From Spirochaetales bacterium (GTDB lineage Bacteria > Spirochaetota > Spirochaetia > DSM-2461), in contig JAFGXR010000070.1 in assembly GCA_016936555.1 (NCBI GenBank), positions 1 through 64,000 on the forward strand: DNA of 64,000 bases. Direction: 5' to 3'. The notes under the pieces are model-generated. The model had not been told where the DNA came from, made no database searches, and saw nothing but the letters and a program-made list of their open reading frames with translations. The position numbers and the translations under genes were made by a program. Below, piece by piece: positions 1 to 64,000 of this stretch (position 1 is its first letter; the number at the start of each line of letters is the position of its first letter).

Positions 1-52
1 ATGTAATACCCTTAGGTCGTTTAAATCCCTTCAAGAGGTTTTTACGCGCCAT
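1..52 (-). CDS. rpoA: DNA-directed RNA polymerase subunit alpha, N-terminal fragment (continues off the window)
   Basis: Reverse complement reads MARKNLLKGFKRPKGIT..., the RpoA N-terminus; downstream of rpsK in the alpha operon. Confidence 0.85.
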   Translation of the reverse strand, partial: MARKNLLKGFKRPKGIT

Positions 53-169
53 CTCTGCTCCTTATGCAGGACCTAATTCCGATCCGTTTTTCTACTAATC
101 TCTACATCGATCAGGTTAATAAAAGGCAGGGAACTACACCTGATAAAGTAGATCCCTCTTGCCCCGACA

Positions 170-556
170 TTAAACTCTTCTTGTTTTTCTGGGTCTGCAT
201 CCGTTGTGAGGGATTGGAGTAATATCAGAAATTGATTTTACTCTCAAACCCAAAGCGCCGAGTGATCTGATCGCAGATTCACGGCCTACACCGGGACCTT
301 TTACAAAAACGTTTACTTCTTTCAGACCGAAATCCTTGGCTCTGTTTGTAGCTGTTTCAGCGGTAGACTGAGCCGCAAAGGGAGTCGATTTCTTGGCACC
401 TTTGAATCCGAGGGATCCGGCGCTACACCAAGATAAGGCATTTCCTTTGAGGTCTGTTATTGTAACGATAGTGTTGTTGAAAGTAGCCTGGATATAGACA
501 TTACCTTCAAATACCGTTTTTTTGTCTTTTCTTTTCTTTACTTTAGCCTTAGCCAA
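170..556 (-). CDS. rpsK: 30S ribosomal protein S11
   Basis: ORF with S11 signature ([42 protein letters not shown]). Confidence 0.98.
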
Positions 557-572
557 TTAACTAACCCCCAGC

Positions 573-938
573 CTATTTCTTCTTCTTGGCAACGGTCTTC
601 ACTTTACCTTTTCTGGTACGTGCGTTGGTCTTAGTTCTCTGTCCTCTGACAGGGAGACCTTTTCTATGCCGCAAACCGCGATAACAGCCGATGTCCATGA
701 GTCTCTTAATGTTAAGAGCCACCTCTGATCTCAAGCGACCTTCTACTTTGTAATCATTTTCAATGATTTTTCTCAGTTTTGCAACGTCGTCAGTAGAAAG
801 TTCCTTAATTCTCACATTAGGGTCGATACCTGTCTTTTCGCAAATTTCTCTTGCTGTGGTTCTACCAATACCGTAAATGTAGGTAAGAGCTATCTCTGTA
901 TGCTTATTAGGTAAATCGATACCTGCAATTCTAGCCAC
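573..938 (-). CDS. rpsM: 30S ribosomal protein S13
   Basis: [11 protein letters not shown]...[26 protein letters not shown]. Confidence 0.98.
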
Positions 939-948
939 TTACTACCTC

Positions 949-1062
949 CTACTTCTGTCTCTGTTTGTGTTTGGGGTTGTCACAGATAATCCGGACAACG
1001 CCTCTTCTTCTTATAACTTTGCAGTTATCACATATGGGTTTTACGCTTGCTCTAACTTTCAC
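949..1062 (-). CDS. rpmJ: 50S ribosomal protein L36 (GTG start)
   Basis: Not in the ORF track. Reverse complement gives (V/M)[36 protein letters not shown]. Confidence 0.95.
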
Positions 1063-1074
1063 AATATCCCCTTA

Positions 1075-2406
1075 CTACAAATTCCTGGACTGCAGCTTGC
1101 CGCTTTTCACAAGCCCGTCATGATGATGCATCTTAAGATGACCTTCAATCTGGGACATCAAGTCAAGATCGACTCCAACCATGATAATCAAGGAAGTTCC
1201 ACCCATAAGATAAGCCACCTGAGTGGGAAACCCGAACAGGTTGACAACTATGGAAGGTATCAAAGCTATCACTGCAAGAAACAACGATCCAGGCAGTATA
1301 ATTCTACGCAGTATCTTTGTCAGATACTGATCTATATTTTCCGAGCGAATTCCAGGAATCGATCCGCCGTTCTCCCTGATTGACCTTGCAATCTCAATCG
1401 GATTCATGGATACCTGCGTATAAAAGTAGGCAAAGAAAACGATTAAAACCGTATAGGCAATCATGTACGGAACTCCATTGGGCTTCATGATGTTGGAAAA
1501 TGTTGACCAACCTTCACTGGATGCGCCCAAAGCCCCTGCAACCTGCAGAGGAAACGTCAAAAGAGAACCGGCAAAAATGACCGGAATTACGCCCGAAGGG
1601 TTTATCTTAAACGGAATGTAGGTATTCTGTCCACCGAACATACGGCGGCCTACAACTCTTTTAGCGTAATTCACAGGAATTTTCCGCTGTCCCTGCTGCT
1701 CGTAGACAATAAGGGTGATGATAGCTACGAACAGTAATGCTGCAACAATTACGAATACAGGGTTAAGATTACCATTTCTGATCTCCAGACCGAGAACATT
1801 TATCCCGCCAGGCATTCTAGCAACTATACCGGCAAAGATCAACAGGGAGATACCGTTTCCGATACCTCTTGCGTTGATCTGCTCACCGAGCCACATAAGA
1901 AACATAGTACCGGTCGTTACCGTAAGCATGGCGACAACCGTATACTTCATCCCGGCCATGGAAGGTACAATTGCGTTAGGAATCATTCGTGCATAAGCGA
2001 CAACCGCATAGGACTGGATCAGACAAACAAGAAGCGTCCCGTAGCGCGTATATCTCTTAACTTTTTTCCTACCACCGTCTTCTTCAGACATCTTCTTCAA
2101 TCCCGGAAAAACCAGGAGAAGAAGATTCATGATAATGGAAGTAGAGATATATGGCATAATACCCAGCATGAAGATTGAAAAATTCTTGAAGGCACCGCCT
2201 GCAAAGAAATCCAGATACTCGGTTATGCCCATCGCGGAACCAGTGGCACCCTGCGAAGCGAAATAACTTTTAAGGACATTAATGTCGATTCCCGGTATGG
2301 GAATAACTGCCCCGAGTCTGAAAACTACAAGCATACTTAAAGTGAAGAGCACCTTCTTTCTCAGATCCTTCACTTTGAAAATGTCAACAACCGGATTACT
2401 AGCCAT
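1075..2406 (-). CDS. secY: Preprotein translocase subunit SecY
   Basis: Ten-TM protein with SecY motifs (RLGAVIPIPGID, GIGNGISLLIFAGI). Confidence 0.98.
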   Translation of the reverse strand: MASNPVVDIFKVKDLRKKVLFTLSMLVVFRLGAVIPIPGIDINVLKSYFASQGATGSAMGITEYLDFFAGGAFKNFSIFMLGIMPYISTSIIMNLLLLVFPGLKKMSEEDGGRKKVKRYTRYGTLLVCLIQSYAVVAYARMIPNAIVPSMAGMKYTVVAMLTVTTGTMFLMWLGEQINARGIGNGISLLIFAGIVARMPGGINVLGLEIRNGNLNPVFVIVAALLFVAIITLIVYEQQGQRKIPVNYAKRVVGRRMFGGQNTYIPFKINPSGVIPVIFAGSLLTFPLQVAGALGASSEGWSTFSNIMKPNGVPYMIAYTVLIVFFAYFYTQVSMNPIEIARSIRENGGSIPGIRSENIDQYLTKILRRIILPGSLFLAVIALIPSIVVNLFGFPTQVAYLMGGTSLIIMVGVDLDLMSQIEGHLKMHHHDGLVKSGKLQSRNL

Positions 2407-2430
2407 CTTTATACCAACTATTCCTATTTT

Positions 2431-2877
2431 TTATTGTTCAACCACGGATCCGCCGGCTTTAACGATTTTATCTTTCGCTCCGGCGGTCACTTTCGTGATC
2501 TCTACTTCAAGTTTCTTGTCCAGCTCTCCGGCACCGAGAATTTTAATGTTCTTTTCACCGTTCTTGACAAGACCCTTGGCTACAAGAGTTTCGTGGTTTA
2601 CTTTTTCACCATCACTATAACGCTCGTTCAGGGAACCCACGTTAATACCAACATATTCCACTTTGAATGGATGGTTTGAAAAACCTCTTGCGGCTACTCT
2701 TCTGAAAAGAGGCATCTGGCCACCTTCGAAGCCGAGTCTGGTACCACCACCTGATCTCGATTTCTGACCTTTATGTCCTTTACCGGAAGTTTTGCCCGTT
2801 CCGGTCGCTCTACCGCGGCCTAGAACCTTTTTATCTCTGTTAGCGCCTTTCGGAGCTTTTAATTCAAACGCACTCAT
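2431..2877 (-). CDS. rplO: 50S ribosomal protein L15
   Basis: GRGRATGTGKTSGKGHKGQKSRSGGG motif. Confidence 0.97.
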   Translation of the reverse strand: MSAFELKAPKGANRDKKVLGRGRATGTGKTSGKGHKGQKSRSGGGTRLGFEGGQMPLFRRVAARGFSNHPFKVEYVGINVGSLNERYSDGEKVNHETLVAKGLVKNGEKNIKILGAGELDKKLEVEITKVTAGAKDKIVKAGGSVVEQ

Positions 2878-3068
2878 CAGCTGATCTCCTCAACTTTAAC
2901 CAAGTGAGAAATTGATTCTACCATACCTAAGATCGATGGGGTAGCATCTTTTTCTACAACCGAGTTAATTTTCTTAAGACCCAGCGCTTTGACTGTTTTT
3001 CTCTGTTCGGGCTTTCTTCCGATGGTACTTCGTACCAGCTGAACCCTGATTCTTTTAGTCTTAGCCAT
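2877..3068 (-). CDS. rpmD: 50S ribosomal protein L30
   Basis: [31 protein letters not shown]; start trimmed from the ORF-track MGLI extension. Confidence 0.95.
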
Positions 3069-3070
3069 AA

Positions 3071-3574
3071 TTAACCCCACAGTTCATTAAGCGACTTGCC
3101 TCTGTTTGAAGCGAGCTCTTTGGCATCAAAGAGTCCGTCCAGACCAGCGAATACGCTCTTTACAATATTCATTGTATTTCCGGAACCAAGTGATTTGGCC
3201 AGGATATCCTTTACACCAACTGCTTCCATAACGGCACGTACAGGTCCGCCGGCTATAATTCCGGTACCGGGCGCTGCGGGCTTCAGAAGAACCGAAGCGC
3301 TCTTGAAGTTACCGAGAATTTCGTGAGGAAGTGTATTGCCCTTCAAGGGCACGGTGATAAGGTTTTTCTTAGCCTTTTCTACACTCTTTCTGATAGCTTC
3401 TGAAACATCGTTCGCCTTTCCGAAACCGACGCCTACCCGACCTTTTCCATCACCGACAACCATAAGGGCGGAGAACGACATGTTGCGTCCGCCCTTTACG
3501 GCTTTGGAGACTCTGTTGAGACGGATAAGTTTTTCAATGAACTCTTTTTCTTCTCTTTTTTCTTTAAAAGCCAT
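3071..3574 (-). CDS. rpsE: 30S ribosomal protein S5
   Basis: [17 protein letters not shown] and S5 C-terminal domain. Confidence 0.98.
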
Positions 3575-3584
3575 TCTATTCCCC

Positions 3585-3944
3585 TTAAAGCTCTATACCG
3601 ACACTTCTTGCACCGTCAGCAATAGCCTTAACTACTCCGTGATACTTGTATCCATTTCTATCAAAAACAACTGTAGAGATCTCGGCAGCTTTCAGTCTTT
3701 CCCCGATTACTTTACCCAGTTTCTCTCCGCCTTCCACTGTATTCTTCGTTCCCTTAAGCTCAGCTTCAAGGGTAGAAGCGGAAGAAAGAGTTTTTCCTGC
3801 GATATCATCGATAACCTGAACGCTCAGATACTTGTTACTTCTGAAAACCGACATTCTGGGTTTGGCAGAAGTTCCGGAAATATTCTTCCGGACACGTTTT
3901 TTACGCTGCAGTCTCTTTCTATTTTTTTCATCAATTCTTTTCAT
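3585..3944 (-). CDS. rplR: 50S ribosomal protein L18
   Basis: [31 protein letters not shown]; spc operon order. Confidence 0.97.
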
Positions 3945-3959
3945 GATCTACAACCCTGT

Positions 3960-4496
3960 TTAAACGCCAGTTTTACCGACTTTTCTGCGGATAACTTCGT
4001 TATCGTACTTAATGCCTTTACCTTTGTAGGGCTCGGGGGGTCTAAGTCCGCGAATTTCCACAGCAGCCTGTCCGACTTTAGCCTTATCTATACCGGAAAC
4101 AGTTACCTTGTTGTTACCTTCAACGGCAACAGAAACTCCTTCCGGAACCACATACTCAATGGTTGTGGAATAACCGAGGTTCATCATAAGGGTATCACCC
4201 TTTAATTCCGCCCGGTAACCGACACCATTGATAACAAGAGTTTTCGTGAATCCAGCAGAAACCCCGATAATCATGTTATTCAGGAGGTTTCTGTAAAGAC
4301 CGTGAAAAGACTTGGCTTTTTTGGAATCATCAACACGGTTGACAATCACTTCTCCGTCTTTGATGTCAAAGGAAACTTCAGGCTGAAAATCCTGGGAAAG
4401 CTCCCCTTTGGCACCTTTTACGGTAATGACATTTTCTTTCACTGTAACTGTAACGCCAGACGGTACGGTTACAGGCATTTTCCCAATTCTAGACAT
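3960..4496 (-). CDS. rplF: 50S ribosomal protein L6
   Basis: MSRIGKMPVTVPSGV...GLRPPEPYKGKGIKY. Confidence 0.98.
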   Translation of the reverse strand: MSRIGKMPVTVPSGVTVTVKENVITVKGAKGELSQDFQPEVSFDIKDGEVIVNRVDDSKKAKSFHGLYRNLLNNMIIGVSAGFTKTLVINGVGYRAELKGDTLMMNLGYSTTIEYVVPEGVSVAVEGNNKVTVSGIDKAKVGQAAVEIRGLRPPEPYKGKGIKYDNEVIRRKVGKTGV

Positions 4497-4509
4497 AATG
4501 CTTTCTCCC

Positions 4510-4908
4510 TTACCAGACTTTACAGATCACTTCTCCACCGATCTTCTGTGCAGAGGCTTTTTTGCCTGTAATAACACCAGCAGAGGTGGAAACGATAACT
4601 GTTCCGTATCCGTTGAATACTCTTGGCATTGATTTGTAACCTGAGTAAACCCGTCTACCGGGTGTAGACACTTTCTGGATACCGTGAATAACAGAATTTT
4701 CTTTCCCGTCATATTTCAGGAAGATTCTGATATAGTTAACGTCTTCGATCGTTACTTTCTTAAAGTTCTTAACAAATCCTTCATTCTTGAGGATTTTTAC
4801 AATTTCCAGCTTCAGCTTTGATGTTCTGATATCTACTTTCTCAAACTTAGCTGCACTGGCATTTCTAATTTTTGTGAGCATATCCGCTACAGGATCTGAA
4901 ACACTCAT
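4510..4908 (-). CDS. rpsH: 30S ribosomal protein S8
   Basis: [17 protein letters not shown]...[12 protein letters not shown]. Confidence 0.98.
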
Positions 4909-4917
4909 TCTATACTC

Positions 4918-5103
4918 CTACCAGCTCGATTTAGTGACACCAGGAATCATACCTTCGCTCGCAAGCTTGCGGAAGCAGATTCTGCACATCTGAAATTTTC
5001 TCATATAACCACGAGGTCTGCCGCAAATCCGGCACCGGTTGTATTCACGGGTGCTGAATTTGGGTTTTCTCTGGGCTTTAACAATCATTGATTTCTTAGC
5101 CAT
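4918..5103 (-). CDS. rpsN: 30S ribosomal protein S14, zinc-binding (C+) type
   Basis: 61 aa with [25 protein letters not shown] (CxxC...CxxC). Confidence 0.97.
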
Positions 5104-5116
5104 TAAACCTCATCTC

Positions 5117-5674
5117 CTATTTTGCAAAAGGCATGCCGAACTTCGTCAGAAGCGCTTTGCCTTCCTCGTCATTTTCAGCTGTCGTTACTATAGCCACATT
5201 GAGCCCGCTAACCTGTTCGATCTTATCGAAGTTGATTTCGGGGAAAATAATCTGTTCGGTTATCCCGAGAGAGTAGTTTCCGTTTCCATCAAAAGCTTTC
5301 GGGTTAATTCCTCTAAAGTCTTTTACACGGGGAAGTGCAATGCTGATAAGTCTTTCGAGGAACTCATACATTCTGTCACCGCGAAGGGTCACTTTGGCTC
5401 CGATTTCCTGTCCGGCTCTGATTTTGAATCCCGCGATAGACTTTCTCGCTTTCGTCTTCATTACCTTCTGACCGGTAATCTGACTGAGCTCGCTAACAGC
5501 GGCATCCAGAAGCTTTTTATTTGTGATAGCTTCGCCGACACCCATGCTCACTACAATTTTCTCCAGCCTTGGAACCTGCATGAAAGACTTGTATTTGAAG
5601 TCAGCCATCATTTCTCTGGCCAGTTTATCATTGTAAGCAGCTTTCAGTTTGGGAGTATATTTTTTATCTGCCAT
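5117..5674 (-). CDS. rplE: 50S ribosomal protein L5
   Basis: L5 motifs ([27 protein letters not shown]). Confidence 0.98.
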
Positions 5675-5991
5675 TACAGTACCCCTTCACACTTCTTACA
5701 GAATCTGACTTTATTGTCTCCCTCTTTGCGGACTCCCACTTTTACAGGACCGCACTTGGGACACATAATCATAACATTGGAGATGTGGATGGGAGCCTCG
5801 ATTTCCACGATGCTGCCCTTTTCCCCCTGCTGACGGGGTTTCATTGTCTTCTTGACGATATTGAGACCGTCAACAATAACACGTCCGTTTTCTCTGTCTA
5901 CTTTGAGGATTGTTCCGGTTTTGCCTTTATCCTTTCCGGCTATAAGCTTAACCTGATCCCCTTTCTTCAGTTTATATTTTACTTCTGCCAT
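5674..5991 (-). CDS. rplX: 50S ribosomal protein L24
   Basis: KOW motif [21 protein letters not shown]. Confidence 0.97.
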
Positions 5992-6001
5992 CAAACTTCT
6001 C

Positions 6002-6370
6002 CTAAAGAACCTCTGGTGCCAGAGATACGATCTTCATATAACCGGTCTCTCTCAGCTCTCTTGCCACGGGCCCGAAGATACGTTTACCGACAGGAGCACC
6101 TTTGTCATCGATAATAACGCAGGCGTTGTCATCGAATCTGATATAAGTACCGTCTTCTCGTCTGTATTCCTTGTGAACTCTGACGATAACCGCTTTTTTC
6201 ACCTCACCTTTTTTAATAGGTGCGTTGGGGAGGGCAGCTTTTACAGCTACAACTATTATGTCTCCGACGCTGGCGTATTTTCTCTTGCTACCGCCGAGAA
6301 CTTTAATGCACATAACTCTTTTAGCACCAGAGTTATCTGCTACGTTTAACATTGTGTTATCCTGTACCAT
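6002..6370 (-). CDS. rplN: 50S ribosomal protein L14
   Basis: [28 protein letters not shown]. Confidence 0.98.
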
Positions 6371-6384
6371 TTAAACCCTCCAGC

Positions 6385-6645
6385 CTATTTCGCTCTTTCA
6401 ACAATTTCCTGCATGTTCCAGCATTTTTCTTTGCTGATAGGTCTGCATTCCATTATTCTGACAGTGTCACCGATTTTAGCTTCGTTGTTTTCATCATGCG
6501 CTTTGTATTTTACCGATTTGGTAACATACTTCTTGTAAAGAGGATGAAGCACTTTTGTTGTAATCTTTACAACTACTGTCTTATCCATCTTGTCGCTGAC
6601 AACGAGTCCGGTGAATTCTCTTTTATTAGTCTTTTTGTTTTCCAT
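6385..6645 (-). CDS. rpsQ: 30S ribosomal protein S17
   Basis: [18 protein letters not shown]...[11 protein letters not shown]. Confidence 0.97.
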
Positions 6646-6653
6646 GACTACAC

Positions 6654-6854
6654 CTAAGCCTTTCTGATTCCGAGTTCCACTTCGCGGATCTTCGTATTCA
6701 GTCTGGCGATTGATCTCTTAAGATTTCTTTTTTCCATGGGATTCTCGACATGGCCCATGACCATATCGAATCTCAGGTTATTAAGATTCTTTTTCAACTC
6801 ATCGCGCTTTGCAACCATCTCGTCCAGTGTGAGATCGTTAAAAGTTTCTTTCAT
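6654..6854 (-). CDS. rpmC: 50S ribosomal protein L29
   Basis: 66 aa L29-like protein in canonical position. Confidence 0.95.
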
Positions 6855-6862
6855 AACTTCCT

Positions 6863-7273
6863 CTAACCCTGTTTACTTACAAACTTAACCTTAATAGGAA
6901 GTTTGCTTCCAGCGAGTTCCATCGCCCGTCTGGCCAGTTCCTGGTCAACACCGGCAATCTCGAACATTACCGTTCCAGGCTTAACAGCTGCAACCCATTT
7001 CTCGGGAGCACCCTTACCTTTACCCATTCTGACTTCGGCTGGTTTCTTAGTCCATGGAATATCAGGAAATACCCTGATCCAGACTTTTCCACCTCTTTTA
7101 ATATGCCTGGTCATGGCGATACGGGCAGCTTCGATCTGTCTTGCAGTGATCCACTTTGTTTCAAGAGAAACAAGTCCAAACTCACCGAAGGAAACTTTGT
7201 TACCTCTGGTAGCCTCACCTTTCATGACGCCACGCATTCGTTTTCTATACTTGGTTTTCTTGGGACTCAGCAT
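6863..7273 (-). CDS. rplP: 50S ribosomal protein L16
   Basis: [15 protein letters not shown]...[15 protein letters not shown]. Confidence 0.98.
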
Positions 7274-7974
7274 TACTTGCTCCTCGGCGCTTTTTCTTTC
7301 TTGTTTTTAGCAAGGAGACCAGCGTCTTCTTTCTGATCAATGCCGTATACTTCACCTCTGAAAATCCAGACTTTAACTCCGATTTTTCCGAATGTAGTAT
7401 CGGCTTCAGCGAATCCGTAGTCGATGTCCGCTCTCAGCGTATGAAGGGGAATTCTACCCTCTTTCATCTCCTGAGACCTTGCCATTTCCGCACCACCAAG
7501 TCTTCCGGAAACCTTGATTTTGATTCCCTGAACACCTGTTTTCATACAATTGGCAACAGCCAGCTTTAAAACTCTCCTGAAGGCAGAACGACCCTTAAGC
7601 TGTCTTGCGACATTGAGGGCAACGATCTGAGCATCAGCTTCAGGCCTTTTAACTTCTTTAATCTTCACCTGCAGTTTTTTATCAGTTATTTTCTGAAGTC
7701 TGCTGGTGATCTTCTCGATATTCGCACCTTTCGTTCCAATGATAACACCGGGCCTTGCAGTGTGAATCATAAGGGTAACTCTCTGGGGCTGTCTGATGAT
7801 TTCAATGTCACCGATTTCAGCACCGCGTGCTTCAGGACTCTGCTCAAGAGCTTTTCTCAAAGCCAGGTCTTCATGGAGGATCTCCGCATAGTTGCGCGGA
7901 TTCACATACCATTTAGATTTCCAGGTTTTGTTTATACCTAGGCGAAGTCCGTAAGGATGTACTTTCTGTCCCAT
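7273..7974 (-). CDS. rpsC: 30S ribosomal protein S3
   Basis: [14 protein letters not shown] and KH domain. Confidence 0.98.
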
Positions 7975-8337
7975 TTATTCCCCCGTATTCCCTATTTCAT
8001 CTACAACTACAGAGATGTGGCTCGATCTCTTGAGTAGCCTGTCGGCTTTACCTCTCGACCTTGCCCATATTCTCTTCTGAATAGGTCCGCCATCAACAAG
8101 CAGCTCTTTAATATACAGCATTTCCTCATCCAGCTTACTGTTCTGGAAGAGTGCGTTGGCTGTTGCAGATTCAATTACCTTTTTCAGGTACCCGGCTCCC
8201 TTGTTGGGGAGGGTCTCGAGAATCGCCACAGCTTCAACAACCGGTCTTTTTCTCAGGTTGTTGGCAATGGGACGAATCTTTGTGGGAGACATGGGGAGGT
8301 TTTTTGCAACGGCTTTATAACCTTTCTTTGCTTCCAT
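7975..8337 (-). CDS. rplV: 50S ribosomal protein L22
   Basis: L22-like sequence between rpsC and rpsS. Confidence 0.97.
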   Translation of the reverse strand: MEAKKGYKAVAKNLPMSPTKIRPIANNLRKRPVVEAVAILETLPNKGAGYLKKVIESATANALFQNSKLDEEMLYIKELLVDGGPIQKRIWARSRGKADRLLKRSSHISVVVDEIGNTGE

Positions 8338-8347
8338 TTATCTACAC

Positions 8348-8623
8348 CTATCTCTTCGATTTCTTATCGCCGCCGTGACCTCTGAACATTCTTGTGGGGG
8401 CAAACTCTCCGAGCTTGTGTCCAACAAGGGCTTCAGTTACATACACGGGCACCCAGGTTTTTCCGTTGTACACGGAAATTGTCAACCCGACCATTTCAGG
8501 AATAATAGTCGATGTTCTGGAGTAAGTTTTAATCATCTGTTTTTTAGATGCCTTGCTCTGATCAACTATTTTCTTATAGAGGCTTTTAGCGATAAAAGGA
8601 CCTTTTTTGATTGATCTTGACAC
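8348..8623 (-). CDS. rpsS: 30S ribosomal protein S19
   Basis: [10 protein letters not shown]...[18 protein letters not shown]. Confidence 0.98.
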
Positions 8624-8632
8624 GCCTTACTC

Positions 8633-9457
8633 CTATTTTCTTCTCTTGACAATAAATTTATCAGAGTTGTTATGTTTCTTTCTTGTCTTGAAACCTTTTG
8701 TCGGTTTACCCCAGGGGGAAACAGGATGTCTACCACCGGAAGTTTTACCTTCTCCACCACCATGGGGATGGTCTACGGGGTTCATAACAACACCTCTAAC
8801 TTTGGGTCTCTTGCCAAGCCATCTGGATCTACCGGCTTTACCGATTTTCACATTCATGTGATCTTCGTTTCCGACTTCACCAATTGTTGCAGAACATTTG
8901 TGAAACACAAGTCTCATTTCTCCGGAAGGGAGTTTTACAGTTACATAATCACCCTCTTTCGCTGCGAGAAGAGCTTTTCCACCGGCTGTTCTTACGAGCT
9001 GACCGCCTTTTCCAAGCTGAAGCTCAATATTGTGAATTACCCTACCAACGGGGATATTTTCGAGAGGCAGTGAGTTTCCGAGCGCTATGGGAGCGTTTTC
9101 TCCACTGACAATCTCCTGACCTATAGTCAGCCCTTTGGGAGCGATAATGTATCTTTTTTCACCATCTGCATAGTGAATAAGCGCAATGTTTGCACTTCTG
9201 TTGGGATCATACTCGATGTGAGCAACTTTTCCGGGGATACCGTATTTGTTTCTCTTGAAATCGATCGCCCTGTATTTTCTTTTATGACCGCCACCGCGTC
9301 TTCTTACGCTGATTCTTCCACCCGCACCTCTTCCGGCATGCTTTGCTGTCCCGGAGGTGAGAGATTTCTCAGATGTGGATCTAGTGACCTCATCATAAGA
9401 GAGAAGCTGTGTAAAACGCAGAGATGGTGTTCTCGGTTTGAATGTTTTAATTCCCAT
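8633..9457 (-). CDS. rplB: 50S ribosomal protein L2
   Basis: [15 protein letters not shown]...[25 protein letters not shown]; start trimmed from ORF-track 9535. Confidence 0.98.
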
Positions 9458-9471
9458 TGAATCCCCCTTGC

Positions 9472-9786
9472 TTAAGCGCCTTCGAACTTGTCGATTTTTT
9501 CGCCGGAAGCAAGTGTAACAATTGCTTTTTTCCAAGAAGCCGTTCTACCATAACCTCTTCTGTAAGTAGAAGCTGATACGGGCAGAATCGCCTTTCTCTT
9601 TCCTGACACATTAACAATATTACAGCTGACGGGCTTTACGGAGAAAAGCTCTTTAACAGCTCTCATCACCTGAATCTTGTTAGCTCTTTTATCAACCTTG
9701 AAAACGTACTTCTTGCACTCTTCTTCGCGCATGATGTTGGATTTCTCAGTCAATATTGGTTCAATAATAATCTGATCCGCTTTCAT
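9472..9786 (-). CDS. rplW: 50S ribosomal protein L23
   Basis: [11 protein letters not shown]...[22 protein letters not shown]. Confidence 0.97.
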
Positions 9787-9794
9787 TTCAACCT

Positions 9795-10418
9795 CTATTT
9801 TCCGTAGAACTCGTTGAGTTTTACAGCGGCTCCCTCGAGCACAAGAATATTCTTTCCATAAAACAGATCATGAGCACGGAGCCTATTATAAGAGAGGAAC
9901 TTGACATTAGGCAGATTCCTTCCGGCTCTTCTGATCATCTGATCGTCATCTTTTAAAATCACAACCGTTCTATCGTCAGAAACAAGTCTTCCGAGAATTG
10001 ATCTCAGATCTTTGGTTTTTCCCGATTCAATTGTGAAATCCTCTACAACTTTGAATGTCTCTCCGGCAGCCTTAAGGCTGAGAATCGACTTCATAGCCAG
10101 TCTTTTTACTTTTTTGGGCAGCGTGTAGCTGTAATCCCTGGGCTTAGGTCCGAAAGTGATTCCACCACCGACCCAGACAGGAGATCTCTTGTGACCGGAT
10201 CTCGCACGACCGGTTCCTTTCTGTCTCCACGGCTTAGCTCCGCTTCCGCGAACCTCTGCTCTAGTCTTAGTAGAAGCAGTACCTACTCTTTTGTTAGCAA
10301 GCTCATTATTGATTGCGTGATAAATAGAACCTTCACTAACTTCACGCGCAAAAACGCTGTCTTCAAGAGTGATATCTCTAAGCTCTTTTCCTTCTATTGA
10401 ATAGACCTTTTTGTCCAT
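9795..10418 (-). CDS. rplD: 50S ribosomal protein L4
   Basis: TKTRAEVRGSGAKPWRQKGTGRARSG. Confidence 0.98.
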   Translation of the reverse strand: MDKKVYSIEGKELRDITLEDSVFAREVSEGSIYHAINNELANKRVGTASTKTRAEVRGSGAKPWRQKGTGRARSGHKRSPVWVGGGITFGPKPRDYSYTLPKKVKRLAMKSILSLKAAGETFKVVEDFTIESGKTKDLRSILGRLVSDDRTVVILKDDDQMIRRAGRNLPNVKFLSYNRLRAHDLFYGKNILVLEGAAVKLNEFYGK

Positions 10419-10427
10419 ATTTATCCT

Positions 10428-11048
10428 CTATAATTTCTTTGCCTTGCGAACTATGACAAAACTATCTTTTGTACCGGGAACGGCTCCCTTAATGAGAAGA
10501 ACCTGTCTTTCCGTATCAATTTTAACAACCTGAAGGTTCTGAACAGTCTTTCTCTCACCACCCATTCTTCCAGCCATCTTAGTACCCTTGATAACTCTGG
10601 AAGGAGTCGCAGCCATACCGGTTGAACCGTTAGCTCTGTGAAATTTTGAACCGTGTGTCTTGCGCCCACCACCGAAGTTGTGGCGTTTCATGACACCCTG
10701 ATAACCTTTACCTTTAGAAGTTCCGATAACGTCAACAAACTCGACACCTTCAATAAGCTCAACACCGAAAGTATCCCCGACGGCACACTCTTTTCCGAAG
10801 TCACGAACTTCGACGATTTTTCTTTTGGGAGTGACTCCCTCTTTAAACTGACCTGCTACAGGCTTGGTAGTGTGCTTCTCTTTTCTTTCTATTGAACCAA
10901 GCACAACAGCTTCATAACCGTCTTTTTCAATGCTTTTGTTAGCAATAACAACGTTTTCTTCAACTTTGACAACTGTAACGGGAGTCAAAACTCCGGTTTC
11001 GTCAAAAACCTGTGTCATTCCAACTTTTTTGCCGATCAAACTCAACAT
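10428..11048 (-). CDS. rplC: 50S ribosomal protein L3
   Basis: IGKKVGMTQVFDETG...GGRKTHGSKFHRANGSTG. Confidence 0.98.
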   Translation of the reverse strand: MLSLIGKKVGMTQVFDETGVLTPVTVVKVEENVVIANKSIEKDGYEAVVLGSIERKEKHTTKPVAGQFKEGVTPKRKIVEVRDFGKECAVGDTFGVELIEGVEFVDVIGTSKGKGYQGVMKRHNFGGGRKTHGSKFHRANGSTGMAATPSRVIKGTKMAGRMGGERKTVQNLQVVKIDTERQVLLIKGAVPGTKDSFVIVRKAKKL

Positions 11049-11081
11049 TTAACTATTACCTCAATTTCCTTTGATCCGCTC

Positions 11082-11390
11082 TTACTGTTTGATCTCTACA
11101 TCGACTCCAGCGGGAAGCTCGAGCTTCATGAGAGCGTCCATAACAGCAGAGGTTGGTTCCAAAATATCTATGAGTCTCTTATGAGTTCTCATTTCAAACT
11201 GCTCTCTCGACTTTTTATTAACGAAAGGCGATCTCAGAACAGTATATTTATTAATACGGGTCGGCAGAGGAATCGGTCCGGAAACTTTGGTCCCCTGCTT
11301 CTGAACAGCCTGCACAATAGACCGCGCACTCTGATCGATTAATTCTACGTCAAAACCTCTCAGCCTTACACGTATCTTTTCTTTAGCCAT
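11082..11390 (-). CDS. rpsJ: 30S ribosomal protein S10
   Basis: [17 protein letters not shown]...[31 protein letters not shown]. Confidence 0.98.
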
Positions 11391-11440
11391 TATTCCTCCA
11401 GAACCGGGAACCGCGAAAAGCGATCCCCGATTTCATTTCC

Positions 11441-12628
11441 TTATTCGATAATATCGATTACCTGACCGGAAGCAACTGTTCTACCACCTTCACGGATAGC
11501 GAACCGGAGCCCTTTATCCATAGCGATGGGGTGAATCAGCTCAGCTTCAATCTCAGTGTTGTCACCGGGCATTACCATCTGCTTATCAGCAGGAAGAGTT
11601 ACTGTACCTGTGATATCTGTTGTTCTGAAGTAGAACTGGGGTCTGTATCCTGTAAAGAAAGGATTGTGTCTACCACCCTCTTCTTTTGTCAGACAGTACA
11701 GAGCAGCCTTAAACTTCATGTGGGGAAGAATCGATTTAGGTTTACAAAGAACCTGTCCTCTTTCAACAGCGTTCTTATCAATACCTCTGAGCAGACAACC
11801 TACGTTATCACCGGCCTGACCTTCATCGAGAAGCTTGTTGAACATTTCAACACCGGTACATGTAGTAGTCTGAGTGTCTCTAACACCTACGATTTCACAA
11901 ACATCACCAACGTGAACGATTCCACTCTCAATACGCCCTGTTACAACTGTACCACGACCGGAAATCGAGAAAACGTCTTCGATGGGAAGTAGGAAGGGTT
12001 TATCTACAGCTCTCTCAGGGATGGGAAAGTAAGTATCCATCGTATCGAGAAGCTCCTGAATACATGCTGTTGCATCTGCATCAGTAATATTGGTCATAGC
12101 CTGGAAAGCGGATCCTTTAACAATAGGAGTTTCCTCTCCGGGGAATCCGTATTCGTCGAGAAGTTCAACGATTTCCATCTCAACCAGTTCAACCAGATCG
12201 GGATCAGCAAGGTCCATTTTGTTCATAAATACGATCAGCTTGGGAACGCCAACCTGTCTGGCAAGAAGGATATGCTCTCTAGTCTGGGGCTCGGGTCCGG
12301 AGTCAGCGGCAACGAGAAGGACAGCACCGTCCATCTGAGCCGCACCGGTAATCATGTTCTTAACATAGTCAGCATGTCCGGGACAGTCTACATGAGCATA
12401 GTGTCTTGCATCAGTAGAGTATTCAACGTGTCTTGTGTTGATAGTGATACCACGTTCTTTCTCTTCGGGTGCGTTATCAATATCTTCGTAACTCATAATC
12501 TTACCACCGTTTTTTGCAGCGCAATACATAGAGATTGCAGCGGTAAGAGTAGTCTTTCCATGGTCAACGTGTCCGATTGTACCAACGTTGATATGCGGTT
12601 TAGACCTTTCAAATTTTTCCTTAGCCAT
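11441..12628 (-). CDS. tuf: Elongation factor Tu
   Basis: [43 protein letters not shown]. Confidence 0.99.
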
Positions 12629-13007
12629 TCATTCCTCCTCGGCTTTTAAAAAAAACAACTATATAACCGTACAAAACGGCACTAAACAGGATATTACCAA
12701 ATCCTGTCAAAGGTCTCAACAGGAAGAGTGCGAGTTGGAGATGATTTATTGACCGCTAAATTACGCAAAACTTTAAAACAAGAATATTGCGCAACCTTGA
12801 GGAAGATGATGTTACATAATGGCATTCCGGATTAATCACCTAGTGCAAAACACCGGTTTGATCACATCTTTCAGCAGGCAATTAAGCCCATACCATAATA
12901 AAAGAACAAAACCTCGATCAGTAGCGGCCTGAAATTTCCATCAGGCATCCTGCAAGAGGGCTTCTCAGGCGGCGGCACAACGACCATATGCCGCCCGAAA
13001 GACTAAT

Positions 13008-13478
13008 CTACCACCTGTAGTGAGAGAAAGCCTTATTGGCCTCAGCCATTCTGTGAGTATCTTCTTTCTTCTTGAAAGCAGATCCAGTCGAGTTAAAAGC
13101 ATCAATCAGCTCCGCACTCAACTTCTCACTCATACTTCTTCCGCTTCTGCTTCTCGCTGCGGCAATCAGCCACCTCATAGCAAGAGCTTCGCGTCTTGAA
13201 TCTCTAATTTCAACAGGAACCTGATAAGTGGAACCACCAACTCTTCTGGATTTAACTTCCACAGAGGGTTTCACATTTTCAACAGCTTTCAGAAAAACCT
13301 CAAGCTCTTCGTTTCCTGTCTTCTCTTTGATAATAGCCATAGCACCATACATATTGCTGATACTGATAGACTTTTTACCATCAACCATCATTCTCTTAAT
13401 AAATTTGGCGAGAACGGTGCTGTTGTATTTTGAATCAGGTATAGCCGGTCTTGTCGGCGCAACTCTTCTTCTAGGCAT
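13008..13478 (-). CDS. rpsG: 30S ribosomal protein S7
   Basis: [20 protein letters not shown]...[17 protein letters not shown]. Confidence 0.98.
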
Positions 13479-13493
13479 GACATCCTCTCCTTA

Positions 13494-13868
13494 TTAAGCT
13501 TTAGGTCTCTTCGTTCCATACTTGGAACGGGCCTGTCTTCTATTATCAACACCAAGTGTATCTTTGGCTCCACGTATAATGTGATACCGCACACCGGGAA
13601 GATCTTTTACTCTTCCTCCGCGAATAACAACGACGGAGTGTTCCTGAAGGTTATGTCCTTCACCACCGATATAAGCAGTTACTTCAAAACCATTTGTCAA
13701 CCTGACCCTGGCAACCTTTCTCAAAGCGGAATTCGGTTTCTTGGGGGTAGCAGTAAATACCCTTGTACAAACACCTCTTCTCTGAGGACAGGATTCGAGT
13801 GCAGGAGATTTGGTTTTTTTAACATTCGACTTTCGGCCTTTTTTAATAAGCTGATTTATCGTAGGCAT
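13494..13868 (-). CDS. rpsL: 30S ribosomal protein S12
   Basis: [13 protein letters not shown]...[20 protein letters not shown]. Confidence 0.99.
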
Positions 13869-14032
13869 TAAATTGCAATCTCCTAAATATTCATTAAAAA
13901 AACTGCAGGCGTCAGCATACCACCCGCTTATATATAATACAAAGGCTTCCCTGAGTCAGCCTCAGGGAATTTAGCACAATGCATTTTTTTTATCAAGGGC
14001 GAATATACGCCCTCGTAACTTTTTTTGAAAAC

Positions 14033-17000
14033 TTAATCGATCTCAACGACTGTTTCTTCAGCCAGTTCAGCTTCAAGCTTTCTGATTTTCAGGATTTCCT
14101 GAACATGGGCATCGAGGTCTTCCGCCTGATCGTTGGAAAGCTTCATATCCCTGTACCGCTTCATACCGGTTCCGGCAGGAATCATATGACCGATTACAAC
14201 GTTTTCCTTCAATCCCCGCAGGTTGTCGACATCTCCGGCAATGGCAGCATTGGTCAGAACTCTCGTCGTCTCCTGGAAGGAAGCAGCTGAAATCCAGGAA
14301 TCGATATTGAGCGATGCCCGTGTGATACCGAGAAGCAGCGGTTTCGCAATCGCAGCCTGACCACCCTGCTCGAGAACTCTTTCATTCTCCTTGCGGAAGG
14401 AATACTTGTCAATCTGCTGACCGTAGATGAAATTCGTATCGCCGACATCCATGATTTCGACTTTCCTCATCATCTGTCTGATGATGACACCGATATGCTT
14501 GTCATTGATAACAACTCCCTGCATCCGGTAAACTTCCTGAACCTCATCGACAAGATACTGCTGCAGCGCATTCTCTCCGAGAATCTCAAGAATATCGTGA
14601 GGATCGGTAGCGCCGTCACAAAGCGGTTCGCAGGCTTTGACCCGGTCACCGTCGCGTACAAGCAAATGCCGTCCCATTGGAACAAGGTGTTTGTATTCGT
14701 TTCCGTAAGGATCTTCAACAACGACTACCCGACGCCCTTTGGCTATCCCGCGGAAATGAACGAGACCTCCGATTCTCGAAAGGATCGTTGCATCTTTCGG
14801 TCGTCTCGCCTCGAAGAGCTCTCCAACCCGGGGGAGACCTCCGGTAATATCCTGAGTCTTTGCACTTTCCTTCAAAAGCTTGGCCAGAATCTGACCTGCT
14901 TTGACTTCAGTACCATCTTCAACATTGAGGTAGGCATTACCAGGCAGATAATAGTTTGCCAGTTCGTTACCGTCTTTATCTTCTACGATTATTTTCGGCT
15001 GTAGAGTATCCAGAGAAAATTCGGTAATTTTCTTTTCAATATTTCCGGTATCTTCATTAATCTCTTCTTTCAGGGTCGTACCGAGAATAATATCATCGAA
15101 TCTAACGGTACCATTCTGTTCGGCAATAATAGGATCACTGAAAGGGTCGAATATGGCAATCGGTTCATCGGCATCGATAATCGAATCGGATTTTACCATG
15201 ACAGTAGATCCGTTTCTTACTTCCAGAGTCTGATCCTGAGCCACCAGCAGGATGTGATTATCCCTGATGTTGATAAAGGCGATTTCATGAGCCTCAACAG
15301 CCTCACCGCTTCTCTCAAGGATTTTCTCTCCCTTAATGACTTTCTGACCGTCTTCAACGAGAATCTTGTCTGATTTACCGAATTCTATTTTTTCGAGAAC
15401 TTTGGCAACAGTGATGTACCCTTTTCTGGTAAAAAGAGTATCGCCGTTATCCAGTGCAACGGACGTACCGTCTATGTCACGAACAATAACAGGATATCTG
15501 AGAGAGATCTTGTTATCTTCCGCAACAGTACTTGCCGTACCACCGACGTGGAACGTTCTCATGGTAAGCTGTGTACCGGGCTGCCCGATAGACTGTGCAG
15601 CAATGATGCCGACGGCTTCTCCGATATCGACAGTTTTTTTGTTGGCCAGGTTACGGCCGTAACATTTCCGGCAGACCCCATGCTTCGCTTCACAGGTCAG
15701 TACGGTCCTGACTTTAACGGATTCTACTCCGATCTCTTCAATCTGTGCAGCAATCGCATCGGTAATCTCTTCGTTGACATCGACGAGTACTTCTCCGGTA
15801 ATCGGATGTTTTACCCTTTCAAGAGTAAACCTTCCCTTTATTCTGTCAGAGAGAGACTCAACAATCTCCTCACCGTCCTTAAGAGCGGAAAGGTCTATAC
15901 CATTGATCGTACCACAGTCATCTTCATTGATAACAACATCCTGAGCAATGTCGACAAGACGTCTCGTCAGGTAACCGGCGTCAGCCGTTTTAAGAGCCGT
16001 ATCGGCCAGACCTTTACGGGCACCGTTGGTCGAAATAAAGAACTCAATAACCGAAAGGCCTTCCTTGAAGTTAGCCCGGATCGGCAGCTCGATAATATCT
16101 CCCGAAGGCTTGGCCATAAGACCACGCATACCGGCCAGCTGCCTGATCTGGTTTCTCGAACCTCTGGCACCGGAATCGGCCATCATATAGACGTTATTGA
16201 ATCCGTCTTTATCTTTTTCCAGATGGTCCATCATCACATTGGTGAGATCCTCATTGGTTTTACCCCAGACCTCGATAACGCGGTTGTACCGCTCTTCCTG
16301 AGTAATATGACCATCGAGATACTGCTTCTGAATTCTCTCGACTTCACTATTGGCATTATTTATCAGAGTTTTTTTCTCATCGGGAACGAGAATATCATCC
16401 ATACCGATTGTCGCACCGAACACTGTTGCATAGCGATACCCGGTATCTTTGATAACATCGAGCATGTTAACCGTTACGGCGGAACCGAACTCTTCATGAG
16501 TTTCAGCAATCAGAGCTCTGATCTCTTTATCTCCAAGCCTGTAGTTGACATAACCCACTTCGTTGGGAAGAAGATCGTTAAAGATCACGCGTCCCGGAGT
16601 TGTTTCTACAAATTTCCCGTTAATTTTAACTTTACAGAGTGCCTGATAATCCACGGCTTTAGCCTGAAGCGCAAGAATAGCTTCCTCGGGAGAACCGAAG
16701 TACTTTCCTTCGCCCCGGGCACCGGGCCGCTGGCTTGTCAGGTGATAGATACCAAGAACCATATCCTGTGAAGGAAAAACAATCGGCTGACCGTTTGCGG
16801 GGTTCATAAGATTTTTATCAGCAAGCATCAGAGTCCAGCATTCAATCTGTGCAGCCTGAGTCAGAGGGACGTGAACAGCCATCTGGTCCCCGTCAAAGTC
16901 GGCGTTGAAGGCATGACAGACGAGGGGATGGAGACGAATCGCTTTTCCTTCAACCAGTACAGGCTCAAAAGCCTGAATTCCGAGCCTATGGAGAGTCGGT

Positions 17001-18244
17001 GCCCGGTTGAGGAGAACGGGATGTTCTTTAACGACATCATCAAGGACAGCCCATACCTCAGGAGTCTCCTGTTCAACAAGAGATTTCGCTTTCTTGATAT
17101 TGTAAACGACATCCATCTCAACAAGCTTTTTCATAATGAAGGGCTTGTAGAGCTCAAGTGCCATTTTCGCGGGAAGACCGCACTGATGAAGCTTAAGATT
17201 CGGTCCTACAACGATTACCGAACGGCCAGAGTAGTCTACACGTTTACCGAGAAGGTTCTGTCTGAAACGACCCTGTTTACCCTTGAGAAGATCTGAAAGT
17301 GATTTTAGCGGTCTATTGGACGCACCTTTTACCACTTTCTTTTTCTTCGAGTTGTCAAACAATGCGTCGACAGCTTCCTGAAGCATTCTCTTCTCGTTTC
17401 TGATAATGATATCAGGCGCATTGAGTGCCATAAGCCTCTTGAGCCTGTTGTTTCTGTTTATAACCCTTCTGTAAAGATCATTGAGGTCCGATGTGGCAAA
17501 GCGCCCGCCGTCAAGCTGAACCATAGGTCTCAGTTCGGGAGGAATTACGGGAATAACATCGAGAATCATCCACTCGGCACGGTTACCGGAGTCGCGGAAA
17601 TTTTCAACGATTTCAATCCTTTTGAGAAGCCTTTTATCAGCTTTCGCCCCTTTCTCAACCATTTTACCTCTCAACTCGGCTGAAAGTTCATCGAGATCGA
17701 GGTTCTCCAGAATGGTACGGACAGCTTCCGCGCCAATTCCGGCTGTAAAGGACATACCGTAACGCTCGCGAGCTTCAGCATAATCTTCTTCAGATAAGAG
17801 CTGAAGTTTTCTCAGATCCGTATCGCCGGCTTCTATAACGACATATTTCTCATAGTAGAGAATTGAGCGTAAAGCCGCGATGGAAAGATCGAGCAAGAGT
17901 CCCATTCTCGAAGGAACGGAACGGTAATACCAGATATGGGATACGGGAGATGCCAGTTCAATATGACCCATTCTCTCACGTCTGACCTTGAAGTGAGTAA
18001 CCTCGACACCACAACGGTCACAGATTACACCTTTGTAACGGATAGACTTGAATTTACCGCAGTAACATTCCCATTCTTTGGTTGTTCCGAAAATTCTCTC
18101 ACAGAACAGACCGTCCTTTTCCGGACGGAGAGTTCGGTAATTGATAGTTTCGGGTTTTTTAACTTCTCCGTAAGACCAGGCCCTGATCTGCTCAGGAGAA
18201 GCCAGTTTTATCATTAAACTGTCAAAGTCTTGAATATCTCTCAT
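14033..18244 (-). CDS. rpoC: DNA-directed RNA polymerase subunit beta'
   Basis: [15 protein letters not shown] catalytic motif; 1403 aa. Confidence 0.99.
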
Positions 18245-18252
18245 TCTGCCCC

Positions 18253-21200
18253 CTAGAAACGACTGTCCTGTCTATTAATAAGTTCTTCATCACGCTCTGT
18301 CAGAGGCAGCTGCTTAGCTTTTGAGTCGAAAATTCTGACATCGAGCGCAAGACCTCTGAGTTCCTGAACAAGAACATTAAATGACTCGGGAATACCGGCG
18401 GATGTAGCCGTATCGCCCTTGACTATACTTTCATAAATCTTGGCCCTTCCGGTCATGTCGTCAGACTTGATCGTCATAAGCTCCTGAAGTGTGTTGGCCG
18501 CACCGTAAGCCTCAAGCGCCCAAACTTCCATTTCTCCAAGCCTCTGACCACCGAACTGAGCTTTACCACCGAGCGGCTGCTGTGTAACAAGTGAATAAGG
18601 TCCGGTTGAACGTGCATGCATCTTGTCGTCGACAAGGTGATGCAGCTTCAGATAGTACATATACCCGACAAAAACAGGGTTCTCAAAAGCTTCACCAGTA
18701 TACCCGTCAAAAAGAGTAAACTTGGAGTTTGATGATAACCCGGCTTCGATAAGAGCCTGTTCAATCTGCTCTGTTGAAGCCGACTGAAAAACAGGAGTTT
18801 CGAAAAACTTATCGAGATGACCACCGGCCATTCCCAGCATGGTTTCCATAATCTGACCGATATTCATACGGGAAGGAACACCGAGAGGATTCAGACAGAT
18901 ATCGAGGGGAGTTCCGTCTTCCATAAAAGGCATATCCTCTTCAGGAAGAACACGTGCGACAACACCTTTGTTTCCGTGGCGCCCCGCCATCTTATCCCCT
19001 TCCTTCAGCTTTCTCTTGGTGGCAATGAGGACTTTAACGATTTCATCAACACCGGGAGCCAGGTCATCACCTTCACTTCTCTTAAGCCGCTGAATATCGA
19101 TTACAGTTCCCTCAACACCATGAGGCAGCTTCAGGGACGTATCGCGAACCTCTTTTGCCTTCTCGCCGAAAATGGAGTTGAGCAGTTTGAATTCGGGAGT
19201 TGTTTCTGTTTCGGATTTGGGAGTAACCTTACCGACCAGAATGGATCCGGATTTTACTTTTGCTCCGATTCTGATGATTCCCTCTTCGTCGAGATTCTCG
19301 AGTGCTTTCTCAGATGTATTCGGAATATCGATGGTAATCGTTTCCGGTCCAAGCTTGGTCTCTCTAACTTCTGTTATGAACTCTTTTATATGTATGGAGG
19401 TGTAGTAATCCTCTTTTACAACTTTTTCTGAAATGAGGATAGCATCCTCAAAGTTATAGCCGTTCCATGGAACAAAACCGACAAGCAGGTTTCTTCCAAG
19501 AGCAATTTCAGCATTCTTGGTTGCAGGTCCGTCTGCGAGAACAGATCCGGCATTCACCTTTTCACCTTTTCGCACGATGGGTTTCTGATTGAAACAGGTA
19601 TCCTGATTGGTTCTCTGGAATTTGATCATCTCATAAACATCGACGTCGTAATCATTATTCCGTTCATCGGGAGTGACTATAACTCTGTCGGCCGAGACAT
19701 AAGAGACAACACCGGATCTTTTCGCCTTAGCGAGTACACCCGAGTCATATGCCGCCTTCCCCTCCATACCGGTTCCGACAATCGGAGCCTCAGGAAAGAG
19801 CAGAGGAACAGCCTGTCTCTGCATGTTACAGCCCATCAACGCACGGTTGGCGTCGTCATGCTCAAGGAACGGAATGAGTGAAGCCGCCGTAGAAATAATC
19901 TGACGGGGAGACACGTCCATGTATTTGATATCTTCCACGGGTCTGGTTGTATAGTTTCCGCTCTTGTGAACAGCAACCGTATTGGATTCGAATTTACCGT
20001 TTTTATCGAGAGGTGCGCTGGCCTGGGCAATGAAATACTTTTCTTCATCGATAGCAGAAAGATATTCAACTTCTTTCGTCGCCACACCGTCGATAACCTT
20101 CCTGTAGGGAGTCTCAAGAAAACCATACTCATTAACTCTTGTATAATTTGCCAACGAAACAATAAGACCGATATTCGGACCTTCAGGTGTCTCGATAGGA
20201 CACATTCTTCCATAGTGAGTATAGTGGACGTCTCTGACCTCGAAACCGGCGCGATCTCTCGAAAGACCTCCGGGACCAAGGGCATTAAGTCTTCTTTTAT
20301 GAGTTAACTCGGAAAGAGGATTTACCTGATCCATAAACTGTGAAAGCTGACTGGAGCCGAAAAACTCTTTTATTGCAGCCACAATTGGCTTGATGGAAAT
20401 AAGATCCTGTGGTTTGAGCGTCTCAATCTCTTTAAGAGACATTCTCTCCTTGGCAATTCTTTCCATCCTGGTAAATGCTGTTTTAATAGAGTTGGAAATA
20501 AGTTCTCCGACAGATCGGATTCTTCTGCTTCCGAGATGGTCTATATCATCAATCGAAGCTTCTCCCTCATAAACCTTGATAAGATGTCCCATCGTTTTAT
20601 AGACATCTTCCTTGGTCAGAACCAGAGACTCCTCATTGTGAGTATAATCAAATTTCTTGTTGAGCTTGTAACGGCCAACCTTTCCAAGATCATAGCGTCT
20701 GGAAGAGAAGAACATGGAAAGAATATCTCTTTCTGCAGCTTCAACTGTAATGGGTTCACCGGGCATCAATATGGCATAAATCGCCGAAAGAGCTTCTTCC
20801 TTGGAAGGCTCATCTCTTTCTGGATCATCTTTATTGAATTTGGTTTCTTCCACATCAAAACAATTAATAACAACTTTCGAATTGAGAGATTCTTCAGCAG
20901 TGAAATCAATCACCTCAATCTCTTTTATTCCGGAATGGACAAGCTCATCAGTATCATGGGGATGTATTTTCTCACCGGCGCGATAGATTTTCTTCTTTTC
21001 TTCGCCTTTTCCCGAATAAACAGCTTTGGCAAAGATTTCCCCGACAAGGGCTTCCTTTGCCTCTCTCGAACTGTCAACCGATACTTTTTTTGTTTTATGA
21101 AACAGACCGATGATTTTCTCTCTTGAATCAAAACCGAGAGCTCTGAGAAAAAGAGTTCCGAGAATCTTTTTCTTTCTATCGATTTTGGCATATATAAGAT

Positions 21201-21753
21201 CTTTCTTCTGATCAATCTCAAACTCAAGCCAGGATCCTCTGTAAGGAATGATTCTGGACGAGAAAAGACCTTTTTCGTATGAGAAAATAACACCGGGCGA
21301 CCGGTGGATCTGAGAAACAACAACCCTTTCGGCGCCATTGATAATAAAGGTACCTCTATCAGTCATTAAAGGGATGTCGCCCATATATATATCTTTCTGC
21401 CGGATTTCTCCGGTAGACTGGAATATCAGATTTATTTTGGCCTTAACCGGAACAGCATAAGTCAGACCTTTCTTTTTGCACTCAGCCTCAGAGAGAGGGA
21501 CATTATCTTCATCGAGGGTATAATTAACATATTCCAGCACCAGCTCACCATTGGTACTTTCTATAGGGAAAATTGACTGAAATACTTCTTCCAGACCCTG
21601 ATCGTTGAGAGCTTCTCCTTTCAGCAGAGCGCTTCTCTGAAGAAAGTTGTCGTATGATGTGAGCTGTATACTGATAAGATCGGGTAACTCAATTACCTCT
21701 TCAATCTCATCACCAATAAATACTCGCCTTGTATCCTTATCTCGTGTAAACAC
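18253..21753 (-). CDS. rpoB: DNA-directed RNA polymerase subunit beta
   Basis: 1166 aa with [30 protein letters not shown]. Confidence 0.99.
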
Positions 21754-21775
21754 TCAATACCCCCTGACAATATAT

Positions 21776-21807
21776 AACCACCGGGATAGAAATTTATCCC
21801 AGTGGTT
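21776..21807 (-). promoter_or_regulatory. Hairpin between rplL and rpoB (candidate attenuator/processing site)
   Basis: AACCAC-C-GGGATA ... TATCCC-A-GTGGTT: 12-bp arms with one mismatch around a short loop. Confidence 0.6.
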
Positions 21808-21840
21808 TAACGAGAAAGTCTTTATTTGCTAAAAACGCTA

Positions 21841-22221
21841 CTACTTAAGCTCAACTGTTGCGCCAGCTTCCTCGAGTTTAGCCTTGATAGTATCAGCCTC
21901 TTCTTTGGAAACGCCTTCTTTAACAGCTTTATCTCCAGCTTCAACTACTTCTTTAGCCTCTTTAAGACCAAGACCTGTGATTTCTCTTACAGCTTTGATA
22001 ACAGCGATTTTCTTGTCTCCGAACCCTTTGAGGATTACGTCGAACTCAGACTGTTCTTCAGCGGCTGCTGCACCGGGTGCTGCTGCTCCGCCAGCTACCA
22101 TTACAGGTGCTGCTGCAGATACATCAAATTTTTCTTCCATAGCTTTGATCAGTTCAGAAACCTCAAGAACCGTCATATTTGCTACTGCTTCCAGAATCTG
22201 GTCATTAGTAAGTGCTGCCAT
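21841..22221 (-). CDS. rplL: 50S ribosomal protein L7/L12
   Basis: [42 protein letters not shown]. Confidence 0.98.
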
Positions 22222-22329
22222 ATTATCTTCTCCTTAATTTTCTTACGCAACGATAGCACACAACACAATCAGAAGACTAACGCTGCAATAAATATTTTTC
22301 CAATACCCGCCAGGCGGGCCTGATTACAA

Positions 22330-22929
22330 TTATTCTGCGGAAACTTCCGCATCAGCCGCAGGAGCGGCTTCTTCCGAAGGTGCAGCAGGAGCTGCCTCTT
22401 CCGCGGGAGCGGCTGCCGAAACAGAAGCATCCCCTTCCTCAGCTTTCTTATCTGCAACAGCCTGAAGAGTTCTAACAAGCTTGGTTGTAGTCCCCTGTAT
22501 GGCAAAAAGAAGCATCTGAATAAGCTCTTTCTTTGTGGGAAGTTTGGAGAAAGCAACAATCTTTTCGAGATCGTAAAGTTCTCCGCCAATCAGACCGCTT
22601 TTAAGCTTAAGGGGAGTATCACCCTCAAACTCGACAAGAGTCTTGGCAGCCTGTCCGGCTTCTCCCTTTATCATCGCCACGGCCGTAGGACCGACGAGGA
22701 ACTCTGCAACTTCAGGATGATCAAGCTCTCTGAAAGCTATTTTCGCATAGTTGTTTTTAACAACTTTCAGCTCTGCATCGCCTTCGCGAAGCTTTCTTCT
22801 CAGCTCTGTCACTTTCTCAACGTTAATCCCTCTGAAATCTGCAAAAATGAAGTCATTTGCTTCACCGAATGCTTCCTTCAGAGATTTAACGGCATCTATT
22901 TTACTCTGCTGTACTTTAATTTCAGCCAT
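22330..22929 (-). CDS. rplJ: 50S ribosomal protein L10 with Ala/Glu/Pro-rich C-terminal tail
   Basis: L10 fold sequence upstream of rplL, ending in AAPAEEAAPAAPSEEAAPAADAEVSAE. Confidence 0.97.
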   Translation of the reverse strand: MAEIKVQQSKIDAVKSLKEAFGEANDFIFADFRGINVEKVTELRRKLREGDAELKVVKNNYAKIAFRELDHPEVAEFLVGPTAVAMIKGEAGQAAKTLVEFEGDTPLKLKSGLIGGELYDLEKIVAFSKLPTKKELIQMLLFAIQGTTTKLVRTLQAVADKKAEEGDASVSAAAPAEEAAPAAPSEEAAPAADAEVSAE

Positions 22930-22946
22930 TCCTTTCTCCTTTGTCC

Positions 22947-23624
22947 TTAGTTGGCACTCACGGCAACTCTAACGCCGGGTCCCATAGTAGAAGAAACGGC
23001 AGCAGTTTTAATAAAATCACCTTTTACATCACTGGGTCTTTTCTTCACGAGTTCAGACATAAAAACATCGATATTTTCTTTCACCTTGGCAGGATCCATG
23101 GAAACTTTTCCAACAGGAAGATGAACTACACCGGTTTTATCGGCACGGTACTCTACACGACCCATCTTAAGCTCGTCAATAGCACCTTTGATATCCATTG
23201 TTACAGTTCTTGTCTTGGGGTTGGGCATAAGACCTCTTCTTCCGAGAACAGGACCAAGCTTACCAACCTCTCTCATCATATCGGGAGTGGCTACACAGAC
23301 ATCAAAATCAAGCCATCCACCTTTAATCTTCTCAACAAGCTCTTCAGCTCCAACGTACGCTGCTCCGGCAGCTTCGGCTTCAGCAGCCTTTTCACCTTTT
23401 GCAAATACAAGAACTTTTTTTTCGCCGGAAAACTGATTGGGAAGAACAACCGTATCACGAACAGTGTGACTTTTTTTAAGATTGAGATTTACAGCCATTT
23501 CGATAGTCTCATCAAATTTGGCGAAAGCGAGCTCTTTAACAAGAGACAAAGCATCTTCATATGTATAAAGAGCCTCCCTGTCAACTTTCGAAAAAGCTTC
23601 TCTATATTTCTTACCGCGCTTCAT
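22947..23624 (-). CDS. rplA: 50S ribosomal protein L1
   Basis: [15 protein letters not shown] motif. Confidence 0.98.
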
Positions 23625-23625
23625 A

Positions 23626-24057
23626 TCAGCCCTCCACCTTTACGCCCATAGAACGGGCAGTTCCGGCGATAATATTAATCGCCGCCTCAATGTCATTAGC
23701 ATTAAGATCAGGCATCTTGAGCTCTGCAATCGGCTTCAAATCAGCTCTCGTAAGAGTAGCCACCTTCACCTTGTGAGGCTCAGCTGAACCCTTATCCAGC
23801 TTAGCTGCCTTTTTAATCAAAACTGCAGCAGGGGGAGTTTTAAGAATAAAACTGAATGTTCTATCACTAAAAACAGAGATTACAACCGGAATTGTAAGCC
23901 CGGGCTCCATGCTTTTCGTACGGTCGTTAAACTGCTGAACGAACTGCGGAGCACTTACACCGTGAGGACCCAGAGCGGGACCTACGGGAGGTGCAGGTGT
24001 AGCTTTACCAGCCGGCACCTGCAGCTTTATTAAAGCTGTTACCTTTTTCTTTGCCAT
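23626..24057 (-). CDS. rplK: 50S ribosomal protein L11
   Basis: [25 protein letters not shown]. Confidence 0.98.
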
Positions 24058-24115
24058 TTTTTTCTCCTATGTGGTATTAGCGCCCCTGGCCGGGACTCCC
24101 ATATATTTAAAAGAG

Positions 24116-24670
24116 CTATACTCTTTCAACCTGTGAAAAATCAACTTCCACAGGTGTATTTCTTCCAAAGATACCAACGATTACGCGAAGTTTTCCCTTC
24201 TCCTGCATAACCTCTTCCACAGTCCCGGAAAAAGACTCAAAAGGCCCTTCCATGATCCGAACCTCTTCACCCGTGACAAACTCCTGTTTGACATGAAAAG
24301 CTTTCTCGGTTTTAATCTCTCCGGTTTTCTGCAAGATCGCCCTTGCCTCGTCAGACGATATCGGCTGAGGCTTCGCACCAGGCGCCTGCCCGACAAAACC
24401 CATTACACCCTGTATCCTTCTGATCGCCGTACAAACAGGCTTCCACCCCCGATCAGGCAGGTCCATTTCAACTAAAATATAGCCGGGAAGAAATTTCCTG
24501 TTCACAGTTCTCTTCTTCCCGTTGCGCACTTCCACCACTTCTTCCGAAGGGACTTTTACGTCAAAAACAGCACCCCCCAGGGTGCCGTCTTCCATATAGA
24601 GCCTTATGTACTTCTCAATCTTGTTCTCATGCCCGGAATAAGTATGCAAAACATACCAGCCTTTAGCCAT
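24116..24670 (-). CDS. nusG: Transcription termination/antitermination protein NusG
   Basis: WYVLHTYSGHENKIEKYI, FLPGYILVEMDL, C-terminal KOW. Confidence 0.97.
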   Translation of the reverse strand: MAKGWYVLHTYSGHENKIEKYIRLYMEDGTLGGAVFDVKVPSEEVVEVRNGKKRTVNRKFLPGYILVEMDLPDRGWKPVCTAIRRIQGVMGFVGQAPGAKPQPISSDEARAILQKTGEIKTEKAFHVKQEFVTGEEVRIMEGPFESFSGTVEEVMQEKGKLRVIVGIFGRNTPVEVDFSQVERV

Positions 24671-24692
24671 AACTCTTCCTTAATTTTAATGA

Positions 24693-24872
24693 TCAGAAAA
24701 ACAAGTATAATCCATTGAGCAATAAATAATCAACCAGCCCGAAAAATACAGCAAACAATACAGTAGAGACAAGCACAACCTTTACCGATGAAACAACAGA
24801 GTCCCAACTCGGCCATACAACTTTCCGCAATTCGCCATAACTCTCGGTTAGAAAAGTCCAAATTTTTCTCAT
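24693..24872 (-). CDS. secE: Preprotein translocase subunit SecE
   Basis: Single-TM 59-aa protein MRKIWTFLTESYGELRKVVWPSWDSVV upstream of nusG. Confidence 0.93.
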   Translation of the reverse strand: MRKIWTFLTESYGELRKVVWPSWDSVVSSVKVVLVSTVLFAVFFGLVDYLLLNGLYLFF

Positions 24873-24897
24873 AAGATACTCCCGAAAATAAAAAATA

Positions 24898-24971
24898 CAG
24901 GCCAAGCAGGATTCGAACCTGCAACATCCGGTTTTGGAGACCGGCGCTCTGCCAGTTGGAGCTATTGGCCT
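24898..24971 (-). tRNA. tRNA-Trp (CCA)
   Basis: Cloverleaf AGGCCAA...CTCCAAA...TTGGCCT-G with GGTTCGAATCC T-arm; anticodon CCA. Confidence 0.95.
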
Positions 24972-24983
24972 GTATGCAAATTA

Positions 24984-25160
24984 CTATTTAATTTTTGTTT
25001 CTTTGTGCACCGTACTGGTCTTACACCATTTACAGTACTTCTTGAGTTCAAGTTTACCCTGAACATTTCGTCTGTTTTTCTGTGATGTGTAATTTTTTCT
25101 TTTACAGTCACTACACTGAAGCGCTATCAGCTCAACAGCACCTTTCTTAGCTTTAGCCAT
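24984..25160 (-). CDS. rpmG: 50S ribosomal protein L33 (C+ type)
   Basis: MAKAKKGAVELIALQCSDCKRKNYTSQKNRRNVQGKLELKKYCKWCKTSTVHKETKIK; start trimmed. Confidence 0.96.
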   Translation of the reverse strand: MAKAKKGAVELIALQCSDCKRKNYTSQKNRRNVQGKLELKKYCKWCKTSTVHKETKIK

Positions 25161-25206
25161 GATTTCTCCTATCTGAGCCTGACACACATCAAGCTGTGAT
25201 CATAAG

Positions 25207-25279
25207 AGCCTCCGACCGGACTTGAACCGGTGACCCCATCCTTACCATGGATGTGCTCTACCGACTGAGCTACAGAGGC
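25207..25279 (-). tRNA. tRNA-Thr (GGT)
   Basis: Acceptor GCCTCTG/CGGAGGC, anticodon loop ATGGTAA, T-arm GGTTCAAGTCC. Confidence 0.95.
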
Positions 25280-25364
25280 TTGCCTCAACGCTCAGGTAGA
25301 GTATCAAAAAAGGATTTTCTTTGTCAACAGAATTTCAACAAAAGTGAAATTTTAAAAAAGAATA

Positions 25365-26756
25365 TTAAAAAGAACCTTTCAGGTCCTCCACGTTCCTGAG
25401 AAATTTTTTAGCTTCTTCGGAAACAGCCTTGTACTTCTCATACTCTTCCTTATAAATTACCTCTTCTCTTTTGTCGGGCTCAAAAGTTTTCTTGATCCGG
25501 ACAAGCTCGTCGGAAGCTTCGAGAAAATTATTAAAGCGGCCCAGAGCCGCTGAAGCCAGACAGGCTCCGCCGAGAAGCTCGGCATCTTCAACTTCGGGAA
25601 CCAGAATGGGACAGCCTGTAATATTGGCTTTTATCTGATTCCATATGATATTTTTTCCCTGACCGCCCGAAACGCGCAGCTCGTCAACATTGCAGCCATT
25701 CTCCTCAAAGAGCTCCACAGCCCGACGGACCGCATACCCGATGGATTCCATAACCGAACGTCCCAGCTCATTTCTCCCCTGGAAAGCTTCGAGCCCGACA
25801 GCCATCCCGTTTGAGAACTCCCAGAGCCCCCCGTCTTTCAGTCCCGGAAAAAACATCGGCGTCCCGGAACCGGCGGGAACAGAGTTTATTGCGGCCAGTG
25901 TCTCGGCATATCCGTAACTCTCCTGCCCTGTGATACGGCGGTACCACTCGAAGAGACTCCCCGTCGAAGACAGTATACCCGAGACGTTGTAGAGCCCTTC
26001 AACAGCATGAGGGAGTGTTCTGAGCCTTTTATCGGGAACGGGCCTTTCTGAACAGAAATTAATACCCTCTGATGTCCCGGCTCTGTCACAGGTTCTTCCG
26101 GGCCGAACAACGCCGGTCCCTATTAGTGAAACCATAAAGTCAACACCGCCGCCGACAACGGGGATTCCCGGGTTCAGACCGGTGAGAACGGATCCGGAAC
26201 GGCTGACAGTACCGACGACGGTACCCATGGGGACTATTTCGGGGAAACGGCTCTCATCCATTCCGTATTTCCGATAATCTTCTTTTCCCCAGATATATTG
26301 ATCAAATTTCCTATGGGCCGATACGACTGCTTTTTCCCCTGTCAGAAGCCAGGTTATATAGGAAGATGTTGTCAGAAAGACATCAGTCCTTTCATAGAGC
26401 GAAGGATTGTGCTCCCTCAGCCAATTGATTTTAGGAAGATAGAAAGAGTGGGTATCTGCCACAGGAAGATTTTCATGCCCCATCCACATCAGCGGGCGAT
26501 GAAGGACTTCCCCCTCTTTACCGAGGGGGATAATAGTCGGTCCGTTTCCACTGATGACAACGGCGGAAATATCCTGCCTGCTGAGGATTGAGGCTATTTC
26601 GAGAAAGCCCGACTTCCAGCTGCCGGCATACCCTTCGCCGGGATATCTTCCGTCTTCCGGAAAAAGATGAACTTTGTGATAGGCGAAGGCGTACCCTTCG
26701 GGAGAGATTATCGCTCCTTTAATCGACGATGTGCCGATGTCGACAGCCAGAATCAA
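25365..26756 (-). CDS. FGGY-family carbohydrate kinase (xylulokinase-like)
   Basis: MILAVDIGTSSIKGAIISPEG N-terminus; C-terminal VSGGQGKNIIWNQIKANITGCPI...AELLGGACLA. Confidence 0.88.
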   Translation of the reverse strand: MILAVDIGTSSIKGAIISPEGYAFAYHKVHLFPEDGRYPGEGYAGSWKSGFLEIASILSRQDISAVVISGNGPTIIPLGKEGEVLHRPLMWMGHENLPVADTHSFYLPKINWLREHNPSLYERTDVFLTTSSYITWLLTGEKAVVSAHRKFDQYIWGKEDYRKYGMDESRFPEIVPMGTVVGTVSRSGSVLTGLNPGIPVVGGGVDFMVSLIGTGVVRPGRTCDRAGTSEGINFCSERPVPDKRLRTLPHAVEGLYNVSGILSSTGSLFEWYRRITGQESYGYAETLAAINSVPAGSGTPMFFPGLKDGGLWEFSNGMAVGLEAFQGRNELGRSVMESIGYAVRRAVELFEENGCNVDELRVSGGQGKNIIWNQIKANITGCPILVPEVEDAELLGGACLASAALGRFNNFLEASDELVRIKKTFEPDKREEVIYKEEYEKYKAVSEEAKKFLRNVEDLKGSF

Positions 26757-26757
26757 A

Positions 26758-27999
26758 TCAGCTACGGCCTCCTGCCAGCATTCGATGAATCATCTTATTG
26801 TTATCCAGCAGCGGAGAGAGAGACCTGTTGTGGTGAATTCTCGAAATAACTCTCGCAAAGAGATTGGATACATTGGCATTCAGATACCAGGCTCTTTTCT
26901 GCAACTCTTCGGGCGTCGTTACGGCATTGGTTCCGATAATGTAATCAAACAGGCCTTCCTTGAAAGCGTTATCAAAATGCTCAATAGCGTTCCCCGTAAA
27001 GAGGGGGAGAGAAATGGCACAGACAATTTTTTCCGCGCCCATATCCTTCAAAAGCCGCATGGCTTTTATCAGCGTCCCGCCTGTCCCGAGCATATCGTCG
27101 GCAATAAAAACGGTCTTTCCTTTTACATCTCCGAGAAGCCTGGCCGAAACGATGTTGGAATCCTTCGCGTTCGTTGTTACCTTGGAGTAATCTCTTTCCT
27201 TATAAAGAAGGGCCAGCGGTTTCTGCAGCGAGTTGGCGTAGTATTTATTTCTGTCAATGGCTCCCGTATCGGGAGAGACGACGACCAGATCTTCAGCGGG
27301 AAGATTGAAATGAGCATTCAGTTTTCTGAGGATCTGATAGGAAGCGTGCATATTCTCCAGATGAAGAGAGGAAAAGGTATGCTCGATTTCCTTGGAGTGA
27401 AGATCAAGGGTGATAATCCTGTCGACCCCCATGTTCTCGAAAATTCTTCCGAGGCTGGAAGCGGTCAGTCCTTCTCTCCCCTTTTTCTTATGCTGCCGTG
27501 CATAGGGATAGGCGGGAAGAACCAGAGTCACCCGTCTGGCGCCGCACTGTCTGGCGGCATCGATCGTCACAAAGAGATTGAAGATATGATCATTTATCGA
27601 AAGGACATGACCGGTCTCTGATCCTGCGAAGGAGAGTCGTCCGCGGTTCTCCACATCCTGAACGATGAAAATATCTTTTCCCCTGACGGAATAAAGTATT
27701 TCCGTTTTAAATTCTCCATTGGCGAACTTGGTGAATTTACAGGGAATTTTAAATGACGGGATCCGGTAGGAATTTCCGTCTCCGATGGTTTTGACCCGAT
27801 GACTGTTCAGGTCGTTAGCCATATTAAGCTCTTTTACCGCGCTCTCCTTATCCAGGCCGTAAAGCTTAGCTATTCCCTGAGCTTTGATATCAAATCTCCG
27901 GGCATAGATAGTCTTCAGATGGGCTATAATAGAGTCGGCAAATTTTTCACCGCCGGGGCAAGCTATAATCCCGAGGGTAGTCGGCTTTGAGAAGCTCAT
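26758..27999 (-). CDS. prs: Ribose-phosphate pyrophosphokinase, long form
   Basis: RVTLVLPAYPYARQHKKKGREGLTASSLGRIFENMGVDRIITLDLHS and PRPP loop VFIADDMLGTGGTLIKA; 413 aa. Confidence 0.9.
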   Translation of the reverse strand: MSFSKPTTLGIIACPGGEKFADSIIAHLKTIYARRFDIKAQGIAKLYGLDKESAVKELNMANDLNSHRVKTIGDGNSYRIPSFKIPCKFTKFANGEFKTEILYSVRGKDIFIVQDVENRGRLSFAGSETGHVLSINDHIFNLFVTIDAARQCGARRVTLVLPAYPYARQHKKKGREGLTASSLGRIFENMGVDRIITLDLHSKEIEHTFSSLHLENMHASYQILRKLNAHFNLPAEDLVVVSPDTGAIDRNKYYANSLQKPLALLYKERDYSKVTTNAKDSNIVSARLLGDVKGKTVFIADDMLGTGGTLIKAMRLLKDMGAEKIVCAISLPLFTGNAIEHFDNAFKEGLFDYIIGTNAVTTPEELQKRAWYLNANVSNLFARVISRIHHNRSLSPLLDNNKMIHRMLAGGRS

Positions 28000-28144
28000 T
28001 TGTCTCCCTTATATAATATATATATATTTGAGTGTAGAGTAACATGGTGATTTGAGCGTGGTCAATGTCAGCCCGGTAAGTGAGAAAACGATTGTTAAAG
28101 AAATTTGAATTTGGTAAAATCACTTTGCAATTAGCTGAAAAAGG

Positions 28145-29194
28145 ATGAACGATATGAACAGACCCCCAAAGATAATACAATTCCTGATTCCCGCCCTAAT
28201 AGCCGTTCTGCTGCTTACGGGCTGCGGCGGGAAAAAAGGCGAAGAAGAGAAAAAGAGCTTCTCTATCGCCGTTTTCGTACCCGGCGTTCTGGCGGGAAGC
28301 CCCACTTATGAAATGATGGACAAGGGTGTCCGCATGGAAGCGGCCAGAAAGGGCGCTACGGTGAAAACTGTGGAAGGTGGTTTCAACCAGGCGGAATGGT
28401 CCGAAAAAGTAACCGCTCTCGCTGCGGAGAAAACATATGATCTCATTGTTTCATCCAACCCCTCCATGCCGGAGATCTGCCGGGAAGTGCAGAAATACTA
28501 CCCCGATCAGGATTTTCTCATCCTCGAGGGAAGCGGGAAAACTGATGATCAGATATCCACTTTCTTCTTCAATCACAGAGAACTGGCTTTTCTGCTCGGA
28601 AATTTTGCAGGCCTCATTACGGAAAACAGAATGGAAGGAAATGAAATCAGAAAAGTAGGCCTTATAGCCGGTCAGGAATATCCCGATATGAACAATCTGA
28701 TCAAACCGGGCTTTGAAATGGGTTTTAAAAACATTGACAGCGCGATAGAGCTGGATTTCCGGGTTATCGGGAACTGGTACGATGCCTCGAAAGCCTCCGA
28801 TCTGGCTACGGACATGTATGCAAAGGGAGCGGATATTATACTGACGATTGCCGGCGGAGCCAATCAGGGGGTTGTTTCCGCAGCCAAAAACGCCGGGAAA
28901 TTCGTATTGTGGTACGATTCCAACGGTTATGCCATCGAACCGGGCGTTGTTATCGGCTCGGGGGTCATCCGGGAAGATAAAGCCGCAATGGAAATGATCA
29001 GCCGGGCGATTGACGGAACGCTTCTCAGGGGATCAGCCATCAAAGCCGGTGTAAAGGAAGGTTATGTCGACTTTATCGACGACGATGCCAATTACCTGAA
29101 ATTTGTTCCCGTCGCTGTCCGGGAAAAGATGGATAGGATTATCAGCGATATGAGATCGGGCTCCCTGACTCTCCCGGCCGGAACGGAGAGGTAA
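28145..29194 (+). CDS. BMP/PnrA-family nucleoside-binding lipoprotein of ABC transporter
   Basis: Lipobox LLLTGC; BMP-family sequence; followed by ATPase and two permeases. Confidence 0.88.
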   Translation: MNDMNRPPKIIQFLIPALIAVLLLTGCGGKKGEEEKKSFSIAVFVPGVLAGSPTYEMMDKGVRMEAARKGATVKTVEGGFNQAEWSEKVTALAAEKTYDLIVSSNPSMPEICREVQKYYPDQDFLILEGSGKTDDQISTFFFNHRELAFLLGNFAGLITENRMEGNEIRKVGLIAGQEYPDMNNLIKPGFEMGFKNIDSAIELDFRVIGNWYDASKASDLATDMYAKGADIILTIAGGANQGVVSAAKNAGKFVLWYDSNGYAIEPGVVIGSGVIREDKAAMEMISRAIDGTLLRGSAIKAGVKEGYVDFIDDDANYLKFVPVAVREKMDRIISDMRSGSLTLPAGTER

Positions 29195-29211
29195 CACCTC
29201 TGAGCGAAATA

Positions 29212-30729
29212 GTGTCGCTGAAAATATCCGGGATCTCCAAGAGCTTCCCTCCGGGTGGAGTCAAAGCCTGTGATGACGTTTCACTACAACTGAAATGCGG
29301 AACAATTACAGCCATAGTGGGAGAAAACGGAGCGGGTAAATCCACTCTGATGAATATACTCTGCGGCACCGTTACACCCGATTCAGGGCATTTTTCAACT
29401 GAATCGGCCCCGGTCGTTCCGGGGCGCCCCGCCGGGTCCGCAGAAGCGGGCATCGGCATGGTTCATCAGCACCCCATGCGTTCCTCATCATTGACCGTTC
29501 TGGAAAACGTTATTCTCGGATATGAACCGAGGACGGGCATTTTTCTTACCGACCGCGCGGAAGCCCGGAAAAAAGTCATGGCCATTCAGGAGGAATACGG
29601 CATCGAACTGGATTTGAAATCGCCCTGCTCCGAACTGAATTCCCTGCAAATCCAGAATATGGAACTTCTGCACCTCCTCTATATGAATAGAAAAATCCTG
29701 ATTTTTGATGAACCTACGGCCAGCCTTACAGAAATGGGGGCGGAGCATCTATTCGCCCGCCTGAAAAGACTGAGGGAAGAGGGAAAAACCATTATCTTCA
29801 TTTCCCACAAACTGAAAGAAGTCTTTCAGATATGTGACGAAATCGCGGTTATGCGCAAAGGAAAAATCCTTATTCACAAAGCGGCTGATGAGCTGAAACC
29901 GGAAGAGGTTGCCGCCCTGATGATGGGAAGAAGAGAAGATATCAATTTCCCTGAGCGCAAACGGCCGGAAGGGAGAAAACACGGGAAAAGACTCTACAGG
30001 CTACAGGGCGTCGGCTACCGGAAGTCGGAAAGCCGGTTTCTCAGAAATATCAATCTCAATATCGGAGAGGGTGAAATCCTCGGAATAACGGGAATAAGAG
30101 AAAACGGCCTGGAGCTCCTTGAGGATATTATGGCCGGCATGGTGCATCCCCATGAGGGAAAACTCCATTTCAACGGCAGGGACGTAAGCCGTTCCGGTCC
30201 CGCGGAATTGAGGAGAATGGGAATCTCCTATGTGCCCGCCGACAGATTGAACCGGGGAATCAGCCGGGATTCCTCCATTGCGGAAAATCTCATTCTCCTC
30301 AATTATAAAAGAATGCACAAAATGGGCATTCTCATACCGTCATCCATAAAAAAATGGACAAAAGAGATTCAGAGCACCTACAGCATAGACGGCGAGCCGC
30401 AGCAACCTATCAGACATCTGTCGGGAGGCAACATCCAGAAAGTCATTCTATCGAGGGAACTTGAGGAGAAACCCGATCTCATCATTATCAGTGAACCGAG
30501 CTGGGGACTTGATTTCAACAGCCGGAACCGCCTTCACCGTGAACTGGACAGAACGGCCGGAAGGGGAACCGCCATCCTGCTTATCAGTTCCGACATCGAT
30601 GAGATCCTCTCTCTTTCCGACCGGATCGCTGTCCTCTACAACGGCGCGATTGTACTGGAGAAAGAGAGAACCGATTTGAACCGGACGCAGATCGGCAGAG
30701 CCATGCTCGGCCTGGAGACCGGTAGATGA
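29212..30729 (+). CDS. Duplicated ABC ATPase (Nup/simple-sugar type)
   Basis: GENGAGKSTLMNILCG, LSGGNIQKVILSREL; two ABC domains; GTG start. Confidence 0.93.
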   Translation: MSLKISGISKSFPPGGVKACDDVSLQLKCGTITAIVGENGAGKSTLMNILCGTVTPDSGHFSTESAPVVPGRPAGSAEAGIGMVHQHPMRSSSLTVLENVILGYEPRTGIFLTDRAEARKKVMAIQEEYGIELDLKSPCSELNSLQIQNMELLHLLYMNRKILIFDEPTASLTEMGAEHLFARLKRLREEGKTIIFISHKLKEVFQICDEIAVMRKGKILIHKAADELKPEEVAALMMGRREDINFPERKRPEGRKHGKRLYRLQGVGYRKSESRFLRNINLNIGEGEILGITGIRENGLELLEDIMAGMVHPHEGKLHFNGRDVSRSGPAELRRMGISYVPADRLNRGISRDSSIAENLILLNYKRMHKMGILIPSSIKKWTKEIQSTYSIDGEPQQPIRHLSGGNIQKVILSRELEEKPDLIIISEPSWGLDFNSRNRLHRELDRTAGRGTAILLISSDIDEILSLSDRIAVLYNGAIVLEKERTDLNRTQIGRAMLGLETGR

Positions 30730-31790
30730 AAGATAAAAACAGACTGTTCGGCCGCTTTGCCGGAACTCTGATCACTCTCTTCGCAGTGTTTTTAACTGCC
30801 GTGATTTTCCTTCTGATTTTCAGCAAAGACAAAGGGGATTCTCTATACTATTTTTTTGCCGGTCCCTTTCTCAACAGCCTGTCTATCGGGAATATGCTGA
30901 ATTCCTTCTCGCTCCTCACCTTCTCCGGGCTGGCCATTACGGTTGCTTTCCGCGCCGATGTCTTCAACCTGGGGGGAGAGGGACAGATATATATAGGAGG
31001 CCTTTTTGCCACAGCCCTTCTCTTGAGATATCCCGAACTGAGCGGAGGGGGAGGCATTTTCCTGGCGACAGTGGCAGCCGCTACAGCAGGAGGTCTGCTG
31101 GCCGGAATTTCGGGATGGCTGAAAGCGCGGTGGAATGTCGATGAACTCATTTCATCCTTTCTCCTGTCGGGAGGAATGATTCATGTGGCGGATTACCTGG
31201 TAACCGGCCCCATGTCCGACAGAAGCAGCTATCTTTTAATGACCGGGACGATCAGTGAAGCGTTCCATTTATCGCATTTGATGCCTCCATCCAATCTGAA
31301 CATCAGTTTTTTCGGAGCTTTAGCCGCCGTAGCAGCCATGACGTTTTTCCTCTATTACACCAAGCAGGGATATGAGCTGAGGATTTGCGGTATGAACAGG
31401 GAATTTGCCCATTACGGCGGATTGAATACGAAAGTGTACACGATCCTGCCCATGTTTCTCAGTGGAGCCATAATGGGCCTGGCAGGCTCCTCGGCTGTCC
31501 TTGGAGTCCATCACAGCACAATAAAAGGTTTCTACAGCGGAATCGGATGGAACGGAATCGCTGTCGCCCTGATCGCCGGCACAAACCCTCTCGCGGTCAT
31601 TCCCTCGGCACTGGTCTTCGCCTATCTCAATCAGGCCGCATCTACGGCAATGATAAAAGCCGATTTTCCCTTCGAACTGGGAGGGCTGATTCAGGCTGTC
31701 GTTTTTCTCCTCATCTCCTCAAAGATACTGGCGGAGAAAACCGAATTGCTTTTTACCTTTATTAGAGGAAAGAGAGGAGCCGGAAAATGA
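30726..31790 (+). CDS. ABC transporter permease (Nup type)
   Basis: Multi-TM, NLGGEGQIYIGGLFA; overlaps the ATPase stop. Confidence 0.9.
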   Translation: MKDKNRLFGRFAGTLITLFAVFLTAVIFLLIFSKDKGDSLYYFFAGPFLNSLSIGNMLNSFSLLTFSGLAITVAFRADVFNLGGEGQIYIGGLFATALLLRYPELSGGGGIFLATVAAATAGGLLAGISGWLKARWNVDELISSFLLSGGMIHVADYLVTGPMSDRSSYLLMTGTISEAFHLSHLMPPSNLNISFFGALAAVAAMTFFLYYTKQGYELRICGMNREFAHYGGLNTKVYTILPMFLSGAIMGLAGSSAVLGVHHSTIKGFYSGIGWNGIAVALIAGTNPLAVIPSALVFAYLNQAASTAMIKADFPFELGGLIQAVVFLLISSKILAEKTELLFTFIRGKRGAGK

Positions 31791-32605
31791 TAGGAAAAGC
31801 GCTGATTTTTATGGTTCCCCTCCTCATCGCCGCTATGGGAGGACTGATTACAGAACTGGCGGGAGTTCTCAATATCGCTCTGGAGGGGATGATTCTGGCG
31901 GGAGCCTTTGCCGCCGTTGTGGCCGTGGATCTGACAGGCAGTCTCGCAGCGGGTTTTCTGGCGGCCATGACAGCATCGGGACTCATGGCGGTTCTCTTCT
32001 CTGTCACATCACTCAGGCTGAAGGGCAATATATTCGTTACGGGACTGGCGATCAATCTTATAACCCCGCCTCTGATCGCCATGGTTTCCAAATTGCTTTA
32101 CGGGTCCGGCGGTGTCATCCGCCTCAGTTCGGGGACCCTGAATCTCTCACAGGCAGAATCACTTCTATGGCTGTTGTTCTTTACCGGAGCAATCTGGTTC
32201 GTTTTGCGTTACACCCCCCTGGGCTTGCGCATCAGAACAGCGGGAACGGATCCGGATTTTCTCTTTTCAAGGGGAATAAAACCTGCGGGAATACAAAGCC
32301 TCGTGATTATATTATCGGGAATTCTCTGCGGAATATCCGGAGCGATGATCTCCCTGAAACTGGGCGTTTTTATTCCGGGCATATCGGCCGGTAAAGGCTG
32401 GATCGCACTTGTCGCCGTTTATCTGGGATTTAAAAAACCTTTTCCCGTGCTGTTATCCTGCTTTATCTTCGCCATAGCCGAATCGCTTTCCGATGCCGCG
32501 CAGGGGATCATCGAGATACCGGCCAATCTGATTCTCAGCTTCCCCTATTTCATGACGATTACGGGGCTGGTTCTATTCTCTATCGCAAAAAAACGGAAAC
32601 AGTAG
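31787..32605 (+). CDS. ABC transporter permease (Nup type)
   Basis: Multi-TM, LNIALEGMILAGAFAAV; overlaps upstream permease. Confidence 0.9.
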   Translation: MIGKALIFMVPLLIAAMGGLITELAGVLNIALEGMILAGAFAAVVAVDLTGSLAAGFLAAMTASGLMAVLFSVTSLRLKGNIFVTGLAINLITPPLIAMVSKLLYGSGGVIRLSSGTLNLSQAESLLWLLFFTGAIWFVLRYTPLGLRIRTAGTDPDFLFSRGIKPAGIQSLVIILSGILCGISGAMISLKLGVFIPGISAGKGWIALVAVYLGFKKPFPVLLSCFIFAIAESLSDAAQGIIEIPANLILSFPYFMTITGLVLFSIAKKRKQ

Positions 32606-32697
32606 AGGATTACGTATTTTTCTTGCGGTATCTACGATCATACAGTATTTTTATATGTATAATAAATTGAAAATCGTATTTCGAACGGAGTAAATAG

Positions 32698-33759
32698 ATG
32701 AAAAAGATTCTTGCAATCAATCCCGGTTCAACATCCTCAAAAATAGGCTACTTTGAAGACAGAGAGTGCAAAGCATCCATTACAATAAGACATGATCAGG
32801 ATGAAATCGCCCGTTTCAAAACCATTGCCGAACAGTACGATATGCGCAAAACCGCCATAATGGACTGGATGGGGGAACAGAATATCGATGTGAAGGATCT
32901 CGATGGCGTCGTCGGCAGAGGCGGCCTTCTCAGACCGACTCACGGCGGAACCTTTATTGTCAACGATGCTATTATCTCCGATTTGAAAAGCGCCAGATAC
33001 GGAGTTCACGCCTCGAATCTGGGGGCTCTTATCGCCAGTGAGATTGCAAAAATGGCCGGGGTGGATGCCTATATCGTCGATCCCGTGACCACAGATGAGT
33101 TCGGTCCCCTGGCCCGCTATTCGGGCCATCCGGACATCAGCAGAGTCAGCGTCTTCCATGCCCTGAACCAGAAAGCATCGGCCAGAACGGTCTGCGAGAA
33201 GATCGGAAGGGAATACGAGGAGACCAATATGATCATAGCTCATCTCGGCGGCGGCGCGACCATTGCCGCCCATGAGCGGGGACGGGCCGTAGATGTCAAT
33301 CACGGCCTGGAGGAAGGACCGTTCACCCCCGAACGCTCGGGAGGGCTTCCCGTTCTGGAGATTATAAAAATGTCCTATTCCGGCAGATTCACAGAAGATG
33401 AAATGAAGAAAAAAGTGGTCGGCCGCGGCGGTCTGACCGCTTATATGGGCACATCGGATGTACAGGCTATTGTAAAAATGGCCGAAGAGGGCGATGAGAA
33501 AGCCGGAGAAGTTCTCGAAGCCATGATTTACCAGATCTGCAAGGAGATCGGTGCCTGTGCCGCGGTCCTGAAAGGGAAAGTCGACGCCATCGTCATTACC
33601 GGCGGAGTTGCATACAACAGCTTCGTTACCGATCGGATTGAGGAGAGAGTGTCCTTTATTGCACCGCTCCATATCCTTCCCGGTGAAAACGAACTGCTGT
33701 CCATGACCAGCGGTGTTCTGAGAGTTCTCGAGGGAAAAGAGAAAGCGGGTCAATACTAA
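32698..33759 (+). CDS. buk: Butyrate kinase
   Basis: ASKHA acyl kinase: ILAINPGSTSSKIGYFE, HLGGGATIAAHERGRAVDVNHGLEEGPFTPERSGGLP, ITGGVAYN. Confidence 0.92.
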   Translation: MKKILAINPGSTSSKIGYFEDRECKASITIRHDQDEIARFKTIAEQYDMRKTAIMDWMGEQNIDVKDLDGVVGRGGLLRPTHGGTFIVNDAIISDLKSARYGVHASNLGALIASEIAKMAGVDAYIVDPVTTDEFGPLARYSGHPDISRVSVFHALNQKASARTVCEKIGREYEETNMIIAHLGGGATIAAHERGRAVDVNHGLEEGPFTPERSGGLPVLEIIKMSYSGRFTEDEMKKKVVGRGGLTAYMGTSDVQAIVKMAEEGDEKAGEVLEAMIYQICKEIGACAAVLKGKVDAIVITGGVAYNSFVTDRIEERVSFIAPLHILPGENELLSMTSGVLRVLEGKEKAGQY

Positions 33760-33768
33760 TCATAAATC

Positions 33769-33797
33769 AAAAAAGGCGGCCTCCCGGCCGTCTTTTT
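33769..33797 (+). terminator. Rho-independent terminator downstream of buk
   Basis: GGCGGCC-TCCC-GGCCGTC followed by TTTTT. Confidence 0.85.
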
Positions 33798-33868
33798 AAC
33801 ACAATCCTAACATTTATCTAACACAAGCTTAACTATTCTTGAACAGTATGCTAACGTAAAATTAACAT
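33796..33868 (+). promoter_or_regulatory. Pho-box-like array: seven direct TAAC/GAAC half-sites at 11-bp period
   Basis: TAAC (GAAC once) at 33797, 33808, 33819, 33830, 33841, 33852, 33863; consensus (C/T)TAACA; -10-like TAAATT at 33873. Confidence 0.75.
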
Positions 33869-33960
33869 TATCTAAATTTATCCCGATTTACCATTCCGGC
33901 AATTGCTTTAGATTCCCTGTGAATCAAGTGGATTGGGGGTGAGAAATCCAAGGAGTTCAA

Positions 33961-35604
33961 ATGTTTATACTAATCGTTCTAGAAATTATCGGGTCGCTCG
34001 GGGTCTTCCTCTTCGGTATGAAGATTATGAGTGACGGTATTCAGAAAGCCGCCGGAGAAGGACTGCAGAATGTTCTGAACCGGATAACAGCCAACCGCTT
34101 CGTCGCTGTTTTCACCGGTTTTTTCATTACGGCCATCGTTCAGTCCTCTTCGGCGACAACGGTTATGGTTGTCGGTTTCGTCAATGCCGGCCTGCTGACT
34201 CTGACTCAGTCGATCGGCGTTATAATGGGGGCCAATATAGGTACGACCGTAACCGGATGGATTGTATCCCTTCTGGGATTCAAACTGAAAATTGCCGCTC
34301 TGGCTCTGGAGATCATTGCTTTCGGTCTGCCTCTTTATTTTTCGAAAAAGGAGACGAGGAGATACTGGGGTGAGTTTCTGATCGGTTTCGGTATACTTTT
34401 TATCGGTCTGGATTTCCTGAAGGAGTCGGTTCCCTCCGACAATCAGGCCCTTATCGATTTTATCAGCCCCTATACCAATTTCGGTTTCGGATCCATCGCC
34501 CTGTTTGTCATTTTCGGCGCGATTATCACCATTATCGTTCACTCCTCCAGCGCGTCCATGACCATCGTCCTGACAATGGCCGCTTCCGGACTGATCGGCC
34601 TCGATGTCGCAGCTGCCATGATCATGGGAAGCAACATCGGAACTACAATCGACGCTTACCTGGCTTCTATCGGTGCTACGACAAACGCCAAAAGAGCCGC
34701 GAGAGTCCATCTGCTGTTCAATGTCTTCGGGGTTGTCGTCATACTCATTGTTTTCCGGCCTTTCCTGAAAATGATCCAGTGGATAGTACCGGGAGACGAG
34801 ATCACAACAACGCTGGCCATGTTCCACACAATCTTCAACATAACCAACACATTGGTTTTCATCTGGTTCGTTCCACAGATAGCTCAATTGATCGAAAAAC
34901 TGGTTCCCGAGAAGGAAACGGAAGAAGATGCGAACGTCTACCACCTCGATTATTTCTCATCGATCATACAGGATACGCCTGAACTGAACCTCCTCCAGGT
35001 TCAGAAAGAAGTGGTGACCATGACAGAACTTGTGGAGGATATGTTCAAGACCTATCTGAACGTCTTCAGCAATCCCGACAAAAAAATGGGATCTGAAGTT
35101 GAAAAGCTGAGAGATCAGGAAGATTATTCGGATCAGATGCAGGAGAAGATCACAGCGTACCTCCTCGAGTGTTCCAAAGAGAATCTGAACGAATCGGGCC
35201 GGGATAAAGCCACGGCCATGATCCGGATTGTTTCGGAACTGGAAAGCATAGGGGACAGCTGTTTCAGCCTCATAATGCTCTCACAGAAAAAATATAAAAA
35301 GAAAATTCCTCTTCATGACAATGCCATTGATGAAATTATAAGTTACTCGAAATATGTTGACGAATTCCTGCAGTTTATCAAGCTGCATGTCAATAAACAT
35401 CTTTCCAGCGAAGATCTTGAGGAAGCCAATGTGCTGGAAGACAGGATCGACAGCTACCGGAACAAATTGCGGAAACAGGCGAGAAAGAAAATCATCGAAG
35501 GGGCCGATGTCAAAGGAGAACTTCTCTATATCGACATTATCCGCCATATGGAGCAGATCGGGGACTACTGTCTGAATATCGCACAGACATTGAGAAAAAT
35601 TTAA
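33961..35604 (+). CDS. Na+/phosphate cotransporter family protein with C-terminal PhoU-like domain
   Basis: LGVFLFGMKIMSDGIQKAAGEGLQ, QSSSATTVMVVGFVNAG, HSSSASMTIVLTMA; helical PhoU-like tail. Confidence 0.93.
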   Translation: MFILIVLEIIGSLGVFLFGMKIMSDGIQKAAGEGLQNVLNRITANRFVAVFTGFFITAIVQSSSATTVMVVGFVNAGLLTLTQSIGVIMGANIGTTVTGWIVSLLGFKLKIAALALEIIAFGLPLYFSKKETRRYWGEFLIGFGILFIGLDFLKESVPSDNQALIDFISPYTNFGFGSIALFVIFGAIITIIVHSSSASMTIVLTMAASGLIGLDVAAAMIMGSNIGTTIDAYLASIGATTNAKRAARVHLLFNVFGVVVILIVFRPFLKMIQWIVPGDEITTTLAMFHTIFNITNTLVFIWFVPQIAQLIEKLVPEKETEEDANVYHLDYFSSIIQDTPELNLLQVQKEVVTMTELVEDMFKTYLNVFSNPDKKMGSEVEKLRDQEDYSDQMQEKITAYLLECSKENLNESGRDKATAMIRIVSELESIGDSCFSLIMLSQKKYKKKIPLHDNAIDEIISYSKYVDEFLQFIKLHVNKHLSSEDLEEANVLEDRIDSYRNKLRKQARKKIIEGADVKGELLYIDIIRHMEQIGDYCLNIAQTLRKI

Positions 35605-35614
35605 TATCCTGACC

Positions 35615-35653
35615 GCCCCCGGTGTTAATTAAATTGATTCCGGGGGCTTTTTT
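35615..35653 (+). terminator. Rho-independent terminator of the Na/Pi gene, overlapping the 3' end of ppk1
   Basis: Perfect arms GCCCCCGG (35615-35622)/CCGGGGGC (35640-35647), then TTTTTT. Confidence 0.85.
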
Positions 35654-37703
35654 CTCTGATTTCGTTTTTCGCCTTCAGATACTTATAGACTTCATCCTGT
35701 CCTCGACAGGGTTCTTCCCCTTGTGCCTGAACATAGTTGTTTGCCAGGGAGTGTTCCAGAATTCTCGCCTTCACATTATCACGCCAGTAGATTTCAAAGA
35801 TATCGATGATTTCCTTACGCAGTCTTTTATGCAGAATGGGACAGCTGACTTCCACCCTCCTGTCGAGATTTCTCGGCTGAAGGTCGGAAGATGTTATATA
35901 CACTTTTTCATCACCATTATTGAAGAAGATAAGATACCTCGAGTGCTCCAGATATTTATCGACGATACTTCTTGCCTCGATATTGCCGTTCCCCCTCTTT
36001 CCATCGAGGTGAAGGGTAAACATTCCCCTGACAAGCATTCTCACCGTCACGCCGGCTTCGGCCGCCTTTAAAAGGGCTTCTCCCAGATCTTTGTCGGCGA
36101 AGTTATTCATCTTGATATAGATAAAGGCTTTTCTGCCTTCAAGAGCATTCAGTCTTTCCCGCTCAATGCAGGCCGCAATCCCCTCCCGGTTCGTAACAGG
36201 CGAAAGAAGAAGGTGCTCCGGCGCCTTGATATAATAAGATTTTATCAGAAAAGCAAAAACAGCTTCCACTTCCCTCCCGATTTCGCCGTTGCCCGTCAGC
36301 AGATAAGTATCGGTATATAATTTCGACGTATCCTCATTGAAATTTCCCGTGCCGATTGTGCTGTAGTACTCGATCTCTTTTTTTCTGTTTCTCCTGGTAA
36401 CGAGACAGAGCTTTGAGTGGACCTTCATTTCGCTGAACCCGAAAATAACGTTAGCCCCCTCCTCCTTCAGCTTTTCCGCCCAGAAAATATTGGATTTCTC
36501 ATCGAACCGTGCCTGCAGCTCAACAATAACGGTAACGGATTTCCTGTTTCTCAAAGCATTGATCAGTGCGTTGACAATACTGGAATACCGGGCTACACGA
36601 TAAAGTGTGATGCTGATGGTCTCTACTTTCGGATCGATAGAGGCTTCCCTCAGAAAATCGATGATCGTATCGTAACTGTGGTAGGGAAAATGGAGAAGAA
36701 TATCCTGTTTCTTCAGGACCGAGAGAATCCGGTCCTTTCCGATCAGGGCGTGATGTCTCAGCTGAACATGCCTTTCCTCCTCTTTCAGAAAAGTCAGTGA
36801 GGGAAGCTGGATAAAATCCTTGATATAGTGATAGCGCCCTCCGGGAGTCAGAAACTGGATTCTGCCTAGTTTGAGTTTCGTATAGATCAGCCGGAACATC
36901 TGTTCGGGGATCGTCTTATCATAAACGAATCGAACCAGAGGCCCCTGTTTCCTCTTCTTCAGGCTTTTGTTTATTTTATTGACGTAACTGGTATCCAGAT
37001 CGTCTTCAAGGTCGAGTCCCGCATCATTCGTCACTTTGATATTGTAGGAATGATACTCTTTGAGATTGAACATTCTGAAAATGGAAGGAAGGCCGTAGCG
37101 CACGATTTCATCGATAAAAATGATTTCGACCTGATCTCCTTCGGTCGGAAGCTTGACGAAGCGTGGCAGGATCTTCGTCGGGATTTCGATGATACTGTAT
37201 TTGCTCGCTTTCTCTTTCTGGAGAAGCTCCACCGCGAGATACAGAACCTGGTCTTTCAGTTTCGGGAGCTTATACCGGAAATCCAGGACCATGGGAAAGA
37301 TGTGGGAACGGACTTTCCTGTTGAAATACTCCTGAACGAAGATTTCCTGATCCGGCGATAATTCGGTATAGCGCTTTATAAAAACATTTTCAGATTTAAG
37401 CTCATCGACGATCTGTGCGATCAGATCTTCAAAACGGGTTCGCTGATCTTTGACGATGGCGCCGATCTCATCAAGCACCAACTGGGGGTCGGTTCCCCCG
37501 ATAAGATCGGGATCGATTCTCCCCAGCCGGACAAGGTGTGTCAGACCGGCTACTTTCACTCGGAAAAACTCATCCAGATTATTGGAGTAGATACTGAGAA
37601 ATATTATCCGGTTTGCCAGGGGTACCGAAGGATCGGCAGCTTCCTGGAGCACCCTCTCGTTGAAGGACAGCCAGCTGACTTCCTTGTTGCGGAAATTCTC
37701 CAT
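35625..37703 (-). CDS. ppk1: Polyphosphate kinase 1
   Basis: NKEVSWLSFNERVLQEA, HFPYHSYDTIIDFLREA, KVHSKLCLVTRR, GTGNFNEDTSKLYTD. Confidence 0.96.
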   Translation of the reverse strand: MENFRNKEVSWLSFNERVLQEAADPSVPLANRIIFLSIYSNNLDEFFRVKVAGLTHLVRLGRIDPDLIGGTDPQLVLDEIGAIVKDQRTRFEDLIAQIVDELKSENVFIKRYTELSPDQEIFVQEYFNRKVRSHIFPMVLDFRYKLPKLKDQVLYLAVELLQKEKASKYSIIEIPTKILPRFVKLPTEGDQVEIIFIDEIVRYGLPSIFRMFNLKEYHSYNIKVTNDAGLDLEDDLDTSYVNKINKSLKKRKQGPLVRFVYDKTIPEQMFRLIYTKLKLGRIQFLTPGGRYHYIKDFIQLPSLTFLKEEERHVQLRHHALIGKDRILSVLKKQDILLHFPYHSYDTIIDFLREASIDPKVETISITLYRVARYSSIVNALINALRNRKSVTVIVELQARFDEKSNIFWAEKLKEEGANVIFGFSEMKVHSKLCLVTRRNRKKEIEYYSTIGTGNFNEDTSKLYTDTYLLTGNGEIGREVEAVFAFLIKSYYIKAPEHLLLSPVTNREGIAACIERERLNALEGRKAFIYIKMNNFADKDLGEALLKAAEAGVTVRMLVRGMFTLHLDGKRGNGNIEARSIVDKYLEHSRYLIFFNNGDEKVYITSSDLQPRNLDRRVEVSCPILHKRLRKEIIDIFEIYWRDNVKARILEHSLANNYVQAQGEEPCRGQDEVYKYLKAKNEIREKSPRNQFN

Positions 37704-38770
37704 CAGTAATAATCTCCGAAGCAGGTATCGATGGCTCTGGCGTGGCGGATGAGATCGAGGTCCTCGGTCACCAGCTTGAGTTTTCCGGCGACTTCTTCGA
37801 GAGGACGGGCAATAATACTGTCTCCCTCCAGGGCGGCCATGGTTCCGAACTCCCCTCTGGCGATAAGATCGGCGGCATAGGATCCGAGCCGGGTCGCAAG
37901 AATGCGGTCCATGGGCGAAGGAGAACCTCCCCGCTGAATATAGCCGAGGATAGTTTCCCGGGCTTCAAGTCCCGTGAGTTTCGTGACGAGTTTGGCGATA
38001 TAGTGGGCCGGTCGTATGGTTTTCATTTCCCCGCTGGCTTTCTTGGGGATTTCGATTCCCTCGGCAACAATAATAATGGAATAGGGTTTTCCTTCATTAT
38101 AGCGGTGTTCGAGATATTTCTTGATGACTTTCTCCTTATAGGGGATTTCGGGAATGAGGATCATATCAGCCCCTCCGGCAATTCCCGAATAGAGAGTCAG
38201 CCAGCCGGCATGATGCCCCATAACCTCGACGACCATGATTCTCTTATGCGAGTTTGCCGTTGAATGGATGCGGTCGATCGCTTCAGCGGCGATCTGAACG
38301 GCTGAATCGAAACCGAAGGTCAGATCGGTCCCCCAGACATCATTATCGATAGTTTTGGGCAGGGCCACGACATTGAGGCCCTCGTTCTGAAGCTTATGGG
38401 CTGTTTTCATCGTTCCGTTTCCGCCGATGCAGACCAGAGCATCGAGGCCGATTTCCTTATAGGTTTCGACGATCTGGGCCGGTTTGCTGTTTATATAATC
38501 GTCGTAATCCACATCTTTATAGGGTTTCTCCCGGGATGTGCCCAGAATGGTTCCGCCCAGTGTCAGGATGCCCGAAAGGTCCCGTTCCGAGAGCTTGCGG
38601 AACTCCTTGTTGATCAGGCCGAGGTAACCGGAAGAAAATCCGTATACCTCCATGCCGTATTCGAGGATCGCGGTCTTTCCGACACCTCGTATAGCAGCAT
38701 TCAAACCGGGGCAGTCTCCGCCCGCTGTGAGTATTCCGATTTTTTTTCCGCTGACTTTTTTTGTATTCAT
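37703..38770 (-). CDS. 6-phosphofructokinase (phosphoryl donor not certain)
   Basis: IGILTAGGDCPGLNAAIRGV, CIGGNGTMKTAHKL, LPKTIDNDVWGTDLTFGFDSAV. Confidence 0.92.
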   Translation of the reverse strand: MNTKKVSGKKIGILTAGGDCPGLNAAIRGVGKTAILEYGMEVYGFSSGYLGLINKEFRKLSERDLSGILTLGGTILGTSREKPYKDVDYDDYINSKPAQIVETYKEIGLDALVCIGGNGTMKTAHKLQNEGLNVVALPKTIDNDVWGTDLTFGFDSAVQIAAEAIDRIHSTANSHKRIMVVEVMGHHAGWLTLYSGIAGGADMILIPEIPYKEKVIKKYLEHRYNEGKPYSIIIVAEGIEIPKKASGEMKTIRPAHYIAKLVTKLTGLEARETILGYIQRGGSPSPMDRILATRLGSYAADLIARGEFGTMAALEGDSIIARPLEEVAGKLKLVTEDLDLIRHARAIDTCFGDYY

Positions 38771-38874
38771 ATGGCTCTTCCCCTTATTACTCTATATAAA
38801 TTATTTTGTCATGATGAATTTTATGTCAACAGAGCATGTGTTTTGCATTACCTTATAATAAGGCAGCGGAGTTA

Positions 38875-39786
38875 ATGAAAGGAAAAACCACACACAGCGG
38901 AGTCGTCCCTTACAGAATAAATGAAAACAGGGAAATCGAGATCCTTTTAATAAGAAATAAAAGCGATTCCCGCTGGATGCTGCCGAAGGGCCATAACGAA
39001 AAGGGAATGTCCAACAGGGATGTCGCCCATATGGAAGCCTGGGAGGAGGCGGGAATACGGGGCACAATTATGAATCCCGCTTTCACCAAATACGGTCACC
39101 CTAAACAGAATAGCAAAGTCAGGGTCAAACTGTTTCTGATGAAGGTGAGCGAAGTCGCTGAAAAATGGCCTGAAAAGAAAAAAAGAAAGAGAAAGTGGTT
39201 TCCCTTTGATGATGCCCGCAAGAGGATATGGCCGGGAAAACTGAGAAAAATGCTTCCCCTGATCAGCCAGACAATAAAAAGCAGAGAGGGTTTTATGAAA
39301 GAAATTTGTTTTATCCGTCACGGAAAGTCCGCACAGGGGCACTCATCGGGAAGTGATTTTGAAAGACCGCTGAACAGCAGAGGAGAACAGGACAGCCTGG
39401 AAATGGGAAGAAGACTGGCAGAACGGAATTTTAAACCGGATCTTGTAATCAGCAGTCCGGCACTCAGGGCCGCTTCAACGGCTCAGAGAGTGGCCGCAGA
39501 ATTGGGATATGATATTGAAAGAATCCGATATGATGAAAATCTCTACCTCTGTGAAATTTCCGACTTCAAGGAGCTGATAAAAAACATGGATGATTCTATC
39601 CGGACAGTCCTGATCGTCGGTCACAACCCCGCCATTGAAATGGCGGAATATTATTTTACAGGGACCGGAAGAGACCGTTTCCCCACCTGCGGCCTCTTTA
39701 TAATGGATACGCCCTCCTGGAATCAGTGCGGTAAGAGACAATGCAGAGAAATCTATTATGATTACCCCAAAAATGTGTTAAATTAA
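38875..39786 (+). CDS. NUDIX hydrolase - SixA-like histidine phosphatase fusion
   Basis: N-terminal LPKGHNEKGMSNRDVAHMEAWEEAGIRG; in-frame C-terminal ICFIRHGKSAQG...DLVISSPALRAASTAQ...VLIVGHNPAIE. Start trimmed from 38836. Confidence 0.9.
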   Translation: MKGKTTHSGVVPYRINENREIEILLIRNKSDSRWMLPKGHNEKGMSNRDVAHMEAWEEAGIRGTIMNPAFTKYGHPKQNSKVRVKLFLMKVSEVAEKWPEKKKRKRKWFPFDDARKRIWPGKLRKMLPLISQTIKSREGFMKEICFIRHGKSAQGHSSGSDFERPLNSRGEQDSLEMGRRLAERNFKPDLVISSPALRAASTAQRVAAELGYDIERIRYDENLYLCEISDFKELIKNMDDSIRTVLIVGHNPAIEMAEYYFTGTGRDRFPTCGLFIMDTPSWNQCGKRQCREIYYDYPKNVLN

Positions 39787-39810
39787 TGTAGAGAGAGATA
39801 AGGGAGAGCG

Positions 39811-40128
39811 ATGTTGACTGAGATAGAAAATGTGAGGCAGATTCCGGACGAGGGACTGCGCCGCTGGTTCATTGACAAGGATATGGATCTTATTCTCTGG
39901 TATGAAGACGATAAAGCCGACCCTACGGGTTTTCAGATATCCTATGACAAACGGTCGGTACAGAGAACTGTTACCTGGAAAAGCACCGATAGCGGCCGTT
40001 CCACACTAACCTGCGACGGTCCCTACAACCGAATGAGATTAATCAGATTGATGGAGCAGAAAGGTACGAATCTGGAACCGGAACTCCTGAAACTCATTCT
40101 TGGCAGTCTCCGGAGTCATACCACATAG
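39811..40128 (+). CDS. Conserved hypothetical protein (105 aa)
   Basis: Short ORF with FQISYDKRSVQRTVTWK motif; same strand, close to upstream gene. Confidence 0.65.
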   Translation: MLTEIENVRQIPDEGLRRWFIDKDMDLILWYEDDKADPTGFQISYDKRSVQRTVTWKSTDSGRSTLTCDGPYNRMRLIRLMEQKGTNLEPELLKLILGSLRSHTT

Positions 40129-40472
40129 GGATAGTAGACGAAAGCCGCCAGCACGACTGCCATTATGGCCGCCGTTAGAACTGCTCCCGCGCTGATATCG
40201 AGCAGTTTCTCCGCCAATTCATGATACTCATCTGTAAACATTTTAACCAGATATTCAATGGATGTATTGAACAGCTCCGCAACGAGGACGAGTCCGATGG
40301 AGATGACAACAGTCATCCACTCATATCTGTTGAAATGGAGAAAAAAACCTGAAAGAACAACGGGAAAGGCGAAGAGGAAATGGATTTTAAAACTATTATC
40401 CGTCTTAACCGCAATCCTGAGCCCTTTGAAAGCATAGCCGAATTTTCTGGCAGTATGGTTAAAGATATTCAT
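40116..40472 (-). CDS. dgkA: Diacylglycerol/undecaprenol kinase family protein
   Basis: Small membrane protein with VLVAELFNTSIEYLVKMFTDEYHELAEKLLDISAGAVL. Confidence 0.88.
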   Translation of the reverse strand: MNIFNHTARKFGYAFKGLRIAVKTDNSFKIHFLFAFPVVLSGFFLHFNRYEWMTVVISIGLVLVAELFNTSIEYLVKMFTDEYHELAEKLLDISAGAVLTAAIMAVVLAAFVYYPYVV

Positions 40473-40530
40473 ATTTATATTTTATCATGGATCTTGAGAT
40501 TTACAGCCTGCTGTATGTATATTAATAACT

Positions 40531-41790
40531 ATGAAACAGTTAATTCGCACAGTTCTTGTTTTTCTTATAGGTATGATTCTGGCCGCCATAGCGGTTTATT
40601 TTTATTTTGATATGACTTCGACGCCGAAAGAGACCAGAAAGCTGGCTCCCCTGTCTCTTACAGGAGACGAGGAAGCCATCATAACCGCTTTATCGGGAGA
40701 GGTCTTTATTCTCCGCGACGACAGCATTATCACAGCCGAAACGGGAACTGCTCTCTATGCGGGAGATATTATCAAAGTCGTGGACGAATCGTTCTGCCAG
40801 ATTCAGTTCTCCACGGTCGCCTCGGCGCGGCTCAGAAGCAATACCATAATTAAAATCAAGAGCATTCTCAATATGAACAGCACTCCCGATGTGAAGACTG
40901 AAATTCTCACAGGAACCATGCTCTACCGCGTCAATAAGCTCCGGGAAGGGGAAAAACTCGAAGTCAAATCGGAAGATAAAATTTACTCCGTCAAAGGAAC
41001 GACCTTTCTTGTAGACCGGAACAGCGAAGGGACATCTCTCATTGTCGCCGAAGGATTGGTCAGTGTTGCCGCAGGGGATGGTAAAGCGGTACCTGTCGAA
41101 ACAGGAGCCGGACAGGAATACTTTGTCATTCAGGGAGAATCCGCCGGAACCCTGTCTCCGATGTCCGGTTCTTCGAAAGAGATGATACGCGAGGGAGAGA
41201 GCTTCCGGGTTCTCGATCTGACCGGAGAGAAAGGGTCTCTTGTCAGAACGGGCATAGTGGCAATACCTTCAGATGCTCAGATCTACGTGAACGGCTACCT
41301 CTCGGGACGGGGCTCCTTTACGGGATTATATCCTTCGGGAGAAGAACTTACTGTTCTGGTCAGGAAAAGAGGATATGCCGATAAAGTCCTGATAATCAAT
41401 GCGGAAACCGATCTGGAATACAGAATTGTTCTGGAACCGGAGATGACCGGTTCGGAGATTCTGGAGAGAGAAAGGGAAATCAGCGCCGAACAGGGTTTGG
41501 CGGACAGACTGAAAATGGAACTCGAATCACGCACGGAAAGGCTGAAGGAAGTGGAAGTGCTGATTATAGAGCTGAAAGAGGAGAACAGCGAACTGATTTC
41601 CCGATCGGCCCGCGATGAAAACCGCATACGGACCATGTCCGGCAGAATTCAGGAGCTGGAGCAGCTACAGACTGATTTGAGTTCCGACATTGACGATCTT
41701 GAGAGAAAACTCGAAGAAAGCGAAACACGGGAAGCCAAACTCCGCGATCTGATCAAACAGATTCAGGAAATATCTAGCGATAATCCGTAA
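40531..41790 (+). CDS. FecR-domain protein with PEGA-like repeat and C-terminal coiled coil
   Basis: N-terminal TM; FecR-like ITALSGEVFILRDDS...; PEGA-like AQIYVNGYLSGRGSFTGLYPSGEELTVLVRKRGY; Glu-rich coiled coil. Confidence 0.8.
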   Translation: MKQLIRTVLVFLIGMILAAIAVYFYFDMTSTPKETRKLAPLSLTGDEEAIITALSGEVFILRDDSIITAETGTALYAGDIIKVVDESFCQIQFSTVASARLRSNTIIKIKSILNMNSTPDVKTEILTGTMLYRVNKLREGEKLEVKSEDKIYSVKGTTFLVDRNSEGTSLIVAEGLVSVAAGDGKAVPVETGAGQEYFVIQGESAGTLSPMSGSSKEMIREGESFRVLDLTGEKGSLVRTGIVAIPSDAQIYVNGYLSGRGSFTGLYPSGEELTVLVRKRGYADKVLIINAETDLEYRIVLEPEMTGSEILEREREISAEQGLADRLKMELESRTERLKEVEVLIIELKEENSELISRSARDENRIRTMSGRIQELEQLQTDLSSDIDDLERKLEESETREAKLRDLIKQIQEISSDNP

Positions 41791-43156
41791 CGGGTATGAT
41801 TTCGATTTCCGTTCCGGTCAGATCCCTGAAAGCCTTTTCGACTTTATCGGACAGAGACAGTGTTCTCTTTTCCAGTTCCGCGATTTTATTCATACAGAAA
41901 CCGAAGTCTGGATTGCCGGTGGTCCCCGGGTAAGTCCGGCTGGCAAGCGCCGCGCGGGCATCCCTGTCCCCCAGCTTATGGAGATTGAGGCCGACTTCCC
42001 TGTAAGCCTCTCGGAAAGTGCTGCCGGTGGCGACCATTTCGAGCGCCGCGTCCGTGGCATGAATATCCGGTGTAAATCCGGCGGTCAGATTATCCTCCCG
42101 AACCTTCAGACGGTCGACCGTCAGCTCCATAACCCGCAACATGGTAAGAGCCAGACGGGTTCCCCTGATAAAGGGCTCTTTGGTCATCTGGACATCGCGG
42201 TTGTAACCGGAAGGCAGCGATCGGATGATATTTTTAACCTCTGTCGCGGCCGCGGAGAGAACGGCCGAGGCGGAACGCGTCAGTTCGAGACCGTCGGGAT
42301 TTTTCTTCTGAGGCATAATGCTGGACCCCGTACAAAGTTCGTCGGGCAGTTTGAAGTAGCCGAATTCCGGCAATGAAAAAAGGATGAGATCCTGAGCCAT
42401 CTTGCTCAGAGTCAGACCTATCTGATCGAGAGAATCGAGAATGATGGATTCGAATTTCCCCCTGGAATTATTGGCGTAGATGACATTGTTCTGAACGGAA
42501 GGAAACCCCATAAGACGGGCTGTCATCTCCCGGTCCAGAGGCAGGGGAACGCCGTATCCGGCCGCGGCGCCGAGGGGATTCTGATTGATGAGCTCCAGAG
42601 TGTTGTATACACCTTTCAGATCGTCGGCCAGCTCTTCGGCATAACCTCCCATCCAGAGCCCCACTGAAGAGGGCATGGCCGTCTGCATATGGGTCCGCCC
42701 CGGCATGGGAACGGAGCTGTGTTTTTCCGCGAAATCAAGAAGCGTTCTGACAAGGCCGAATCCCGCATCGAGAATTCCGATAAGAGCCGAGCGCCCGTAA
42801 ACGCGGACAGCCGTAACGGACTGATCATTCCGGCTTCTCCCCGTATGGATCCGCTTGCCAGCATCGCCGCAGATCTCCACCAGTCTGTTTTCGATAGCCG
42901 TATGCCCGTCCTCATCGCTGAGCTGGATATCGAATTTGCCGGATTTGTGATCGCGAATGATGGAAATCAGCCCATCTTTAAGACTTTTAAGATCTTCGGA
43001 ACTGATAATCCCGATAGACTCCAGCATGGAAGCATGGGCCAGAGAAGCCAGGCAGTCGGAAGGAACCAGATTCATATCGAGCCGGTAGTCCCGCCCGACG
43101 GTAAACTCCTCGATAAGCTTATCGGTCGAGTAATTCTTCTCCCACAGTTTCCCCAT
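41774..43156 (-). CDS. argH: Argininosuccinate lyase
   Basis: HIHTGRSRNDQ-type (KRIHTGRSRNDQSVTAVR), GSSIMPQKKNPD; start trimmed to MGKLWEKNYS. Confidence 0.96.
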   Translation of the reverse strand: MGKLWEKNYSTDKLIEEFTVGRDYRLDMNLVPSDCLASLAHASMLESIGIISSEDLKSLKDGLISIIRDHKSGKFDIQLSDEDGHTAIENRLVEICGDAGKRIHTGRSRNDQSVTAVRVYGRSALIGILDAGFGLVRTLLDFAEKHSSVPMPGRTHMQTAMPSSVGLWMGGYAEELADDLKGVYNTLELINQNPLGAAAGYGVPLPLDREMTARLMGFPSVQNNVIYANNSRGKFESIILDSLDQIGLTLSKMAQDLILFSLPEFGYFKLPDELCTGSSIMPQKKNPDGLELTRSASAVLSAAATEVKNIIRSLPSGYNRDVQMTKEPFIRGTRLALTMLRVMELTVDRLKVREDNLTAGFTPDIHATDAALEMVATGSTFREAYREVGLNLHKLGDRDARAALASRTYPGTTGNPDFGFCMNKIAELEKRTLSLSDKVEKAFRDLTGTEIEIIPVTDYR

Positions 43157-43189
43157 AACTTCCTCCCCGTCTACAGTGTAAAAATGATG

Positions 43190-43295
43190 TATTTGGGCTG
43201 TAGGCAAGGCGTCAGGAGCACAGAAAGCGCAGAATAGCGGAGCTATTTGAGCATTTCGAGCACCGCACAACGCAGCATACAGTTCAAAGACACTT
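43190..43295. repeat. Candidate dispersed intergenic repeat unit
   Basis: Block TGTATGCTGCGTTGTGCGGTGCTCGAAATGCTCAAATAGCTCCGCTATTCTGCGCTTTCTGTGCTCCTGACGCCTTGCC (minus strand) with internal AATAGC-GGA-GCTATT palindrome, between argH and trxA. Confidence 0.45.
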
Positions 43296-43300
43296 TTTTG

Positions 43301-43340
43301 AAAAAAAAAGAGGCTGTTGCTGTGTAGAGCAACGCCTCTT
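43301..43340 (-). terminator. Rho-independent terminator downstream of trxA
   Basis: AAGAGGCGTTGCT ... AGCAACAGCCTCTT (minus) followed by a T-tract. Confidence 0.85.
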
Positions 43341-43363
43341 CTATCATTGATTAAATAAAAAAA

Positions 43364-43720
43364 TTATTCAACGTTCAAAACGCTTTTCATGGCGTCAAGC
43401 AGACTGTTTTTGGGAAGTGCTCCCATAGCCATCTGGGGCTGTCCGTCTTTGGGGACGAAGAGGAGAGAAGGAATGCTCTGGATACCGAAAGCGGCTGCCA
43501 GTTCCTGCTGTTCTTCCGTGTTTACCTTGTAAACGTTCATTTTACCTTCAAATTCAGTTGAGAGCTCTTCGAGAATAGGAGCAACCATTTTACAGGGGCC
43601 GCACCAGTCAGCGTAGAAATCGATTATGCAGGGCAGATCCCCTTCGAATTTCCATTCTTTATTTTCTGTATAATTGAATACTTTTTCTTTGAAAGTATCC
43701 ACTGTAAGATGTTCAGCCAT
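43364..43720 (-). CDS. trxA: Thioredoxin
   Basis: IIDFYADWCGPCKMVAPILEEL. Confidence 0.95.
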   Translation of the reverse strand: MAEHLTVDTFKEKVFNYTENKEWKFEGDLPCIIDFYADWCGPCKMVAPILEELSTEFEGKMNVYKVNTEEQQELAAAFGIQSIPSLLFVPKDGQPQMAMGALPKNSLLDAMKSVLNVE

Positions 43721-43861
43721 TACATCACCTCTTTTCTTTTTGTTGATCCGAATATATATGTTTTTCCATATATAGTCAACATAAATAAATAATTTTTAAT
43801 CGTTTCGCTGCTTTTTCAAAAATAATTGCCATCGGGCAGCGTACACTTATAATTTAATATA

Positions 43862-44941
43862 ATGAAGAAAAATCACCAGAGCCAGGAAAAACTGGAAAAA
43901 CTCTACAATAACTGCCCCTCCCTGGAGATTGATGACAGCGATAAAATAGTCATATTCAGCGATTTTCATCTGGGGGGCAGAAAAAGCCGCGATGATTTTC
44001 TCCCCAATTCAGAAATGTTTCTCACCATACTCGAGAAGTATTATTACAATAGAGGGTACAAGTTGATCCTGAACGGCGATATCGAGGAGCTGCAGAAGGT
44101 ATCGCTGACCACGATCTACAGGAAATGGCACGATCTCTATGATCTGTTCGGAAAATTCCGCGACAGAAACGGCCTCTTTAAAATTGTGGGAAATCACGAC
44201 GGCGATCTCCTGCTCATAAAGAACACCATCAATTTCCGCCCCAACGATATAAACTATCAGATTCTGCCGGCATTGAAGATGCTGTATAAAGACAACAGGA
44301 TATTTGTTCTCCACGGGCATCAGGCCTCGAACTACCACGGCCTTTTAAATTCCCTGGTCGGCCTTTCACTGAAATATATCGCTCACCCCCTTATGATAAA
44401 AAATATCAAACGCCCATACACCAATGTAAAAAAACTGAAAGCGGAAGAGAAGATTTACGATTTCAGCAAAGAAAAAAAGATCCTCTCTCTCGTCGGCCAT
44501 ACCCACAGGGCTCTCTTTGAGGGACTTTCCGAAGCGGATCACCTGAAATACAATATTGAACAGAGAATCAGGAAATTTCTCGAGTCCGATGAGCATGAGC
44601 GGGCGAAACTGGAATCCTCCATCAGAGTTCTGGCCGATGCGCTGAAGGAACTTCTCAAAACGGGAGATCACTACGACTCGTTCAGCAGCATCTATGACCA
44701 TATGATCATTCCCTGCCTTTTCAATTCCGGCTGTGTCATAGACAAAAAGGGGATAAACTGTCTGGAGATTGAAAACGGCCAGATATCTCTTGTCGCCTGG
44801 TACGACGAAACAAACCGGAAAAGCAATATAACCTATAATCCCGTTACCCACAAAAGGCTCGATGATACGGATTACTGCCGGGTCCGTCTGAAAAAAGACT
44901 CTCTCGATTATATTTTCACAAGAATAGACCTTCTGACTTAA
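43862..44941 (+). CDS. Metallophosphoesterase (calcineurin-like)
   Basis: IFSDFHLGGR, LNGDIEE, VGNHDGD, VLHGHQ, VGHTHRALF. Confidence 0.9.
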   Translation: MKKNHQSQEKLEKLYNNCPSLEIDDSDKIVIFSDFHLGGRKSRDDFLPNSEMFLTILEKYYYNRGYKLILNGDIEELQKVSLTTIYRKWHDLYDLFGKFRDRNGLFKIVGNHDGDLLLIKNTINFRPNDINYQILPALKMLYKDNRIFVLHGHQASNYHGLLNSLVGLSLKYIAHPLMIKNIKRPYTNVKKLKAEEKIYDFSKEKKILSLVGHTHRALFEGLSEADHLKYNIEQRIRKFLESDEHERAKLESSIRVLADALKELLKTGDHYDSFSSIYDHMIIPCLFNSGCVIDKKGINCLEIENGQISLVAWYDETNRKSNITYNPVTHKRLDDTDYCRVRLKKDSLDYIFTRIDLLT

Positions 44942-45038
44942 ACCGCCGGTTGACCGTGAAAAAAGAAGTTTTAAATATCCCTCTCTTGAAAAGAAAAGGG
45001 CACTGAAGTATGATTCAAGTTTAGGAAATCAGTCATTT

Positions 45039-46592
45039 ATGCAACTAACCAAGGCAATTGAACTGGAAGAGGAAAGCTTCGGACTGTTCGTCTCGAATGA
45101 AATGAGCGAGATGCTCTCCCTTACGTACCTGCTTTCCAGGCAATCCAGCTATGACAATATACAGCGGCCGATTATCGGCAAATTACATCTCGAGTCGACA
45201 CGGTGTGAAGAGCTCCTCGATCACTACGGGGCCAAACAGAACAGATACTGGTACCCTTTCCGTCAGACTATAGCCGTCAGCAAATCCTTTACGACCATTG
45301 CCTACAATCTCCTTCACATAAAGCAGACAGCCCCTCTGTACAATCTGAATGAAGTGGACAGCGACTTCCTCAATGAAACGGACAGGGTCAGCGATATCAT
45401 CCTGAAGAGTCTGATACAGAATTCCCGGACCATGATCAGCATCGTGCAGAAAAAAAAGATTCTCTTCAATGACAGATCCTTTGAAATCGAAAATTTTACG
45501 GAACTCTATCCCGAAGGAAGACTGCCGAATAACCGGAAGCGGCGGAGAACACGGTTCCCTTCGCGCATAGCCATTAATCTCGCCACGTCCTTTCTCAATC
45601 TGGCTGAAGAGAGCAAGAGCCTGAAGGTCTACAAAAAGATGAGCCGCAGGGATTACAGAAGCTGCATTCCCGATATTATAAGTGAAGAGGGAATGAGGAT
45701 TCTGGAGAACAAGTTCCACAATCTCCAGTCGATCTACGATACCCATCTGGAACTGACCGATATTGCGCTCCACGATAAAAACCTGCCCATCCTGAGAGGC
45801 CAGATTTCTCTGGTCTACAATCTTCTTGAGACGGCTACCGTGCTGGTTCACTATATCGAAAGGCATGCCGGTTATTTCAGCAGGAAGTGGAAATACAAGA
45901 AACATATAGAAGAGGGGCAGTGCCTTTCCATCCTGATGGATTACTTCATAAATTACTGTGATAAAATCATCGTTTCCGCACAGGAAGTGTGCCGGACCGT
46001 ACTCCGTCAGTATTCCGTACCGGACAGAATTACCGTCAGCATTCCCAACTACAGAGGCTTTCATGTCCGCCCCTCCACGCTTATCTCGAAAATCGTTCTT
46101 CACTACGGCGGCAATGTGAAAATGCAGCTCCACGATCAGATTTATGACGCCTCCATGCCCCTCGATCTGTTCAGAGCCAATGAAGTGATCAACTCCGACA
46201 AAAGAGCGGCCGCAGCAAGGGAAATTATGAAACATCCCCTTATCCGCCAGCTGAAAATTGAAAAATTTCCCCCCGAGGAAATGAAGAAGAAGCTCCGAAC
46301 GATCTTTCTCGACCTGATGGAACAGAAGACCCTCCTCCTCTATGAGAACAGCTTCTCTTTCGAGGAACTGGCTCCTCTGGAAGACGAGAATCTGATCGAT
46401 TATGTCAAGAGAGCGATTACGACCTACCTCGCGCTGGGTAAAATCGATATTTCCAGCAATCTCACCGTGACATTTTCCGGGGATAAAAGAGTTCTTAAAG
46501 ATATAGAAATCCTCGCCGCAAACGGTTACGGCGAGGATCTTTTCGGAAACAATATCGTTCTTCCCGCAGAACTATCCTATCTGAGACGTTAG
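45039..46592 (+). CDS. Uncharacterised 517-aa protein with embedded HPr-like domain
   Basis: Long helical N-terminal region, then VSIPNYRGFHVRPSTLISKIVLHYGGNVKMQLHDQIYDASMPLDLFRA resembling HPr (GLHARPA...). Confidence 0.75.
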   Translation: MQLTKAIELEEESFGLFVSNEMSEMLSLTYLLSRQSSYDNIQRPIIGKLHLESTRCEELLDHYGAKQNRYWYPFRQTIAVSKSFTTIAYNLLHIKQTAPLYNLNEVDSDFLNETDRVSDIILKSLIQNSRTMISIVQKKKILFNDRSFEIENFTELYPEGRLPNNRKRRRTRFPSRIAINLATSFLNLAEESKSLKVYKKMSRRDYRSCIPDIISEEGMRILENKFHNLQSIYDTHLELTDIALHDKNLPILRGQISLVYNLLETATVLVHYIERHAGYFSRKWKYKKHIEEGQCLSILMDYFINYCDKIIVSAQEVCRTVLRQYSVPDRITVSIPNYRGFHVRPSTLISKIVLHYGGNVKMQLHDQIYDASMPLDLFRANEVINSDKRAAAAREIMKHPLIRQLKIEKFPPEEMKKKLRTIFLDLMEQKTLLLYENSFSFEELAPLEDENLIDYVKRAITTYLALGKIDISSNLTVTFSGDKRVLKDIEILAANGYGEDLFGNNIVLPAELSYLRR

Positions 46593-46595
46593 GCT

Positions 46596-49163
46596 TCAGG
46601 AAAAGACGATCTCTCCCTCTTTTACATCCACGTGGACAGTTGAGCCTTCGGGATACTCTCCCCCCAGGATTTTTCTGGCCAGGGGATTCTGCACCAGATT
46701 CTGGATGGTCCTTTTCAGAGGCCTGGCTCCGAAGAGGGGATCGTATCCCTCACGGGCCAGATGTTTCAGAGACTTATCGCTGAAACTCAGCTCGATTTTC
46801 TGCTCCTTAAGCCTCCGGGCCAGTTGGCCGGTGAGAATGTCGACTATGCCCAGAATATTCTCCTCTGTCAGCTGGTTGAAAATGATGATGTCGTCAATGC
46901 GGTTGAGGAATTCCGGTTTAAATGTCGATTTCAACATTCCGTCCATTCTCTCGCGTAGCTCATCACCCGGTAATCCCCGGAGAATAATATCGCTGCCCAG
47001 ATTGCTCGTCATAATGATGATTGTATTCTGGAAATTGACGACCCTCCCCTGTCCGTCGGTCAGCCGCCCGTCATCGAGAACCTGAAGCAGGACGTTAAAG
47101 ACATCGGGATGGGCTTTTTCAATCTCATCGAAGAGGATGACCGAATAGGGTCTGCGGCGAACCGCTTCGGTCAGCTGTCCGCCCTGTTCGTACCCCACAT
47201 ATCCCGGAGGCGCTCCGATAAGCCGGGAAACCGCGTATTTCTCCATGTACTCGCTCATATCGATACGGGTGAGGGCCCTCTCGTCATTGAAGAGGAAATC
47301 GGCCAGAGTCTTGGCCAGTTCGGTTTTTCCCACTCCGGTCGGGCCGAGGAAGATAAAGGAGCCCTGAGGCTTTCCGCTCTCCGACAGCCCGCTCCGGTTC
47401 CTCCGGATAGCGTCGGAGATCGTTTCGACCGCATCATTCTGACCGACAACCCTTTCTTCCAGAATTTTCTCCAGCTTCAGGAGCTTCTCTTTCTCCGAGC
47501 TGATCATTTTCGAAACCGGTATGCCTGTCCAGGCCGAAACGACCTGGGCGATATCCTCTTCTGTCACCTCTTCCTGGAGAAGACTTTTGCCCGACTGGAT
47601 TTTTGCCAGCTCCTCCGTTTTACTCTGCAGCTCTCCATGGGTCTGAGGGAGCTTGCCGTGTTTGATTTCAGCGGCGCCGGCATAATTTCCCTCCCTTTCG
47701 AAAATTGTTTCCTGAGCCTGAAGGTCTTCGATCTGCTGTTTCAGATCGCGGATTGCCTCTATGATGCTTTTTTCGTTGTGCCACTGGAGAGAAAGAGAAT
47801 CGAATTCGCTTTTCAATTCCGCCAGTTCGGCGGCGATGTTTTTCTTTCTCTCTTCCGAGGCGGAATCATCATCCCGTGAGAGAGACTGCTTTTCAATTTC
47901 CAGCTGAAGCATTTTTCTCTCGAGACGATCGATCTCCTCGGGCTGGCTCTCGATTTCCATCTTGAGCCGGCTGGCCGCTTCATCGACCAGATCGATAGCC
48001 TTATCGGGCAGGAATCGGGAGGTGATGTACCGGTCGGAAAGGGTTGACGCAGCTATCAATGCGTCGTCGCGGATTCTCACGCCATGATGGATTTCATACC
48101 TTTCTTTTATTCCCCGGAGAATGGTTATCGAATCCTCAACAGACGGTTCAGATGTATAGACCTGCTGGAACCTCCTTTCAAAGGCGGCATCCTTTTCAAT
48201 ATGCTTTCTGTACTCATCCAGAGTTGTCGCTCCGATAGTTCGCAGCTCCCCCCTGGCCAGAGCCGGCTTCAGAAGGTTGGAGGCATCGGTCGACCCTTCG
48301 GCGGCACCGGCACCCATCAGCGTGTGGAGCTCATCGATAAAGAGGATGATCTCCCCTTCCGATTTTGTCACGTCCTTGATGACAGCTTTCAGCCTCTCCT
48401 CGAATTCACCCCGGAACTTGGCTCCGGCGACAAGAGATCCCATATCGAGAGCCAGCAGCTTCTTGTTTTTCAGAGAGTCGGGAACGTCTCCCGACACGAT
48501 CCGCCGGGCCAGACCTTCAGCTATGGCGGTTTTTCCTACGCCGGGTTCTCCTATGAGGACGGGGTTATTCTTTGTCCTTCTCGAAAGAACCTGCATGACC
48601 CGGCGTATTTCCTCATCGCGGCCGATAACGGGATCCAGCTTTTCCTTCCTGGCCAGAGCTGTCAGATCGGTACAGTATCGCTCCAGGACCTGATATTTCT
48701 CTTCGGGGCTCTGATCGGTCACCCGCTGATTTCCTCTGATGGAGATCAGAGCCTGAAGTATGGAATCACGGGTTATGCCGTGTTTTTTGAGCCTGTCGCC
48801 GACCGATCCGCCCGATGCAGCCAGAGCGATAAGCATATGCTCCGTTGAAATATACTCATCTTTTAAATCGGAAGATTCCTTCTCGGCTTTTTTCAGTAAT
48901 GACATGGACTGGCTGGAGAGGGAAACCTGAAGCGTGTCGCCGTAGGCTCTGGGGACTTTGCCCAGAAGATCCTCCACATCGCCGGCCAGCATGGATTTTT
49001 CGACTCCCAGCCTGTCCAGGAGGGGTGAAATTATGCCCTCCTCCTGCCTGATAAGGGCCTGAAGGATATGTATCGGCTCAATCTGACTATGCTGCTTCTC
49101 CGATGCGATGCGTGATGCGAGTTCAATGACTTCCTGCGCTTTAATGGTAAATCTGTCCTGCAC
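46596..49163 (-). CDS. clpB: Chaperone ClpB (GTG start)
   Basis: Two Walker A motifs ([30 protein letters not shown]) and middle coiled coil; GTG at 49161-49163 preceded by GGAGG. Confidence 0.95.
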
Positions 49164-49306
49164 GGAAATATATCCTCCATTGTTGTTTCTTGATTTTACA
49201 CTGGAAAAATAAGCAGAAAAGCGAGGCATCGTCAAATGAAGAATGCCGCTATCATTACAAAAGGGTTCGATAGTACGAGAGTTTGAAACTGAAACTTGAA
49301 GAAGCT

Positions 49307-49335
49307 ATAAAAAAACCTCCCCGCGGACAGGGAGG
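49307..49335 (-). terminator. Rho-independent terminator of the Lrp-like gene
   Basis: CCTCCC...GGGAGG stem followed (minus) by a T-tract. Confidence 0.8.
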
Positions 49336-49357
49336 CAGATGAGATAAACTGAATTTA

Positions 49358-49792
49358 TTAAACGAATTTGTTATAGCTGCGGAGCATCATAAATGTCTCC
49401 GAGTTCGTAACGCCTTCAACATTGGGCAATTCTTCAGTCAGGAACCGCACCAGGTCTCTGTTTGACGAAACCAGAACTTCCACAAAAAGATCGTACCGAC
49501 CGGAGGTGAAGGAGACGGAGAGAACATTCTCCAGGTTCGCGATCTGATCCGCTTTTTTCTTTAACAGGGAAGATTCCGTTATGTTAACAGCGACTAAAGC
49601 CAACTGCAGATTTTCAAGCACATCGGGATTGATAAGCGCGCGAATTCTCAGGATTCCCGCCTCTTTAAGTCGCTTGACTCTCTGGCGGATCATCCCTTCG
49701 GAAACGCCCAGTTCCCGTGCTATAGCGTTATTGGGAACAAATTTTTCCCGTAAAATATCGATGATTTTCCAATCTATTTCATCTGGCTGCAT
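49358..49792 (-). CDS. Lrp/AsnC family transcriptional regulator
   Basis: IDWKIIDILREKFVPNNAIARELGVSEGMIRQRVKRLKEAGILRI HTH plus RAM-like domain. Confidence 0.92.
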   Translation of the reverse strand: MQPDEIDWKIIDILREKFVPNNAIARELGVSEGMIRQRVKRLKEAGILRIRALINPDVLENLQLALVAVNITESSLLKKKADQIANLENVLSVSFTSGRYDLFVEVLVSSNRDLVRFLTEELPNVEGVTNSETFMMLRSYNKFV

Positions 49793-49955
49793 TTCGAATA
49801 CATCCTTTCCATATGATATATCAGTTATTGTATTCGTTTTTCGTAAATTGTAAAGGGATATTTCTGGATTTCGTAGTTTAAATTTGATAAAAACATCATA
49901 TGTTTATTATGTCTCACCTATTACCAAAAATCCTGTTTCGCAGTAAAGTAAGGTC

Positions 49956-51014
49956 ATGAAATTGAAGACGAATCTAGAGCAGATGATACCGTATAAACCG
50001 GGAATTCTTAAGGAAGGAGCGATCAAGCTCTCCTCCAATGAAAACAGACTAGGCCCCTCCCCTATGGCCATTCAAGCCGCATCGGAAGCTCTTGCCGATG
50101 TACATATCTATCCCGACGGCAGCTGCCGGAAACTCAGGGAATCACTTGCGGACAGACATGGAATCAGCGCAGAGAGTTTTATCGTGGGCAACGGTTCCGA
50201 TGAGATTATGACACTGATAGCCGCCGCATACATAGGTGCGGACGATAATGCCATTACAGCGGAGAGTACGTTTTCCGAATACACGTTCGCCACAATACTT
50301 TATGCCGGAGAAATCAGAAAAGCTCCCCTCAATGAAGGCACCTTTGACCCCGAAGCGATTCTGCAGCGGATCGATGACCGGACAAAAGTCATATACTTCT
50401 GTAACCCTAATAATCCCACTGGAACTTATGTCAGCCATGAAAGACTGGACAGTATGCTCTCCAGGATTCCCCATGACGTTCTTTTCGTTCTCGATGAAGC
50501 ATATGCCGATTACAGCGATGCCGACGATTTTCCGCAGTGGAAAACCCTGCTGAAAAAATTTCCGAACCTGATCATACTCAGAACATTTTCCAAAATATAC
50601 GGTCTGGCGGCGATGCGGATTGGATACGCCATGGCAAAGGAAGAAGTCATCAACCAGATTCTGGTAACAAAACAACCCTTTAACGTGAACACCCCCGGAC
50701 AGCGGGCAGCGGAAGCCGCTCTGAAAGACAGTGAATTTTACGAAAAAAGCAGAGCGATGAACAGGGAAGGGAAGAAATACCTCTACAGAGAGCTGGAAAG
50801 ACTGGGACTGAAATTTTATCCGACCCAGGCGAACTTTATCTGTATACACGTTAAAAGAGATAGCAGTGAGCTGTTTCAGAACATGATGGGCAGAGGCGTG
50901 ACAATCCGCCCGCTTGCCAGTTTCGGTCTCAACGAGTGGATCCGCGTGACTATTGGTCAGGAAGAAGACAATAAACTGCTGATCAGAATCCTGGAAGAAA
51001 GTCTGAAATGCTGA
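49956..51014 (+). CDS. hisC: Histidinol-phosphate aminotransferase
   Basis: KLSSNENRLGPSPMA, YFCNPNNPTGTYVS, LDEAYADYS, RTFSKIYGLAAMRIGYA. Confidence 0.92.
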   Translation: MKLKTNLEQMIPYKPGILKEGAIKLSSNENRLGPSPMAIQAASEALADVHIYPDGSCRKLRESLADRHGISAESFIVGNGSDEIMTLIAAAYIGADDNAITAESTFSEYTFATILYAGEIRKAPLNEGTFDPEAILQRIDDRTKVIYFCNPNNPTGTYVSHERLDSMLSRIPHDVLFVLDEAYADYSDADDFPQWKTLLKKFPNLIILRTFSKIYGLAAMRIGYAMAKEEVINQILVTKQPFNVNTPGQRAAEAALKDSEFYEKSRAMNREGKKYLYRELERLGLKFYPTQANFICIHVKRDSSELFQNMMGRGVTIRPLASFGLNEWIRVTIGQEEDNKLLIRILEESLKC

Positions 51015-51667
51015 TTGCTCTGGCAGGTAAAGTAGCTCTCTATTCGCTGCTTCCCGCATTGATTCTGATTTCACTGCTTCTCTCAGGGGGAAACGGAGAT
51101 CCTCCCGATAGAAAGATTTTTATAAAATTTCTCTTCGGGGGAGCCATTATACTCATCCCTGCAGCATTCCTTGTAGGCATTATCTCACCCTTCTTCGATG
51201 ACCAGACAGGAATTCTGAGATTTCTGTCACCCTTCTTTGCCGTATCGCTGATTGAAGAGACAGCCAAGCTGTCGGTGATAAGGTTTCTATTGAAAAGACT
51301 GCCTCAGAGCCGGTCGACTGAAAAAGCCATGACACTCTCCGCTTCGGCCGCAATAGGTTTCGCCATGGGCGAAAACATTCTGTATATGGCGGGAACATCC
51401 GGATTTTTCCCTGTTATGGTAATCCGTGGGATAAGTGCACTTCCCCTCCACACCCTATGCGGAGCCATGATGGGCGCTTTTATTTCGAAAAGCCTGCAGC
51501 AGGAAAGAGGATTTAATCCCCGGACAATAATCCTGCCTCTGCTCTGTCACGGTATCTATAACACCTTTCTCCGCCTGCCCTCTTTCTGGCCTCTTTTAAT
51601 TTTTCCTCTTCTATTCTATATGTTTTTATTTCTGATGAAACTGAAAGGATCTATAGAAAACAATTGA
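51008..51667 (+). CDS. PrsW-like intramembrane metalloprotease
   Basis: Multi-TM with EETAK, GFAMGENILYM, RGISALPLHTLCGA, LLCHGIYN. Confidence 0.85.
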   Translation: MLIALAGKVALYSLLPALILISLLLSGGNGDPPDRKIFIKFLFGGAIILIPAAFLVGIISPFFDDQTGILRFLSPFFAVSLIEETAKLSVIRFLLKRLPQSRSTEKAMTLSASAAIGFAMGENILYMAGTSGFFPVMVIRGISALPLHTLCGAMMGAFISKSLQQERGFNPRTIILPLLCHGIYNTFLRLPSFWPLLIFPLLFYMFLFLMKLKGSIENN

Positions 51668-51716
51668 TGATTCGGGAAACTCCTTTTATAATATTTTTCT
51701 TTTTCTCCGGGAACCA

Positions 51717-51743
51717 TTGACAAAAAATCCTATTAGCTATAAT
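51717..51743 (+). promoter_or_regulatory. Putative sigma70-type promoter for the tRNA-fMet pair
   Basis: TTGACA, 15-nt spacer, TATAAT; about 16 nt before the first tRNA. Confidence 0.55.
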
Positions 51744-51759
51744 TTACTGAACGAAACGA

Positions 51760-51832
51760 CGCAGGGTGGAGCAGTTGGCAGCTCGTTGGGCTCATAACCC
51801 AAAGGCCGTAGGTTCGAGTCCTACCCCTGCTA
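51760..51832 (+). tRNA. Initiator tRNA-fMet (CAT), copy 1
   Basis: CGCAGGGTGGAGCAGTTGGCAGCTCGTTGGGCTCATAACCC...GGTTCGAGTCCTACCCCTGCTA; unpaired 1:72 and GGG/CCC anticodon-stem pairs. Confidence 0.95.
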
Positions 51833-51903
51833 TAATCTGAAACAAAGTATATGATCCTCTCTTTTTTCATTGAATCTGTTTCAGAGACTAACTAATAATG
51901 CGG

Positions 51904-51976
51904 CGCAGGGTGGAGCAGTTGGCAGCTCGTTGGGCTCATAACCCAAAGGCCGTAGGTTCGAGTCCTACCCCTGCTA
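51904..51976 (+). tRNA. Initiator tRNA-fMet (CAT), copy 2
   Basis: Same 73-nt sequence as copy 1. Confidence 0.95.
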
Positions 51977-51987
51977 TATAAAATCAA

Positions 51988-52014
51988 GAAGACTTCCGAA
52001 AGGGAGTCTTTTTG
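51988..52014 (+). terminator. Rho-independent terminator after the tRNA-fMet pair
   Basis: AAGACTTCC-GAAA-GGGAGTCTTTTT. Confidence 0.85.
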
Positions 52015-52202
52015 CTTTTATAATTTTCAGGATAGGACTCGAAACATGAGTTCCCGTTCCCGGAATGTACAGAGACTGCGGAAGAACCGTCAACAGAACG
52101 ACCGGAACCGGTAAGGGCAAAAAACAGGGATGATTTTTCAGCTCTGCAGGAGCCTCCAGGGAGAAGCCTGAATTTGAAAGAATGAAAAAAACTCCATTCC
52201 TC

Positions 52203-52233
52203 TTGACCTGGAGTTAACTCTATCTAATATTCT
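52203..52233 (+). promoter_or_regulatory. MerR/SoxR-type promoter: -35 TTGACC, 19-bp spacer with GGAGTTAACTC dyad, -10 TATTCT
   Basis: Direct count: TTGACC 52203-52208, spacer 52209-52227, TATTCT 52228-52233. Confidence 0.65.
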
Positions 52234-52241
52234 GTGTCTCT

Positions 52242-53303
52242 ATGCCGGAAAAACAAGATATAACGCTGGAAACTCTACCAGCCCTGGGTGAAGATGAATC
52301 TCTTCATCTCTATAACAGAAAAGGTGAACTCCTGCTCAGAAGCTCGGGAAAGTGGTTACACCCGCTTTTCGAAGTGGAGACTTTTCTCAAATCCCGGAAC
52401 CTTTCGGGAAAAGATCTCCTTCTCCACGATAAAATTGCCGGTCGAGCCGCTGCCGCTTTAATTACACGTATGGGCTTCAGGTCCTGCTCCATCGATCTGA
52501 TCAGCCGCCCGGCTCTCGATCTCTTCAGAAAGCACAATGTACGGTGCCGTCACGGCAATCTGGTCGATAAAATTGCCTGCCGGACTGAAAACCTGATTAA
52601 CGGGGAGATGAATCTGCAAAGCATCTATCTGATGATCCGCAAAAGAGCCGGCTATTCCATGGGGGCGGCTTTGACAATCAGGAATCTGAGATCCGGCTAT
52701 AATGGTAAGGAAATTCTCCGGGGACTGAATCTCGAATTGAGCGGTGGCGATCACCTTGTCGTGACCGGAGATAACGGAACGGGTAAATCCACTTTTCTGA
52801 AAACTCTTATCGGCGTCCAGCCCCTCTCCTCCGGTGAGATTATCCTCGACGGACGCACCCCGGCTGAGACGGAGGGCCCGTCGCTGATCGGTTATGTCAA
52901 CCAGGGACGTCCCGGCTCATCTTTCCCCACAACGGCGCAGGAAATTGTCTCTCTGGGGCTGATCGGAAGCCGGCTGGGAAGGGATGAACAGAAGAACCGC
53001 ATCGAAATCGCCATGAAACGGACCGGCTGTTTTCACCTTCGCCATCGCGATGTCAACACACTTTCCGGAGGCGAGAACCAGAGGGTGGCCCTGGCGAGAT
53101 GCCTCTGTCAACAGGCCCGGCTCATATTGCTCGACGAGCCCACATCCTTTCTGGACAGGGATTCGAAAGAGGATTTTCTGGAAATTCTCAATCAGGTAAT
53201 AGACAGCACAAGCCCCACAGTCATTATGGTTTCTCACGATCATCAGTGGCTGGAAAAGCTGGGATGGGAGACACGGGAACTGAAGGATGGAATACTATGT
53301 TAG
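52242..53303 (+). CDS. DUF1893-like domain fused to Znu/Mnt-type ABC ATPase
   Basis: N-term LLLHDKIAGRAAAALITRMGFRSCSIDLISRPALDLFRKHNV; C-term VTGDNGTGKSTFLKTLIG, LSGGENQRVALARCL. Confidence 0.85.
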   Translation: MPEKQDITLETLPALGEDESLHLYNRKGELLLRSSGKWLHPLFEVETFLKSRNLSGKDLLLHDKIAGRAAAALITRMGFRSCSIDLISRPALDLFRKHNVRCRHGNLVDKIACRTENLINGEMNLQSIYLMIRKRAGYSMGAALTIRNLRSGYNGKEILRGLNLELSGGDHLVVTGDNGTGKSTFLKTLIGVQPLSSGEIILDGRTPAETEGPSLIGYVNQGRPGSSFPTTAQEIVSLGLIGSRLGRDEQKNRIEIAMKRTGCFHLRHRDVNTLSGGENQRVALARCLCQQARLILLDEPTSFLDRDSKEDFLEILNQVIDSTSPTVIMVSHDHQWLEKLGWETRELKDGILC

Positions 53304-54103
53304 AGCTTCTCTCCTACCCTCCCATCTATAGAGGTCTGATTCTGCTGCTCCTGACGGGTTTTACTTTTCCCCTGGCCGGCGTTTTTGTCCTGCGTATGAA
53401 TCTGCTGCCGATCCGCTATCTTCTGATGCATGGCGTATTGCTCGGAGGTGCCCTGGGATTGGCATTGAGATGGAATACCGCGCTGACGAGTGTAGCGGTT
53501 AATATTCTGATGATTCTTGTTCTCAACGGGAGTAAAAAGACACTGAAAACCGGATACGGCCACCTTTCGATGTTTTTCATGGTATTTTCCGTGGCGGCGG
53601 CTTCGGTTATCACATCCCTGTTCCATGTACCGGCCAAGGATACGCTCACCCTGCTCTGGGGAAGCCTCTATGCCAACTCACCGATGACGGTTCTCATAAC
53701 GGGAGCCCTCAGTATCGGACTTGTTCTTTTTTCAGCGCTGAACTTCAGAAAGCTCACAGTCCTCTTTCACGACAGGGAGGTCGCATCTTCGCTCGGGATA
53801 GCCGTACCGCGCTTTGAGCTGATGGTGATGCTGATAATCTCTCTGTCCGTGGCTTCAGCCATGAACCTGATGGGAGCTCTCCTTCTCGATGTCCAGCTGA
53901 TACTTCCGGTTGTTATCGCCGGTTTGCTCTCATCGGGCTTGAAACAGACAATGGTTTTATCCTGTCTGCTCGGAGGAGCTTTCTCTCTTGCCGGATTTTT
54001 TACGGCTTTACTATTCGATATTCCCGTCAGCTCCGGTATCGCTATTCCGGCGGCTGCGGTTTTTATCATAATCATTCTTTATAAACAAGGACAAAAAACA
54101 TGA
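53297..54103 (+). CDS. Metal ABC transporter permease (ZnuB-like)
   Basis: Multi-TM FeCT-family-like protein; ATG overlaps the ATPase stop. Confidence 0.85.
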   Translation: MLELLSYPPIYRGLILLLLTGFTFPLAGVFVLRMNLLPIRYLLMHGVLLGGALGLALRWNTALTSVAVNILMILVLNGSKKTLKTGYGHLSMFFMVFSVAAASVITSLFHVPAKDTLTLLWGSLYANSPMTVLITGALSIGLVLFSALNFRKLTVLFHDREVASSLGIAVPRFELMVMLIISLSVASAMNLMGALLLDVQLILPVVIAGLLSSGLKQTMVLSCLLGGAFSLAGFFTALLFDIPVSSGIAIPAAAVFIIIILYKQGQKT

Positions 54104-54867
54104 AAAACAGAAATACCTTTCTTTCCATACTGTTCGTGCTTGCGACGGCAGCAGCGGGACTTTCCGCACAAACCGATCACATGATTCTGGCGACAAATGC
54201 CTGGACGTCGGCTTTTGTCACAATGGCCGCCGGAGAAGCGGAACTCCTGGCACCAGCCGATATGGTTCATCCGCCGGAATACGAACTGAAGATATCGGAT
54301 GTCGCAAAAATACGCGATGCCGATTACCTGGTCTACGGGGGATACGAAGTCCTGATGAAAACTGTTTTCGAGAGTTTTCAAAAGCCGGAAGATCAGATGG
54401 TGCAGATCACGACCAGTTACGAACCCGCAACGGTGGAAGCATCGGTTCTGGCCGTAGCACGGAAAATCGGAACCGTTCCGGCTGCCGAAAAAAATATAGA
54501 GTCCTATAGAAAACTGATAAGCGACGGCAGGAGCAAACTGAAAGAGAGAGGAATTTTCGGAAAGGATGTTCTGGTCAACTTTCACCAGCGTCCCCTGGCA
54601 CAGGCTCTCGGGTTTAATATCCTGGGAGTTTTCGGCCCTCAGCCCCTGTCGCCCTCCGATATTTCAAAACTCGGAAAACTGAAGCCCGAACTGATCCTCG
54701 ATAACATTCACAATCCCATGGCCGCTCCTCTCGAAGAGATCCTCGGTAAAGAAGCCGTGATTCTGATCAATTTCCCCGGTTTTCCCATGAGTGACGGAAC
54801 AGAAGCGCCGACGAGTCTGTCAGGTGTCGCGGAACACAATATAAATGAGATTTTGAAATTCAACTGA
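54100..54867 (+). CDS. Metal ABC transporter substrate-binding protein (ZnuA-like)
   Basis: Signal peptide; VHPPEYELKISDVAKIRDADYLVYGGYE; overlaps the permease stop. Confidence 0.8.
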   Translation: MKNRNTFLSILFVLATAAAGLSAQTDHMILATNAWTSAFVTMAAGEAELLAPADMVHPPEYELKISDVAKIRDADYLVYGGYEVLMKTVFESFQKPEDQMVQITTSYEPATVEASVLAVARKIGTVPAAEKNIESYRKLISDGRSKLKERGIFGKDVLVNFHQRPLAQALGFNILGVFGPQPLSPSDISKLGKLKPELILDNIHNPMAAPLEEILGKEAVILINFPGFPMSDGTEAPTSLSGVAEHNINEILKFN

Positions 54868-54908
54868 GCTCAGCGATTTTTGCCGCTCAGATGGAACGGC
54901 TCAATATA

Positions 54909-56831
54909 TTACCCCAGAATATTTCTCAGCTGTTTTCTCAGCTCATTCATTTTATAGGGCTTTTTTAAAAAGCCCAGAGCACCGGCTGCCTTTAGTTTCC
55001 TGAATTCCTTCTTCATATTGTAGCCGCTCGATATGAGGACTTTCACGGAAGGCGATAGACTCTTCAATCTCGATAGAGTTTCGTAACCGTCAAGACCGGG
55101 CATAACCATATCGAGTATAACGATATCAATTCTGTCTCCCTCTTTCCGATAGAGATCAAGAGCTTCCTCTCCGCTACCGCAGCTGATAATGGAATGATTA
55201 TCACTGACCAGTATATCTTCGAGCATATTTCTGAGCATCGTTTCATCATCAACGATCAGAATCGTACTTTTTCTGACTGCAGCCTCTTCGGATTTTTCCT
55301 TCAGATCATGTTTGAACCCCGACTCTCTGTCCAGGGGAAGATATACAGAAAATTCCGTACCGGCTCCCTCTTCACTGGAAAAGGTGATGTACCCGTCGTG
55401 CTCTACAACAGCTCCGTAGGTCGAAGCGAGTCCCATACCTGTTCCCTGGCCGACATCTTTCGTCGTGAAAAATGGCTCGAAAATATGTTTTTTCAATTCA
55501 GCCGGAATGCCCCACCCTGTATCGGCGATTCTGATCCGGACGAAATGCCCCGGTTCGAGATGGTTGAAGACGACCAGATCGTCTTTGCTGTCAAACTCCA
55601 GGCATAGTGTTTGAACCGTGAGCGTCCCTCCTTCAGGCATGGCCTCAACTCCGTTCAGGATAAGATTGCGGAAAGCCTGCTCCAGCTGATTCGGGTCCCC
55701 TTTGACAATTTTGCAGATGCTATGAAAATCCTTTTTTACTGCGATCGATTCAGGGATCAGTCCTTCTATATCTCTGAGAACAAGTTTCAGCTTTTCGTTG
55801 ATATCGACGGGTTCGAGCATAACCTGCCCCTTCCGGGCGAAAGAAAGAAGCTTTTTCGTCAGATCGGCAGATCTGAGGGCGCTGTGGAGAATATTGCTGG
55901 CGAATTTCCGGTATTGGGGATTCTCCAGCTGATGACAGAGCATATCGGCATAACCGATTATGGGAGAAAGCTGATTGTTGAAATCGTGGGCTATACCGCC
56001 GGCCAGCTGACCGATGGCGCTCATTTTTTCAGACTGGCGCAGTTTATCCTCGAGCAACCGGCTGTCGGTGATATCGCGGATGGAAGAGATGACCACTTTC
56101 CGCCCCTTCAATTCCGCTGTCCTGGAATTGATGATAACGGTCCTCAATTCTCCCGATGCGGTTCTGACCCGTCCTTCCACATTCCGCCAATCCCTGTCTT
56201 CCGGATCGGAGAGAATAGAGACATCATCGGTTTCGACAAAATCCAGCGCTCTTCTGTTTATGATCTCCTCATAGGAATATCCGCTTTTCTCGACGGCACG
56301 GCTGTTGGCCTCGACGATGACACCGTTCTCCGTAACGAGAATGACATCGAAAACGGCATCGACGAGAATCCTGTATTTCAGCTCATTGTTTTCCGCTTCT
56401 ATCTTGGCTTCGAGAAGTTCCGCTTCCATTTTTCTCTTCTGCATCCGGGACTGGTGCAGATTGTAGACTTTATCGATTTTAGTCGGGAGCTCCTCTTTCA
56501 GAGATTCTGATTTGACAACAAAATCCAGAGCGCCCCTCTTCATGGCTTCGATAACAGTTCCGATGGAATTATCGACGGAGAGGAATATAAATGAATAGTC
56601 CCTGTTCCCCCGCCCCAGAGCCTCGAGAATTTCCAGCCCGTCCATACCGGGCAGCCTGTAATCGAGGATGACTATGTCGGGAGAAACGATCCCCTCTTTC
56701 AGGCTGTTATAAGCCTCCAGACCGGATGAAATGACAGATGTTCTGTATTTTGAAGGCTTTAATGCTTTTTCAATAAAGAACAGATCATCAGTATTATCTT
56801 CAACAATAAGTATATCGATAACCGAATCCAT
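54909..56831 (-). CDS. Hybrid histidine kinase: REC-PAS-HisKA-HATPase-REC
   Basis: VIDILIVEDNTDD...DIVILDYRLPGMDG; GGIAHDFNNQLSPIIGY; GTGMGLASTYG; ILIVDDETMLRNML. Confidence 0.93.
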   Translation of the reverse strand: MDSVIDILIVEDNTDDLFFIEKALKPSKYRTSVISSGLEAYNSLKEGIVSPDIVILDYRLPGMDGLEILEALGRGNRDYSFIFLSVDNSIGTVIEAMKRGALDFVVKSESLKEELPTKIDKVYNLHQSRMQKRKMEAELLEAKIEAENNELKYRILVDAVFDVILVTENGVIVEANSRAVEKSGYSYEEIINRRALDFVETDDVSILSDPEDRDWRNVEGRVRTASGELRTVIINSRTAELKGRKVVISSIRDITDSRLLEDKLRQSEKMSAIGQLAGGIAHDFNNQLSPIIGYADMLCHQLENPQYRKFASNILHSALRSADLTKKLLSFARKGQVMLEPVDINEKLKLVLRDIEGLIPESIAVKKDFHSICKIVKGDPNQLEQAFRNLILNGVEAMPEGGTLTVQTLCLEFDSKDDLVVFNHLEPGHFVRIRIADTGWGIPAELKKHIFEPFFTTKDVGQGTGMGLASTYGAVVEHDGYITFSSEEGAGTEFSVYLPLDRESGFKHDLKEKSEEAAVRKSTILIVDDETMLRNMLEDILVSDNHSIISCGSGEEALDLYRKEGDRIDIVILDMVMPGLDGYETLSRLKSLSPSVKVLISSGYNMKKEFRKLKAAGALGFLKKPYKMNELRKQLRNILG

Positions 56832-57268
56832 CAGCGGAAAATCTCCTTTACGTCACTAACCGATCCCCAATAGTATTCCAGCTGTCTGATTTTTTCAGTG
56901 AAATCGCTGAAACTGACCGGTTTGATCATAAAATCGTTGGCACCGAGACTCAGCGCTTTCATGGCGTCTTCCCGGCGCGATGTCGTGGTCAGCATAATAA
57001 CGGGAATGCTTTTAAGTCTATCATTCTTTTTTATTGTTTCAAGAACCTCAAAACCGTTGACAAGAGGCATATTGATATCGAGGAGGATAAAAAGAGGCAA
57101 ATCCTCCAGACCCAAGGCGAAATTTCCCGTTTCGAGAAGATAATCGAGTGCTTCCCGGCCGTTTTTCAAATGCCTGATGCGGTTCGCATCTTCCGGCCCC
57201 TTCGAAAGAGAGCGGAGAATTAAGCGGGCATGATCTTCTTCATCTTCAACAAGCAGAATATCAGCCAT
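56831..57268 (-). CDS. Single-domain response regulator (Rcp1-like)
   Basis: ILLVEDEEDHARLI...LFILLDINMPLVNGFEVL...VIMLTTTS. Confidence 0.93.
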   Translation of the reverse strand: MADILLVEDEEDHARLILRSLSKGPEDANRIRHLKNGREALDYLLETGNFALGLEDLPLFILLDINMPLVNGFEVLETIKKNDRLKSIPVIMLTTTSRREDAMKALSLGANDFMIKPVSFSDFTEKIRQLEYYWGSVSDVKEIFR

Positions 57269-59216
57269 GAAGATCTCCAGAGAGAACGGATTCGGGGAAA
57301 TCTATGGTAAATGTGCAGCCGCGCCCCTCCCCTTCCGAATAGGCTCTGATCCGTCCGCCATGCTGTTCTATGACTTTCCGGCTGAAGGTAAGCCCCATGC
57401 CCACGCCTTCGGCGCTGTTCATCTTAAGCCTCTCTCCCGGTTTGAAAATCTTTTCCAACTGGCCGGCAGGTATGCCGATGCCATCATCGCTAAGGGAAAG
57501 AGTATTTCCCACGGCACTGATGTCGATGTTCTTTCCGCCGTACAAGACCGCGTTGAGAATTAGATTCCGGAAAACTCCTTCAATCCGGGATAAATCAGCA
57601 GACATGACAGGAAGAGATCCGCAGCGGATGGAGACTTTCTCTTTCTCCAGCAGTATAGCCATATCCTTTTCAATTTTGCCGATAAGTTCAGCGAGAGAAA
57701 ACTCGGAGACATTCTTCTTCACCGTATTCAGCCGCGAGAGGTCGAGCAGACTCAGGACCAGTTTCTGCATGCGCTTTGAATTGACCTGAAGCCTCTCCAG
57801 ACAGAAAAGGCCCTCCTCGTCGAGGCGGTCTCCGTAATTCTCCAGAAGCTCCCCGGCATATCCGCTCATGGAGACCAGGGGGACCTGCAGGTCGTGAGAA
57901 GCGATATACACCATCTCTTCCAGCTGTTCATTGCTTTCTTTCAGGTCTCTTTCTATTTCCAGACGGTCCGTAATATCGGTGCCGATACAGAGCGTCTCCC
58001 TCAGATTCAGATTATCGTCCCGGATGAATTTCAGACTCCATTGAATGTAGAGATCCCGCCCCTCTTTCCGGGGCAACCGGTCGACAAAGCTGTCCCTGTC
58101 TTTACTAAGCCGCTCCTCGAGACCGCACTCCGCCGAAAAAACCGGTCCGACGGGGCTCTTTCCCTCGAGGCTGTCTGAACCGAGCCCGAAATAATCCTCT
58201 CCGAAGCGGTTGATGGCAATAACGTCTCCGGATCTGTTGAGCCGGAGAATGATTGTGCTCGCATATTTGACCAGGGTCTGATACTGCCGTTCCTGAATGG
58301 TCAGCGCCTCCGTTCTCAATCTCACCTGATGACGGAGAAGGATGATAAAGAGGAAGAACAGAATGACCAGGCCGGAAATTACAGCCATTGTGACAATGAC
58401 CCAGAGCGGAATGATGACACGCCTCAATTCCTTTCCGGTCATCCAGTAATTGAGGGTCCTGTAATAAAATGAATTCTTTTTCTCCTTCCATTCGATGAGG
58501 TGGTAATCGATGTGACGGAGGACATCGGCCATTCTTCCCTCTTCTGATGCGAAATAAATGGAAAAAGGTGAGAAGAGAATGCTGCTGGGAATGAGGTCGT
58601 ACTGCTCAACATGGCGGAGACCGAAGTGCTGGGGCGCGACGCCCGCCAGAACATCGCCCCGGTGGACAGCTTCAAAAACATCATTATGAGTGGGGTATTC
58701 GACTATGATGCTCTGTATGCCCAGCTCCGCGGCGGTCTCGATATAATGCTGGCCGTTAATGTCCTCCGCCATGATAGCGACCCGTTCCCCGGCCAGATCG
58801 TTGATATTGATGGACTGCCTATCGGGCCGCGTAAAAATCTGGCTCCACAATTCGATAACCGAAACCGTGTTAAAATCCATGATTTCATCGCGCTCTTCCG
58901 TATAGGCGACGGAGAGCATAAGATCAATGTCTTCCGATTGCAGTCTCTCCAGCCCTTCGGCCCAGCTCCCTTCGACAAAAACGAAGTCCCAGGATTCCCC
59001 TTTGGCCATCTCTCTGAGAAGATCGGGATACAGACCGGCGGGATTTCCTTTCTCGTCAATGAAATTCATGGGTTCAAAGGGGAAAATTCCGACTCTGACC
59101 CTATCGGAATGATCGTTGAAAGGGTCTGCGAACAGAGAAGCGCAAAAGGAGATGATGAGAAAAACAGATAATTTTAAGACGAGAAGAACCTGCCTCATTC
59201 TTTCATTATAGTACAA
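57261..59216 (-). CDS. Sensor histidine kinase with periplasmic SBP_bac_3-like domain and PAS domain
   Basis: Signal peptide; RVGIFPFEPMNFIDEKGNPAGLYPDLLREMAKG; SHDLQVPLVSMSGYAGELL; GVGMGLTFSRKVIEQHGG. Start could be the Met at 59198. Confidence 0.9.
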   Translation of the reverse strand: MYYNERMRQVLLVLKLSVFLIISFCASLFADPFNDHSDRVRVGIFPFEPMNFIDEKGNPAGLYPDLLREMAKGESWDFVFVEGSWAEGLERLQSEDIDLMLSVAYTEERDEIMDFNTVSVIELWSQIFTRPDRQSININDLAGERVAIMAEDINGQHYIETAAELGIQSIIVEYPTHNDVFEAVHRGDVLAGVAPQHFGLRHVEQYDLIPSSILFSPFSIYFASEEGRMADVLRHIDYHLIEWKEKKNSFYYRTLNYWMTGKELRRVIIPLWVIVTMAVISGLVILFFLFIILLRHQVRLRTEALTIQERQYQTLVKYASTIILRLNRSGDVIAINRFGEDYFGLGSDSLEGKSPVGPVFSAECGLEERLSKDRDSFVDRLPRKEGRDLYIQWSLKFIRDDNLNLRETLCIGTDITDRLEIERDLKESNEQLEEMVYIASHDLQVPLVSMSGYAGELLENYGDRLDEEGLFCLERLQVNSKRMQKLVLSLLDLSRLNTVKKNVSEFSLAELIGKIEKDMAILLEKEKVSIRCGSLPVMSADLSRIEGVFRNLILNAVLYGGKNIDISAVGNTLSLSDDGIGIPAGQLEKIFKPGERLKMNSAEGVGMGLTFSRKVIEQHGGRIRAYSEGEGRGCTFTIDFPESVLSGDLHG

Positions 59217-59260
59217 AAGGAGTTAAAAAATGAAAATTGTACTGTTCTTTATCCGCCGGC

Positions 59261-59827
59261 CTATAACACTTTTCCCCTGTGCCTCAGGTACCAGAACCAG
59301 GCCTGAAGCGTAATGGCGCTGTTGTAGGGTCCCGTGCCTATTTCCGCGGCCAGTTCATCGACGGGAACCAGTTCCATATCGATCATTTCGTGTTCATCGA
59401 GATTCCGTCTGCCCAGGGGAATCAGATCTTCCGCCAGAAAGGTGTGGGAATGGTTGTTCATAAACGCGGGATTGGGGTTAATGGTGCCGATCTGCGTCAT
59501 TTTACCGGCGCGGTATCCCGTTTCCTCCTCCAGTTCGCGGTTCGCCGCCTCCAGAGGTTCCTCACCGGGATCGATCAGTCCGGCGGGAAATTCCTTGGTC
59601 AGGGACGATGAGCCGTGGCGGTACTGCTGGACAATGAGAAAACAGTCTCTGCCCCGGCTGTTTTTGACGATGGGGAGGATGGTAACCCAATCGGGCGAAT
59701 CGATCAGGGTGAATTTCCCCTGCCGGTTTTCAGCGGCTTTTCTCCAGATACTTTTGACTTTGAAGATCCGGCAGTCCATTTCTGTTTTTTCGCTGTCGGT
59801 CTCCCATAAAAGATGTTCTTTATCCAT
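59261..59827 (-). CDS. NUDIX hydrolase (ADP-ribose pyrophosphatase-like)
   Basis: Nudix box GLIDPGEEPLEAANRELEEETGYRAG. Confidence 0.92.
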   Translation of the reverse strand: MDKEHLLWETDSEKTEMDCRIFKVKSIWRKAAENRQGKFTLIDSPDWVTILPIVKNSRGRDCFLIVQQYRHGSSSLTKEFPAGLIDPGEEPLEAANRELEEETGYRAGKMTQIGTINPNPAFMNNHSHTFLAEDLIPLGRRNLDEHEMIDMELVPVDELAAEIGTGPYNSAITLQAWFWYLRHRGKVL

Positions 59828-60894
59828 TAACTCTCCCTGGGATAGGCGTATTCCTCTCCCTCAATATTCCGGAAATAGTAATTTTTTTCATCTTCTCCGA
59901 CGGCATAATCCTCGGTCAGGGGAATTTTTCCGCCTCCGCCGGGCATATCCACGGCGTAGACGGGCAGCGCCAGTCCGGAAATGCGTGTTCTGAGCTCCTT
60001 CATAATCTCCCGCCCCTTTTCCAGGGGGACCCTGAGATGGGAAGTCCCGGCAGCCAGATCACCCTGAAAGAGATAATAGGGCTTTATTCTCAACCGCACC
60101 AGGGCTTGAAAGAGTTCCTCGAGCGCCGGAACAGAATCGTTGACCCCCCGGAGCAGAACCGACTGATTGAGGACCGGTATCCCGCGGTCTATAAGACGGG
60201 CCGCCGCCTCTTCGGACTTTGCCGTCAATTCCCGCCGGTGATTGAACTGAGTGACGACCCAGAGCGGGCCGTTCTTCTGAAGGATTTCCACCAGCCGGGG
60301 TGTTATCCTCTGGGGGAGAACAACGGGGATTCTGGTTGCCAGCCGGATCGCCATATGGGGGCGGACCTCTCTGATTGTTTTCAATATGGCTTCCAGTTTG
60401 GCATCGTTACAGGTAAGGGGATCGCCTCCCGAGAGTAATATTTCATTGACCTCCCGGTGCTCCGCCAGATAGGCGGCCACCTGCTTCATTTCCTGAGGTG
60501 AGACGGTGCTTCCTTCATGGCCGGCAAAAGACCGGCGGAAACAATGCCGGCAGTACATGGCGCAGCTATCGGTTACGAGGAGCAGGACCCGGTCGCGGTA
60601 ACGGTGTATCAGCCGGGGAACAGGGCTGAAGGATGTCTCGCCCAGCGGATCGGTCAGCTCGCATTCCCCGATGGTGTATTCATCGACGAGGGGAATAAAC
60701 TGACGGCGGATGGGATCTTCGGGAGTATCCTCCGCCAGAGAAGCGTAATAGGGATTGACCAGAAACTGAAGGCGGTCCTCCTCCCCCCCCTGTGCGAAAA
60801 AAGCCCTCTCACCTTCTGTCAGAGTGAAATTCGCCAGATCGCTTGCGCTCCTCCATGATTTTTTTAACAGTTCCGACCATTCGCTGTCTGCCAT
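59827..60894 (-). CDS. KamA/EpmB-family radical SAM protein (lysine 2,3-aminomutase-like)
   Basis: CAMYCRHCFRRSFAG (CxxxCxxC), EILLSGGDPLTCND, RLATRIPVVLPQRIT, YAVDMPGGGGKIPL; start trimmed to MADSEWSELL. Confidence 0.9.
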   Translation of the reverse strand: MADSEWSELLKKSWRSASDLANFTLTEGERAFFAQGGEEDRLQFLVNPYYASLAEDTPEDPIRRQFIPLVDEYTIGECELTDPLGETSFSPVPRLIHRYRDRVLLLVTDSCAMYCRHCFRRSFAGHEGSTVSPQEMKQVAAYLAEHREVNEILLSGGDPLTCNDAKLEAILKTIREVRPHMAIRLATRIPVVLPQRITPRLVEILQKNGPLWVVTQFNHRRELTAKSEEAAARLIDRGIPVLNQSVLLRGVNDSVPALEELFQALVRLRIKPYYLFQGDLAAGTSHLRVPLEKGREIMKELRTRISGLALPVYAVDMPGGGGKIPLTEDYAVGEDEKNYYFRNIEGEEYAYPRES

Positions 60895-60987
60895 AACCGC
60901 GATAATACACCAGTTTTCCCTTTTGTTCGATAGTCCCCTCCTTCTGTTTCTGTTGTCTTTAAGCCGGACATTCTCTATATTAAAGAA

Positions 60988-61881
60988 ATGAATGATTCTA
61001 TGGACCGCATCACGGAAATGATTATTAAAACCTATAAGGAGAAAGGGGTTCTCAACCATCTTGAAGGCCCCAATCTCCCCTCGAGAAAGAGCATCCGCGA
61101 AATTATCCGGAATTACGAATCGATCATTTTCCCCGGATTCGAGTCGGAGGAAAATCTGGACAGCGAGCTGATCTCCTATACCATAGGGGCGAAAATACAG
61201 CAGCTGGCCAAAGATCTGACCCTGGAAATACGGAAAAGTCTGAAATTCGGCTGCAGAATAAAACACAAAACCGAATACTGCACCATATGCGCCGAAAGCG
61301 CCGAACAGATAACTCTCGCGCTTCTGAACAGGATTCCGGAACTGCGGGAAAAAATCCTTCTCGATGTGGAAGCGGCGCTGGCGGGAGACCCGGCGGCCAG
61401 GTCCAGCGAGGAAGTCATTCTCTCTTATCCCGGTCTGGAAGCTATCGTCGTCCACCGCTTCGCCCATGAACTGTACCTGAAGCAGGTTCCCCTTATTCCC
61501 CGCATGATGAACGAATACATCCACCGCCACACAGGGATTGACATTCATCCCGGCGCGACCATCGGAGACCATTTCTTCATGGACCATGGTACGGGCATCG
61601 TCATCGGCGAGACAACCATTATCGGAAACAACGTCAGCGTCTATCAGGGCGTGACCATCGGAGCTCTGAAAGTGATCAAAAAAGAAGCCGAGGTGAAGCG
61701 CCACCCCACCATTGAAGACAATGTCACCATCTACTCTGGAGCGACCATCCTCGGCGGGGAAACGGTGATCGGGAAAAACACGACGATCGGAGGGAATGTA
61801 TGGATTACCAGCTCCGTACCGGCTGACAGCCGCATCTATCTCAAGCCGCCGGAGTATATAATAAAAAACGGCTCGTCTTGA
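60988..61881 (+). CDS. cysE: Serine O-acetyltransferase
   Basis: Left-handed beta-helix: IDIHPGATIGDHFFMDHGTGIVIGETTIIGNNVSVYQGVTIGA. Confidence 0.9.
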   Translation: MNDSMDRITEMIIKTYKEKGVLNHLEGPNLPSRKSIREIIRNYESIIFPGFESEENLDSELISYTIGAKIQQLAKDLTLEIRKSLKFGCRIKHKTEYCTICAESAEQITLALLNRIPELREKILLDVEAALAGDPAARSSEEVILSYPGLEAIVVHRFAHELYLKQVPLIPRMMNEYIHRHTGIDIHPGATIGDHFFMDHGTGIVIGETTIIGNNVSVYQGVTIGALKVIKKEAEVKRHPTIEDNVTIYSGATILGGETVIGKNTTIGGNVWITSSVPADSRIYLKPPEYIIKNGSS

Positions 61882-61938
61882 CAGATCCCCCGCTGAATGT
61901 AGTATATAAGTCAGGATATAAAAGAACAGGAAGGAATA

Positions 61939-62235
61939 ATGACGGAAAAAAAAGAGAGCAGCTGCGGCAACTGGACGTTTCTGACCAATCATGCCCATGT
62001 TCTGCTCTGTCTGGCCGCCGATTCGGCTATGAGGATCCGCGATATAGCTCTGGAGGTGGGCATCACCGAACGGGCGGTACAGCGGATTATCTCGGAACTG
62101 ACCGAATGCGGCTATATCAGCATAGAGAAGAAAGGCCGCAACAATATTTACATGATTCACAGAGACCGGCAGCTGAAGCACAAAATAGAATCGCATAAGA
62201 AGATCGATGATCTCATCAATCTGATCTACAGCTGA
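61939..62235 (+). CDS. Winged-helix transcriptional regulator
   Basis: WTFLTNHAHVLLCLA...RIRDIALEVGITERAVQRIISELTECGYISIEKKGRNNIY. Confidence 0.85.
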   Translation: MTEKKESSCGNWTFLTNHAHVLLCLAADSAMRIRDIALEVGITERAVQRIISELTECGYISIEKKGRNNIYMIHRDRQLKHKIESHKKIDDLINLIYS

Positions 62236-62349
62236 TTTTTTTTATCTAATTATACGAATTATTTTTCGTGTATTTTATTTCCTGTAACTTGACTCTGGAA
62301 TTGCAGTTCTATAGACTTGTAAAAAACTCTCAAAGGAGTAGATTGAAAT

Positions 62350-64000
62350 ATGGATAAAATAAGAACTCTCGGTATCGCCGGTTCCGGTGACGCGCCTGTG
62401 GAAAGAGAGAGAATTCTCAGATACATCAACCTGAAACTGGCTTCGCTCGGACTTCCCGTTCAGGATTCAGAAGAAACGCCGGAACTGGAGATAGCCAGGG
62501 ACCTGATCGAAAACTACAAAGAAAAAAACCGGCTCCTTTCGTCTTATCTCTGTCCCGTGGACCAGAGAATCCAGGATTTCCTGGACCGATATCTCGATGA
62601 CCTGAACCTGACATCAAAACCGGAACTCCCGAAGGATTCGCTGGTTCTCGACCGCTACGGGCTGGCCCGGGAACTGAGTCTGCCACCGGAGAAAAACGAG
62701 TTCATAACCGATATTATCAGCTCCTACAGAGTGAAACAGGGGATTCTGAACAATCCCAAAAACGACAGGAGAACCACGAAAGGCTCATTCCATGTAGCCG
62801 AAGGGGGACTCCCCGTACCCTTCGATAAAAAGTCGGTACCCAAAGGGGCTTTCGCTGCGCTTTTAAGCAGAGCGATAAATGACGCCCCGGCCGATCTGAA
62901 GGTTCTCCCCTTTTCGTCGGAACAGGAAGAAAAAGCCCGGGTGTTTCTCTCCCTTCTCCTCCGCCCCGTCGTCGTTCCCGAAGTAGAGGGCTTTACGCCG
63001 AGAAAAACCATGGAGATCCGGTTCTTCGCCCCGGGAAATCTTGTCAGCAACCTCGATTTCGTCGAGTCCATTTTCGGAAACGCCGGAGACCCCTATCTTC
63101 CCGAGCACGATGCGGCCCTCGATCCCGAGCACTGGACGGGCCACACGGGCTGCGTCATCCTGGCGCCCCATCTGACGGAAGTAACCAAGAAGGAAGCCGG
63201 ACTGCCCCCTATCAGCGAGGCAACGGATAGACAGAAAGCCGAGGGGATGTGCTGGGAATCGGAAGAAGAGCTCTACAACGAGGGATCGCCCTTCAAGCTG
63301 ACGGCCCGCGATGACAGCGGCGTAATCGTCACCCTTATCGCCGACAACTATTTCGGCTATTCCAAAAAAGAAGTGAAGACCCAGATCGGCTATTCGGCCA
63401 ACCTTCTCGGCCTCGCCGAAGAGGAGCATGCCGGAGGAGCTCTGGCCTTCCCGAGCTTCAACCTGGGATCCCAATTCCTCCCCGATACGAATATGCACTT
63501 TCTCCACCAGGAAAAGGACCACAGTTTCGGCAATTTCAAAGCGGTTCTGGGCGATGATTTCATAGAACAGAAGGACGGCTACGGAATCGACCGGAACTTC
63601 AGCCATATCATCTACATTCCCGAGGACGCCCGCATCGACCTGGACTCCCAGGAGGCGCACTGGACACATAAGGGCAAAAAGAAATCTTTGAGAGTTCTTC
63701 CCGAGAATATTTATGTTCACCCGTCGGGGTATAAAGTCCGGATGGAAAAGCACCCCGCCTCTCCCGCCTGGCGGCTCGTGGGAACCGTGGCCGAGGGAAC
63801 CTTCTGCCACAAACCCTGTACGGTTTCCGGCGGGGGGAAATCGGAGATTTCCAAATCCATCAGCGATGCCATGACCTACGGCTCCGTCTTTATCGGCGAT
63901 TTCAAAGCCGATATGGATATGGCCGAAGAGATTATCGATTACAACTACGGCGAGAGATTCAAACCGGAATACAGAAAGACCCTGAAGCCGGGTCACACGA
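62350..64000 (+). CDS. Probable PPi-type phosphoenolpyruvate carboxykinase (N-terminal ~550 aa; continues off the window)
   Basis: Open frame from ATG at 62350 to the end (absent from ORF track): RRTTKGSFHVAEGGLPVPFDKK, NLDFVESIFGNAGDPYLPEHDAALDPEHWTGHTGCVILAPHLTEVTKK, VSGGGKSEISKSISDAM. Confidence 0.68.
   Translation, partial: MDKIRTLGIAGSGDAPVERERILRYINLKLASLGLPVQDSEETPELEIARDLIENYKEKNRLLSSYLCPVDQRIQDFLDRYLDDLNLTSKPELPKDSLVLDRYGLARELSLPPEKNEFITDIISSYRVKQGILNNPKNDRRTTKGSFHVAEGGLPVPFDKKSVPKGAFAALLSRAINDAPADLKVLPFSSEQEEKARVFLSLLLRPVVVPEVEGFTPRKTMEIRFFAPGNLVSNLDFVESIFGNAGDPYLPEHDAALDPEHWTGHTGCVILAPHLTEVTKKEAGLPPISEATDRQKAEGMCWESEEELYNEGSPFKLTARDDSGVIVTLIADNYFGYSKKEVKTQIGYSANLLGLAEEEHAGGALAFPSFNLGSQFLPDTNMHFLHQEKDHSFGNFKAVLGDDFIEQKDGYGIDRNFSHIIYIPEDARIDLDSQEAHWTHKGKKKSLRVLPENIYVHPSGYKVRMEKHPASPAWRLVGTVAEGTFCHKPCTVSGGGKSEISKSISDAMTYGSVFIGDFKADMDMAEEIIDYNYGERFKPEYRKTLKPGHT

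Follow-up and report, generated by a model that had tools for sequence, protein, structure and literature searches.

An array of seven TTAACA-type half-sites, repeated head to tail at exactly 11 bp, lies upstream of a Na+/phosphate cotransporter gene (nptA) in a spirochaete genome, and comparison of sequences makes it very probable that this array is a Pho-box operator through which a spirochaete PhoB/PhoR system switches on the cotransporter when phosphate becomes scarce. The same repeats precede the other phosphate-uptake genes of the genome, so the array is regarded as real and well explained. In kind the operator is an ordinary Pho box; what sets it apart is mainly its length and the view that it gives of a regulatory circuit seldom described in spirochaetes. 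New are the presence of seven half-sites, a consensus and a regulator from a spirochaete, and the repeated linkage of chemoreceptor genes to pst. The window, that is, the whole 64-kb stretch of DNA analysed, comes from contig C113 of an assembly of 4.73 Mb (G000; 134 contigs, 95% complete), and the closest named relatives of this genome are Spirochaetaceae MAGs. The features of the region are as follows; the half-sites and the ribosome-binding site are read directly from the sequence.

32698-33759: upstream acetokinase-family (buk-like) gene (PF00871)
33770..33797, + strand: intrinsic terminator of the buk-like gene (RNA fold -18.4 kcal/mol, z -6.27)
33796..33806, + strand: half-site 1, TTAACACAATC
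33807..33817, + strand: half-site 2, CTAACATTTAT
33818..33828, + strand: half-site 3, CTAACACAAGC
33829..33839, + strand: half-site 4, TTAACTATTCT
33840..33850, + strand: half-site 5, TGAACAGTATG, the sole GAAC unit
33851..33861, + strand: half-site 6, CTAACGTAAAA
33862..33872, + strand: half-site 7, TTAACATTATC
33866..33871, + strand: candidate -10 CATTAT, weak; 48 bp downstream of half-site 3 and inside half-site 7
33873..33878, + strand: candidate -10 TAAATT, weak; not at any offset of related promoters
33909..33914, + strand: candidate -10 TAGATT, weak; inside a block conserved with the nearest relative, G002 (CGGCAATTGCTTTAGATTCCCTGT)
33950..33955, + strand: ribosome-binding site AAGGAG
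33961..35604, + strand: nptA, Na+/Pi cotransporter with a C-terminal PhoU domain, 547 aa (PF02690, E 6e-60; PF01895, E 7e-18)

TAAC occurs at 33797, 33808, 33819, 33830, 33852 and 33863 and GAAC at 33841, with exact 11-bp spacing and the core consensus (C/T)TAACA, and all seven positions and the period agree with those of the earlier note on this DNA. Exact TAAC fills six of the seven slots, for which the chance expectation, with TAAC as frequent as observed, is about 1e-9 arrays per 64 kb counting both strands, and Markov-simulated windows (n = 60) never had more than three of the seven slots filled. When all tetramers were compared at periods of 5-40 in the window, only TAAC and AACA, which overlaps it, reached five or more slots, both at period 11. 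Scanning of the window gave no second such array, hence none at the ppk-pfk genes; ppk adjoins nptA on the opposite strand. Column identity is 1.0 in the AAC core and 0.19-0.52 in the spacer columns. An invariant AAC between free spacers speaks against recent tandem duplication and for selection acting on the half-sites.

Two features of the surroundings also agree with the earlier note. The two Pfam domains confirm that the downstream gene encodes a Na/Pi cotransporter, and the first half-site (TTAACA, 33796-33801) indeed overlaps the U-tract (33793-33797) of the strong buk terminator hairpin. An RNA element in the 5' UTR was considered and rejected, since folding was no better than that of shuffled sequences (z 0.29) and no Rfam match came near the gathering score.

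Elsewhere in the genome the motif was sought by exact-pattern searches rather than by a matrix scan. The pattern YTAACN6YTAACA has seven exact matches in the genome: three lie in the array, pstS and pstC each have one upstream, and two are elsewhere, so that the nptA, pstS and pstC promoters hold five of the seven. In addition, the 17-nt core TTAACACAATCCTAACA (half-sites 1 and 2) is identical to a sequence upstream of pstC, and a weaker four-slot array precedes a pst-linked chemoreceptor gene, itself located after phoU. The motif thus stands before other phosphate-starvation genes of the same genome, as is characteristic of Pho boxes. Over the whole genome the relaxed motif is no more frequent than in the reversed control, and therefore the evidence lies in location, not in count. 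A separate sequence, TTAACAACTTATTAACA, is present in all four members of the genus (G000:C101:46199; G001, G002 and G003) away from phosphate genes; in G000 it sits at the end of a threonine-synthase-like gene.

The earlier note had proposed that a matrix built from the seven units be examined for co-occurrence with pst and pho genes. Such a matrix, derived from the seven half-sites of the window alone, was scanned over 230 kb made up of 18 loci from relatives, mostly pst (including pst/phoB) loci. At a score of 10.5 or more it gave 22 arrays at period 11, whereas the reversed control yielded one and other periods 0-5; direct repetition of a conserved half-site at 11 bp, as expected of a Pho box, is thus enriched and other periods are not. 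Co-occurrence was found for 21 of these 22 arrays, which lie at most 160 bp upstream of pstS, pstC, phoB or a chemoreceptor gene, and the remaining one is at a contig edge directly downstream of phoR, where relative G001 has pstS next. At nptA itself, all four genus members carry an array, of 7, about 3 (one slot degenerate), 4 and 2 half-sites, respectively; its position is thus conserved, but not its length. The count of seven is peculiar to this genome compared with 2-4 in relatives, in keeping with the earlier remark that it is long. Conservation among relatives, which had been named as decisive, therefore holds for nptA within the genus and for pstS and pstC across several genera of Spirochaetia. 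An nptA array was not found in forward orientation in the sister genus g4, and genera outside the own genus mostly lack one. It looks as if phosphate control of pst is old and its extension to nptA recent or genus-specific.

Several further arrays and linkages came to light in these loci. A methyl-accepting chemotaxis protein gene adjoins the pst genes in several genera (G000 contig C76, L023:12457-14374; L175, L181, L183, L191 and L192); in G000 and G002 the gene carries a four-slot Pho-like array of its own, and the G000 copy has a -10-like hexamer at offset 48. This recurrent linkage of chemoreceptor and pst suggests phosphate-controlled chemotaxis. A three-half-site array is located directly upstream of a HAD-family (NagD-like) phosphatase-like gene (L236:2215-2247, G001 contig C400), which is possibly a further Pho-regulon member. 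Another three-half-site array (L239:4281-4292, G006) precedes the gene for a PhoR-like kinase, which in this relative stands apart from phoB.

A PhoB/PhoP-family regulator had been expected, and this expectation stands for the relatives, which encode a PhoB/PhoR pair, mostly beside pst; in the own assembly no such pair was detected, probably owing to an assembly gap. In G001 phoB and phoR are directly upstream of pstS, in G006, G007, G011, G012 and G020 phoB comes after phoU, and in G002 phoB has a two-site array of its own, 67 bp upstream. The kinases of G001 and G002 consist of sCache-like, HAMP, PAS, HisKA and HATPase parts, and the DNA-binding domain of PhoB matches the solved domain of E. 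coli PhoB (1gxp, E 2e-14). The best score of the relatives' PhoBs against the NCBIfam PhoB equivalog TIGR02154 is 255.3 bits (G011), below the cut-off of 296.2 bits, and these regulators are called PhoB-like by pst linkage, PhoR partner and grouping. In the tree they form one group, which contains none of the nine own-genome regulators tested. The analysis thus supplies a candidate PhoB/PhoR pair for the Spirochaetaceae.

No phoB/phoR orthologue is present in the 95% complete assembly of the source genome. In G002, phoBR lies within a stretch of about 53 kb (C1:487-540 kb; searched at 487-521 and 529-540 kb) that lacks a close counterpart in this assembly, and similarity to G002 returns, at 78% identity, at the first base of contig C59. 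Because the unmatched stretch ends where C59 starts, an assembly gap probably accounts for the missing phoBR and fits better than true loss, which is not proof; blastn anchoring of the putative gap by C44 synteny gave no match. Candidates within the assembly were rejected. The nine regulators scored against NCBIfam and placed in the tree include none that joins the pst-linked PhoBs, and a CreBC-like pair on C107 has nothing beyond a CreB score. A split regulator, with its receiver on C48 (49% identical to G001 PhoB) and its DNA-binding end on C110, was likewise set aside as PhoB. The ends of these two contigs (C48:1-350 and C110:1-315) carry the two halves of what is apparently a single response-regulator gene, with a kinase gene after it, and the contigs probably join. 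Furthermore, G000 contig C126 (L110:3286-3972) encodes an orphan OmpR-type regulator in which glutamate replaces the phospho-acceptor aspartate (ILIIETTF).

PhoB monomers are known to bind 11-nt units head to tail (PMC4415409). At nptA, PhoB dimers would similarly line up head to tail along one face of the helix, with each 11-bp half-site taken by one monomer, and would recruit RNA polymerase to a promoter that has no -35 box. E. coli PhoB contacts sigma-70. We infer that PhoB binds the array and that PhoB/PhoR in this way turns on nptA when phosphate is scarce. Seven units could hold about three dimers and one monomer, and compared with the usual 2-4 they may make control stronger or more switch-like; the extra units may increase sensitivity or steepness, or may intrude on the promoter. 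An array of this length lends itself to asking how the response depends on the number of PhoB sites.

Ten of the 22 related promoters share a fixed geometry, in which a -10-like TAxxxT follows the first core half-site at exactly 48 bp; other offsets occur 0-3 times each, and 48 bp corresponds to four 11-bp slots plus 4 bp. For testing, a Pho-box consensus can be given as (T/C)TAACA repeated every 11 bp, the -10 hexamer being 48 bp away from the first half-site. Upstream of nptA a consensus promoter scan found no promoter, and TAAATT at 33873, which had been proposed as the -10, is not supported in that role and is at no offset of the related promoters. CATTAT is the only hexamer at nptA that obeys the 48-bp rule. 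The assignment of the nptA -10 among CATTAT, TAAATT and TAGATT is ambiguous.

This geometry bears on a sub-model of the PhoB operator, not exclusive of it, in which the array would reach into the core promoter with its last two or three half-sites and would both activate and limit nptA. Low PhoB-P would fill the upstream sites and high PhoB-P would cover the -10. The single -10-like hexamer at the family offset of 48 bp, CATTAT at 33866-33871, does lie inside half-site 7, and the 2-4 half-sites of related promoters end before the -10; however, two other weak -10 candidates are downstream of the array, and this dual mode is considered rather unlikely. If true, nptA would be under a phosphate switch of graded or band-pass type, in a phylum for which a recent survey identified no PhoPR (PMC13170248).

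Less likely still is that another OmpR-family regulator binding 11-bp direct repeats, rather than PhoB, reads the array. The genome has at least ten other OmpR-type regulators, and a different 11-bp array, made of GTAACAATTGG units, precedes an ABC transporter gene beside its own kinase/regulator pair, so related repeats serve other regulators in this genome. However, the GTAACAATTGG array differs in consensus and is not called by the half-site matrix, whereas the motif of the window specifically marks pstS, pstC, phoB and nptA in several genera, including phoB itself in G002. The GTAACAATTGG-type array has three to four units (G000 contig C4:11060-11300, L024) and is placed before a gene for a 2-aminoethylphosphonate/iron-type ABC transporter, which diverges from the histidine kinase and OmpR-type regulator genes. 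Finally, a chance or neutral microsatellite-like tandem array, with which the AT-rich intergenic location and the variable length between close relatives would agree, is extremely improbable and already refuted by the conservation pattern, since the spacers are only 0.19-0.52 identical around an invariant AAC, the chance expectation is about 1e-9 and the same core marks other phosphate genes.

Reading the array as a PhoB operator allows comparison with known Pho systems; a literature search on spirochaete Pho boxes found nothing relevant, with subscription journals mostly outside its coverage. PhoP boxes of B. subtilis are TT(A/C/T)A(C/T)A at 11 bp, usually as four half-sites. The present array resembles them in its TTAACA-type half-site and 11-bp head-to-tail repeats, and the relatives' PhoR resembles B. 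subtilis PhoR in its extracytoplasmic sCache-like and PAS domains; the differences are seven half-sites versus the usual four and the spirochaete host. SphR boxes of Synechocystis, CTTAACCT plus a 3-bp linker with at least three in tandem (PMC1906773), share the TTAAC core, the 11-bp period and pst targets, but differ in repeat number, and the regulator is divergent. The E. coli Pho box consists of two 11-nt units (PMC4415409) with the -10 located 10 bp downstream (PMC1906773). It is similar in having 11-nt direct-repeat units upstream of the -10 at fixed spacing and an autoregulated phoB; its TGTCA core is replaced here by TTAACA, and the E. coli-type CTGTCAT is not found in the array, the core of which is (C/T)TAACA. 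By its sequence the half-site is closer to those of B. subtilis PhoP and cyanobacterial SphR than to that of E. coli.

Moreover, long arrays upstream of phosphate transporter genes were already known: the PhoP operator of Streptomyces pitH2 combines four core with two ancillary 11-nt units (PMC7866108), although the core there is GTTCACC and the transporter is Pit, not NptA. The same type of transporter, NptA with a PhoU domain, is phosphate-regulated by a PhoB-family system, PhoPR, in Staphylococcus aureus, and a seven-site operator is not among the features reported there in the available part of the source (PMC13170248). That 2026 survey places Spirochaetota among the taxa without an identified PhoPR and allows that divergent homologues were possibly missed (PMC13170248).
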